Source of the DNA: Notolepis coatsorum
Lineage: Eukaryota > Chordata > Actinopteri > Aulopiformes > Paralepididae
Assembly: GCA_963971535.1 (NCBI GenBank)
Contig: OZ020594.1
Span: 117,773,127-117,837,126, forward strand
DNA length: 64,000 nt
Direction: 5' to 3'
Under the pieces are notes generated by a model. The model ran no database searches, was not told where the DNA came from, and saw only the letters and a program-made list of their open reading frames with translations. Positions 1 through 64,000 of this stretch are shown here, in pieces. The translations under genes were made by a program, and so were the position numbers. How positions within the stretch are numbered: position 1 is the stretch's first letter; each line of letters opens with the position of its first letter.

Positions 1-55
1 GTTTGGGATTCCCATTTGTTTAGGTTTGTTTTTTGTTTGTCTGATTGTGCTCCAG

Positions 56-2098
56 AGTTCAGAAGTTGCTAACAGCAACTGGTGTGAGATAGAGGGCTTG
101 CAACGCAGCATCAAGCTACTGAAGGAGCAGGACTTGAAAGTCGCAGTCCTTGTCACTGACAGAAACCGCCAGGTACAAGTGACAGACACACACACACACA
201 CACTTTCTCTGGTGATAGTTGAATTGGCAGAAAAAATATTGGTGTAAAACTAAGGGAGGCGATCAAGAAACTGTAAGAGGGGCTCTGTGGTGATAACTTT
301 TTGTATTTTTGTTCACTTTAGGAATAGAAATATTTGAATGTGAATGCATTTCAAGTTTACTTGAAGGGTTAGTTAACTCATAAATTCTGCCATATATCTG
401 TACAATTCAACCGATTCTGCAGGTAGCAAAATGGGTGAGAGATGTGCTGTGCGCCGAAGGAACACAACACTACTTTGATATCTGGCATATTGCCAAATGT
501 AAGTATTTGTCCTTGAAAATGCATGGCTACAATGGAAGGCAAGACCAATCACAGTAGTTCAATTTTGTCAGTCCGATTTTTAAAGTGTGTGGTGTGTGTG
601 TGTGTGTGCCCATGCAATAACAGCCGTAAGCAAGAAGTTGGATGCCCTTTCCAGAGAGCGTGACTGTGATGTTATAAAGCTCTGGAAGCAGTCTTTCGTG
701 AACCACCTCTACTGGACCGCCGGTTCTACTCCCAGTGGCAATGCAGACATGATGGAGGCAAAGTGGAGAAGCCTGGTCAATCATGCTCAAGACATACATG
801 AGCATGACACTCCTGCATTTCCTGCCTGTCAGCATGAGCCATTGGAAGGAGAGGACAGAAACAAGGAGTGGCTTGAATCAGGTATCTATCGCTCAGGAAT
901 GTGCACAAGTTCACTTTTTCATGATCTGTTAGTTGATTGTCTGAATGAATATCCATGTGAATAACCTTTCACAAATATGTACAAAAAAGCATATGATCAG
1001 GGAGAGATTGAAAAATCAGTTGATGCTGATGTTGTATTTGTCAGGTTCATCAGCAGCTGTTTCACTGGAGGCTCTTGTGACTAAAAAAGCGTTCATCAAA
1101 GATGTACGGCAGCTATCTCCCCAGAACCAAACCTACTCACTCGAGGCGTTTCACTCCCTGATGATCCGCTTTGCCCCAAAGCACACAGGGTTTTCCTTCC
1201 TTGGAATGCATAGCAGGTACAGTCAGTGTCATAAGATAATTTGGTTTTGGCAGTACAAATGTAAAATTAGACATTTCAATACATTGACATTTCAGAATGT
1301 AAATGTATTCTGAATGAAAAGATCTTATCCTCATTACAGTAGAATAAAGAGTTACTGCACACTCCTCTGTGTACACAACATGTTTTTGCAATCGGCAGCT
1401 ACAAGGGTGTGGCGACTCTTATCCCACAGTGTTTACCTCTGTGGGGCTGCTTAAAAAAAAATATTATAAGCGCAAATTTAATCGCAATCGCAATATCTGT
1501 CAGAAAAAAAATTTCAATTAGATTATTTCCCAAAATCGTGCAGCCCTAGCGCAATTTATTACACAGAGTGCTGCTGTGATGTTTCGGGCTCTCGACATTT
1601 ATTATCATAAAATGAATTATCATAAAATGTTTCTTCTTTCCATAGGCTACTTTTAGCAGCTATGCATTACAACCACAATGGGAACCGAACAGTGGCCACT
1701 ACTAGTGCTGGAGAACCACGCTACGCAGTGTCCTACCCTAGGTTCCGTAAAGGGGTACATCATGTGCATCCCATCAAAGACAAACCATCTTACGGTGTGT
1801 GTTCAATTACTATTTGGAATTATCAACCATTTGCATATTTGGAAATACTGCTATACTTTTATAATGTGTGTTTCAATATAATATTCTCTTCTCTTCAGAC
1901 TATGCATTTGATTTGATGGGCTCTTTGAAGGACCAATATTCCAGAAGTCCATCAGCCCTGAGAGCCGTCAGTGAAGGTTTGGCAACTTCTGCTCCTCCCC
2001 CCATTGCAAGGACCTTCCAACAGGTGGACAAGGCTGAAGCTGTCACTCAGTACCTGACACAGAAGTCCCGCTTTTCTTCTGGCCACCAGGATCGCTAG
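56..2098 (+). CDS. Transposase-like protein, 3' six exons (5' part outside window)
   Basis: Exons are 56-172, 423-498, 624-881, 1045-1216, 1646-1794 and 1899-2098. Every intron has GT-AG ends and the phases (0,1,1,2,1) join into one open frame of 323 residues ending in TAG, so the copy is not decayed. The first exon holds VLVTDRNRQ and the second YFDIWHIAK. From memory, a TDR motif followed by a [FY]D-x-WH-x-AK motif marks a family of animal transposon-derived proteins with a DDE/D RNase-H-like core; the two aspartates would be catalytic. Lysine-rich and His/Asn-rich segments follow (AAMHYNHNGNR in exon 5). The N-terminus, where such proteins often carry a THAP or other zinc finger, lies upstream of the window. 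Superfamily (Kolobok or other) is not settled, and a domesticated gene is possible. The convergent neighbour is the ballast-domain gene at 4260-5805. Intron 1 has a short CA repeat (183-203). Confidence 0.72.
1441..1551. mobile_element. hAT-like terminus remnant inside intron 4
   Basis: This A/T-rich stretch ends in AATCGTGCAGCCCTAG, which resembles the terminus of common fish hAT MITEs (TAGGGCTGCACGATT read on -). The other end is not visible. It lies wholly within the intron between exons 4 and 5 and does not touch splice sites. Confidence 0.4.
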
Positions 2099-4258
2099 TG
2101 GGACCGTTTGATTCCTGGTCGTTTGTGATGGTGCAGGTGAGGAGCCGCTCCTCTTCTGCCCAGCCGGCAACACGCCTCTCTCTCAGCCTGCCTCCCTGCC
2201 TGCCTCCCAGCCTGTCCTCGGTCTTCTCGGGCTCAGAACGTCTCCACGTGGAGCTCTCCTGGGCCTCCTCATTGATGACAGTGATGGTGATCTTCTCCCA
2301 GTTGTCGTTTGCTTTCACTGTGGTCCAGGTGCTCTGTGGGGCTTTGGCTGTTGTCCAGGCGCTCTGTAGGGCTTTGGCCGTTGTCCTGACGCTCTGTGAG
2401 GCCTTCCCCTGCCTTGACTGAGAGATGGTTGCTAGTTTAACACGATTGTGGGACAGTGCTGCGCCCCTCTGCTCTGCCCGCCTCTTGTCCTCCTCCACCT
2501 CCTGGTGCAACTATTGTACTTTTACAGTGCAACACGCTGGTAAATATACACTGAGCCGTAATTGGCCATTGCAATACAATTCAAACCATATCAAGAGCAG
2601 CGGGGAGGATGAGATCCTCAAGCTATCGTGTGTGGTTTCTTACACTTGGCGATTCTATATGCGACCTTGTATGATGCCAGTTGTGCTTTGCTGTTCACGG
2701 ATGCAGCTTTTACCATTTGCGTCTCCTGTACCTGTCAAAAATGCCTCCATTCTGTTCACTGACAAAAAGCGGACAGCTTTTGCCTTTTACTACCGCCTTG
2801 CCAAGCGCTGAATGAAACCAGAGCGAGAGCGAGGGGGCGTGACCGCGCGCTTTGTTTTATGGGTGTGCGTTCAGCACATAAAACCTGCGTAAAAACACAT
2901 TTCTCTCGGTTGCTCGCGCCCCCCACTTTGAGAAACACTGTACTAGTCATTCAGAATACACCTGCTGAACCCCTAGCGTTGTCGATTCGGTTCCAATGTA
3001 TTGTCATCTTACAGCACAAGTACAGTACAACCAGAATACATTTGGCATACAACCAGAGTGCAAATGTAACAAGTCAAGTTGTTTTATTTAGCTATTACAT
3101 TACAGTGAAATGCTTGGTTCTTTCACTGCCCAACTCAGTCCAACCCAGTCCAGAATAGTTCCCTCTTTCATGTTAATATGTGATATCCTAATATTTTGAA
3201 GAGTAGAGACAGTGTGATTAATACATGTTGTATGCTAATATTGTGGAGAGTAGAGACACTTATTCATGTTTTAACGAGTAGAGACACGGTGTGATTATTA
3301 CCATGATTGAAAATCAATTTAGACGAAGACATACAAAGAAGTAATTATCACAATTAGCGATTTTATTTTTGGCTGGTAAACGAATCAGTTTGGCTGGTAA
3401 AAAAAATCATCTACTCGCCAGTTGGCTGGTAAGCCAAAAAGTTAGTTTCCTCCATAGGCAATATATTTTGTTATTGTTGTTATATGCTGGCCTGGCTGTG
3501 CAGTAAATACCATATAATGGTATGGTGTTAATGTTTACCAAGAGAGTAAGCCTACCTCAGAATTGTATAAAACGAAGTTATTATTATTATTATTATACCA
3601 GTATTGTGATTGCACTATTACTTTATTTTACTTTTTTTGACCACCTGTAATTGCACTGTTTACTACCGTATTTCATGCAGTACTTGCTTGTTTTCAATAA
3701 ATGAACCCAGTCCATTTTACTGGGTTCAAACTGACACAAATGTTGATTTATTCATTATGATCTGTTTGAAAATTATCTGTTTGAATATCATTCGCTCAGA
3801 ACACCAACCAGCTGACTATAAAAACTGTCCACTCTCAGCTGTTTGTGTAAATACTCTGTAATATTGAATATTCACTCTGTAATAAATATTTGTAATAAAT
3901 ATTTGATTGCTAACACCCTCTCCTCATCTTTCAAGGTCAATAAAAGTATATATATTACTCCTCTCCTCATTCGAACCTAGAATTCAATGATATAGATTCG
4001 AAAATAGATTCAATGTTGACTATACTATACATGACCGTTTACTGTGTAAGAAGCAAATGATGAGAATCATTGTTTTTAATCAAAACCCTGCATGGTTATT
4101 TATGACTTGCAAGTCCAATTGTATTATTGTATCCATATGGTCAATCTGATAAATGATAACACGGATGGCATAGTATATCATATCTTTGACAATAGTGACC
4201 AAATGTTTTTGGCATCTAAAGAAGACAAACATGAATACTGTCAATTCAGTTAAATAAC
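2099..4258. other. Intergenic region between two convergent genes
   Basis: It holds the 3' flank of the transposase-like gene and no convincing second gene. The rc of about 2918-2940 (CAGTGTTTCTCAAAGTGGGG) looks like a hAT terminus; no partner end was found. About 3365-3440 repeats a TTGGCTGGTAA word four times. AATAAA hexamers occur near 3697 and 3880, either of which could serve as a poly(A) signal. The open frames here have atypical composition and look like chance. Confidence 0.5.
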
Positions 4259-4264
4259 TTTATT
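4259..4264 (-). promoter_or_regulatory. AATAAA poly(A) signal overlapping the stop codon
   Basis: On the minus strand the CDS ends ...CAATAAAG: the TAA stop is contained in an AATAAA hexamer. If this signal is used the 3' UTR would be only about 10-30 nt. Confidence 0.5.
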
Positions 4265-5251
4265 GGCTCAAGTCTGGCCATAAGAAGCCTCTGTAGTTTC
4301 CACCTTCCTCTGGAAACGTCCGTCTGATGGCGTGGACTACACAGGCAGGTATGACCTTCCTATTGTGACGACCAAGTTTTCCATAAACCCAGCGGACAAT
4401 CTGTCTGTACGCTGTGTAGCGGTATTGGCTGGAAGATAGAGAGACAACACACACCCTGCTTTATTAATCCTGCAAGGGACATTCTCGTGTCATAGCACTG
4501 CAGTAGGCATGAAAATACAGGTCATGTTCATTTCAGGTGTGTGTCATACTTTTCATAAAATATTGTACAACTTACTCAAAATTCCTGAGGGTGAGTGCTC
4601 CATGCTCCTGGCGGAAGGCAAGATATGCTATCTGCAGCACAAAAGGATTCAGACAGGCACCTTCAAATCCTGGATGTTGTGTTAGACAACGGATGTTCTC
4701 AGGTCTGGGTGCTAAATCCTCTACTAGCTTCCAATAGGGCTGTATCTCTCTGCAACACATGCTCTCTATACCAGTGGTCATAGGTTGACATTCTCCACAC
4801 AGACACCTGAGTTCAAAGACAGAAAAAATAAAAGGTTATTATAATAAATACAATATTTTTTTTTACTAGACATCACTCGGGTGTATTATTGATGCTCTCA
4901 TTGATACTATGTTTGTTTCTGAAGTGTGTGTGTGAGATATTATAGAGAGAGGGGGGGGCTTTAGTAGACTATTGCATTGGTCTGAACTGCTGATCCGAAT
5001 GTATCAGGTAAAAACCATATTATGCGTTTTCATCAATAAATAAATGGCACAAAAAAAATTCTCTTGCACAAATACATTCTTTCATGGGGCCCAGAATCTA
5101 CCCCTGGTGGTAATAGTGGTGGTAGTAGTAGTAGTAATAGTAGTGGTGGTGGTAGTAGTAGTTGTAGTAGTAATAGTAGTAGTAGAAGTAATAGTAGTGG
5201 TGGTGGTGGTAGTAGTAGTAGTAGTAATAGTAGTGGTGGTGGTAGTAGTAA

Positions 5252-5283
<32 letters not shown>

Positions 5284-5385
5284 ATAGTAGTGGTGGTGGT
5301 AGTAGTAGTTGTAGTAGTAATAGTAGTAGTAGAAGTAATAGTAGTAGTAAAGGTAGCAGTAGTAGTAGTAGTAGTAATATTAGTG

Positions 5386-5463
<78 letters not shown>

Positions 5464-5805
5464 ATAATAGTAACCAACTGTTATTGATACACTGCAACGT
5501 TAGGCTATCACTATGAATTGAAAATGGGGGACCCTGATGTAAACAAGACAAACGTCTTTCTCTGGTCTGCATCCCATAACGTTTTCATTCATTCATTCAT
5601 TCTATACTGTCGATAATGACGCTTACCAAGACGTCTGAGCGATCCTCCACCTGTTGCTGTTGCCCAATGCCTCCATCTCCTGGCGATATCGAGGTCTGAC
5701 GTTTGCTGCTGGTGTATTTTGCCTTACCGGCTCGAAATTGTATGGGGCTGGTCCGTCAAAGTCTCTCCGACGATTAAACCCATCTTCGTCTTGTGAGGCG
5801 TCCAT
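4260..5805 (-). CDS. P2X7-type ballast (intracellular) domain protein, stand-alone
   Basis: Three exons on the minus strand, 5805-5651, 4806-4576 and 4428-4260, join with GT-AG introns (phases 2 and 2) into an intact 184-residue protein. Exon 1 encodes an acidic/arginine-rich leader (MDASQDEDGFNRRRD). Exon 2 opens with CLCGECQPM, then a paired-cysteine CCREI and further cysteines. Exon 3 carries QYRYTAYRQIVRW, VIPACVVHAIRRTFP and YRGF. This order (C-x-C-G-x-C, CC, AYRQ, PAC, IRxxFP, YxGF) is that of the zinc-binding cytosolic ballast region of vertebrate P2X7 receptors. There are no transmembrane segments and no extracellular channel domain, so it cannot be an ATP-gated channel. ATG at 5805 is chosen because upstream codons in frame lack an ATG. 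It is convergent with the gene at 56-2098. Function is unknown; zinc or nucleotide binding is inferred from P2X7. Confidence 0.85.
5103..5473. repeat. (TAG/TGG)n trinucleotide microsatellite, about 370 bp
   Basis: Imperfect array of GTA, GTG and ATA-type triplets, open in several frames because the unit is three bases. It lies in intron 1 (5650-4807) of the ballast-domain gene. Long Leu, Ser, Thr or Val tracts predicted here are artefacts. Confidence 0.95.
5513..5575 (+). mobile_element. LINE-A 3'-end fragment
   Basis: ATGAATTGAAAATGGGGGACC... matches the 3' UTR end of the LINE-A element at 30205-33000 (32859-32922) almost base for base. It is followed by CATT repeats (5586-5602) and sits in the same intron as the microsatellite. 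Confidence 0.75.
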
Positions 5806-6129
5806 TTGGATCAAGGAAATGGCTTTTCCGCGCTAGTCAAACTCCTTGTAGTGGTTCAGAGGAAGGCGGAAGTTGCCCGACGTGTAACGTAACCCCGTCC
5901 TTGACTGCGATGTGCAAGCCAGGGGCTGGCTCATTAATATGCAAGCCACACCTGTTGTGACGTCGGCGTTTGATAAGCTTTTTTGATTCGCGCGTGCATG
6001 TTATTCGTGCGTGGACCTTTTTAACTCTTTCAGAGTGGCATTTCCGGTGTCAAATGGAAAAAAATAAATAATGAAATTATATACCAATGATGTAAACTAC
6101 CCATAATTGATCAGTAGGGTTTAACCTAG

Positions 6130-6601
6130 AGGTTGGCCTTTAAAGATACACCAGCGTATTCATACAGGAGAGAGGCCATACCACTGTGACCAGTGTGGGA
6201 AGAGCTTCATTGAATATGGACAATTAAAGATACACCAGCGTATTCATACAGGAGAGAAGCCCTATCACTGTGACCAGTGTGAGAAGAGCTTCAGTCAACT
6301 TGGAACCTTAAACACACACCAGCTTATGCATAGAGGAGAGAAGCCCTACCACTGTGACCAGTGTGAGAAGAAGTTCACCCAATCTAACACTTTAAAGATA
6401 CATCAGCGTATTCATACAGGAGAGAAGCCCTATCACTGTGACCAGTGTGAGAAGAGCTTCAGTCAACTTGGAAACTTAAACACACACCAGCTTATGCATA
6501 GAGGAGAGAAGCCCTACCACTGTGACCAGTGTGAGAAGAGTTTCCGTAGATTTGCACATTTAAAGATACATCAGCGTATTCACACAGGTGTCAAACCCTA
6601 A
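6130..6601 (+). CDS. C2H2 zinc-finger protein, 3' exon (partial)
   Basis: Open from an in-frame stop at 6122-6124, with a possible acceptor (CCTAG) at 6125-6129. The exon encodes the C-terminal half of one finger and then five complete C2H2 fingers joined by [TR]GE[KR]P linkers, ending in TAA just after the last finger. Helix contact residues (-1,2,3,6) read E/G/Q/I, Q/G/T/T, Q/N/T/I, Q/G/N/T and R/A/H/I. Fingers 2 and 4 are near copies ([18 protein letters not shown]), which suggests recent tandem duplication. It would be a sequence-specific DNA-binding nuclear protein. No upstream exon, KRAB-like or other effector domain can be seen, and the array starts mid-finger, so this may be a gene fragment. 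Confidence 0.7.
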
Positions 6602-8124
6602 AACTGTAGAAATATGATTTCAACATATCAACAGTGAATACTGAACATGAAATCCAACTATTATGAACCTTATCTGAAGAACTTCTGACCCTCATCTTCA
6701 AACACCAATTTTATGTCTAGAATTAAAACACAGATCTTTTTGATTCATGGTGTCCTACTCAATCATTCATGGCCAGTCTGTTATTATTCCATCCTTAAGT
6801 AATCCAAGTTATGTTTATTCATGATATGGTTACAATGATCAATTTGGCTTAAATGGGCACTTTCCCAAAAACGAAATTGATTTATTTTGTATATTACATT
6901 TTTTTAATCATTAATGTAAATTCTCTCCAGTAGTTCCACTTATTTTTTTAAATTAGCATTTCTTCCATTTGAAATATTATTTTAAGCCAAATAATTTTAC
7001 TATCAACTATTTCAATATGTACATTGTTTATACCCATACATTATTAAGTTGAAAGCCATGTACACATAATATATATGTAATAAAAAAATGCATTAAATGG
7101 TAACAAAATATGATCTTTCTCTTCTGAGATTTGAAGTAATAAATGATTTGATACTGTAAATCAGCGGTTCTCAAACTTTACTTTACTTTATTTACATTTT
7201 TAACACATTAATTGCCAAGAACAAGTTAACTCGTTATTGCCCGCCAATCGAATATCGCCAACAACGAGTAAACTCGTTATTGTGATCGTTGTTTCTTTTA
7301 TTAGCTATTGCCATTTATAATTCATCCACCAAGGCTCTGGGAAACTCTGACACTCTGTCTGTGATTGCAACGGTCTGATACCGCCGCCTGGTGGATTTCG
7401 GCCAATGTTGCACTTACTTTTCTACAGGAAGTATGACTCTGCATCGGTGAATGTCGTCCCGGCACAGTTTTCTTGTAACGTGAATCCAGATGAACAGTCG
7501 AGTGCATTGAATCGCCTTCGAGACGCAAGAATCATTATGCTTTTGGAGTTTATGGTGTCGGCCAAATGGACATATGATCTAGCAGATGGCAATCAAATAA
7601 TTGGAATATTTTTCCTCCAGTATCATCTGTCAGAGGTAAGAGGAATCTAACGTTAATTCCAGCTCGATTGTCCATTTCTTTCATTGCAATCCATCTGATC
7701 AGCGTATGGGGTTGTACTAAAGAAAGCCGTTATTGACAATCAATTAATCAGAAACGACCCCCCCCCATTTCCTTCATGCATGATGGAGCATAATATATAC
7801 CGATCATATGCATTTGAAATTTTTATTTTAGCGTGTATAGGGACGAAATGCCAATCGATTATATATCGAGTATAATATGCATTGGGGCCTATAACTCGCG
7901 TTCTAGGAATGACCGCAGACCACTCTAAAAACATACTTATATTCACAACGGTATTAAACGACAATGTATGAATGGAAAAATATAACGTTCCCACATCCTG
8001 AACGATAGATACCCGATGTCGAATGGGCCATAGTAGTGCAGATATAGCTATAATATTTAAATAGTTATAGCCCTGTAAAGAAGGTATAGGCTTACAGCGG
8101 TGGCGTTAGAGCTATAAGATGCTC
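6602..8124. other. 3' flank of zinc-finger exon and repeat-poor spacer
   Basis: A/T-rich sequence with an AATAAA near 7079. A hAT-like terminus (CAGCGGTTCTCAAAC, 7162-7176) has no visible partner. Two near-palindromic words around ACTCGTTATTG (7222-7243 and 7262-7281) lie close together. Short open frames here look spurious. Confidence 0.5.
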
Positions 8125-8133
8125 ATATTGCGT

Positions 8134-9050
8134 GCGTCTCTACATTTCGTAGCCGCTTTTCTGCAGACCCCTCTCTGATTGGTTGAGCCCATTTCTGCAG
8201 ACCCCTCACTGATTGGCCGAGCGCGCGCATGCGCATGAGCCGCGACAAGCTCCTCTAGCCAGGAGTCAAAACTCTGTTAAGCTCCAGAGAGAGAGGCTGA
8301 AAACCCACAGTTGTTGCCCGACGGATGGGAGCCGAATCCCGGATCCGAGTTTTCTGATGAATAGCCCCAAAACATGGAGGTCGCGAACGCAATTTATACG
8401 CATGGAAGTATTGATTACGCCATAACGAATCATTAAAAAAATATACCGTTAACTGGAATATGTTGTGTGTGCCTTTACACATATGTTGGATAGGCTTATG
8501 TAATTGGTTTGTCATTAAAAACCAATAGGCTTCGCTGACCAGAGCTCTCTCAGATTCAAAGTTTTAATTGCAGCCTGGAACATATATGTTTCGGAACCAA
8601 TGTGTAACTAGACAGTTACAATATAACATTTATATTAATTAACCCAGTTAATGCCTTAAGAGAAAGAGTCTGGTGGTCAATTGCTACGGAAATGTTGTGT
8701 CTTACTAATAATAACAAATTCCTTGGTCAATAGAAGTCTCTGTGATACTTTCTGAATATGATTTGGGAACATCAAATGGGCAGGCCGCGAAATAACATAA
8801 CGTTACAATGTACAGTTTCTGACAGCTGGCTGTGTTGTGAAATGTGCATAACGTTATGAATAAACCGCAAAGTCACGCGAAATAACGTTATACGCGATTG
8901 ATATAACATTACATCCGCCTTTTACTGCGTGACGAGCTAAACCAATCAGAGAGGGGCTTCGCTCAACCAATCAGAGAGGGGTCTGCAGAAATGGAGTTCA
9001 ACCAATCAGAGAGGGGTCTGCAGAAATGTGGCTACGAAATGTAGAGACGC
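8134..9050. mobile_element. Non-autonomous Mutator-like element with 9-bp duplication
   Basis: Terminal inverted repeats of about 90-100 bp start GCGTCTCTACATTTCGTAGCC on both ends. The flanks are a perfect 9-bp direct repeat ATATTGCGT (8125-8133 and 9051-9059), the size typical of Mutator-like elements. Each TIR contains two or three copies of a roughly 33-bp word (TTTCTGCAGACCCCTCTCTG...). No transposase is encoded. Confidence 0.8.
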
Positions 9051-9128
9051 ATATTGCGTGGCAGGGATTGTGTTAATGTTTTGGCAACATATTTTGGCTA
9101 AATATGCCTCGTTTTATAAATGTGTATT

Positions 9129-9500
9129 AGGGAAGCTCGATATTGGCTTTTTTACCGATACCGATATACCGATATTGTCCAACTCTTAATTTCCGATACC
9201 GATATCAACCGATACCAACCGATACCGATATATGTAGGGTCCCCCCCCCCCCCCCCCCCCCCCCAAAACGGAATAATTTCAGGTAATTAACATTACATAT
9301 CTCTTGTTGTGGAATTAACACAACATTATGCATACTTTTGACAATAAATAAAATCAGAATTTGTTCTTACTTGCTTGCCTGGGTAAATAAAGGTTATAGA
9401 AAATGAAATATTTGAAAACCGATACCGATATTTTCCGATATCACATTTTAATGCCAATATCGGCCGATAATATCTGTAGGCCGATAATATCGGACATCCC
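9129..9500. mobile_element. hAT-type MITE (CCGATAT-rich)
   Basis: The ends GGGAAGCTCGATATTGG and CCGATAATATCGGACATCCC are imperfect inverted repeats, flanked by GTGTATTA and TAGTATTA (6 of 8 match). The body repeats ACCGATACCGAT and contains a 20+ C homopolymer at 9241-9264. This terminus is typical of fish hAT MITEs. Confidence 0.7.
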
Positions 9501-11119
9501 TAGTATTAACCTCTTCCACCTGTTCCATCGGCGGACCGCAAATGACATCACGTCATAAATCAATCTCTCCAGACTGTTTGACAAAAGTATCGTTTTATTT
9601 TTCAAACAAATTCAAGTATAACCATGTCACAACAGCATTTATAATGTATATTATCATCAATACGTTAATTTACCAATAGGTTAAAGTGTTATTCGATAGA
9701 TTTTCATTTTTGTTCTTGGTGTTGTATAGTTCGCGAAAGTCGACCATTTAGGAAGATTTGAACATCGGGAATTGTAGTTTTTTTGCAGCCATTTTGTAGA
9801 GGACACCGAGAGCTTTCGATGAGCGTTGGAATTTTTCCAAACGACACTTCCGAAGCCTCTATGGGGTTTCAAGCTAATTACATCTGTATGAATTCTTTTA
9901 ATATCTCTTATTATTCGGGATAATAAACCGCACAACTTAACGTTATTGACATATATTGAAGCGCAGTTCATTTCTCTTCCCTATTTTTAGCAATAATTAG
10001 ATTTGAAATTAGTTTCAAAATGGTGGCACCCTGATTAAAAAAAAAGGCTGTTCTTATGCACGCCTGGTGATACTAAATCCAAATTGAACTCGGGCATTTG
10101 AAATATAAGATTTGGCACAATCCATAAATGTGCGAATTGGCTATAATAAGGTAATTTGCCTGCTATTCTATATTCTATAATAATATTTCAAATTGCATTG
10201 GTCCGGATGGGAGAATTCAGTACTGTATCTACAAAACCTTCTGTTTAATCATCTTCCCTTTATTCATTTCCTTAGATGTTTTGTACACATGATCTCAAGA
10301 AGGTCCTGAATGTTTTTCATGTCTGGTCATTATTAGCATGGTGTTATTCACTCTCAAAGATGCAAAGAAAAATCATAATTCATATTCTCCTTTGTTTCAT
10401 CACAATTTAAGCAAGCCTAGTAATAGACACAATATTTCTGACACTGGGAATACATTCACTGAGGTCCATAGATGTCCCTAGATACCAATAATCTACAAAT
10501 GGGTCTTGTAGAAGTGGAGCAATATTCCATTTACTTAGGTATGTATTTTAGGCGGATTTTCAGAAAATAGGGCTCCGGGCATAAGAGGTTAATAACATAG
10601 GGTCTCATTCTCCAATATTTTCCAAAGACTTCTCTTATGGCAACCATTTTGGAACCGACTGAGACAGAATCGACGACAAGTTCACTCTGATTCCCCAACG
10701 CGTGGGGAAGATGTCGTCCCAAACGATCACAGCTGGGATGCCGGCGTTGAGGGATGTCACCATTCTGAAATGTGAATGCGCGTCCCCGTCCAGGTCATTT
10801 GCATACAAACCACGCCTCCGAAGCTCCTTATAAGGCAGCCAATAGGGCAGTGTGCAAATGAAATTGCAAAAAGTCAATAGTTAGACACACCTGTCCAGCT
10901 CATAAGAATGCAACTGATGATGCAGCCGTGTGAAAATGGTGGCCGATATGCGATATGCTTTGCGACCGATCAAAATGAGATTAGATTAATGTATTGTCAT
11001 CATATTATATTATATTATATATTATATATATTATATATTATATTATTATATATTATATTATAATACAGCTCGTGGTGCACCTGCCGCAGCGCGCGCACGC
11101 ACACATGCACGCACGCGCG
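9501..11119. other. Unannotated spacer
   Basis: No coding exon, RNA gene or terminal repeat was recognised. 11003-11065 is a TATAT-rich tract, followed by a purine/pyrimidine-alternating GC/CA tract (11087-11120). An octamer word ATTTGCAT occurs at about 10797, without other promoter elements. Confidence 0.4.
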
Positions 11120-11415
11120 CAGTACTGTATAGCCTACGTGCGTAATGAATGAACGCAGTATAGGCTTATATTATTCTAATGACTTGTTTTATTAGGAGAG
11201 CAGCACAGATACTGCGCTGCCCGTAGTACAGTCCACCATGCAGTCCGCTCATGGTACGCCCGACTCTGGCGGCCTAAATATGTGTACTGTACTTACTGTA
11301 TGTATAGGGCAGAGCATATATATAGTATCTACTAAATCCTAATGAAACAAGTAATTAGAATAATATAAGCCTACTGTTCATTCATTAGACACGTAGGCTA
11401 TACTGTGTGCGTGTG
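11120..11415. repeat. Fold-back repeat 1
   Basis: About 78-bp imperfect inverted arms (11120-11196 and 11337-11415), sharing TAGCCTACGTG, ATGAATGAAC and TAGGCTTATATTATTCTAAT, around a roughly 140-bp loop. It looks like a fold-back MITE; no clear duplication was identified. Confidence 0.7.
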
Positions 11416-11524
11416 TGGCACACACAACAAGACTATTTCCACGCGATTAGCTTTATTTCTTATTTATTTATTTATCCACTGTCATTTGCAGTGTTGGTGT
11501 AGTAGGCTACATAGTGTATTTCAA

Positions 11525-11679
11525 TATCTGGTTTATTGATTAATGATATATTTGAAGGAATGCAGGTTATAGCTATATCAAACAAATGTCTGTCCCATTG
11601 TACCAATCAATGGGATATATTGCATGTTGGCGATAACCTGCATTCTTTCAAATGTATAATTAATCAATAAAACAGATAT
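11525..11679. repeat. Fold-back repeat 2
   Basis: Arms 11525-11572 and 11631-11679 are near-perfect inverted copies (ATAACCTGCATTC[CT]TTCAAAT...). The loop itself contains a second hairpin, TCCCATTG/CAATGGGA. It could form a compact cruciform or RNA hairpin. Confidence 0.75.
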
Positions 11680-12031
11680 GTAACAAATAAGAAATACAAA
11701 TTCCACAGAAGGCATTGTTTCCTCAATCAAACGTTTTTTTCCACAGAAGCAACATATTGCATTCTCGCAACATTGCATGGCGAGGCCTAGACATATTAAA
11801 ACACATTTGTGTCAACTTTAAGCGGGCAAGCTGCATATGACAACAAAAAAGAAAAGCCACTCAAAAGCATGTATTTAACAAATAAAAAAAAATCTAAACA
11901 CGGTTTTATATTAACTTAATAAATAAACAAAATCTACCTATGTCCAATAGTCCTAACTAAATAACAGATTACGCACATAAAATGCTGAAAACAACTGTAC
12001 TAACGAAGCCAACAACGGGACGCCGTCAAAA

Positions 12032-12175
12032 CCAGTGATGGGCAAGCTACTTGGAAAATGTAGTAAGCTACACTACAAGTTACTCTCGATTAAATATAGC
12101 TCAACTACAACGGAAGCTATCCCCAGAGAAATGTAGGAAGCTACACTACAAGAACATGGCAAAAATAGCTAGCTA
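12032..12175. mobile_element. hAT-like terminus fragment
   Basis: CAGTGATGGGCAAGCTACTT followed by repeated TAAGCTACACTACAAG words is the usual left end of a fish hAT family. No matching right end was found nearby; a weakly similar stretch lies at 61790-61870. Confidence 0.45.
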
Positions 12176-12583
12176 CATCGGCACAACTTTTTTTTATAAT
12201 TCTTTTTTTATATACTTCATGATCAAGTTTCCACCAAACAAATAGGCAGGCAAAAAAATCTCAGTTTGATTGTTTATTATAAAACAAACTGAAACTGGAA
12301 ACAAGCCCTCTGTCTGGCTTTTTGTGTCATCCTTTTAACATGTACTTGTATTAATGTACCTTGCGGTACCATGTACAAAATGTTAATAAAGTATGAGGAA
12401 AAAACTGGAAACGTAATAAATAAAAGGCAGTGAAACAATAATCAAATAAAAACCAAAATATATACTATCTCTATTGGAATGGAGACTTTTCAGCACAGGA
12501 TAAACTACTGTTTCAACTCAAACCACAGTAGCAAAATGACAACGTTTGCCTTTTCAAATGTCTTATTCTCATCCTATTCTTAT

Positions 12584-12684
12584 TATTGTATTATTGCACA
12601 ATCGTTTGCGGGCAAGACCCCCCGCATTTCACTGTATACTTGTATCCCGTGACAAATAAAACTCTTGACTTGACTTGACTTGAC
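12584..12684 (+). mobile_element. 3' tail of the LINE at 37983-40034
   Basis: GCACAATCG...GGGCAAGACC...CATTTCACTGTATACTTGTA...AATAAAACTCTTGACTTGACTTGAC is the reverse complement of 37983-38080. It ends in the same (TTGAC)n tail, so it is a severely 5'-truncated insertion of that LINE, or a SINE sharing its tail. Confidence 0.75.
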
Positions 12685-14034
12685 ACTTGTGCAGACAGTT
12701 GACAGTTGCTGAGTAATGATTTGACAACTTCTGTCCATAATAAATATAACCCCGACAGTGATCAATGGCCAATGGCTCAGCTTCAACTCCCATATGAAAT
12801 GCACACACACACACACACAGAGGAGTACCGCAAACGCTAACGTTAATACACTATTGACACAAACAGATGAATGAACGAGCTCCTACTGCAAATTAACTAA
12901 TTACGACTTATGTACTTATTGATTCGATACTTTCTTTCGGTCCCGAAGTCTTGGTACAGGCTAGCTCCTTTCTTTAGCAACAGCCAGGAAATCACTGCAG
13001 CATTAGGAAATGAGTGCAAGGACGTATTTGCTGCTTGCCCGTTTTGTGCATAATTTCAACGTTATACACACTTCCTTGAATTGTTGATTGTAGGCGGAAC
13101 GAGCTGAGGTATGCAGATCAGATTTCTTACACGTCACAGAATGAGTCAATTCAGAATGGCTTGTTTCAGTGGGGGGGGGTATTGTCTCAGCTGAACTGCA
13201 GAAACGGAACATGGTACAGATTTCACATTTAGTCAGTGTTGGTACAACCCCACATTGCTTGAAAACAATGCAAAACACTGGAAAAGGCAATTTTTACAAT
13301 AGGGGACTTTTAATAAATCCATTTCCAATAGGCCTAACTAAATAGCATTATACATGCTGAAAACGCTGAAATCAACCTAACAAAGCAACAATAGTATTTT
13401 TAATGAGGCTATTATTATTTTGCAACAAGATAGCATACATGGGGAATGGCTTCTTTTAACTGTTACGCGAGGTGGTCTGCCATCTGCCGACCCAGTAAAC
13501 TTCTGGTTAGCAACACAGCAGTGGTGACTCGCCAGTCCTCGTGATGTAGTGGCAAGTGACGGTAACATCGTTTTTGGTCATCAGGGCAGTCCAGCTGTCT
13601 GTCGTCAATGCAACCGAGCACCTGTAACGTTAGCTAGCTGCGCAAGCAACTCCAAACTTTGCATCGGTGTATTGTGTTTGCAGTGTTCTTTTCTCTTGCT
13701 TATTTTCCAGACACAGAGTTAGTTGCCTCCTCGTCATTTATATTGCGCCCTTTATCTGTTCATTGAAACATGCTTTGAAAATACACCATTCTACTAACGG
13801 CTACAATGTAATGAGACAAACAACATTGTAACATATCATGATTGTTGTTGATGTCATGTGTTCGAGTAAATCCATAACGATCAATCATCAAATGATTAAA
13901 AATGTATCGATCTTCGATTAATTGTTAACATCCCTAGTTACTATATTCCTTTTTATATTTTTCTAGATGTGTTGTTTATTTCCTCTTTGTGTGAGTAAGC
14001 ACCAAGCTAACATCCTAGTATGTTCTTGTGTTTT
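12685..14034. other. Unannotated spacer with hAT-like end
   Basis: No gene recognised. A CA repeat lies at 12802-12818. 13320-13390 resembles 11945-12010 (CTAACTAAATA...ATGCTGAAAAC), a possible direct duplication. TTAATTGTTAACATCCCTAG near 13918-13937 looks like a right hAT terminus. Confidence 0.4.
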
Positions 14035-14156
14035 TGTTTTGTTCTTGATTTATTGTGATGTTTCTTCTTGACTTGTTTAAAGAAGACGTGTCTGGCCCAT
14101 GGGGACATTAACATGTGTTGTCGGGCCTTACAAATAAATTGTATTTGATTTTATTT
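14035..14156 (+). mobile_element. 3' fragment of the repeat also present at 27963-28095
   Basis: GGCCCATGGGGACATTAACATG...GTTGTCGGGCC...TTTGATTTTATTT is the reverse complement of 27963-28095 with few differences. The A/T-rich tail suggests a non-LTR 3' end. Confidence 0.65.
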
Positions 14157-14363
14157 GGTTCTTACACTTGCTCCTACCATTAGGACCCACCGTGACACAG
14201 GTGTCACATGTACTTTACATGTTCTGGACATTTCCATATAAAGCTTTATCCTTGATTTTACCTCATGAAGTCCCACAGGGACACCGGTGGAACATCCTGG
14301 TGGGGTCATGTGACTGATCATGTGATGTTGTGCTCCCATAAACCACCTTTCCACAATGCTGAC

Positions 14364-15794
14364 TGTAACTGAGGGGTACAATTCCCTGACTGTATTACTA
14401 GATATGATACTTACTACCACTACCTTTGTACTTAATATTCGGCCACCCAGTACACGGCATAAATATATTATCATGAACACTCTCACGTAGATGAAACGGA
14501 TCCAACACAAATGTACGAATTAGAAACGGGTCTTTATTTCCTACACAGCGATGGTGTGTAGAATAAGCACTTAATCACTTAATTACATTTATGAATTGAA
14601 ATAGTATGCACTTTTATGGCAAGGAGTATTCGTCGGTATATCAATAGATAATGTCCAATCTCTGAAGGCGCAGGTGGTAAATATACGACCTGGAATAGTT
14701 AAGGAATAACAGCAATGATACTTTAATGATTATAGGCTGGATACACTAGAGGGGGTTAATCCGGTCGCTTGTAAGCCGACAGGAGTAGGAGGGGGGGGGG
14801 GGGTAGAATCCAGCTGCCTCGTCCGGCCAAGGGTATCCCAGGTGAACCCACTGTAGTGCCGTTCAATGCGCCGGCGATCCTTTGACCACAGATGAAAGCA
14901 GGTGGACTCTTTGTGGGCCGGCTCTCTCCGGTCCACGGGGGAGAGATGTGGAGAGACCTCGTCTTGCAGAGCGTCTCCTCACCTTGCGTCCTCTCCAGGG
15001 GGGGGGGTTCCAACACACGGTAGTGTCGGGGGTCTTTATCCATAGAATAATCAAAGTATCCAAAGCATAATCCGTGCCTGGGAAGGCGGGCTGTCGTCGG
15101 TAGAATAATCCGGTATACAGGTCCACTCGCTCGTCGGCTCTGGGGCTCCTCGGGTGCAGCTTCACATAGGGTCAACCACCCTGGGTAAGCAGCCAGTTCT
15201 CTGCCCGAAACGATGGGGTACTGACTACGGTAGTATTCTCACCGCACGAAGCACTATATATTAACAGACTATTATTAGCTTAATAGACTACGTCCAACTC
15301 GACGATATAGTGCCAAATATGACTATTCAAATATTAATATACACGATGTCTCAATACCGATGGTAGGCCGAACTTGGCCTTACTCCCACACGTGGCATCG
15401 CGGGGAGGCTTTACGTCTGTGACTCTATTGGAGGGTAAGAAACTGGACTGAAAAGAAAGTCCTACTTTAGTAGCGCAGTATATATACGCACTATGAACAA
15501 ATAGTCCCATTAGTGGTGCGGTAGCCAAATTCCTACGCGGAACTAGGACTTGCTCGTACATGTCGAGCGGTACGTTTGAACTGGGTCTGAGGGGTATGGC
15601 AGCCTGGCACCAAGGTCTCGACCAATAGTAGAATGGAGACTATTATGGGATGTTCAGTAGGCTAGAATGGATATTCAATGCATATTGTACAAGGAATATA
15701 CAAGGGATATCAGGGAATATTAGAGAATATACAAATACAATTAAATATATATAAATAAATATATATATTCGGTTTAATCTGGCCCTTCACAACA
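14364..15794 (-). repeat. 3' LTR of BEL/Pao copy 1
   Basis: 1431 bp, TG...CA ends on the plus reading (TGTAACTG...TTCACAACA). A poly-G run lies near 14790. The adjacent internal sequence on the minus strand (CAGGGGGTGGC) is the likely polypurine tract. Confidence 0.92.
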
Positions 15795-15903
15795 GCCACC
15801 CCCTGAATAGGTCCCAGACCTAATCAGTTAAACGGAGACAGATTAATCGCGTTGTCTATTTACACATAAGGGTTTGCTGTAGGGGTCAGTCAACTTCACA
15901 AAG

Positions 15904-18900
15904 TCATAGGGTTGTAGGGTCATGGTCATCATCGATTGTGTCTGGGAGTCGAGGCAGTTCTATGAGCCTTGCCACGGGACGGGTGTAAGTGCGACCCTGG
16001 ACGAGCACTTCAGCTGCTCGGACCTTGCCGTCGGCACCGGTGATCACTTTGCTTACGCGGCCGGCCGGCCACATAGCTCTGGGCAGTGATTGATCAATAA
16101 TCATGACGACTGTTCCTTCTGTCAAATTGTCTCTCTCCTTTACCCACTTCTGGCGGGTCTGTAGAGACGGTAGGTAGTGCAGTAGGAAACTGTTCCAAAA
16201 CTTGTCGGCTAATACTTGGCTGTACCTCCACATTCGTCGGCCGTTCGCTTCTTCAGGCCGGTACATTGTCTGGGGTAATGTGGGATCTAGCCGCCCCATC
16301 AGGAGTGTGTTGGGGGTAACTGGGTCGATATCAGCCACATCACTGGAGACATATCCGAGGGGCTTCGAGTTAAGTACTCCCTCAATCTCCGTGAGGACTG
16401 TTTCTGCTCCTGCGTGATGTACATCCTCATCGTATTTCTTTATAATCAGCTCTGTGACCTTGTGTCGGCTGTTCAATACGATCGGGTATTTAATGTCATC
16501 CGGTAGATTGGGGGCTCTGCGTAGGCGACCACCCACTCTGATGAGGGTATGAGCGTCGCTCTCGGGGGCCAGGTGAATTAATCTGCTGTCGGATGGGACG
16601 GGCTTTCCTCCCTGTAGACAGGCCAATTCATCGGGGAACGAGTCTCTCTGGGCTCGCTGCAGTAGAAGCAATTCTGCTTCCTCGTAGTTAGCTGCTGACA
16701 TATCAGCGGGGGACTTGCACTCCGGGTGGTACCGCAGGAATGTTCTTTGTTGTGCACTCTCTATGGACGTGCAATCGTTTATGTTAGGGTCGGTGGAGGC
16801 TACGGTGCTCAATCCACAGAACACAGACTTCTTAATTTCCACCTCCTCTGGACTTGCTTCCCTCGGGATAGGCATGGGCCACTGTCCTTCCGGGAGTCTT
16901 AGGAATGCGGGGCCGTCACTGTAGACATTGCGACGGGTGAGGTCATCCAGGGGCATCCCCCGGGTGATGACGTCAGCTGGGTTCTGTTTTGTATCGACGT
17001 AGCGCCACTCTGTTTCTCCGGTTAACTCTTCGGTTAAGTCTTGAATCTCGGTGACTCTGACTCCCACGAAGACTTTGTACTTGCATGAGTCCGATTTGAT
17101 CCAGGCGAGTACCGTCGTGGAATCTGACCACAGGATTGTTCTAGACACCGGTATGGTGAGCTCACGTTGGATGAGCGTGGCTAGGTGCGCTCCGGCTAGG
17201 GCTGCGCAGAGCTCTAGACGTGGGATAGATTGTTGCTTGCGTGGGGCTATTCTCGAGCGGGCGAGGACAAATGCTGTGTAGATCTCTCCCCCCTGGTCTT
17301 GGGCCCGCAAGTAGGCTACTGATCCGTATGCGACCTCTGAGGCGTCACTGAAGACGTGTAAGTCCATTTTACATGTCTCTGGCCTCACCGTGGGTGGGAA
17401 GTAGCTTCGGCGCATATTAACGCCTGGGAGTGAGTGGAGCTCCATCTCCCACTCTCTCCAGGTGGATGCAAGGTGTGCGGGAATGGGGTCGTCCCAGCCC
17501 TGGTCCTTGTCCCACAATGCTCGTACAATCATTTTTGCCCTGGTGGTGTACGGTAGAATACATCCTAGCGGGTCATATTGTCGGGCGTGTGTTGTGTACA
17601 CACTCCGTCTGGTGGTCGGCGCCGCCGCCGGCCTTCCCTGCTCCGTAGTCAGGGGCTTGTGTCTGTAGTGAAGCGAATCTGTTTTGAATCGCCACACCAA
17701 TCCCAGGGTCATCTCCTGGGCTTCTCCCGGGATTGTAGCCATCCAGGTCTCGCTGCTGGCTGCCTTGTCCTCGGAGGAGAGGCTGCGCAGGACTTGCGGA
17801 TCGCTGCTGGCCCACTGCCTGAGATCAAAGCCGCCTTTGATCAATGAGGCGCGGAGTTTAATCAGGAGAGCCTCGGCTTCTTCCTGGGTTGAAAGGCTTT
17901 GTAGACAGTTGTCTACGTAGAAGCTGTTCTTTACGCTGTGTCGGACCTCTTCGTCCGCTGCTGGGTCCTCTGCTACATGTTTCTGTAGTGCAAATGTCGC
18001 ACAGCAGGGGCTGCACGTCGTTCCGAAGGGGAGGACTTCCCATTGGTAGATGGCTGGGTGCTCATCTCCTGGCTTCTCTCTCCATAGGAACCGTAACAGG
18101 GGCTTGTCCGCCTCTACTAATCTCACCTGCAGGAACATTCCTTTAATGTCCCCGCTGATGGCCACCTTTTCCTGGCGGAAGCGGAGTAGAACGCCGAGTA
18201 GGGAGGGGCCGAGTGTGGGACCGGGCAGTAACTCTTTATTCAGATTTTGGGATCCGATCTGGTAGCTGCAGTTAAATACTATGCGGTCTTTACCGTTGTG
18301 ATGGACCTTGTGGTGGGGCACGTACCACGATTCAGTGGTCTGGTCAGCCTCTTTAATGTCCATCTTTGTGACGTGTCCCGCTGTGATGAGCTTCTCAATC
18401 TCAGCGCGGTATACACTCTCTTGGGCGGGGTTCTTGGCTAAGCGCCGCTCCGTGTTCAGCAGGTACCGTTCTATGGCGTCTGTCTTGGCGTGGAAAGTAG
18501 GCATTCCTTCTCGCCGCAGGAGTGGCGTGGCGTATCTCAACACGCCGTTGACCGGGACTCTCTTGGTCCCTGTCTCGAGGAGGTGAATGGCGTAAATGTC
18601 ATCTTTAGAGCGAATGTCTTTCTTTCCATTCTTAAAGGGCATTTGTTCCAAGCTCCATAGCCGCTCTACGTGTTGCAGGAGTGCGGTTTCTCCCTCTGTG
18701 ACTCGGGAGTGGAGACATCTAGTGGCTGTACTTCGGTTGAGAGATTTGGCGAGCGGGCCTTGGAGAGTCCATCCCAAACGGGTCTCGACTGCTGCAGGAC
18801 AGCCTCGGGGTCCGGTATGAACCCGGTCTATCGGGACAATGAGGTCTGCATGGTCGGAGCCTATCAACAGGGTCGGCATAGCATTGTCTATGAGCGGGAT

Positions 18901-21441
18901 CGGTAACTTGCGCAGATGTGCATATTTCTCCATCAGCTTGGCGACGGGGTATGTGTACCGCGACAGTCCTATTTCTTGGCTGGTGAAAGCGTCTGCAATC
19001 TGGTACCGTCGCTCAGGCTGGCCGCTTGCTGCGATAGAGAATGAGACATTCTCGCCCTTTATCGTCTTCAAATCTCGTCTTATTGTCCGAATTGTCATTT
19101 GGGTTTCGCTTCCCCGCAGCCCTAGCTGGGCCGCAGCGGAGGCGAGCAGCAGGGTCTTCTCTGACCCGTCATCGAGGACGGCGTAAGTGTCCAGGACTTT
19201 ATTCTGGTAGCTTAGTGTCACACGCACTACTTTTAGGAGTACTCGGGCTCCACTGCTGCTGGCGGGATCGATGTACATGACGCTCGCTTTGCGGCTGGAT
19301 GGTGCAGGTGAAGGGCGCCGTCTGTTACTGTCGTGAAGTATGTCCAGATGGGCTCCATCGCACTTGGTGCACCTTTTCTTTAAGCGGCATTCGGCTGCCA
19401 TGTGTGAGCGCGCACAGCGAAAACAGCGCTTGTTGGACTTTATCCATTGACCTGCTTCCTCCGCGTTCAGCTTGGGGAAGGAGTCACATTGCGCTAGCCA
19501 GTGTTCTTTCTCACAGTAGGGGCACACTATCTTCCACTTCTCCGTTCTGGAGGGGGTACTGTGGCTCCTGCTGCTCGGTACTGACTCCGATTGGTGCATC
19601 ACAGTCACCGATCTTCTTCCATCATTTAGTCGTCTGGTTCCTTCTCTGGAGCCAGGGGTGCTCCGTCCGAATGTATCTAGCCGTAGGCTGCTGACTTCTC
19701 TCGCCAGGAAGTCTGCTAGATCGAGGAGGTTCGGTTCGGGGCCATTCGGGTCTCTGTGGTCCCTCTGCCGCCTAAAGCGCTCCTGACGAGCGGGCGGCAG
19801 CTTCTCCAGGATCCTTTCCACATTTGAGTTGGCGTAAAGTTCATACTTCCCCTTCTCTCTTTGCGCTCCCAACATCCCTACCAGGGACTGCACTCTGATG
19901 GACAGGTCGTCCAGTGCTCGATTGTCTATTGCTGGGGGTAAGCGGTCGATGTGTCGGATCTCCTGGATCACGTAATCCCATATGCGCCCATACCTCTGGT
20001 CCAATGCTACCAGCGCTGCTGTGTATGGGGTGGTGGAAGTCGCGTAGGCGAGCGCTATATTATGTGCGCGGGGCACCTTTAAGTGCTGCAGTAGGATGGC
20101 GTATTTGTGGCGTTCATCCAATACATCCACCAACATGGTCTCCAGACACATGCGGAGTTCTGTATACTGGGCCCGGTTCTCTTGGGTGAAGTCGGGTACC
20201 ATAGGCGTGCCAATGTATGACGCTGACTGTGGATACATCGGCGAGCGTTGGGGGAGAGGCCTCCTAGGCGAGTCTCCTCCCGCTCCTTGGTATGGGCTGG
20301 TACCGGCAGTGTACCATGGCCCGCTTGTCCAGGTGCTGTTCCTCGGTGCGGGTCGTGCGTCGTGCTCACCCGTGTATAGAGTCGGGGGTCTGTAGCGCAG
20401 CTCCGCGGGAGTATAGCCTGGGCTGTACCGGACCTCCTGGTCCGGTAGAGTACTGTGCTGTCTTCGGGCGCGGTTCTCCTCCTCTTCCTCTTCGTCTTCA
20501 GTTAGGTCATCCAGTGCTTGTAGTCTCTGGTTTAGCCTCTCCACAGGATATGCTGCTCCTTCCCGGTTGCTAGGTCTCGCTTGGACCGGTGGGGGGAGGT
20601 GGTCTGTGGGGGGTATAGACCTCGTCTGTTGGTCAAGTTCAGGGTTGTTTACTCGGCTAGGGGATGCCGCCCTGGAGGTGTGTCTAGACGAGTTCCTGGA
20701 GCCTCTGGCGGAGGGAGAGGGTGTTGTCCGTCTGATCAGCTGTTCTATTAGTTGCGCTTGCTGTCTGTCGCGCTCTGCGTCCCGTAGAGCACCAGCAGCT
20801 GCTCGCTGGCTGTCTGCTCGGTCTCGGGCCACATTCTCTTCCATCTGAATGCGTCTTATTTCCAGGCGTATGTGCTCTTCTTCGCTCCGTTGCTGTAGCT
20901 GCAATCGATCGCGTTCACCCTGGAGTCTATCGCGTTCAGTAGAGGCTTTCAGGCTGACGAGGAATGCCTGCTGTAGGGTCCTCTCTGCCTCGCTGGGAGA
21001 AGGCGGTTGTATAGGGGAGCCTTCCCTCGGGGTACTCCTTGCGGAGCCTTGGAGCTCTATCTCCACGGTGCTCTCCCCGTCTTCTTCCGTGCCGAGTTCT
21101 CTCTCGGTAGCGTTGTATTCCTCCCGGGACTCATCGGGGACTACTTCTTCAGTACTGGCGGGGTGTGAAGTCATGTCTGGTTCCCACTGGTCCCCACCGT
21201 GAACTTGGTCAGTTACATTAGAGCCCGTAGGGGCCTCTATGGTCGGGGTAGTCTGGGCGTTGGGGTTAGACATACTTTTACTTTCTAGTTTTACCGCGTT
21301 TACTGTTAGTAGAAGACTAGGTTGTTGACTGACAGCGTAAGCCTCTAAGTACTGAGGGAGCCGTCGTTCGCGCTGCGGGCGTTGGTTAGGAGGATCGTTT
21401 CGTGGAGTGTTCATCATAGGCCATTTCAATATTAATAACAC
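15904..21441 (-). CDS. BEL/Pao Gag-Pol polyprotein lacking the integrase core
   Basis: One 1845-residue frame. An N-terminal acidic and Arg/Glu coiled-coil stretch (about 150-240) is followed by a Gag core (about 400-600), zinc knuckles (about 639-705, CPYC, CFRC, CTKC), an aspartic protease with AVLDDGSEKT (about 754-763), reverse transcriptase with YVDN at 1175-1178, and RNase H with FSDAS and LWSDST (about 1364-1445). The N-terminal HH end of integrase reaches residue 1680; the next residue resumes beyond the catalytic core. Compared with copy 2, exactly 198 residues (594 bp), including the D-D-E residues and the CxxC half of the zinc-binding site, are absent near plus position 16402. The frame is kept. 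The product could reverse-transcribe but should not integrate by itself. Confidence 0.93.
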   Translation of the reverse strand: MLLILKWPMMNTPRNDPPNQRPQRERRLPQYLEAYAVSQQPSLLLTVNAVKLESKSMSNPNAQTTPTIEAPTGSNVTDQVHGGDQWEPDMTSHPASTEEVVPDESREEYNATERELGTEEDGESTVEIELQGSARSTPREGSPIQPPSPSEAERTLQQAFLVSLKASTERDRLQGERDRLQLQQRSEEEHIRLEIRRIQMEENVARDRADSQRAAAGALRDAERDRQQAQLIEQLIRRTTPSPSARGSRNSSRHTSRAASPSRVNNPELDQQTRSIPPTDHLPPPVQARPSNREGAAYPVERLNQRLQALDDLTEDEEEEEENRARRQHSTLPDQEVRYSPGYTPAELRYRPPTLYTGEHDARPAPRNSTWTSGPWYTAGTSPYQGAGGDSPRRPLPQRSPMYPQSASYIGTPMVPDFTQENRAQYTELRMCLETMLVDVLDERHKYAILLQHLKVPRAHNIALAYATSTTPYTAALVALDQRYGRIWDYVIQEIRHIDRLPPAIDNRALDDLSIRVQSLVGMLGAQREKGKYELYANSNVERILEKLPPARQERFRRQRDHRDPNGPEPNLLDLADFLAREVSSLRLDTFGRSTPGSREGTRRLNDGRRSVTVMHQSESVPSSRSHSTPSRTEKWKIVCPYCEKEHWLAQCDSFPKLNAEEAGQWIKSNKRCFRCARSHMAAECRLKKRCTKCDGAHLDILHDSNRRRPSPAPSSRKASVMYIDPASSSGARVLLKVVRVTLSYQNKVLDTYAVLDDGSEKTLLLASAAAQLGLRGSETQMTIRTIRRDLKTIKGENVSFSIAASGQPERRYQIADAFTSQEIGLSRYTYPVAKLMEKYAHLRKLPIPLIDNAMPTLLIGSDHADLIVPIDRVHTGPRGCPAAVETRLGWTLQGPLAKSLNRSTATRCLHSRVTEGETALLQHVERLWSLEQMPFKNGKKDIRSKDDIYAIHLLETGTKRVPVNGVLRYATPLLRREGMPTFHAKTDAIERYLLNTERRLAKNPAQESVYRAEIEKLITAGHVTKMDIKEADQTTESWYVPHHKVHHNGKDRIVFNCSYQIGSQNLNKELLPGPTLGPSLLGVLLRFRQEKVAISGDIKGMFLQVRLVEADKPLLRFLWREKPGDEHPAIYQWEVLPFGTTCSPCCATFALQKHVAEDPAADEEVRHSVKNSFYVDNCLQSLSTQEEAEALLIKLRASLIKGGFDLRQWASSDPQVLRSLSSEDKAASSETWMATIPGEAQEMTLGLVWRFKTDSLHYRHKPLTTEQGRPAAAPTTRRSVYTTHARQYDPLGCILPYTTRAKMIVRALWDKDQGWDDPIPAHLASTWREWEMELHSLPGVNMRRSYFPPTVRPETCKMDLHVFSDASEVAYGSVAYLRAQDQGGEIYTAFVLARSRIAPRKQQSIPRLELCAALAGAHLATLIQRELTIPVSRTILWSDSTTVLAWIKSDSCKYKVFVGVRVTEIQDLTEELTGETEWRYVDTKQNPADVITRGMPLDDLTRRNVYSDGPAFLRLPEGQWPMPIPREASPEEVEIKKSVFCGLSTVASTDPNINDCTSIESAQQRTFLRYHPECKSPADMSAANYEEAELLLLQRAQRDSFPDELACLQGGKPVPSDSRLIHLAPESDAHTLIRVGGRLRRAPNLPDDIKYPIVLNSRHKVTELIIKKYDEDVHHAGAETVLTEIEGVLNSKPLGYVSSDVADIDPVTPNTLLMGRLDPTLPQTMYRPEEANGRRMWRYSQVLADKFWNSFLLHYLPSLQTRQKWVKERDNLTEGTVVMIIDQSLPRAMWPAGRVSKVITGADGKVRAAEVLVQGRTYTRPVARLIELPRLPDTIDDDHDPTTL

Positions 21442-21466
21442 TATATTAATATTACACTAATTACCA

Positions 21467-21483
21467 TCCGGCTCGAAGGACCA
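21467..21483 (-). promoter_or_regulatory. Primer binding site, tRNA-Tyr type (copy 1)
   Basis: On - the sequence two bases inside the 5' LTR is TGGTCCTTCGAGCCGGA, complementary to the 3' end of vertebrate tRNA-Tyr (..CCGGCUCGAAGGA plus CCA). Confidence 0.75.
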
Positions 21484-21485
21484 AT

Positions 21486-22920
21486 TGTAACTGAGGGGTA
21501 CAATTCCCTGACTGTATTACTAGATATGATACTTACTACCACTACCTTTGTACTTAATATTCGGCCACCCAGTACACGGCATAAATATATTATCATGAAC
21601 ACTCTCACGTAGATGAAACGGATCCAACACAAATGTACGAATTAGAAACAGGTCTTTATTTCCTACACAGCGATGGTGTGTAGAATAAGCACTTAATCAC
21701 TTAATTACATTTATGAATTGAAATAGTATGCACTTTTATGGCAAGGAGTATTCGTTGGTATATCAATAGATAATGTCCAATCTCTGAAGGCGCAGGTGGT
21801 AAATATACGACCTGGAATAGTTAAGGAATAACAGCAATGATACTTTAATGATTATAGGCTGGATACACTAGAGGGGGTTAATCCGGTCGCTTGTAAGCCG
21901 ACAGGAGTAGGAGGGGGGGGGGGGTAGAATCCAGCTGCCTCGTCCGGCCAAGGGTATCCCAGGTGAACCCACTGTAGTGCCGTTCAATGCGCCGGCGATC
22001 CTTGGACCACAGATGAAAGCAGGTGGACTCTTTGTGGGCCGGCTCTCTCCGGTCCACGGGGGAGAGATGTGGAGAGACCTCGTCTTGCAGAGCGTCTCCT
22101 CACCTTGCGTCCTCTCCAGGGGGGGGGGGTTCCAACACACGGTAGTGTCGGGGGTCTTTATCCATAGAATAATCAAAGTATCCAAAGCATAATCCGTGCC
22201 TGGGAAGGCGGGCTGTCGTCGGTAGAATAATCCGGTATACAGGTCCACTCGCTCGTCGGCTCTGGGGCTCCTCGGGTGCAGCTTCACATAGGGTCAACCA
22301 CCCTGGGTAAGCAGCCAGTTCTCTGCCCGAAACGATGGGGTACTGACTACGGTAGTATTCTCACCGCACGAAGCACTATATATTAACAGACTATTATTAG
22401 CTTAATAGACTACGTCCAACTCGACGATATAGTGCCAAATATGACTATTCAAATATTAATATACACGATGTCTCAATACCGATGGTAGGCCGAACTTGGC
22501 CTTACTCCCACACGTGGCATCGCGGGGAGGCTTTACGTCTGTGACTCTATTGGAGGGTAAGAAACTGGACTGAAAAGAAAGTCCTACTTTAGTAGCGCAG
22601 TATATATACGCACTATGAACAAATAGTCCCATTAGTGGTGCGGTAGCCAAATTCCTACGCGGAACTAGGACTTGCTCGTACATGTCGAGCGGTACGTTTG
22701 AACTGGGTCTGAGGGGTATGGCAGCCTGGCACCAAGGTCTCGACCAATAGTAGAATGGAGACTATTATGGGATGTTCAGTAGGCTAGAATGGATATTCAA
22801 TGCATATTGTACAAGGAATATACAAGGGATATCAGGGAATATTAGAGAATATACAAATACAATTAAATATATATATATAAATAAATATATATATTCGGTT
22901 TAATCTGGCCCTTCACAACA
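21486..22920 (-). repeat. 5' LTR of BEL/Pao copy 1
   Basis: 1435 bp, nearly identical to 14364-15794. It should contain the promoter for the element; TATATATA-type tracts lie at its plus-strand right end (22867-22893). Confidence 0.92.
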
Positions 22921-22925
22921 CTGAC

Positions 22926-23303
22926 TGATGGTGGTGACTAAATGACAGAAGTAGCTAGCATTCAAAAGCTATATATATTCTTGTTACTAAAAGGTAATAT
23001 TTGCCCATTTAAGAATTATAATGCTTACATAACATGTTCTTTATTATATATAACCTGTTGTGAACACATTTCTTGAATAAAATGATAAAGAAAACAATTG
23101 ATAAAAATCGCTGTGACACATACGTCACACCGGGCATATCACCTTAAAATGTTCATGAAAATGTTATGTGACATATATGTCACAATACGAACAATTATTA
23201 TGATCTGCTCAGTTAATTTGTCTGATTCAATGATATTTAGTTAATATATTTTATATTGTTCAATTGTTCAAAGCATATTAAAACAAATATCAGTCATATT
23301 TCA
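22926..23303. other. Spacer with TGTGACATA[TC]GTCAC words
   Basis: No gene. Two similar near-palindromes, GTGACACATACGTCAC (23113-23128) and GTGACATATATGTCAC (23167-23182), lie 40 bases apart; a third similar word occurs near 27575. Confidence 0.45.
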
Positions 23304-23484
23304 ATGTAGTACCCTGTAGTGCCATGTAGTAGTACCCTGTAGTGCCATGTAGTACCCTGTAGTGCCATGTAGTACTCTGTAGTACCATGTAGTACCATGT
23401 AGTGCCATGTAGTACCCTGTAGTACCCTGTAGTGCCATGTAGTACCCTGTAGTGCCATGTAGTACCATGTAGTACCCTGTAGTG

Positions 23485-24201
23485 CAGGGACGTGCACAGG
23501 ACTTTAGAGGGGCAGGTGCTCAAAGGCTGAAAAGGGCACTACACTTGTGTGTATATATTAACAGAGCGTGCGTAGCGTGTGAGCGCGATTTTTAAGGGCC
23601 CTTTTTCGGGCGGGGGGCCCCCTTTTTATGCTTTTTGAGGGGTTTTGGTGATCAAATATTGAATATTGAACTATAATAATCAGTGCAGGAGCTCACTTAT
23701 CCTTGAAAGACACTTTTATCACTGACTTAAAAGGCCCATACATCTCCATAAATGTTCAGGGGGGAGGGAATAAGTGCTTACCCTACAGACCCCAAGAAGT
23801 GCTGTATATTCTGTATTGTTTAATATAAATGCATTTTTTATTCCAATCCCGATTTGTATTTGAGATTCCCAAATCCCATCGGACTTGACTTCTTCGTGTC
23901 CCTCAATGAGTGTAATACCAGCATTCAACTGTATGCGCCACAGCGGTTTCTATCATCATCACCACCCACGCTATGCATAAAATATATAGGTCCGCGGAGA
24001 GGCACGCTGAGGAGGCCGTGCAAACTGCAATGGAATATGGGGCATCTCTCTCTCTTTACCTAATATTTTGATTCTATCCTGAATTTTTTCAGTTGGAAGG
24101 GCAGTCTATATGCTTAACAGAAAAAAAAGGGCACTTTTTTGATGAGGCTCAAAAAGGCAGGTGCTCAAGCACCCCTTGGCCTCTATGTGTGCACGTGCCT
24201 G
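23485..24201. mobile_element. hAT non-autonomous element with perfect 8-bp duplication
   Basis: Ends CAGGGACGTGCACA and TGTGCACGTGCCTG are inverted repeats, and a second subterminal inverted pair GGCAGGTGCTCAA lies inside. The minisatellite octamer CTGTAGTG is duplicated at 23477-23484 and 24202-24209. No transposase frame. Confidence 0.88.
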
Positions 24202-24220
24202 CTGTAGTGCCATGTAGTAC

Positions 24221-25170
24221 TGTCAAGACTTTTGGTTTATTTAATATAAGGATCAGATCTATGTGAAGGGGTCTAAATAAGTTAACAGGTGTTTGTGCTT
24301 GTGAGCATGCGCAGTTGCCGCAGCTGCCTTTCAAATGGTGGCTGGCGATGTCATTCTTACTATAGCACTGATAGGATCACACCGCCCATTGGTAAGTGAA
24401 CTTGATTAAGTGATTGAAACGTTATTAACTTGGCTATGTCACATATAAACACAATGTAATGTATCACGTTGGCTGCTGGCTGCTAATGCAGCCTGTGGAT
24501 AATATTTGCATGTGCACGGTGTTAGTGATGCTGGCTAAATTAATTAATGTTGTGTCTGAATGTTTGCCGCTAGCTTGTGGCTAGGCTAGCATACTTTGCC
24601 GAAGGTGAACGGCTGAGCTAGTGTCTGTGTGGCTTTCCCGATTTGTCACGGTGAGATTCATGTGGCGGAACTTTGGTGTGTGTGTGTGCTCTGATGAATG
24701 AGAACTGCTGTCTAGTCTCGTTGTGTGGGTTTGTGTCTGAGACGACAGCTTGAGTGGCTTGTGTGTTGCGGAGGAGGAAGTAAACATTGCCAGGCCACTG
24801 TTAAAGGGGACATGACAAGCAGGTTTGATGAAATGTATAGCATGTATGAAATGTATAGTGTATGTATATTCAATAGTAGATTGATAGTATATTAATATAT
24901 ATATAACTATTAATATTATGCTTAATTAATGTGTATGGTACTGTGCATTTTGTTCTGTTTCACAGGTTTTTGACCTATGGTAAAGCTATGGTAAAGCTGT
25001 GGAAATTATAACCTATGGACAGTCAAGCTATGGCTATCTAAAGAAAGAAACTATATACAAGCTATGGTTATCTAAAGAAAGAAACTATATACAAGTTATG
25101 GTCAACTGTGGGAATTATAAGGAGTTGTATTGTGGAAAAACATTTCAACTAGTTTGTTTAAAATAATATA
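24221..25170. mobile_element. Unidentified 950-bp insertion in the minisatellite
   Basis: It starts TGTCAAGACTTTTGG and ends AAAATAATATA, with no inverted ends that I can see. It contains two tandem copies of a roughly 35-bp word (AAGCTATGG[CT]TATCTAAAG..., 25023-25095). An LTR-type start is possible but the other end is not TG..CA. Confidence 0.5.
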
Positions 25171-25350
25171 CCCTGTAGTATCATGTAGTGCCATGTAGTA
25201 CCATGTAGTACCCTGTAGTACCATGTAGTATCCTGTAGTACCATGTAGTATCCTGTAGTATCATGTAGTACCATGTAGTACCATGTAGTACCCTGTAGTA
25301 CCCTGTAGTACCATGTAGTATCCTGTAGTACCCTGTAGTATCATGTAGTA

Positions 25351-25521
25351 CTCAAGGTCACCGTACAACAATAAAAAAAAGTTAATTAACAATCACAATA
25401 CATTTAAAAAATAAAATAAAATCAGATATACGCCTGGTTTTGAGGTGGGTTTTGAATGGGATGATGGAGCCAATGTTCCTGATGTTGGGGGGGAGGGAGT
25501 TCCAAAGGCGGGGGGCAGAGC

Positions 25522-25555
<34 letters not shown>

Positions 25556-26982
25556 AACTTTATTAACAGATTGCAGAATGGGTACAGTACAGTACAGCTC
25601 AATACATACAATTGTTAAGGGGATGCAGACCAGAGAAAGACTTTCGTCTTGTTTACATCAGGGTCCCCCATTTTCAATTCATCGTAAAAATATATGACAT
25701 ACATGACATACAGATAGACAGTACTGCTACATATACATTTATGACATACCAGATTTGCAAATACAGTACTGTTTGTGATACCAAAAGAGTCCAGAAAAAA
25801 AGAGTATATACATTTGACGTAGAAACTGTACATTGGATTGGGTAGGTGGGGGTGGGGGGGACTGTACATTGGAGGTGGTTGGGTGGGGGGGGGGGGGGGG
25901 GTTGGGTAAGAGTGGGGGGGAGGTTGGGTAGGAGGGGTGGGTGGGGGACACTGTACAACTGTACAAACAAAACTGTACATTGGAATATTGACAAGACCAT
26001 ACTTGGTCATTTACTGTACATTGGAGGGGGTTGTTAGGACATTTACAGGGGCCAGTTTCGAATTGCAGTCTCCCTTAGGTGTTTTTTGAGAGTGTTTTTG
26101 AAAGCGGGTAGTGATTCACATTCCTTTACAGCTTTGGGTAGGGCGTTCCACATTGATGTGGCATAATTGCGAAACGTGTTTAGTCCCTTGTTTGAGCCGA
26201 ATCTGGGTTTAACATGATTTGTGGAGCTCCCTCTGGTGTTGTGATCGTGGTATTCACTGACCTTTGGGAAGTATTTTGACATGTACATGGGTACCTTGGT
26301 CGTGTAGTGTATCTTGTAGACCAGGCCCATTGCAAGTTGCTGTACTCTGTCGTCTACTCTAAGCCATCCTAGGTTGTCAAAGTGGGCAGGGGTGAGGTGG
26401 GTTCTAGGAGTAAGGTCAAGCAGTAGTCTGACCAGTTTGTTTTGAGATGTTTGTAATTTTGTTTTTAGCGCCTTTGAGGTGCTTTGGTACCATGAGGTGC
26501 AAGCATAGTCATAGTACCCTTGAATGAGTGCTCCTGCCAGAAGGCTGAAGGCTCTTGACCCCATGGTGGACAGACGGGCTGGGGTGACGGTCAGGTTGAT
26601 GGAGGAGGCAGACCTGAGGGACCGGGTGGGAATGTTGATGTGGAGGAGGTCGGACAGGTATGGAGGGGTGAGGTTGTGGATGGCCTTGAATGTATGGAGG
26701 AGGATCTCGTAGTCTATGCTGTGTTTAATGGGAAGCCAGTGTAGTTGGCGTAGGATGGGGGTGATGTGACTGATGACAGGGGTTCTGGTTATTATACGGG
26801 CAGCAGCGTTCTGGACCAGTTGGAGCTTATGGAGGAGTTTGTGGGGGAGACCAAAGAGAAGGGAGTTGCAATAATCCAAGCGGGAAGTGACGAGGGAGTG
26901 GACCAGGATTGCGGCGCTGTTGGGGGTGAGTGAAGGGCGGAGGCGGTTGATGTTGCGAAGGTGGAAGTAGGCGGACCGGATG
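25351..26982 (-). mobile_element. L2-type LINE, 5'-truncated, with nested LINE-A
   Basis: On - the frame from 26982 reads [18 protein letters not shown], then [14 protein letters not shown] and [20 protein letters not shown], the C-terminal part of an L2-like reverse transcriptase. It is interrupted at about 26522 and resumes at 25528 (LCPPPLELPPPNIRNIGS). The 3' end is at about 25351. The break is caused by a LINE-A insertion (25529-26522). Confidence 0.75.
25529..26522 (-). mobile_element. LINE-A, 5'-truncated copy nested in the L2 element
   Basis: It encodes the last ~165 residues of LINE-A RT ([20 protein letters not shown] ... [12 protein letters not shown]), nearly identical to 31976-32473. 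The 3' UTR has G-runs and the tail is (TTGA/ATTG)n at 25529-25556. High similarity to the 30205 copy implies recent activity. Confidence 0.85.
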
Positions 26983-27052
26983 GTAGTACCATGTAGTACC
27001 CTGTAGTACCATGTAGTATCCTGTAGTACCCTGTAGTACCCTGTAGTACCAT

Positions 27053-27499
27053 TGTAATGTATATTCATTAATATTTCACTGAAGGATTACAGATCATTAG
27101 ATCTAAGATCTAGCTCCTCTGGTGAGAGCATAATCTCCCCCACTGTGCCAATGGGTTGAGTGACCAACCCAGAAATACTCTGACCTGATGACCTGTGTGA
27201 CCTAATGCTTGGCTATATCGGCCCTCCGGCCACAGGCCAGTGAAACCAGATTCATCAGACTACCATATACAACCAAGCCTGATCATCTATTTATTAACCA
27301 GTGGCTCGCTAAATTTGGAACCCACATAGTATAAAAGCATGATTGTGTCATCATTCTAGAGCCCCACAGCCCCCTGGAGGGCTGTGGTCTCCAGGACTGT
27401 TCCTCTGTGTGTTCCTGTGTCAATAAATACCATCGATTGACTTCACCTTCGTCTCCTGGCTCATCATATCAATCCAAAGAACTCAGTTTTATACTAACA
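27053..27499 (+). repeat. Probable solo LTR
   Basis: 447 bp from TGTAATGTAT to ATACTAACA, with a TATA-like AGTATAAAAG near 27330 and an AATAAA near 27423 followed by the 3' end, the layout of an LTR promoter and polyadenylation signal. Flanks are minisatellite on both sides; no clean duplication was found. Confidence 0.6.
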
Positions 27500-27530
27500 C
27501 CCTGTAGTATCATGTAGTACCATGTAGTGC

Positions 27531-29180
27531 ACTACATAGGAATTAGGAATAAGTTTAATGATTAACGCCCAATGTGACATATATGTAACATTTCAGATGT
27601 TTGCCATTAGGGGGCGTTATTTTGAAAATAAATTCAGAAATGTGTTCTTTGTAGTCTATTTAGTCAGTCGTATGCCCCTCATCATTTTCCTTGAAGGAGA
27701 AATGGGTGTGGGTTCTAATAGCCTTCACTCCTCTCTACTATTGAAAGGGATAGTTATGATTTACTATTTACTACTAACTTCCCAATGCAGTTGGTGGTAG
27801 AGTCCTTTCTCAGCACAAATCATACAGTTCTTCATTCTTGCTCTGACTAGTTAGCCACCACCGATGCAAAGTCAATGGGGTCAAGTTCCTGTCTACAGGC
27901 TGACTTAAGCTCACTGAAATGTACTTTGGGTACACCGTGGAGTATATTTCAGTTGTCTTCAGTCAGCCTGTATTCAAAATCAAATCAAATCAAATTTATT
28001 TATAGGGCCCGACAACACACGTTAATGTCCCCATGGGCCGTACAGGTCTTCTTTAAACAAGTCAAGAAGACAACATAACAATAAGTCAAGAACAGAACAA
28101 GAACACCATAAGGTCCAAACATTTTTTAGATGAATGCAAATAAATGAAAGAATGCAAGCACTCCCAGACATACCCCACGCGAAGGTAAGGAAAAACTCAC
28201 TAAAACCTAACAATAGGGAAAAAAGCTCCACAGGCAGTGTGGAGGAGAGAAACCTTAGAAGGGCCATTCAAGGGGGGATCTCCCTTCTTAGATGTTGGTG
28301 ATAGTAGTGTTGCAGACGGACAGTTGGTAAGCATGCACTCATGTGTGTGGTGAAACACAGATGAGTGCATGCAATAGCAACTGTAAATTTTGAAAAATTA
28401 AAGATAGAGCTAATAGCGATAGCAACTGAACATTTTGAAAGATTAAAGATAGAGTTGATAGCGGATCTATTTGAGGCACAGGGGCGGCGCAAAGAGGGTC
28501 ACGTCCTCCCCGTCTTAGTCACGGGACATTCAACACTCCGGTCGTTGCTCAGGGACAGCCGGAGACAGGGAGATAGGGGGTGGCGCAGAGAGGGTCGCGA
28601 ACTCCCCGACATCATCGCGGGACATCCGGCACTCCGGTCACCACTACGAGACCTCCGGAGACAGGGGGGCACGCAGAGGGGGTCGCAATCTCCCGGCCTT
28701 CGTCACGGGACGTCCAACACTCCGGTCAACACTCCAGGACAGCAAGTCATAGGAAGACAGGGAGACGGGACAGGCGTTAGACAGCTCATGAGATTGTAGT
28801 AGGCGGACATAGCAATAGATACAAGTGGTAGGCATATATGTGAATGGAGTAGATATATGAAGTAAGCGTATTATGTGAATAGAATAGAAGTACTTAACCC
28901 AGCAATGAAACCGCGTTGACTGTTAATCTGTTAACAGTCTGTTAATCAGTTGACAGGACCACAGACAGACGGCGGTGAATAACTGATCCAAGGCCTCGGA
29001 GGTGCATGTAGAGCAGTCACTACAAGCTTGGCCAAGACCCCGAGGCATCCATCACCTTAGTCAGCGCCATGAGACGGGTACTCAGAGAGAAGGGGGAGGG
29101 AGGGGGGGGGGGGGGGGAGGGGGGGGGGAAGAGTTAGAGAGTTCCCATGTTTGTGGTGCTGCAAAGGAGCAGACATGCAG
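27531..29180. mobile_element. Composite insertion: LINE-like tail plus ~90-bp tandem repeats
   Basis: 27963-28270 begins (AAATC)n and matches the repeat at 14035-14156, suggesting a - strand non-LTR 3' end. 28481-28750 holds three degenerate ~90-bp tandem units (GGCGCAGAGAGGGTCGCGA..., GGGACATCCGGCACTCCGGTC). 29098-29130 is a poly-G tract. No protein frame was recognised. Confidence 0.5.
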
Positions 29181-29479
29181 TACCCCTGTAGTGCCATGTA
29201 GTACCCCGTAGTGCCATGTAGTACCCTATAGTACCCCATAGTGCCATGTAGTACCCCGTAGTATCCTGTAGTACCCTGTAGTGCCATGTAGTACCCTGTG
29301 GTGCCTTGTGGTACCATGTAGTACCCCGTAGTGCCATGTAGTTCCATGTAGTGCCATGTAGAGCTATGTGGTACCATGTAGTACCCTGTACCCTAACTAA
29401 ACTACCCTATAGTAAACTACCCAGTGGTACCATGTAGTACCCTGTACCATAACTAAACTACACAGATTAATCTAAAGGT

Positions 29480-29990
29480 CAGTCCCCGACCAGGTGAGAT
29501 CAAGGTAGGTTGAAGGAGAGAGAGAAAAGATGAGTCTTAAGCAGGGATTTAAAAGCTTCAACAGAGCAGGCGCCCCTGATGACGGCAGGTAATTTGTTCC
29601 ACAGGTAGGGAGCGCGGTAGACAAAGGCTCTGTGGCCGGCGGATTTCTTTTTAACCCTAGGGGTCGATAGAAGCCCCGCATTTTGTGAGCGCAGAGCACG
29701 AGCGGGCGAGTATCGGGAGATGAGATCGGATAGATAGAGCGGTGCAAGCCCATTTAAAATTTTGTAGGTGAGGAGTAGCACTTTAAAGTCAGAGCGGGCT
29801 TGGATAGGAAGCCAATGTAGGGCGGACAAAACTGGTGTGATGTGATCAAATTTTCTAGTTCTAGTTAGTATCCGTGCAGCCGCATTTTGCACGAGTTGAA
29901 GATTTTTGATGCTTGAATTAGGTAGGCCTGAAAAAAGTGCATTACAGTAATCCAGACGTGATGAGACAAAAGCATGAATCAGGGTTTGAA
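29480..29990 (-). mobile_element. L2-type LINE fragment
   Basis: The frame on - includes [33 protein letters not shown] and YLWNKLPAVIRGACSVEAF, the C-terminus of an L2-clade reverse transcriptase. It is related to but distinct from the one at 25351-26982 and is 5' truncated near 29990. Confidence 0.8.
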
Positions 29991-30204
29991 AGTAGCTTGA
30001 CCCTGTTGACTTAGTAACCTAATTGTTTGATTGCTTTGTGAGACATGTAGTTGACCACTTGACTAGCTTGATAAGTTATATGTATGTTTTCTTATATTTA
30101 AAACCAAAATACATTGAAACTGAAATTAAAACATGTATCACAGCTAATCTTAGTTACATCAATATTGTGCTGTCAAAACGGCCTCGTATTTGTAGGTTAA
30201 ATGC

Positions 30205-33000
30205 AATGAGTACAGTATAACTGATAGTTATACTATAAGAGACCTCAAAACCTACTCTAGCGAGGCCTTCAACCTTGAACTGGAGAGTCTGGACTGGTCA
30301 GATGAACTCAATGGTACACTGGTTGAAGAAACATGGCTTGGTTTCAAAACCAAATTCTCAACAATACTAAACGACATGGCCCCCCTAAGAACCACCAGGG
30401 TAAAAAATCGCGCTGAGCCGTGGATGCACTCCGAAATACTGGCCGCTATGAAAACCAGAGACAAAAAATGCTCTGAGTTTCGTAAAAGTCAGTCAAAGCT
30501 TACTAAAAGCACGAGCAGTGAACTCCAAGCCCACGTGACTGAACTCAAACTAGAAAGAAACAGACTAAGAAACGACGTAAACTCCATGATCAAAACTGCA
30601 AAAAAGAATTTCATCAATGACAAAACTGAGGAAAACAAAAACAAACCACGTGAACTTTGGAAATTACTCAATAATCAACTAGGATGCAGTAAAAAACTTA
30701 AAACCAGATTCTCAAACATAAACATAAAAACGGACAACACGCTCATCACAGACAAGCTGGATGTAGCCAATTACTTAAACATTTTCTTCACAAACATAGC
30801 CACAACACTGGTAAACAAACTACCCTCCCACTCAGGGCTTTATGGGGTAGAACACATAGTAGCTTACTACAAAAACCTAGGGGTCCGCAAGGACGACTTC
30901 AAGCTGGAAATGGTAACAACAGATGAGGTACTCAATAAACTGAGCGCCCTCCAACCTAACAAGGCCACTGGCCACGACAACATCCCTTCCAAATTCCTCA
31001 GAGACTCAGCAGCCGCCATCACCCCAATCATCACACACATAATAAACCTCTCCATAAAACAGGGACACGTCCCCAAGGACTTCAAAATTACGAGGGTGAC
31101 CCCTCTGCACAAAAAGGGCAGCAAATTAGACCCAGGCAACTACCGCCCTGTTTCTATTCTCACCTCCATCTCGAAAGTCATGGAAAAAATAGTCTACGAA
31201 CAGGTCGAAAAGTACCTAGCGGAAAAAAATCTAATCTACAAATTCCAATCTGGCTTCAGAACATCCCACTCCACTGACACATGCCTTCTCTATTTGAATG
31301 ACCACATCAAACAAGAGGTGGACGCAGGCAAATACTGCGGCATGGTCATGCTGGACCTACAAAAGGCCTTTGACACGGTCAATCACTCCATTCTGATTGA
31401 CAAGCTAAAAGCAATTGGTTTTGATAGTCTATCAGTGAGCTGGATGCAATCCTACCTTGAGGGGAGGGAACAGATGGTGGAGGTAAACGGTACCCTATCC
31501 CCCCCCCCTCACAGTGAGCTGTGGTGTTCCACAAGGAAGCATACTAGGACCGCTACTGTTCCTAATTTATGCAAATGACATGTCGTCAGCTTGTGACTGC
31601 AACTTGTTCCTGTTTGCGGACGACTCAGCCCTGCTGGTCTCTGACAAGAACAAGTTACAGGTTGAAAAAACCCTCAGCTCGGAACTAGGCAGAATCTGCA
31701 TATGGCTCGCTGATAACAAACTATCATTACACATGGGCAAAACAGAGTCCATTCTCTTCGGTTCAAATAACAAACTCAGCAAGACCGACGGCTTCTCAGT
31801 TACAGTGGGTGACAATATTGTCACAAGGAAAGATGAAATTACCTACCTGGGTTCCATCCTAGAGGCTAATCTCTCCTGTGACAAAATGGCATCCAATGTA
31901 ATAAAAAAAGTCAACCAACGAACTCGATTCTTGTACCGGATCTCCTCTCTGGTAAACAAGAATACCCTGAAGACTCTGGCAGGAGCACTCATTCAGGGGT
32001 ACTACGACTATGCTTGCACCTCATGGTACCAAAGCACCTCAAAGGCGCTAAAAACAAAATTACAAACATCTCAAAACAAACTGGTCAGACTACTGCTTGA
32101 CCTTACTCCTAGAACCCACCTCACCCCTGCCCACTTTGACAACCTAGGATGGCTTAGAGTAGACGACAGAGTACAGCAACTTGCAATGGGCCTGGTCTAC
32201 AAGATACACTACACGACCAAGGTACCCATGTACATGTCAAAATACTTCCCAAAGGTCAGTGAATACCACGATCACAACACCAGAGGGAGCTCCACAAATC
32301 ATGTTAAACCCAGATTCGGCTCAAATAAGGGACTAAACACGTTTCGCAATTATGCCACATCAATGTGGAACGCCCTACCCAAAGCTGTAAAGGAATGTGG
32401 ATCACTACCCACTTTCAAAACGTCTCTCAAGGGACACCTACGGGAGACTGCAATTCAACACTGGCCCCTGTAAATATCCTAACCCAACCCCCTCCAATGT
32501 ACAGTCATTTACCTAGTATGGTTTTGTCAATAGTCCAATGTACAATTTTGTTTGTTTGTACAGTGTCCCCCCCCCCCCCCCCTCAATGTACAGTTTTGCT
32601 TGTATATACAGTGTGCCCCCCCCCCCCCCCCAACCACCTCCAATGTAGATTACCCAGTATGGTTGTCAATATCCCAGTGTACCCAACCCCCCCCACCCAA
32701 CCTCCTCCAATGTACAGTTTCTACGTCAAATGTATATACTCCCTTTTCCTGACTCCTTCTGTATCACAAACAGTACTGTATTTGCAAATCTGGTATGTCA
32801 TAAATGTATAGATGTAGCAGTACTGACTATCTGTATGTCATGTATGTCATATATGTCCTGATGAATTGAAAATGGGGGACCCTGATGTAAACAAGACGAA
32901 AGTCTTTCTCTGGTCTGCATCCCCTTAACAATTGTGTGTATTGAGCTGTACTGTATTGTACCCATTCTGCAATCTGTTAATAAAGTTTTCAATCAATCAA
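30205..33000 (+). mobile_element. LINE-A non-LTR retrotransposon, 5'-truncated
   Basis: Carries the second half of a pol gene (RT; no endonuclease domain is left) and a 3' UTR with C-homopolymers (32566-32582, 32617-32631), ending in AATAAAG and (TCAA)n at about 32990. Related 3' ends occur at 5513, 25529, 34793 and 51652. The 180 bp before it (30020-30200) is unassigned. Confidence 0.85.
30208..32473 (+). pseudogene. LINE-A reverse transcriptase with one frameshift
   Basis: Frame 1 runs to about 31500 and encodes the RT fingers and palm: LSALQPNKATGHDNIPSKFL, NYRPVSILTSISKVMEKI and motif A LDLQKAFDTVNH. It shifts at a C-homopolymer (31499-31508). Frame 2 continues from about 31511 with CGVPQGSILGPLLF, motif C FADDSALL and the thumb/C-terminus, stopping at 32471-32473. 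The family usually has a single frame with an N-terminal APE endonuclease, which is missing here. The shift lies in a C-run, so a sequencing or replication-slippage error would explain it. Clade (CR1/L2/Rex1-like group) is not resolved. Confidence 0.85.
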
Positions 33001-33351
33001 TAAATCAGGTCATCCTCTTAGCAAGAGCCTCAGTGTCTCCAGACAGGATGCAGCACCACCTAGAGGAAAAGTAGAGCATGCACATCCACTCTGGTGATCA
33101 GGTGGCACGCATGCGCATTCAAATAACATAAGAAAGTCATTATTACTCTACTAGGACCCCGAACCTTAATCTGCAGCCGACTATATCCTGTTTCTTGATT
33201 CATCATGAATCTTGATGGGGATCCTTTGATCGAAACGTTGATCACAATAAATATAGTGGGAGCAAGTTTAAGAGTGCTGATCCTAATATATTCTCTGTGT
33301 CTCAATAAACAAAAACTATTTTGCATTGCCAGTGACCATATTCAAACAGCT
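33001..33351. other. Short unassigned spacer
   Basis: No coding or structural signal was recognised between the LINE-A tail and the 30-bp minisatellite. Confidence 0.4.
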
Positions 33352-34392
33352 GCCAAAATACTGTGATAAAACACATTAGATAAAATACTGTGATAAAACA
33401 CAACATTAGCTAAAATACTGTGATACCACACAACTGGGCTGGGCGATAAAACGATAACGATAACTATCGCGATAAATTATTTCCTCGAAATAAACATGAA
33501 ACGTGGTCGCAAAGTTTCGATATATCGATTTTCCAAGCTTGGCTCCGTTCAGCCTCGGCTCACCACACTCTTCTTCTTCTTCTTCGTGTACTTTCCGGCA
33601 GACTGGACACCTTTCGGCGTATTGCTGCCTAACAGATTTATCTGCTCACAAGTTCTCTTCTCCCTCTACTCTACCGCCATCTACTGGAATCCTTCCTCCC
33701 ACACATTGTCCAATGACGTGCAGCTAACACTGTTTCCTCCCGACTGACTCCCCCTCTGTGACACATGCTTCGCCCCCCGTGGCCTGACTCTGTCCTACTC
33801 GCTCACTCACACCCCCCTTCCCTAATGCTACCTGATCAGCCACCCTGTTTAACTCCGTCAAAACATCCTCCACTGTCAACCCCTCCATACCCAAGTGCCC
33901 CACTGCTGCTAAAACTATCAACCTAGTCCTCTCTGTCCTACTGCTAACCGCCGCTGTCGTATTCACTACTCCTGCCACAAAGGCCACCATACCTAACTTC
34001 TCCCTAAACACCCTCTCTTTCTTCGCCTGAACTTCCTCTACCACCCGATGCCCAATCCCAAAACCCTGCCCCCTATCTTGCTTTCCCTGATCCTCCTGCA
34101 CTATCCTTACTGCCAACTGCCCTTCCCTAATCCCCTGTCCCTTGTCTTGCTGTCCCTGTCCTACCTTCCTAGCTGCCTCCGCATATGAAATTCTACCTTC
34201 CCTTCGCACCTGCTGGACCATTACCTCTACCTTCATCGCCTCACAACCCCAATACGCTACACTATGCTTCCCACCACAACTACAACACTTCGGCTCCACT
34301 CCCAGTTCACACTCCCCATACTTATGCTCCCCACTACACCTACCACATCTCTGTCCCTTCCTACACCACTTAGCCACATGTCCAAACTCCTG

Positions 34393-36164
34393 GGCCCTCA
34401 TGCATCAACGTGTTCTACGCACAGATCTGTGCGTAACCCGTGCGTACGATCATTTCTAAGCAAAGAGTGGGATTCATCAATTTGAACTTGAACTTGACTT
34501 CGTGCGTACATCTACGCACAGGTCAGACCTGGCGTACCTAGCTCCCAGTGGTAGAATATATTATTACAACAAGGAAATGAGCTTCTGTGCATAATAACAC
34601 TGGATGTTCTGTATGAACCGTAGTTCATTATAGTTCATTGTAAGATAGCAACAGTAGTGTAATTATGGTCAAAACCCTATAAATAGCATTTGGAATAATA
34701 GATCTTTCTCTCAGAATGAATGCAGCATGGTTTATATAGCGTTATCGGAATATACGGGGTGTAGGCTACTGACTGACTGCGCTCCGCGTAGCTTGATTGA
34801 TTGATTGATTGAAAAGTTTATTAACAGATTGCAGAATGGGTACAGTACAGTACAGCTCAGTACATACAATTGTTAATTGGGGATGCAGACCAACTTTCGT
34901 CCTGTTTACACCAGGGTCCCCCATTTTCAATTCATCATAAATCATAAAGCTCAACTCGTTATTATTTTGCGCACAGACCGCCGAAACACGGGAACGTTTT
35001 GATTATATTTAAAAGGCTTTACGTTAAACGAAACAAGTGGAATTTCGAAGCTGTAAGCAGAATAAGTCATATGAATATAGTGTTCTTCCCCCTTTTTACT
35101 GTACAAGAAAGAATAGAAAACGCATTGCAATGACACCATGCAGATAGTGGACAGACTATATGATGGGATTCAAGTTCGCGTTTTTGTTGCTCATAGGCAT
35201 GCTGTCAGAGTATGATATCTTAATCAAACATTCTAGAACATTTGTCGTCACAGATCATGTCCTAATGGAACATAGGCTATGGCATGGATCGTGATATTGT
35301 GTGGACTGTTATTATTACTGTACGGCGGTACCACCCATTGTGACAGCAGCCTTGAGTCCCGCACACAAACATGATGGAATTCAAGTGCAGTGAGATTCAT
35401 TGTTCTTGTATATGCTCTCGTATTATATTGTTTATATAGGCTACCCAATACTGACATCAAAATAGATTGTAGTATGCCTCTAGAAATCATATGCAGCAGG
35501 TAGAAAATTGACGGGAGATCCATCGCGATTTGGAATAGAATTGAGGAGAACTTTAATCCGTGGGTATTAATCAAACAACACGGGAAAAGGCAGTCATATT
35601 CCAGCGCGGTCTTTATTAGCCGACAACAAAATAGATGCCTCTAAAAATCATATAGCCAATCGAACACAACTAATAAAGGCATTCATATTACAGCACGGTT
35701 ATAATGACACACAACCAACGCCAAACAGTGGTCAACGAACGGTCTTTATTAGTATTTTGAGCTGTCCAGGCAGAATTGCAGCAATGGTCTTAGGGAGCCG
35801 TTGATATCTGACATCACCGTTTACAAGTCCGCCTTTTATTTATCCCATAAATCATAATACGCGATAGTGTCTTCTTGGTTCGACAGCAGTGAATTCTCCG
35901 TGGAGTTTCTCAGGGTTCCGCTCGGGTCGGTCTATTATTTCACATCCCATGGGGGGTGTTTCCTCATTTTCATGACCATATATGGATAATCATGCACGAG
36001 CATTGACTGTAGAACAAAGTGGTATTCATCAACACGGAGGACCATAGAGCCTGCGTACGCACGTGTGATGAATGCCGACTTCCCTGTGCGTGCGCTAGTT
36101 CTACATTCCGTGCTTACGTGTGGAAGTAGGTCAAGTTCTACGTCCACGTTGATGCATGAGGGCC
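34393..36164. mobile_element. PIF/Harbinger MITE, copy A (CTG duplication)
   Basis: Ends GGCCCTCATGCATCAACGTG and its inverse, flanked by CTG (34390-34392 and 36165-36167) within a CCWGG-like site. CWG duplication is established for a zebrafish Harbinger family. It is homologous end to end, in opposite orientation, to copy B (50581-52204). Confidence 0.85.
34793..34948 (-). mobile_element. LINE-A 3'-end fragment carried inside MITE copy A
   Basis: (TTGA)n tail at the left, then TTTATTAACAGATTGCAG... to TTCAATTCATC. The same fragment at the same place lies in MITE copy B (51652-51806), so the MITE captured it before spreading. Confidence 0.8.
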
Positions 36165-37365
36165 CTGGCACCTATAACACCTCAACGGATTTGGCACAAA
36201 CTCCCTAACCCTATATGCCAAATACCCTAAAAACACCACTCTCGGACTAACCTCACCCTCAAACTGAATAACTATGGTCCCTGACTCCTCCTTCTCTGCC
36301 CCTCTCTTCATCCTCTCTACACTCTTAACTTTCCCATTGCGTTCGTCACTCCCCAAATCCCCTAACAGCTGATCCATACTAACCCTAATTGGAATTCCCC
36401 CAATCACCCCCTTGCACCCACTATCCCTTTTCTCCCCTACTATCCCTACTTCACAGACCTCCACTTTCCCAATGCTCTTCATTTCCCTTGCCCTCTCTAC
36501 CTGCACTACACTTACACACGCTATAAACAAGTTCCCATCCCCCAACACCTTCCCGTACCTTACCTCACCTAACTGCGCTTTAATGAGCTTCGACAGCTGG
36601 TTCGGCTCTATATCCCCAACTCCATTCCCTCCCTCAAAACGCACCACTACATTCAACCCTCCAAAACCCTTTCCTCCACCCTCATCCTCTGACCCACTCA
36701 AGCTATCTCCCCTCTCTTTCTTCCTCTTACTCCCCTTCCCCTCACTTACCCTACTCTTCTTCTCCACCTTCGTCCACCCTTCTCCCCCACACTCCATACT
36801 GGCCCCACCCGTCCCCTTCCCGTCGTCATGGCCATTCTCATCCCTACCGCTATCTTCCTCGCCCTCCTCACACCATTTACTTCCATCACGATCCTCCCAA
36901 TACCCTGGATAGCCGTTCACAGGCCGGGGCCACCAATCAATAGGTTTCTGCTGTGCCTGATCCCTCACAGCCACGTCCTGCGCCTCCCACCACCGACTAC
37001 TACCACTCCCACGCAAGTCTTCGCGGCACAGTTCCGACGGACGCAGACGCCGCCACTCGGCGCACCTCTCAATATCCACCCTCCCACATGAACAAACCGC
37101 ACTTCTGTCTTCCTCTCCAAACAACAGCCGCCCCCCACGAACCTGCGGCATGGCCTGCTACTCCCTCTCTCCAGTGTCAAAGGCTCAAATGTCACACTCA
37201 TGCGCCACTCCTTCCTCTCTCTCTCGGATGGTTGTCGGCTCACCACACTCACTAACAACAACCAACGTTACGTGATGACGTGTTTACGCACAACAGCTAA
37301 CAACCAATCAGTGAAGGAGATGGCCGAGAGCGAAGTATACCCGGAAGGAGGTAGGACTCACTCAA

Positions 37366-37750
37366 CAACAAGGCTTGCTAGGCTAATTAGCTTGCACGGC
37401 GATATTTTATATATTTACGTGCCGAGTATGTGTGTGACGTGAATTCTGAGGCCACGTTTATAGTAGTGGGGGTATACAGTGGACGTCGTTTCAATATATT
37501 GTGGCGGAAGAGAGTATTTTAGTGTAATATTTAGCACATTGTCATGGAATACACCGCTTAGATACTACAGGCTTGCTAGGCTAATTAGCTTGCACGCCGA
37601 TGTTTTATATATTTACGTGCCGAGTATGTGTGTGTTTTGAATTCTGAGGCCATGTTTATAGTAGTGTGAGGTATACAGTTCGTTTTAATATATTGTGGCG
37701 GAAGAGAGTATTTTAGTGTCCTATTTATTGTCATGAGATACTCCGCTTGT
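37366..37750. repeat. Tandem duplication, ~190-bp unit
   Basis: CAGGCTTGCTAGGCTAATT... to ...GGCGGAAGAGAGTATTTTAG occurs twice (37371-37563 and 37568-37745) with moderate divergence, inside the hAT element. Confidence 0.75.
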
Positions 37751-37982
37751 CGGCTAACTACTAACGTGTAACGTGCGCGGACTGATGACGACATCAACTC
37801 GACTTGAGACATTCGCAGCAGCATAAGAAGTCAATTAAACTTGACGGGCATTATATCGACGATAATTATCGATATCGAATTATATGAAAATAATTTTATA
37901 ATTTTATCGCAATAACGTTTTTGGTCATATCGCCCAGCCCTAACACAACATTAGCTAAAATACTGTGATAAAACACAACATT

Positions 37983-40034
37983 CAAGTCAAGTCAAGTCAA
38001 GAGTTTTATTTGTCACGGCATACAAGTATACAATGAAATGCGGGTGGTCTTGCCCGCAACGATGTGCAATACAGTAGTAACAACATATAATAGAATCCAA
38101 TAAAACAACATTGTGCAATAAACAGTAACATAGTAGGGCATATCGGTATTTGTACATAAGTTATTTACAGAGCATGGAGGACATGCTATGTCCTGTGGTA
38201 GTGCATACACTGTTAGCTACGGATGAGGCACTGGGTCTTTCTGTACATTGCTATTTTATACAATCTCAGGTTATACTATACTATTTTTAAAGTGACCTTT
38301 CCTTAGTGGCCATAAGTGTGGGCGTGTGCAGCATGAGTGTGTGCTTGCTCATGTTAAAGTGGCTGCTAGTGTGTGAGCGTGTACAGTGTGTGTGTCGTGT
38401 GTGTGCTCATGTGTGCTTGTGTGTGGAGAGTTCAGTGTGTGGCTCTGATGGCCTGGGGGAAGAAGCTGAGCCGAAGCCTCTCTGTCCTAGTAGCTGGGGT
38501 TCGCAGGCCTGACCTCAGCAGCATGAACAGGCTGTTGTTGGGGTGGTGTGGGTCTTTCATTATTCTGAAGGCTCTGGATTTGCACCTCTTGTTGTATAGA
38601 ACCTGCAGGGGTGGTAGTGCAATACCCGTGGTACGCTCGGCTGAGCGCACCACTCTCTGTAGGGCCTTCTTGTCCTGTGCCGTGCTGTTTCCATACCAGG
38701 CAGTGATGTTTCCAGTCAAGATGCTCTCTACAGCTCCGGAGTAGAAGGACTGGAGTATCTTCCCAGATACTCTGAACTTCCTTAACTGTCTCAGGTGGTA
38801 GAGGCGCTGCTTCGCCTTTTTTACGACTGAGTCTACTGTATGTGTGTTGACCATGTCAGATCTTCTGAGATGTGGACCCCCAGGTACTTAAAGCTGCTCA
38901 CCCTGTCCACGGTAGCCCCGTTTATTCTCAGTGGTGTGTGTGTCTCCTGCTGTCCTCTCCTATAATCCACGATCAGCTCCTTGGTTTTACCAATGTTCAG
39001 GAGCAGGCTGTTGTCCTGGCACCAGCGTTCCAGTACCTCAACCTCCTCCCGGTAGGCCTTCTCGTCGTTGTCCGAGATCAGCCCCACTACCACTGTGTCG
39101 TCCGCAAACTTCACTATGGAGTTGGAGCTGAACTTGGCCACACAGTCGTGTGTGTATAGTGAGGACAGCAGGGGGCTCAGAACACAGCCCTGGGGGGACC
39201 CGATGCTCAGGGTGATGGGGTTGGAGGTCTGACCCCCCACCCTGACCGCCTGGGGCCTTTCACTCAGAAAGTCCAGTATCCAGGCGCTCAGAGCGGAGCT
39301 CAGACCCAGCTCGATCAGCTTGTCCACCAGTCTGGTGGGGACTATGGTGTTGAACGCTGAGCTATAGTCAATGAACAACAGTCTCACATAGCCCCCCTTC
39401 TGGCGGTCAAGGTGGGAGAGGGTGCTGTGCAGTACTTGGGAGACCGCATCGTCAGTGGACCTGTTTGGCCTGTATGCAAATTGCATGGGGTCCATATCAC
39501 TGGGGAGGGAGGCACAAATGTGATCCTTGACCAGCCTCTCGAAACATTTCATGGCCACAGAGGTGAGTGCCACCGGTCTGTAGTCATTGAGACATGTTGG
39601 GGAGGGTTTCTTTGGTACAGGGATGGTGGTAGACATCTTGAAGCAGGCAGGGACCACTGACTCCGCCAGGGATTGATTAAATATGGCGGTGAACACAGGG
39701 GCTAGCTGGTTGGCACAGGACTTAAGTATGCGTCCTGTTATACCATCTGGGCCAGCAGCTTTTCTGGTGTTCACCTGCATAAATGCTCTTCTCACACTGT
39801 GTTCCGACAACGAGAGAGCGTCCCCGCCCCCCCGCGGTTGCCCCCCCCTCCACAACAGCCGGCGCGCCAGTGACGTCACTAGCCGTTGAGCTAGCGGCGC
39901 CACTGTCTACACCAAACCGAGCGTAGAAAGAGTTGAGTTTGTCCGCGAGAGAGGCGTCGTCGCTCCCCATTGAGGGGCCGCTGACTTTGTAGTCAGTTAT
40001 TGTCCTCAGTCCCCGCCATAAGCCTCTTGTGTCG
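37983..40034 (-). mobile_element. Non-LTR retrotransposon with (CTTGA)n tail, 5'-truncated
   Basis: The 3' end at 37983 carries (TCAAG)n on the plus strand. The 3' UTR has GTGTGT-rich sequence and the coding part is a reverse transcriptase. It interrupts the 30-bp minisatellite. A second 3' end of this family lies at 12584-12684. Confidence 0.85.
38432..39903 (-). pseudogene. LINE reverse transcriptase, one frameshift
   Basis: 39903-38833 encodes the RT core: AGPDGITGRILKSCANQLAP, LNDYRPVALTSVAMKCFERL, motif A LLFIDYSSAFNTIVP, QGCVLSPLLSSLYTHD and motif C FADDTVVVG. The C-terminal part (TDSVVKKAKQRLYHLRQLRK ... AWYGNSTAQDKKAL) is in another frame from about 38850 to 38432. The upstream endonuclease is missing through 5' truncation; extra bases upstream of 39903 remain open (DDASLADKLNSFYARFGVD). 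The clade is CR1/L2-like and not resolved. Confidence 0.85.
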
Positions 40035-40363
40035 TTAGCTAAAATACTGTGATAAAACACAACATTATCTAAAATACTGTGATAAAACACAACATTAGCT
40101 AAAATACTGTGATAAAACACAACATTAGCTAAAATACTGATAAAACACAACATTAGCTAAAATACTGATAAAACACAACATTAGCTAAAATACTGTGATA
40201 AAACACAACATTAGCTAAAATACTGATAAAACACAACATTAGCTAAAATACTGTGATAAAACACAACATTAGCTAAAATACTGTGATAAAACACAACATT
40301 AGCTAAAATACTGATAAAACACAACATTAGCTAAAATACTGTGATAAAACACAACATTAGCTA

Positions 40364-40542
40364 GTATCACAGTAGCTAATGTTGTGTGGTATCACAGTAT
40401 TTTAGCTAATGTTGTGTTTTATCACAGTATTTTCAAGTTTCAAGTTTCACTTGAAAAGAAACTTGAAACTTGAAAATACTGTGATAAAACACAACATTAG
40501 CTAAAATACTGTGATACCACACAACATTAGCTACTGTGATAC
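40364..40542. repeat. 84-bp perfect palindrome with 11-bp spacer
   Basis: Left arm 40364-40447 is the exact reverse complement of right arm 40459-40542; the spacer is CACTTGAAAAG. The inner 20 bp are CAAGTTT words absent elsewhere in the array, while the rest is the 30-bp satellite unit. Confidence 0.95.
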
Positions 40543-40838
40543 CACACAACATTAGCTAAAATACTGTGATAAAACACAACATTAGCTAAAATACTGTGAT
40601 AAAACACAACATTAGCTAAAATACTGATAAAACACAACATTAGCTAAAATACTGATAAAACACAACATTAGCTAAAATACTGATAAAACACAACATTAGC
40701 TAAAATACTGATAAAACACAACATTAGCTAAAATACTGATAAAACATAACATTAGCTAAAATACTGTGATAAAACACAACATTAGCTAAAACACTGTGAT
40801 AAAACACAACATTAGCTAAAATACTGATAAAACACAAC

Positions 40839-41025
40839 AGGCAATTGCTTGCAATGTCACTGTGGTTGCACCTGTCCTTGTAAAATTAACCCCACATATA
40901 ATATATGATGTGAAATAAACCACGGCACCACTAGCAAACTGGAGTTGAAACCAAACTATGGCTGTCAACCTGAGTTCTGAACTTCTGAACCAGAAACAAT
41001 GGAGCTGGAACCCTGTTTATCATCT
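40839..41025. other. Short spacer between minisatellite and LINE-R
   Basis: Under 200 bases; nothing recognisable. Confidence 0.4.
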
Positions 41026-41195
41026 TTGATTTGATTTGAAATCTTTATTTCGAACATGCAATGAATACAAACAAACAATAACAAAAGCAAAACACAACTC
41101 AATCTACATGTTCGAAAAGGAGTAGGAAGAAGTATACACTTATTTAATCCTACCCTTTTTCCACTACTCAAATGAGTGTACTATTTTAAAACATA

Positions 41196-41203
<8 letters not shown>

Positions 41204-41265
<62 letters not shown>
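41204..41265. repeat. (TA)n microsatellite
   Basis: About 31 TA units in the 3' UTR of LINE-R. Confidence 0.95.
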
Positions 41266-41267
<2 letters not shown>

Positions 41268-41347
41268 TGTATGCAAAAATAAAAATAAAAAAACTATATA
41301 TGTAAAACAAGAAAGAAATAAAATAAAAATTTAAACACCCGTGAATA

Positions 41348-41638
41348 TCAAGTCCCTTCCTCATCCCTGTACCTTGTGAACATCATTTCCTTATACATCA
41401 GTTTGAATTGTCTCATGTTTGGACATTGCTTTAGCACCACATTTAGACTGTTCCATAGTTTCACTCCACATATCGAGATGCAGTGTCTTCTCATGGTAGT
41501 GCGTACATTAAGCACTTTTAAATTGAGTTCACCCCTCAGATTATAACCCCCCTCCCTATCAAAGAACAGTTCTTGAATGTTTCTTGGAAGTACATGACTT
41601 TTTGCTTTATACATTAATTGTGCCGTTTTAAATTCCAC
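41348..41638 (-). pseudogene. LINE-R RT C-terminal fragment
   Basis: Open frame ending TRYRDEEGT-stop, containing LRGELNLKVLNVRTTMRRHC and VKLWNSLNVVL, the usual end of CR1/Rex-like pol proteins. It is the continuation, beyond the BEL insertion, of 49732-50413. Confidence 0.75.
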
Positions 41639-42282
41639 AAGATCATTTAACTTTAATGTTTTTTACTTTAAAAATAATATGTTTGTGTGATCACGATAAC
41701 CTGCGATGTGAACTATCCTTATGGCCCTTTTTTGGAGTATAAAAAGTGGTTGTAGTGTAGACTTATATAATTGTTTCCCCAGACTTCAGCACAGTAATTT
41801 AAATATGGTAAAACTAGTGAACAGTAGAGAATGTAGAGTGATTTTCTATCCAGAATGTGCTTTACTTTACTCATGACTGAAATGCTTCTTGACAGTTTAG
41901 ATTGGACATGTTTTATGTGAGGTTTCCAACAGATTTTATGGTCTAAACAAAACAGAGGATATGGAGAGGGCTTCAGCGTTCTTATTTTGTTTCAGGTAGG
42001 TGCTCTTTGGATTAAATCCGGGGTAGGATTCGCTTATAAAAGAAAGGTTGAGATCCAAGGCAGCTCTACAATTTTTTAAAAAGCCTTTATTTAGTGGCTT
42101 ACATTATTTAGAAAAATCTTTTTTTTAAATCCGACATGTTTCGGCCTACATGGCCTTCTTCAGGGTGTTGCTGTGACAATTATTATAGTCTATTATTACA
42201 CCTAGGAATTTATTTTCATAAACTCTTTCAATAATCACATCATTTATTTTAACTTGTACTTGAGTATTTAATCTACAGTTTC

Positions 42283-43687
42283 TGTAACTGAGGGGTACAA
42301 TTCCCTGACTGTATTGATAAGTATGGTATCATTAAACCACTACCGATTATGTACTTTAACTACTGGCCACACAGTACATGATATAGATATGATGAACACT
42401 TTCCCACCATGAAACGAAGTCCACACAAATGTATAAATCGAATATTTTATATAGCAAAGGGTATATACAACGTTCACTTAATGACATTTATGATTTGAAT
42501 GCACTTGTAAGGCAAATGAGTATTCGTAGGCAAATCAACATTGAATGTCCAATCTCTGGTTACGCAGGGAGCAAGTATGCAACCTGGTTCTTTAGGGAAC
42601 TATAGCGATGGTACTTAAATGATTATAGCTGGATATACTAAAAGGGGGTCCCGCTGGTTGTAAGTCAGTAGAGGGGGGGGGGGGGTTAGGAGAGCCGCCG
42701 GCGATATCCCATCTGGCCAACGATTTCTTGGGAGAATTCAGAGTGCTGAACACGGTGCCCACAGAACCTCGGTCCACAGATGAATACAGCTGGGCCCTCT
42801 TGTAGACGGTAGCTGCCGGTCCACAACGAAGAGACGTGAGGCGACCTCACTCGGGGTAGAGCGCCGTCTCACCTGGACTCCTCTCGGGGGGTAGTTCCAA
42901 CACTCAGCAGTGTTGGCTGTTATCCATGGCATAAATCAAAGCACCCAAAGCAAGTAGATAATCCAAGCCGTGTAGGGCTCGCCGTCGTCCGGGTAAGGTA
43001 ATCCAATGTGCAGGTCCACTCGTCCTGGCCCAGAACTCCTCGGATGAAAGCACCACACGTGGTCTGCCCAGCCTGGTTAAGACTCTAGATAACGCGAGGA
43101 ACGATGGGGGGTACTGCTCACTTTATAACTCTAACCGAACGATGCACCATACATAATAGACTATTATTAACTTAATAGAAATACGTCCCACTCGACGGTA
43201 TAGTGCCAAACTATGACAATTCAACTATTAATCCACACGATGTCTCAATGCCATTCTGAGGCCAAGTTGACCATACTGCACCACACGTGTATCGTGGGTG
43301 AGGCTTAACGTCTTGCCACTAGGTTGGAGGGTAAAGAACTAAGGGCTAAGGGACTAAAAGGAAGTTCTACTTTACTTGCGCCATATATATATGCGCTGTG
43401 AACAAATAGTACCATTCGTATTTCGCCAGACGTATTCCTACGCGGAACCGGGCTAGTAACGACATGTTCGTCGGCACGATTGAACTTGAACCAAGGGGCT
43501 TGGCTGCTGGCGCCAGGTTCTTGTCCAATGAGAGAATGAAACTATTATGGGCTGTTAGTAGACTAAAGGGATATTCAGTGTATATGTACAAGGAATATAC
43601 AAGGGATATCAAACGATATACAAATACTATTAAATATATATCCATAAATAAATATATATATTCGGTTTAATCTGATCCTTCACAACA
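42283..43687 (-). repeat. 3' LTR of BEL/Pao copy 2
   Basis: 1405 bp, TGTAACTGAG...TTCACAACA. The adjacent internal GGGGGCGGC on the minus strand is the likely polypurine tract. Confidence 0.92.
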
Positions 43688-43780
43688 GCCGCCCCCTAAT
43701 TAGTCCCACCTAATTAGCTAAGCAGAGACAGATTAACCGCACTGTCTACCACTCAAGGTCCGCTGTAAGGGTCAGTCAAC

Positions 43781-44959
43781 TCACAAAGTCATGGGGTCAT
43801 GGTCGTCATCGATAGTGTCTGGGAGTCTGGGCAGTTCTATTAGCCTCGCCACGGGTCGTGTGTAAGTTCGCCCTTGGACGAGCACCTCAGCTGCTCGGAC
43901 CTTGCCATCGGCACCGGTGATCACTTTGCTTACGCGGCCAGCCGGCCACATAGCTCTGGGTAGTGACTGGTCGATAATCATGACGACTGTTCCTTCTGTC
44001 AAATTGTCTCTCTCTTTTACCCACTTCTGGCGGGTCTGTAGAGACGGTAGGTAGTGGAGTAGAAAGCTGTTCCAAAACTTGTCAGCTAGTACTTGACTGT
44101 ACCTCCACATTCTTCGGCCGTTCGCTTCTTCAGGCCTGTACATGGTCTGGGGTAGCGCGGGGTCCAGCCGCCCCATCAAGAGTGTGTTGGGGGTGACTGG
44201 GTCGACATCTGCTATATCACTGGAGACGTAACCGAGGGGCTTGGAGTTCAATACTCCCTCGATCTCCGTGAGGACTGTCATTAGGACTTCTTCCGCCACG
44301 GTCTGGGCCCCAAGCACGGCGTACAGGGCTGTCTTTATTGAACGTACTTCTCGTTCCCAGGTTCCACCGAAGTGGGGTGCGTTCGGGGGATTAAACTGGA
44401 AGTCAATCTGGGATGGAGCGAGGTGGGTCTTAAGTTCTGGGCCCATAGCTTGGAAGCTCTCTCTCAGCTCTCTTTCTCCGCCTTTGAAGTTTGTCCCGTG
44501 ATCAGACAACAATGTAGACGGTTTTCCTTTCCGTGATGTGAATCTTCGGAAGGCCATAAGGAATGAGTCTGTGCTCATGGTCGGAAGGAGTTCGATATGT
44601 ATCGCTCTGGTGGTCATGCATTTGAATACAATACCCCACCGCTTCTCGGTTCCTCTTCCTTTCTTTATATACAACGGGCCAAAACAGTCCATGCCTGTGG
44701 AGTGGAATGGCTTGTCGCCGAGTCGGAGGCGACAGGGAGGTAGGTCAGCCATCCGGGGTATGCTGGGCTGCGCGCGCCACTTTCGGCAGTCTAGACAGGT
44801 TCGCTGGAAGCGTCGCACTGCTTCTCTTCCTTGAAGTATCCAATAGCGACGTCTGATCTCCGCGAAGACTCTCTCTGCTCCTGCGTGGTGTACATCCTCG
44901 TCGTATTTCTTTATGATCAGCTCTGTGACCTTGTGTCGGCTGTTCAAGACTATCGGCAT
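43781..44959 (-). CDS. BEL/Pao integrase segment, core intact (copy 2)
   Basis: 392-residue frame. It starts in the N-terminal zinc-binding region (HH at about residues 25-26, CLDC at about 55-58) and continues through a catalytic core with D91 (GMDCFGP), D153 (LLSDHGTNF) and E202 (GTWERE). A C-terminal DUF5641-like domain follows (about 290-380, WPAGRVSKV). The apparent ATG start is produced at the deletion junction and is not the natural start. The upstream RT-RNase H part (about 625 residues relative to copy 1) is missing and the join is out of frame with the gag-protease segment. Confidence 0.88.
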   Translation of the reverse strand: MPIVLNSRHKVTELIIKKYDEDVHHAGAERVFAEIRRRYWILQGREAVRRFQRTCLDCRKWRAQPSIPRMADLPPCRLRLGDKPFHSTGMDCFGPLYIKKGRGTEKRWGIVFKCMTTRAIHIELLPTMSTDSFLMAFRRFTSRKGKPSTLLSDHGTNFKGGERELRESFQAMGPELKTHLAPSQIDFQFNPPNAPHFGGTWEREVRSIKTALYAVLGAQTVAEEVLMTVLTEIEGVLNSKPLGYVSSDIADVDPVTPNTLLMGRLDPALPQTMYRPEEANGRRMWRYSQVLADKFWNSFLLHYLPSLQTRQKWVKERDNLTEGTVVMIIDQSLPRAMWPAGRVSKVITGADGKVRAAEVLVQGRTYTRPVARLIELPRLPDTIDDDHDPMTL

Positions 44960-47900
44960 CGCCAGTCAATCTTCTTTACGTGTCCCGCTGTGATTAGCTT
45001 CTCAATCTCAGCGCGGTACACACTCTCTTGAGCGGGGTCTTTGGCTAGGCGCCGCTCTGTGTTCAATAGATACCGCTCTGTAGCTTCTTTCGTGGCGTGA
45101 AAGGTGGGCATTCCCTCTCGCCTCAGGAGTGGAGTTGCGTATCTCATCACTCCGCCGACTGTGACTCTCTTTGTCCCTTGCTCGAGGAGGTTTATGGCGT
45201 AAATGTCTTCTTTAGAACGAATGTCTTTCTTTTCGTTCTTAAAGGGCATTGTCTCTAGTGTCCATAGCCTCTCGACATGCTGCAGGAGAGTGGTGTCTTC
45301 TTCTGTCACTCTGGAGTGGAGGCAGCTAGTGGCTGCTGTTCGGTTGAGATATTTAGCGAGGGGGCCTTGTAGGGTCCATCCTAGGCGGGTCTCGACTGCT
45401 GCAGGACAGCCTCGGGGTCCTGTATGGACCCGGTCTATCGGGACTATGAGGTCTGCATGGTCGGAGCCTATCAGCAGGGTCGGGGTGGCGCCGTCTATGA
45501 GCGGGATAGGTAGTTGACGCAGGTGCACATATTTATCCATCAGCTTGGCGATGGGGTAGGTGTACTGCGATAGTCCTATTTCTTGGCTGGTGAAAGCATT
45601 TGTAATCCTATACCGTCGCTCTGGCTGCCCGCTTGCTGCAATAGTGAAGGAGACATTCTCGCCCTTTATCGACTTTAAATCTCTTCTTATTGTCCGAATC
45701 GTCATTTGGTTCTCGCTCCCCCGCAGTCCCAGCTGGGCCGCAGCGGACGCGAGCAGAAGGGTCTTCTCTGACCCGTCATCAAGGACGGCGTAAGTGTCCA
45801 TGACTTTATCTTGGTAGCTCAATGTTACACGGACTACCTTTAAGAGCACTTGGGCGCCGCTGCTGCTGGCGGGGTCAATGTACATGACACTTGCCTTGGT
45901 GCTGCTCGATGGTGCAGGTGCAGGCTTTCTTCTGTTACTGTCGTGTAGGACATCTAGGTGTGCTCCGTCACACCGACTGCACCTCTTCTTTAGGCGGCAT
46001 TCGGCTGCCATGTGACTGCGCGCACATCGGTAACAGCGCCTGTTGGACTTTATCCATTGACTCACTTCTTCTGCATTCATCTTTGTGAACAGGTCACATT
46101 GTGACAGCCAGTGTTCCTTCTCGCAGTACGGGCACACCATCTTCCACTTCTCTTTTCTCGAGGGGGTACTGTGGTTCTTACTGCTCGGTACTGATTCTGA
46201 TTGGTGCATGACAGTCACCGATCTTCTTCCATCGTTTATTCTCCTGGGTCCCTCTCTGGAGCTTGGTGTGCTCCGCACGAACGTATCCAGTCGTAAGCTG
46301 CTGACTTCTCTCGCCAGGAAGTCGGCTAGATCGAGGAGGGATGGTTCGGGACCATTAGGATCACGGTGGTCTCTCTGCCGCCTGAAGCGCTCTTGTCTGG
46401 CGGGTGGCAGCTTCTCTAAAATCCTCTCGACGTTAGAGTTGGCGTATAGCTCGTGCATACCCTTTTCCCGTTGCGCTCCCAGCATCCCTACCAGGGACTG
46501 CACTTTTATAGACAGGTCGTCTAATGAGCGATTGTCTGTTGCTGGGGGTAGGCGGTCAATATGCCTTATCTCTTGGATTACGTAATCCCATATACGTCCA
46601 TATCTCTGGTCCAGCGCTGCTAGAGCCGCGGTGTATGGGGTCGTAGAGGTGGCATAGGCTAGCGCTATATTGTGCGCTCGCGGTACTTTCAGGTGCTTCA
46701 GTAATATTGCATACTTGTGGCGTTCATCAGCGACATCCACCATCATTGTCTCTAAGCACATCCGGAGCTCCGTGTACTGTGCTCGATTCTCATAGGTGAA
46801 GTCTGGAAACGTCGGTGTGGCAATGTATGACGCCGTGGATGGCTGATACATCGGCGAGCGTTGGGGGAGAGGCCTCCTAGGCGAGTCTCCTCTTGCGCCT
46901 CTCTGTGGGCTGGTACCGGCAGGGTACCATGGCCCGCTGGTCCAGGTGCTATTCCTCGGGGCTGGTCGTGCGTCATGCTCACCCGTGAATAGGGTCGGGG
47001 GTCTGTAGCGCAGCGCCGCGGGGGTATAGCCTGGGCTGTACTGGACCTCCTGGTCCGGTGGAGTACTGTGCTGTCGTCGGTCTTGGTTCTCCTCCTCTCC
47101 CTCTTCTTCTTCTATCAGGTCCTCTAGATCCTGTAGTCGTTTATTTAGCTTCTCCGCAGTGTATGCCGCTCCTTCCTTGTAGCTGGGTCTCGCTTGGACC
47201 GGTCGGGGAAGGGGGTCTGCGGGGGGTATAGGTTTGGTCTGTTGGTCAAGTTCAGGGTCGCTTGCTCGGTTAGGAGACGCTGCCCTTGACTGTTGTCTCG
47301 ACGAGTTCCTTGAACCCCTGGCGGAGGGAGAGGGTGTTGCCTTGAGGATCAGCTGCTCCATTAGTTGCGCTTGTAGCTTGTCGCGCTCGGCTTGTAGTCT
47401 GTCGCGCTCGCCCTGTAGTCTGTCGCGCTCGGTTTCGCGCTGGATGAGAGCGAGGTCGCGCTCTGCCTCTCTTTGGGCACCGTCAGCGGCACGCTGGGTG
47501 TCTGCTCGGTCTCTTGCCATATTCTCTTCCGTCTGAAGGCGTCTCATCTCCAGGCGTATGCGCTCTTCTTCGCTCCGTTGTTGCGCTTGGAGTTGTTCGC
47601 GCTCGCTAAGCGTCTGTGCTTGGAGTCGATCGCGTTCACCCTGAAGTCGATCGCGTTCACCCTGAAGTCGATCGCGTTCGGTAGAGGCTGTCAGGCTGAC
47701 GAGGAACGCCTGTGATAGCATCCTCTCCGCTTCGCTGGGGGAAGACGGTTGTAGAGGTGAGCCGCTCCTGGCTGTACTCGTTGGGGAGTCCTGGAGCTCT
47801 ATTTCCTCGGCGCTCTCCTCCTCTTCTTCCGTGCAGAGTTCTCTCTCTGTAGGGTTGTCTTCCTCCCGGGGCTGGTCGGGGACTACTTCTTCGGTATTGG

Positions 47901-48186
47901 CGGGGGGTAAAGGCATGTCAGCTCCCTCCTGGTCCCCACCGTGAGCTTGGTCAGTTACATTAGAACCCACTAGGGCCTCTGTGGTCGGGGTAACCTGGTC
48001 GTTAAGGTCAGACATAATTTTACTTTCTACTTTTACCGCGTTTACCGTTTGTCGAAGGCTAGGTAGTTGACTGACAGCGTAATCCTCTAAGTACTGAGGT
48101 GTCTGTCGTCTGCGCCGCGGGCGTTCTACGTTAGGAGGACCGTTTCGTGGAGTGTTCATCATAGGCCATTTCAATATTAATAACAC
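44950..48186 (-). CDS. BEL/Pao Gag-protease segment, truncated (copy 2)
   Basis: 1078-residue frame collinear with the first ~1025 residues of copy 1: N-terminal acidic part, an expanded RDRLQGE/RDRLQAE coiled-coil repeat (about 165-275, longer than in copy 1), Gag core, zinc knuckles (CPYC, CYRC, CSRC) and protease AVLDDGSEKT. It ends after AGHVKK in six novel residues and a stop at the deletion junction. It could still make Gag and protease. Confidence 0.9.
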   Translation of the reverse strand: MLLILKWPMMNTPRNGPPNVERPRRRRQTPQYLEDYAVSQLPSLRQTVNAVKVESKIMSDLNDQVTPTTEALVGSNVTDQAHGGDQEGADMPLPPANTEEVVPDQPREEDNPTERELCTEEEEESAEEIELQDSPTSTARSGSPLQPSSPSEAERMLSQAFLVSLTASTERDRLQGERDRLQGERDRLQAQTLSEREQLQAQQRSEEERIRLEMRRLQTEENMARDRADTQRAADGAQREAERDLALIQRETERDRLQGERDRLQAERDKLQAQLMEQLILKATPSPSARGSRNSSRQQSRAASPNRASDPELDQQTKPIPPADPLPRPVQARPSYKEGAAYTAEKLNKRLQDLEDLIEEEEGEEENQDRRQHSTPPDQEVQYSPGYTPAALRYRPPTLFTGEHDARPAPRNSTWTSGPWYPAGTSPQRGARGDSPRRPLPQRSPMYQPSTASYIATPTFPDFTYENRAQYTELRMCLETMMVDVADERHKYAILLKHLKVPRAHNIALAYATSTTPYTAALAALDQRYGRIWDYVIQEIRHIDRLPPATDNRSLDDLSIKVQSLVGMLGAQREKGMHELYANSNVERILEKLPPARQERFRRQRDHRDPNGPEPSLLDLADFLAREVSSLRLDTFVRSTPSSREGPRRINDGRRSVTVMHQSESVPSSKNHSTPSRKEKWKMVCPYCEKEHWLSQCDLFTKMNAEEVSQWIKSNRRCYRCARSHMAAECRLKKRCSRCDGAHLDVLHDSNRRKPAPAPSSSTKASVMYIDPASSSGAQVLLKVVRVTLSYQDKVMDTYAVLDDGSEKTLLLASAAAQLGLRGSENQMTIRTIRRDLKSIKGENVSFTIAASGQPERRYRITNAFTSQEIGLSQYTYPIAKLMDKYVHLRQLPIPLIDGATPTLLIGSDHADLIVPIDRVHTGPRGCPAAVETRLGWTLQGPLAKYLNRTAATSCLHSRVTEEDTTLLQHVERLWTLETMPFKNEKKDIRSKEDIYAINLLEQGTKRVTVGGVMRYATPLLRREGMPTFHATKEATERYLLNTERRLAKDPAQESVYRAEIEKLITAGHVKKIDWRCR

Positions 48187-48211
48187 TATATTAATATTAC
48201 ACTAGTTACCC

Positions 48212-48228
48212 TCCGGCTCGAAGGACCA
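48212..48228 (-). promoter_or_regulatory. Primer binding site, tRNA-Tyr type (copy 2)
   Basis: Same TGGTCCTTCGAGCCGGA on - as in copy 1, two bases inside the 5' LTR. Confidence 0.75.
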
Positions 48229-48230
48229 AT

Positions 48231-49634
48231 TGTAACTGAGGGGTACAATTCCCTGACTGTATTGATAAGTATGGTATCATTAAACCACTACCGATTATGT
48301 ACTTTAACTACTGGCCACACAGTACATGATATAGATATGATGAACACTTTCCCACCATGAAACGAAGTCTACACAAATGTATAAATCGAATATTTTATAT
48401 AGCAAAGGGTATATACAACGTTCACTTAATGACATTTATGATTTGAATGCACTTGTAAGGCAAATGAGTATTCGTAGGCAAATCAACATTGAATGTCCAA
48501 TCTCTGGTTACGCAGGGAGCAAGTATGCAACCTGGTTCTTTAGGGAACTATAGCGATGGTACTTAAATGATTATAGCTGGATATACTAAAAGGGGGTCCC
48601 GCTGGTTGTAAGTCAGTAGAGGGGGGGGGGGGTTAGGAGAGCCGCCGGCGATATCCCATCTGGCCAACGATTTCTTGGGAGAATTCAGAGTGCTGAACAC
48701 GGTGCCCACAGAACCTCGGTCCACAGATGAATACAGCTGGGCCCTCTTGTAGACGGTAGCTGCCGGTCCACAACGAAGAGACGTGAGGCAACCTCACTCG
48801 GGGTAGAGCGCCGTCTCACCTGGACTCCTCTCGGGGGGTAGTTCCAACACTCAGCAGTGTTGGCTGTTATCCATGGCATAAATCAAAGCACCCAAAGCAA
48901 GTAGATAATCCAAGCCGTGTAGGGCTCGCCGTCGTCCGGGTAAGGTAATCCAATGTGCAGGTCCACTCGTCCTGGCCCAGAACTCCTCGGATGAAAGCAC
49001 CACACGTGGTCTGCCCAGCCTGGTTAAGACTCTAGATAACGCGAGGAACGATGGGGGGTACTGCTCACTTTATAACTCTAACCGAACGATGCACCATACA
49101 TAATAGACTATTATTAACTTAATAGAAATACGTCCCACTCGACGGTATAGTGCCAAACTATGACAATTCAACTATTAATCCACACGATGTCTCAATGCCA
49201 TTCTGAGGCCAAGTTGAGCATACTGCACCACACGTGTATCGTGGGTGAGGCTTAACGTCTTGCCACTAGGTTGGAGGGTAAAGAACTAAGGGCTAAGGGA
49301 CTAAAAGGAAGTTCTACTTTACTTGCGCCATATATATATGCGCTGTGAACAAATAGTACCATTCGTATTTCGCCAGACGTATTCCTACGCGGAACCGGGC
49401 TAGTAACGACATGTTCGTCGGCACGATTGAACTTGAACCAAGGGGCTTGGCTGCTGGCGCCAGGTTCTTGTCCAATGAGAGAATGAAACTATTATGGGCT
49501 GTTAGTAGACTAAAGGGATATTCAGTGTATATGTACAAGGAATATACAAGGGATATCAAACGATATACAAATACTATTAAATATATATCCATAAATAAAT
49601 ATATATATTCGGTTTAATCTGATCCTTCACAACA
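48231..49634 (-). repeat. 5' LTR of BEL/Pao copy 2
   Basis: 1404 bp, near-identical to 42283-43687. Confidence 0.92.
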
Positions 49635-49731
49635 GTTTCCAAATAACATAATTTTAGTTTTGCTCAGTTCAATGATAATTTGTTTCTATCAAACCATTTT
49701 TAAAATGTCTTCATTTCAGATGTGATGACCT

Positions 49732-50413
49732 CTAAAAGCTGCTGGATATTCTCACCAGAAAAAAAAGATTAGTGTCATCCGCAAATAAAATACATTTAAA
49801 TATATTGGATACTTTACATATCTCGTTAATGTACAAGATGAACAGTTTTGGACCCAACACTGACCCATGGGGGACACCACAAGCAATGTCCAAACATTCA
49901 GATTTATAATCTCTCATTGTCACAAATTGTTGTCTTTTATTTAGATAGCTTCTCACCCAGTCCAATACTACCCCCCTGATCCCATATCTTTCCAATTTCC
50001 TGATTAATATATCATGATTAATAGTATCAAATGCTTTTTTTTAGATCAATGAATACTCCAGCTACATGTTTTTTTTTATCTATGGAATTTGTGATTTTTT
50101 CAATGAGTTCTATTAATGCTAGTGATGTTGACCGGTGTGTTCTGAATCCATACTGGCTATCGGTGAGTAAATTATGTTTATCAATGAATTTATCTAATCT
50201 GTTGTTGAAGAGTTTTTCTAATATTTTTGAAAACTGAGGAAGTAGAGAAACAGGCCTATAATTTGTGAAGTGGTGTTTATCTCCAGTCTGGAACAGAGGT
50301 ATGACTTTTGCTATTTTCATTTTATTCGGAAATCGACCAGTTTTGAATGATAAATTGCAGATGTGCGTGAGTGGTTTTGAAATCCCACTAATGAAATTTT
50401 TTACTATTTTCAT
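49732..50413 (-). pseudogene. LINE-R reverse transcriptase core
   Basis: Two overlapping frames on - with LTHICNLSFKTGRFPNKMKI, NYRPVSLLPQFSKILEKL, QYGFRTHRSTSLALIELI, motif A region VAGVFIDLKK (frame break in a T-run near 50033-50041), YGIRGVVLDWVRSYL, CGVPHGSVLGPKLFILYIN and motif C FADDTNLFF. In the conserved PQG motif Q is replaced by H (GVPHGS). The family's upstream endonuclease is not in this window. Confidence 0.8.
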
Positions 50414-50580
50414 ATCTATTTCATTACTGTCTGTAGATGTCTTGTTTTTACATTTATTATAGTTGGGTCAAGAACCAACATTCTGTGACCATTCTCTGGC
50501 TAAGATGTTTTGATGATTGATTTAACTTCTATGGACCTTTTATAAAATATTTAGCCCCCGTGTCCCTCCGAAAAATCCTG

Positions 50581-52204
50581 GGCCCTCATTCATCAACGTG
50601 TGCGTAGAACATGTTCTATTTCCACACGTAAGCACAGAATTTAGAATGAGTGTACGCACAGGAAAGTCGGGATTCATCACACGTGCGTACGCAGGTTCTA
50701 CGCACACCTGTCATGATGAATATGACTTTGATCCTACGTTTGAGCTTGTGCACTGTTTTAAGTATTTGCATACCAGAAACGCCCCGATTAACCATATACG
50801 GTAATGGAATACACCCATGAAATGTGGAAAAATGGACTAAGCCGAGGGAAGCGTGTCATGAGACAGGCTGACAGACGTGTACACTTACGGTGATGTCGGA
50901 TATGATATCTATTAACCATTGCTGCCTGGGCAGCGCAAACACTAATAAATACCGTGCTGGAATATGACTGCCTTTTCCCGTGTTGTTTGATTAATACCCA
51001 GGGATTAAAGTTCTCCTCAATTTTATTCCAAATCGTGATGGATCTCCCGTCAATTTTCTACCTGCTGCATATGATTTCTAGAGGCATACTACAATCTATT
51101 TTGATGTCAGTATTGGGTAGCCTATATAAACAATAATACGAGAGCATATACAAGAACAATGAATCTCACTGCATGTATGATGTAGCCTGCCTTTCAATAC
51201 ATGAACTTGAATTCCATCATGTTTGTGTGCGGGACTCACAAGGCTGTTGTCACAATGGGTGGTACCGGTACAGTAATAATAACAGTCCACACAATATCAC
51301 GATCCATGCCATAGCCTATGTTCTATTAGGACATGATCTGTGACGACAAATGTTCTAGAATGTTTGATTAAGATATCATACTCTGACAGCATGCCTATGA
51401 TCAACAAAAACGCGAACTTGAATCCCATCATATACATAGTCTGTCCACTATCTGGTGTCATTGCAATGCGTTTTCTATTCTTTCTTATACAGTAAAAAGG
51501 GGGAAGAACACTATATTCATATGACTTGTATTCTGCTTACAGCTTCGAAATTCCACTTGTTTCGTTTAACGTAAAGCCTTTTAAATATAACCAAAACGTT
51601 CCCGTGATTCTGCGGTCTGTGCGCAAAATAATAACGAGTTGAGCTTTATGATTTATGATGAATTGAAAATGGGGGACCCTGATGTAAACAAGACGAAAGT
51701 CTTTCTCTGGTCTGCATCCCCTTAACAATTGTATGTACTGAGCTGTACTGTACTGTACCCATTCTGCAATCTGTTAATAAACTTTTCAATCAATCAATCA
51801 ATCAAGCTACGCGGAGCGCAGTCAGTCAGTAGCCTACACCCCGTATATTCCGATAACGCTATATAAACCATGCTGCATTCATTCTGAGAGAAAGATCTAT
51901 TATTCCAAATGCTATTTATAGGGTTTTGACCATAATTACACTACTGTTGCTATTTTACAATGAACTATAATGAACTACGGTTCACGGAACATGCCAGTGT
52001 TATTATGCACAGCAGCTCATTTCCTTGTTGTAATAATATATTCTACCACTGGGCGTCAGCTAAGTGTGCTCTGACCTGTGCGTAGACGTAAGCACGGAGT
52101 CAAGTTCAAGTTGAAATTGATGAATCCCACTCTTTGCTTAGAAATGATCGTACGCACAGGGTAAGCACAAATCTGTGCGTAGAACACGTTGATGAATGAG
52201 GGCC
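50581..52204. mobile_element. PIF/Harbinger MITE, copy B (CTG duplication)
   Basis: Ends GGCCCTCATTCATCAACGTG and inverse, flanked by CTG at 50578-50580 and 52205-52207. It is inserted in the left TIR of the XPG-type element. Reverse-oriented homologue of copy A, including the internal LINE-A fragment. Confidence 0.88.
51652..51806 (+). mobile_element. LINE-A 3'-end fragment inside MITE copy B
   Basis: ATGATGAATTGAAAATGGGGG to (TCAA)n. Same position as in MITE copy A. Confidence 0.8.
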
Positions 52205-52568
52205 CTGGCATTTTTTGTCAGATGGCCAAATCGAAAATATCTGCTGACGCCATCTTGAAAAATTTACTTTTGATCCAGAGCACCTAGAATCATGTATGAA
52301 TACATTTTTTTGTGTAAGTCAACCATGACGATTCCAATTCTGACATTAGTTTGACTCTATGACATAAATTTAACACAGAAATCCAAGATGGCCACCATTC
52401 AGTAGAGCAAAAATGTAGATAGAGACAGCAGAGCGAAAATGTAACTTTTGAATGGGAAAGTAAGATTTGGTGTTTGGGCAGGGCTTCAGACTAACAACTT
52501 TCCCAATAGCTAGCTAGCTAGCAACAACAACTAGTTAGCTAATATAGTCATTGTAGCCCTGTACTGTA

Positions 52569-55298
52569 GGAGGGGGTACTGCACACCGCTGTAACTGGAT
52601 GTTTCTGCAACGTCTAGAATGTCATGTACAGGACTATGAGGCAAACATCCAGGTTGAGCATGCATGCATAAAAGATGCCAAGATTGTGTCGCAGGCACTG
52701 ACTGAGAAGGCGTCTGAGATGCAGGCAGTTATGCCGTATAGGACCATCAAGCTCGGTGAGCCTCCCATCCGCCCTAAGCCCACTATGTTCTCATTAAGTA
52801 CAGAGCCTCAGCGCAAGCGGAGTATTATTCATGCCCTTGCTCGTGCAGATACAAATGGTGATACAAAGTCCATCACAGGCAACCCCTACTCCAACATGGC
52901 CTGGGACATGTGGATCGAGTGTACAATGAACAAGGGCAGCAAAATGAAGTCTGGCTGGCTCTCCATCCTCCAGAATGAGAAGCAGCTGCTGGTGCACTCC
53001 AAAAATGTGAACAATTTGGCCAAGATCCGGGTGGCTCACAATGCCCTGGCCACACACAAAAAAGCCAAGAGGAAGCACATAGAATGTGGTCCGAAAAGGA
53101 TGAGAGAAGATGAGCAGCGCGTGCAGGACCTGGTCGCATGCATGCATGAGTTTGATTCCTTCCCATTTGATCCAGCCTCACCCACCCTCCGCATCCCTAC
53201 AGTCAGCCATGCCTGCCTCTGATGAACTCATCGCGGACTTCAACTCAGCCTATGCTGTGGGAGAGGAGAAGTTGACCAGCTTCTTGCAAGACCGAGTGTT
53301 CAGTAAGAAAACCTCCCTCCATGCACCTGTCCCTCTGAGCAAACGCTTGACATTTGCCAAGCAGCCCTGCATGGAGAAGCCCGGGGAGGAACTCAAAGCA
53401 AGAGCTGCTGAGATGGAGCAGAGTGCTCTCAAGGCAGTGATCGACCTGGTTGAGGTCAGTCAACTTGTGAATCTCTCCGAGTTGCTGGAACATCGTGTTG
53501 TCGAGGAATGTGTGGCCTTATTCAACTCCAATGGCACATATAGGAAGACACAGAAGAGCAAGCTCATTCAGAAGCTCTCTCTCCAATCTGTAGATCTGCA
53601 AGAACCCTACACCGCTCTTGTCGACATGGGCATGATCTGGAGGATGGCAACCCCATCAGCAGAAGATCGGCAGACACAAGATGGCACCCTATACAAGTGG
53701 TTGGACTATGTCCACAAAGTATCATCCATCATCCTTGCCCGCCATGGTGATGCTGACCGTATTTTCTGTGTAAATGACCCATACGACGATGATGAGCGAG
53801 ACCTGCGGGTACAAGGTAAGGTACATGTCCCCATCACCTACATGAAGCTGGGCGACCCCTTCCCCTCTGCCAGAGAGTTCAAAACACTGCTGTGTAGCGT
53901 CAGCAACAAGGAGCGGCTACAAAAAGTAATATGCAGCTATCTGACTGACCTTGTTGCACAGGGTGTAGATACAGAGATCGGCTACTCTGTTGGCTCCCAC
54001 TGCACCAACTTGTCAACCCAGCAACCAATGCAGAACTACAGCTTTGACCAGTCTGAGGCTGACACCATCCTCTTCTCTGCTTACACAGTTCTTTTTTTTT
54101 TGATCCACTTTTTCTCCCATTTTTCTATATTTTCTCCCATCCCAATTTCGTATCATCCAATTCAACCCTCCCCTTTCACGGACGCTGTTTCTTGCCTCCC
54201 ACAAGCCGGCTGCAATGTGGACTAAGTCATACATAGCACAAGTCCCCTCCGGTACTTGAGGTAACAGCAGTCGCATCTTTTCACCTGCGCAGCTCGATCT
54301 CTCAGTGGCGAGGAGTAACGCGTGGGAGGCTCACGCTGCCCCCGACACTTCCTGATTCTACTGCGCAGGCGCACCAACCGACCTGTAGGAGTCGCTGTCC
54401 ACAACGCCCGATCCCCACCCATCAGTTTCCCACCCCCTAATACGGCCAATGTGTATTAGTATGGACGACCAGCTAAACTGAAAGCAAATGTGGAGCGCTG
54501 GGCTCGAACTGACGAGCCCAGCGTCTCCAGCATTTCGTGGCGAGTGCCTTGCCCACTACGCCACGTAGCCGCCCTCTGCTTACAGTTCTACGTGAGTCAG
54601 GCTACAGTGGCCCTGTGGTCATTGATGCAGCCGACACCGATGCCTATGTCACGGCAGCGGTCATTTCTCAACAGCTGCCCGGTATGCTCTGCATCAAGAG
54701 AAAGCAGGACACGGTCTTCTGCCGTGGCCTGGTTACTGAGGAGATGGCAGATTGTATTGTGCAGCTACACTGCATTACAGGCTGTGATGCCAATTCAGGC
54801 TTCTATGGCAAGGGTAAGTCGTCGGTGTATGACAAGGTGGCAAAGAGCCCTATGGCACGACTGCTGCTCTCGCGGTGTGGAGATAGCCTTGACCTTGAGG
54901 AGGAGGTGCTAGAGGAGCTGTTTGAGTTCACACGACATGTTATTTATGGCGACAAGAAGAGTAGCACCATGGCTGAGGCCCGTGCCACAAAGTGGAAGAG
55001 AATGAAGAACAAATCATTCATCCATCTCCCTCCAGATGCAGATAGCCTACGTGCCAACTACTTGGCATATCTAGTGCGCTGGGAGCTGGTGGGTGGTCGC
55101 TGTCGCCCTGTCCGCCACACACGACCTGCTCTCCCAACACATCTACCTGCACCAGGGCCAGCTGAAGAAAGTGAGGAAGAGGAGAGTGAGGAGGATGATG
55201 ATGAGAAGGGAGATGATGATGTATGGAGGAGGAGGGGTGATTCATTGGAATCTGATGATTCAGAATCTAGTGAGGCAGAATGCTCTGATTCAGACTGA
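52569..55298 (+). pseudogene. XPG/PIN-like nuclease-type protein of the TIR element, broken
   Basis: Three frame segments: 52569-about 53195 (reads through VSQALTEKASEMQAVMPY), about 53195-54091, and 54590-55298. One frameshift lies near 53195-53205 and a SINE (54092-54573) splits the third part; the frame is otherwise open to a stop at 55296-55298, giving roughly 740 residues. The C-terminal third has QSEADTILFSAYTVL, VVIDAADTDAYVTAAV and LHCITGCDANSGFYGKGK: an acidic E-A-D, D-T-D and G-C-D series that fits a PIN/XPG (FEN-1-like) metal site. The tail is very acidic (EESEEEESEEDDDEKGDDD). There is no ATG before 52599 and the left TIR ends only ~110 bp upstream, so 5' exons are probably deleted. 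Confidence 0.75.
54092..54573 (-). mobile_element. tRNA-derived SINE inside the XPG-like gene
   Basis: On - it starts GGCGGCTACGTGGCGTAGTG with A box TGGCGTAGTGG (54553-54563) and B box GTTCGAGCCC (54500-54509), and ends in poly-A (poly-T on + at 54092-54101). Flanking duplications CTCTGCTTACACAGTTCT and CTCTGCTTACAGTTCT (54075-54092, 54574-54589) differ by one CA. Confidence 0.85.
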
Positions 55299-55328
55299 TC
55301 ATGACATGTTTAAAGTGGTTTCATTGTT

Positions 55329-55526
55329 GGGGCGCTCCAGTAGCACACCACATAGCGTGCTGAGTCGCGAAGCGGTCGTCCCGGGTTCGTTTCCCAGTCC
55401 CGGCGACCATTTGCTGCATGTCTTCCCTACCTCTCCTCCCGTTCTCCCTCTCTCCCTCTATCGGTCCTGCGTGGCCAGAAAAAGCTGAAAATGCTATAAA
55501 GTAAAAAATAAAAAAAATAAAAATAA
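55329..55526 (+). mobile_element. tRNA-derived SINE 3' of the XPG-like gene
   Basis: Starts GGGGCGCTCCAGTAGC, has a B-box-like GGGTTCGTTTCC (55383-55394) and an A-rich AATAAAAA tail. A perfect 17-bp duplication AAAGTGGTTTCATTGTT flanks it (55312-55328, 55527-55543). Confidence 0.88.
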
Positions 55527-56339
55527 AAAGTGGTTTCATTGTTAATCTGTTCAAGTTACAGCTATTTAAGAGTGTATTTTGAAGTATAATTAGTTATCTT
55601 ATCATACTGTACATTCATCAATTATTTTGCTGAGATCCTTATGAAGGTCGTTTGTTTAAAGTACAGCAGTACCATGGTAAAATTGGTTTTGACATTAAAA
55701 GTTACATTTTCGCTCTACTATATGGTGGCCATCTTGGATTTCTGGGTCAAATTGATGTCATAGAGTCAAACTGATGTCAGAATTGGAATCGTCATGGTTG
55801 ACTTACACAAAAAAGTGTATTCATACATGATTCTAGGTGCTCTGGATCAAAAGTTAATTTTTCAAGATGGCGTCAGCAGGTATTTTGGATTTGGCCATCT
55901 GACAAAAAATGCCGGGATTTTTCGGAGGGACACGGGGGCTAAATATTTTATAAAAGGTCCATAGAAGTCAAATCAATCATCAAAACATCTTAGCCAGAGA
56001 ATGGTCACAGAATGTTGGTTCTTGACCCAACTATTAGTAGTTTCTATAATTTCATTTTCATCTACCGCTTCCAGAAACATTGAACTAGGATTTCTTTCAA
56101 TATAATTGTCTTTATTAAATCTCATCTCATCTTTATAAAAACACAACATATACAGCAAATAATAAACTCTCCTTTATTCCCCCGCACATTATCATGGAAG
56201 GTACTCATATTTTCCACTGGTCACGGTATAGATCCAAACATAGAGCAGTCTATACAGCAAGTAGCAGATATATTCAGGATTAAGTAGAGTTGTTGTAGAA
56301 GGACGGTGTTACGGTTTCACCTCCACAACCCTCCATACC

Positions 56340-57116
56340 TGTCTCACCCCCCCCCCCCCCTTCACTTCAGCTCAAACCTCCATTCCTGTCTCACACACCC
56401 CCTTCACTTCAGCTCAAACCTCCATACCTGTCTCACACCCCCCCTTCACTTCAGCTCAAACCTCCATACCTGTCTCACCCCCCCCCCTTCACTTCAGCTC
56501 AAACCTCCATACCTGTCTCACACACCCCCTTCACTTCAGCTCAAACCTCCATTCCTGTCTCACACCCCCCTTCACTTCAGCTCAAACCTCCATTCCTGTC
56601 TCACACACCCCCTTCACTTCAGCTCAAACCTCCATTCCTGTCTCACACACCCCCTTCACTTCAGCTCAAACCTCCATTCCTGTCTCACACACCCCCTTCA
56701 CTTCAGCTCAAACCTCCATTCCTGTCTCACACACCCCCTTCACTTCAGCTCAAACCTCCATACCTGTCTCACACACTCCCTTCACTTCAGCTCAAACCTC
56801 CATTCCTGTCTCACACACACCCTTCACTTCAGCTCAAACCTCCATTTCTGTCTCACACACCCCCTTCACTTCAGCTCAAACCTCCATTCCTGTCTCACAC
56901 ACCCGCTTCACTTCAGCTCAAACCTCCATTCCTGTCTCACACACCCGCTTCACTTCAGCTCAAACCTCCATACCTGTCTCACACCCCCCCTTCACTTCAG
57001 CTCAAACCTCCATACCTGTCTCACACACCCTCTACACTTCAGCTCAAACCTCCATACCTGTCTCACACACTCCCTTCACTTCAGATCAAACCTCCATTCC
57101 TGTCTCACACACCCCC
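56340..57116. repeat. 42-bp minisatellite, about 19 units
   Basis: Unit is CTTCACTTCAGCTCAAACCTCC + ATTCCTGTCTCACACACCCC (42 bp, written as two parts). The length is a multiple of three, so one frame stays open (56306-57148) as a 14-residue repeat LHFSSNLHSCLTHP. The upstream 56166-56339 is unassigned. Confidence 0.92.
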
Positions 57117-58177
<1,061 letters not shown>

Positions 58178-58208
58178 ACTATTTTGCCTCTTCGACAAAC
58201 TCCACAAA

Positions 58209-58224
58209 GGCTCTTTTCAGAGCC
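58209..58224 (+). promoter_or_regulatory. Histone mRNA 3' stem-loop
   Basis: GGCTCTTTTCAGAGCC, followed by ACACA, 32 bases after the H2A stop; this is the SLBP-binding hairpin of replication-dependent histone mRNAs. Confidence 0.92.
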
Positions 58225-58812
58225 ACACACCTATATTACAGAAGGCAATCACTCTTGGCTGCATCCTATACTGTAATAATGTATACTCCTACACGGAAAT
58301 GTTGGGGTTCACTCTTGACCAGGAGTTAAACAATTGAGGAAATCTATAACCATGCCTATTATGACACGTTAAATGTACTGTCCTCACCTACAGTATACTT
58401 CTGTTTTAGTTTCGACCTGGGAGCAACTGACTTAACTAATAATATGACTGTCAAATCACTTCCTACTGATTAGTCTTATTCTGAAGTTATGTTATTGTCC
58501 CATAAAGAATAATTATGTGGAGAAAAGTTTAGCTTCTACAATAATTACCTGGTTTGACTCCTTTCTTAGATCATGTTGACATTAGTCATTGAGACTGTCC
58601 CTGGTCCCCCTGCCAACTGAGTGTTTTAACTTCAGAGTACAAATGTAACAGTAAAGTGCAATAGGAATGTACTAAGTGATTCAACTGGAGTATATCAGAT
58701 GTATTAGGTACATGTGTTACAGGTATAAAGACACTGGTAGTAAGCCTGAGCCATACTGGTTAGTGGTATAACTAATAAGAGTAGGTAAGGGATATACTAT
58801 TACACATACACG

Positions 58813-58880
<68 letters not shown>

Positions 58881-59327
58881 GCATTATTGCACATGCTATC
58901 ATACAGAGTTATATGGGTTGAATATAGTTTGAGGTAAGTAGTGATTACAGTGCAAGGTAAGTTTGAACAGTATGGATAACATATCCTAGAGTACAGGCAA
59001 TTAGCTATATGCACTATTAACTTTGAACTATTATTTAACTGACTAGAAGTGTGTATACCAATATAAGAATGACTTACTTTCTCCATTGTTATTTCCCCAA
59101 ACTACAGCTATGGAATTCTAACAGAACTACAAGACAGCAATGGTGTTATTAAATCAGTCATTCAAAATAATGCAGTGATGCCTCCTGTTACAACCTGCTT
59201 TTCTATAGATAGAAGATTGATATTGAAACTAGCTGTCGTTTTTTTAGATTCAAGGAAGGAACTTTAAAGGGGAACTTCACCAAAAAGCAATGCAGATTTA
59301 TTTATTTATAAACCCTAAACAGTTTCT
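58225..59327. other. Spacer with (TA)n tract
   Basis: No gene seen. A (TA)n microsatellite lies at 58815-58876. TTAAAGGGGAACTTCACC near 59263 resembles the start of a fish MITE that continues into the fold-back below. Confidence 0.45.
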
Positions 59328-59560
59328 CACACATTCATTTAGTTTGACACTTATTGAGAGTAAACAAGTTTGAATATGGCCACCAGTGATGTCATCGGGG
59401 ACATTTAAAACTTGTGTTGTGTTAATTACAGCTCAGTGAAATGACAGGTTAATTAAATTATTTGAGCTATAATTACAACACAAGGATTCAACGTCCCGAT
59501 GACATCACTGGTGGCCAAATTAAAACTCATTTTCTCTCGATAACTAAATGAATGTGTGCA
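59328..59560. repeat. Fold-back element, ~100-bp arms
   Basis: Arms 59328-59435 and 59464-59560 are inverted copies (ACACATTCATTTAGTT, GGCCACCAGTGATGTCATCG, CTTGTGTTGTAATTA) around a short A/T-rich loop. Confidence 0.8.
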
Positions 59561-60219
59561 AAACGGCAGTATTTGTGTGAAAATTATTACGTGCACATTC
59601 AATAATCAGTACATTTAGTTGAAGTGCCTATAATTCATATTTTCTGTGAATGTATGCATAGTAGTATTTTCTGGACTGATATAAATAACTTAAAACAGGA
59701 AAATCATTAAATTCTATGCTAAAAAAAGAGCATGTTAGAAATTGATCTTAATGATGTCAATGCTTTGCATAATATATGTTATAATGTACACTACAGTGCA
59801 CTGTATGGCTCCTTTGCATTCTGGTTATATGCTAACTTAATTTAGTTGTAGGCTGTATAATTGAGATGACAATAAATGTAATCTAGTCTAATCAGTCTGA
59901 TTTGACATTCAGAAATCAAGAGTCGATTACTCTCGTGGGTGCTGAATTAACGTTTTTTCATATTATTTACGTGGAGTTCACCAGTCGAATATCTTTAGAA
60001 AACATTATTTAACATTAAACGAGGGGGAAAACAAGATGTGAAGGTCGTAACGTGTACCTATTGTATTTTGGTGTTATTTAGTTGCAGTGCCATGTTTGGT
60101 CAATAGGTGGCACTCCGTTGTTTGTACCTGATGTAGCTACAGGTTTAATTTGACCTGAGCCAGTGACTTCTTCACTTCCTGTTCCACCTGACCTCTGACA
60201 GCAGTGTCAACTTGTTATC
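59561..60219. other. Spacer, nothing recognised
   Basis: No coding exon or repeat boundary identified. Confidence 0.4.
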
Positions 60220-60222
60220 TTA

Positions 60223-60944
60223 GGCCCCGTTTAGACGAGCGTTTTGTGAACAGAAACCGCAAAAGTCATCTTGTGGTTTCACTTTTAATTTTACGTTTAG
60301 ACGAGCGTTTTGGGGTGAAATTCTCCGTGCAGACGACGCTGTAACGACGGAGACTCGCTGTCACACGATTGGCTCATATGTCACATGACGTGCTGTGAAG
60401 ACCCGCCCTACTCTGCCTCTGATTCGCAGACTGTGGATGGGGAATGTGATTGCACCAAAGCAGAGTCACTCACAGACAGTGGATCCACTCACGCCGCGGG
60501 ACAGATTCTTGTGTATTTAAACCCTTTCACTGCCACACGACAGCCGGTTGTGTGATAGTAAAGGGGTAACCTTCTGTCGTGTGGCAGTGAAAGGGTTAAA
60601 AGTACTGCCAATGTAGCCTTCAGGTGATCTCCGTTGATATAAGTCAGACATACTTGCTTTGTTTACGTCTCGGCTACTGGCGCATACCTGCTACCTGTGA
60701 CGTAAGCAGTACGCGCGACCAGAGCCGTGACAACCATTTCGTCATCGTTTTATCAGATTTATACGTTTTAACAGTTTAGACGAGAGCCCAAAGCTTTTGC
60801 GTTTCTAGGAATTCCACCCTGGAAGGTAGTCTCACTTTTTTGCGGTTTCACCCCGTAAAAACGCCGTTTCCGTATAAACGAAAGGCACATCTGTAAAAAT
60901 ATTTTTGCGGATTCACCTGCTAGCGTTTCCGTCTAAACGGGGCC
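60223..60944. mobile_element. PIF/Harbinger-like MITE with TTA duplication
   Basis: Ends GGCCCCGTTTAGACG and CGTCTAAACGGGGCC are perfect inverted repeats. TTA lies at 60220-60222 and 60945-60947. Inside, a 24-bp perfect hairpin AACCCTTTCACTGCCACACG... (60520-60543, 60574-60597) is present. Confidence 0.8.
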
Positions 60945-60973
60945 TTAGTTCTCTAGTAACGATGTGTGGCTAC

Positions 60974-61907
60974 TAGGGGTGTAACGGTACACAAAATCCA
61001 CGGTTCGGTACGTACCTCGGTTTTGAAGTCACGGTTCGGTATTTTTTCGGTACAGTGGGGGGGATAAAAAAATTTGCTTTTCATTTATCTATTTATTTAA
61101 CTGTATTAAACAATATAAAACGAATTGGCCATAATTTACTGAGCTGAGGTTGATCACATGATGTACTCGAGTACTCGTGGAGGAAAACGCTGTACAAAAT
61201 AAACGTCTTTTCCGGTGTTTTAGACTTTTATTTTGAAGCCCACCGACCGGAGCTTTTCCGGTGTTTTAGACTTTTATTTTGAAGCCCACCGACCGGAGCG
61301 GAAGTATTGGTGTTATTATCCCAGCTGCCTAGCAGAACGTATTGAGCCGACAACTTGTCTCGTCCCGTCCCGTTCTGTGTTTTTGAGCTAATGATAAAAC
61401 AAATGTTGATTGTTGGTGAACAACTAATAGGTTTGTTTTAACGTTAGCTACTAACGTTAGATGCAGCTACTACAGGCAATCAACGATGAGGAGGAAGCGT
61501 CAAAGCCGTATAGAATAGCCCTGTGCTGTGTGCGTACTTAGGCACGACTCGAAACTACCTGAGTGTTATAATAAATTAATTCATGTTTAACTTGTGTCCA
61601 GTCCTTTGACTAGCCCCACCCGTTCATTGTAAACAATGATGCATGTAATTGTATTAACGTTATTGTGTGTTGTAGGCAGCTATGCTATACATTGTATTTA
61701 GTTTGTTACTGTTAGCTATTTAGCTAATATTGAATAGCATCAATGACGCTAGATCTTTAATCTTTATTTAGCAGTCCAGTTTCTCCGGGCAGTAGCGAGT
61801 AACTACTTGGGTCTACACTACAAATAACGCTACTTGGTTAAAAGGAGCAACACTATTGAGAAATGTAGTTAAGCTATGTGCTCACAGGAGCTGCCGTGCG
61901 CCTTTTG
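60974..61907. other. hAT-like terminus, 46-bp duplication and spacer
   Basis: CTAGGGGTGTAACGGTACAC at 60974 is a typical left end of a fish hAT MITE with CGGTTCGGTA repeats; no right end was found. A perfect 46-bp tandem duplication lies at 61207-61252 and 61253-61298. The remainder is unassigned. Confidence 0.55.
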
Positions 61908-62642
61908 CTTTTTCCAAATCCAACTGTGCAAAAATGCTTCCGCATTCGTCACCGGAGGTACCGTAGTGGCGTGCGGTAACGCGCCTTTCATTTTCCTTCA
62001 CGCAGTGCCCAGCGGCGGCGTGCTCGCTCAGGTGCGTGCGTGCGCCGGCGTGCTCGCGAGGTGCTCGCGCATGCGCATGAGATCCCGCCTTAACAATATA
62101 TATAAGTCACCGCCCCAAATTCAGTATCCAGAAATAGCTCAATTGGCAAGACGCCATGGCTGTGGATCCTACAGCTAGTTGCTGGTGAGTTCGAATCCCG
62201 TCAAATATATTTTTTTTAACGTGATTTTTTTTTAACGTGTATTCTTTCGCCGGTTAAGGTTAGGCATGGTTAAGGTTAAGGTTAGGCATTGTTTCGGAGT
62301 TGGTTAAGGTTAGAACGGTTAAGTTTAGGCGCTGTTAAGGAGCTGGTTAAGGTTAGAGTTTGTCAAAGAGAATGGCAATATTCTTTCTATGGTTAAGGTT
62401 AGGCATGGTTAAGGTTAAGGTTAAGGTTAGGCATTGTTTCGGAGTTGGTTAAGGTTAGAACGGTTAAGTTTAGGCGCTGTTAAGGAGCTGGTTAAGGTTA
62501 GAGTTTGTCAAAGAGAATGGCAATAGACAGCCTATTTCCGCGCGACAGCTCCCAAAGCGGGCCTGAAAAGAAAGGCGCTTTACCGTAGTGGCGTGCGGTG
62601 ACGAATGCTTCCGCATTTTTGCACTGTTGGATTTGGAAAAAG
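61908..62642. mobile_element. Inverted-repeat unit with tRNA-like and GGTTAG-rich sequence
   Basis: Arms of about 45 bp (61908-61953, 62598-62642), TTTTTCCAAATCCAAC..GTGCAAAAATGC, are inverted. Within each arm the CTTCCG block is flipped relative to the other. The interior has a tRNA-like segment (62130-62200) and a ~130-bp tandem duplication (62254-62382, 62391-62525) rich in GGTTAAGGTTAGG. Confidence 0.65.
62130..62200 (+). other. tRNA-like segment (Pol III A and B boxes)
   Basis: A box TAGCTCAATTGG (62135-62146) and B box GTTCGAATCC (62189-62198) at near-tRNA spacing, followed by an A/T-rich tract. Acceptor ends do not pair well, so it is probably a SINE head or tRNA pseudogene. Confidence 0.55.
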
Positions 62643-62731
62643 CCACACGCCTCCCGTGCTGTGCAATAGTAACGTCAGCGGCCCGCCTCCCCACACGTCC
62701 GGTTAGTTGTGCACGTTATATTAGGGCCGGT

Positions 62732-62992
62732 GTTCTGCGGAATCCTACTGCCTCCTCGAAAACTGCTGCCGTAGCGCGACTCGCTAGACGCGTCTGCAAA
62801 ATTCCACTGCTCTGCTGAGAACTACTGCCGGTGACGTCAGTGCTGCGAAATTCCATTACTACTACTTCCTCGAAAACTGCTGCCGTAGCGCGACTCGCTA
62901 GACGCGAGGAGGCAGTAGGATTCCGCAGAACAACGCGTCTGCAAAATTCTACTACTCTGCTGAGAACTACTGCCGTAGCGCGAATCGCCTAT
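62732..62992. repeat. Local direct and inverted repeats
   Basis: A perfect 26-bp inverted pair (TTCTGCGGAATCCTACTGCC..., 62732-62757 and 62905-62930) surrounds direct copies of ACTGCTGCCGTAGCGCGACT (62762 and 62877), with a third diverged copy near 62967. Confidence 0.75.
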
Positions 62993-63460
62993 ATCTTTGG
63001 ACAGCTGGGTGACGTCACCCTATAGTTCACTCCGAATTCCAACAGGTGTACCGACATTTTATCATCTACAAATACATTCGGATGATATTGTTTAAGATAT
63101 ATCAACAAGACTCAACAAGACGTTCGTCAGCAAGGTGGCAGAATATTGTAGAGTGAACGATTGTGGGTCATGCGCATGCGTGCGCAAGCACAGGAGCGCT
63201 GTCAGCAGAATTCAGCAGAGTAGTTGTTTTTAATCTAATTGTTAATACATATATATCGCTATCAAAGAATGCTCCCACTACAGAATCATTTTATATGACC
63301 TCACTACTCACTCCATGTATACTGTATGCATATGGTGAGCATATTTTTATACTCTATCATAACATTTTTATGTAAGATTTCTGGGGTAAGGTATTTCAAT
63401 ACACCAATATCGTTTTTTGTAGCTGAAAACGAGTGGAAAGGGATTGTGGGTCATCATGCG
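62993..63460. other. Spacer
   Basis: Contains two copies of GATTGTGGGTCAT[CAT]GCGCA (about 63160 and 63441). No gene. Confidence 0.4.
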
Positions 63461-64000
63461 CACTACAGCTGGGTATTAGCACTACAGCTGGGCACTACAG
63501 CTGGGTATTACAGCTGCGCACTACAGCTGGGTATTACAGCTGGGCACTACAGCTGGGTATTACAGCTGGGTATTACAGCTGGGCACTACAGCTGGGTATT
63601 ACAGCTGGGCACTACAGCTGGGTATTACAGCTGGGTATTACAGCTGGGCACTACAGCTGGGTATTACAGCTGCGCACTACAGCTGGGCACTACAGCTGGG
63701 TATTACAGCTGGGCACTACAGCTGGGTATTACAGCTGGGTATTACAGCTGCGCACTACAGCTGGGTATTACAGCTGGGCACTACAGCTGGGTATTACAGC
63801 TGGGTATTACAGCTGGGCACTACAGCTGGGTATTACAGCTGGGCACTACAGCTGGGTATTACAGCTGGGCACTACAGCTGGGTATTACAGCTGGGTATTA
63901 CAGCTGCGCACTACAGCTGGGTATTACAGCTGGGCACTACAGCTGGGTATTACAGCTGGGTATTACAGCTGCGCACTACAGCTGGGTATTACAGCTGGGT
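63461..64000. repeat. 13/26-bp minisatellite with CAGCTG in every unit
   Basis: Units alternate TATTACAGCTGGG and CACTACAGCTGGG with some CGCAC variants, about 41 units, running off the window end. Confidence 0.95.

Follow-up and report, generated by a model that had tools for sequence, protein, structure and literature searches.

A Decayed Copy of a Probable AcademX-like DNA Transposon in the Genome of Notolepis coatsorum

Introduction

Among cut-and-paste DNA transposons, the AcademX lineage carries a nuclease of the XPG type, while the target duplication is TWA in PIF/Harbinger elements and TTAA in Kolobok elements. The Academ superfamily and its AcademX lineage were reportedly described by Kapitonov and Jurka in 2010 and by Kojima in 2020. 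The available text of one account, from 2023, gives AcademX a target-site duplication (TSD) of 3 or 4 bp together with an encoded nuclease, and AcademH a TSD of 9 or 10 bp, tied to an encoded helicase (PMC10045372). Academ is listed among the DDD/E superfamilies in the accessible portion of a second source (PMC9587614), and the excerpt at hand of a third reports it from zebrafish, medaka, and stickleback (PMC4746887). Our literature search found no paper naming Academ together with XPG.

Here, we analyze a transposon copy from Notolepis coatsorum that lies in a 64,000-nucleotide stretch of contig OZ020594.1 (hereafter, the window; positions count from its first letter), and we compare it with other copies and with diverged lineages of the same genome.

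Results

An Insertion within a LINE

The transposon copy occupies 50460..56033, within a host LINE whose RVT_1 reverse-transcriptase region lies on the downstream side of the insertion (49732..50456, minus strand) and whose frame upstream of the insertion spans 56037..56170 (minus strand). It is bordered on the left and on the right by the TTA duplication that had been predicted (50457..50459 and 56034..56036). Its terminal inverted repeats (TIRs), anticipated at about 336 bp, are indeed 331-336 bp long: the right one measures 331 bp (55703..56033, minus strand), and the left one is divided into an outer part of 122 bp (50460..50581, plus strand), which starts with TAGTTGGGTCAAGAACC and shows 98% complementarity to the right TIR, and an inner part of 214 bp (52204..52417, plus strand), which shows 94%. 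Overall, 318 of the 331 compared positions are identical between the left and right TIRs of the window copy, and a sub-terminal left region common to other copies follows at 52418..52562 (plus strand).

When the flanks are joined with a single TTA, a 189-aa LINE frame spans the junction and runs into the reverse transcriptase, which bears out the expectation that excision would restore the host frame. The joined empty site (185 bp) was also compared with LINE copies across the genome, where all 40 scored out of 599 candidates matched at 99%, over the full 185 bases in 38 cases and from base 3 in two; this constitutes strong evidence that the insertion is real. Beyond the element, the window holds a tandem array in which a 42-bp unit is repeated about 18 times (56356-57118), as well as an ORF that resembles, by eye, a histone H2A-type protein (57776-58177).

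A Gene in Fragments

The window copy has itself been invaded several times. A nested element of 1622 bp (50582..52203), absent from the original prediction, splits the left TIR; it has TIRs of its own (ends GCCCTCATTCATCAACGTG) and is flanked by the 5-bp duplication CCTGG. A SINE-like insert on the minus strand (54092..54573; duplications 54075-54091 and 54574-54588) splits the nuclease-like domain. Located 3' of the gene is a SINE (55329..55526, plus strand; duplications 55312-55328 and 55527-55543) that appears tRNA-like by eye and at which ARAGORN called no tRNA; the same SINE is present in copies L018, L021, and L042.

The gene had been placed at 54050-55298, yet coding remnants start farther upstream, near 52557. 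The first of the three remnants, all on the plus strand, derives from the N-terminal half of the gene (52568..52862), downstream of the candidate first Asp, and has a deletion junction on each side: it corresponds to positions 1577-1871 of the L042 element, and the following window block restarts at L042 position 2734. Of the piece surrounding the first Asp, 56% is retained, without the Asp itself. The second remnant (52867..54091) comprises the candidate last Glu (D-M-W-I-E, 52905-52919), a middle region, and the first nuclease-like half, with VDMG, VNDPY, and EADT (54055-54066); its reading frame breaks near 53220. The third (54574..55298) holds the second nuclease-like half, with DTD at about 54633-54641 and GCD at 54780-54788, followed by an acidic C-terminus. 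All three motifs of the original prediction, E-A-D, D-T-D, and G-C-D, were thus recovered, but not within one frame of 54050-55298, E-A-D belonging to ORF 53104-54225 and the other two to ORF 54513-55298, with the SINE-like insert in between. Because its reading frame is lost, along with two of the three residues proposed as catalytic, the window copy is not expected to make the enzyme.

Fuller Copies across the Genome

We searched the 3.42 Gb genome with the right TIR of the window. All 40 scored matches, among 629 candidates, lie at 99-100% identity, which points to a young family with many copies. Twenty stretches were retrieved by TIR, of which 17 served for the end analysis; L015, L016, and L022, being incomplete at one end in the retrieved stretch, were excluded when ends and domains were counted, the window copy was added for TSD counts (18 copies), and L042 and L043 were included later, being selected for an N-terminal match lying farther from the TIR. 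Since copies were chosen by likeness to the right TIR of the window, the counts given below should not be read as an unbiased survey of the genome.

Perfect 3-bp TSDs of varied sequence, including AAC, GGC, CTG, ACC, CAA, AGA, and TGG, flank 16 of the 18 copies, in agreement with the duplications of 3 or 4 bp described for AcademX, and a 4-bp TSD flanks none; the exceptions are L013, in which the last base is altered, and L024, in which the first bases are lost. Most copies (14/17) measure 4.26-4.35 kb and carry a stretch of about 1 kb that is absent from the window. More of the upstream part of the gene is retained in L009 (4794 bp), and more still in L042 and L043. The latter two show first a Cys-rich N-terminus, then a DUF6589-like core bearing candidate D-D-E residues, and finally the nuclease region. 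Over 522 bp, which exceeds the TIR length of 331-336 bp in other copies, the left end of L042 (L042:28-549) corresponds to the right end of L009, giving the impression that one end was duplicated onto the other, and the first frame of L043 starts likewise.

Nine protein pieces were surveyed in 20 copies, a piece being counted when at least 60% of it was matched. The N-terminus was found in two copies, the first Asp in three, the linker in four, D2/GxxH in 18, YGRW in 19, Glu in all 20, and the nuclease parts in 19, 20, and 20, so that most of the compared copies are themselves N-terminally shortened. Only the window copy is without both D2/GxxH and YGRW, which makes the missing core a deletion private to it among the 20. 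The reading of the element as encoding an XPG/PIN protein "rather than" a DDE transposase consequently reflects an artefact of the window copy: fuller copies possess the central domain at an upstream position, the order along the gene being the same. Among the copies whose frames were listed, none offers one clean full-length frame in the exact family. Estimates of dN/dS between close copies are too noisy to be informative, ranging from 0.16 to 1.12 in the middle region, from 0.14 to 2.7 in the core, and from 0.41 to 0.61 (one undefined) in the nuclease region, and some of the alignments contain frameshifts.

A Transposase-like Core Shared with Diverged Lineages

Diverged lineages of the same genome retain this arrangement of regions. 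In L038, a single 1518-aa frame holds a Cys-rich N-terminus, the core, the nuclease motifs, and a Cys-rich end, and in L039, L034, and L033, the core and the nuclease motifs occupy adjacent frames, the L033 frame ending near the last motif. The protein of the family is 22-24% identical to that of L038 over the aligned part. Several places hold members of the L038 lineage (L038:803-5359) that share this domain order and have long open frames, the longest reaching 1518 aa, which suggests recent activity.

In the core alignment, D-x3-E is invariant in six rows, and D-x-x-L/V-Y and G-x-x-H are found in all four lineages covering that part. From this alignment, D1 (IIDN), D2 (GDHPVY, VDEALY), and E (DxxxE) emerge as candidate residues of a D-D-E triad. 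The first-Asp site is D in L009, L033, and L038, and the L039 frame has no Asp there.

DUF6589 is a Pfam family without stated function, and our literature search found no paper naming it. Its matches to the core of the family, in L009 and L021, fall short of the cut-off (E 0.0015 and 0.0019); against a cut-off of 27 bits, those to the diverged cores stand above it in L033 (27.5) and L034 (28.5) and below it in L038 (23.2), and neither the core frame of L039 nor three scanned L042 frames gave a DUF6589 match. Similarity between the core and the DUF6589 protein L029 was not significant. L029 and L030, which have stronger DUF6589 matches (100.9 and 71.4 bits) and whose listed frames showed no nuclease motif, represent another lineage. 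A profile of the core compared with seven archaeal IS256 transposases gave no signal (score 15.1, probability 0.1%), and profile A1 had no match in the PDB. An RNase H fold is presumed for the core from the published statement, in the accessible portion of its source, that Academ encodes a DDD/E transposase (PMC9587614). Accordingly, the eventuality foreseen in the original prediction, namely that full-length relatives would carry a transposase upstream, was largely realized: the fuller copies do carry an upstream core, but its RNase H fold is presumptive.

A Probable XPG/FEN-type Nuclease Domain

The nuclease-like domain shows the acidic motif order of FEN1/XPG flap endonucleases (VIDG, FD, EEADT, DTD, TGCD..GKG), from which it differs by its very low similarity and by being joined to a transposon core protein. 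A six-row profile of it was compared with a profile of 17 archaeal FEN proteins, obtained from 22 examined loci of which 19 proteins were chosen by motif and 17 exceeded 300 aa. The comparison scored 31.6 (P 0.0019, hhalign probability 14%); none of 200 column shuffles did as well, the best reaching 24.8, and the reversed and core profiles gave 13.2 and 18.9, respectively. The significant local match is confined to TGCD..GKG, the last motif; a forced full-length alignment is collinear and brings all five acidic motifs into register, with low confidence there.

By comparison, scores of about 61 were obtained for known relatives, namely the 5' nuclease of E. coli PolA and a piece of XPG. Moreover, most of the signal comes from one row, L039 alone scoring 30.4 and the other five being weak (P 0.076 to 0.3), and the nuclease profile scores 18.7 against the E. 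coli PolA 5' nuclease, barely above the Klenow part (17.8). For these reasons, we grade the XPG/FEN-type nuclease domain as probable, not proven. For the FEN/XPG-type metal site of the original prediction, motif order and P value speak in favor, and the low hhalign probability, the dominance of a single row, and the lack of a signal against PolA speak against. Single-sequence structure models were uninformative (pLDDT 41 and 36).

Searches of Pfam and the PDB gave no nuclease match for the domain, and PDB sequence searches with the proteins of the element gave neither a nuclease nor a transposase match. No relative was found in viral or prokaryote contigs, the nuclease frame of L034 had no match among phage records, nor did the L021 protein among plasmid records, and NCBIfam, PHROGs, and PADLOC held nothing relevant for the element.

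Discussion

The element in the window is, in our assessment, likely to be a degenerate and non-autonomous member of an AcademX-like family of cut-and-paste DNA transposons that is young and present in many copies. The family fits AcademX, as published accounts describe it, in its TSDs, its domain order, and its probable nuclease; the two share 3-bp duplications without fixed target, TIRs, and the lack of a helicase match in the proteins scanned, and probably a nuclease domain as well, and the window copy differs in being internally deleted. AcademH, which belongs to the same superfamily in the available text of the published account (PMC10045372), is set apart by duplications of 9-10 bp and a helicase, against 3 bp in the family and no Pfam helicase in L009, L021, L038, or three scanned L042 frames, and membership in it was rejected on these two grounds. 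Kolobok is likewise ruled out by the varied 3-bp TSDs.

The original prediction had wavered between an Academ-like element and a new group. The former half stands, by virtue of the TSDs and of the probable XPG/FEN-like domain, while the case for a likely new group found no support. It is rather unlikely that the family represents a new superfamily related to Academ, phylogenetically distinct while having the core and the nuclease in common: its identity to L038, at just 22-24%, speaks for such a distinction, but the TSD length, the nuclease-like domain, and the lack of a helicase match in the proteins scanned fit AcademX as described.

We give very little credence to the notion of a transposon group moving by a PIN/XPG nuclease alone, without a DDE-type enzyme. 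In its favor, the window copy retains no more than the final portion of the core and the nuclease-like domain, and the RNase H fold of the core is presumptive, the IS256 comparison having given 15.1 and 0.1%; yet D2/GxxH is kept in 18 and YGRW in 19 of the 20 copies, and the core stands beside nuclease motifs in the diverged L033, L034, L038, and L039. Finally, a Harbinger-type element is scarcely conceivable, since the TTA of the window copy agrees with a TWA site, but the 3-bp duplications of other copies are unrelated to TTA and vary among the 16 perfect ones, so that the target is not fixed, and Pfam scans returned no Harbinger domain.

In this reading, the fuller copies encode a long multidomain protein made of a Cys-rich N-terminus, a probable DUF6589-like transposase core with candidate D-D-E residues, and a probable XPG/FEN-like PIN nuclease. 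The core would bind the TIRs and, acting as a transposase of the RNase H type, excise the element and transfer its strands with a 3-bp stagger, and the nuclease may help to process the ends or the non-transferred strand. Internal deletions have stripped the window copy of its N-terminus and of two residues of the candidate catalytic triad; it sits in a LINE with a 3-bp duplication and has in turn received a TIR element and a SINE-like insert. This copy may have been mobilized by an enzyme acting in trans, or before its decay, and the shortened copies may also have moved in trans.

A bolder scheme would make the XPG/FEN-like domain an essential second catalytic subunit, which cuts the strand spared by the RNase H core and sets the 3-bp stagger. 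The 4.3-kb subfamily, in which the N-terminus and the first Asp are lost and the second Asp, the Glu, and the nuclease are kept, might then have spread by way of a trans-assisting, nuclease-bearing protein. TnsA, which works with TnsB, provides an analogy for a nuclease paired with an RNase H core; we nonetheless deem this scheme improbable.

From the perspective of transposon biology, the comparison removes a false lead, the absent transposase region being a deletion in the window copy and not a feature of the element. What takes its place is a large, recently amplified family that joins a nuclease-like domain to a probable transposase core, and this family, together with the diverged long-frame lineages of the same genome, provides useful material for investigating the role of the nuclease in Academ transposition.
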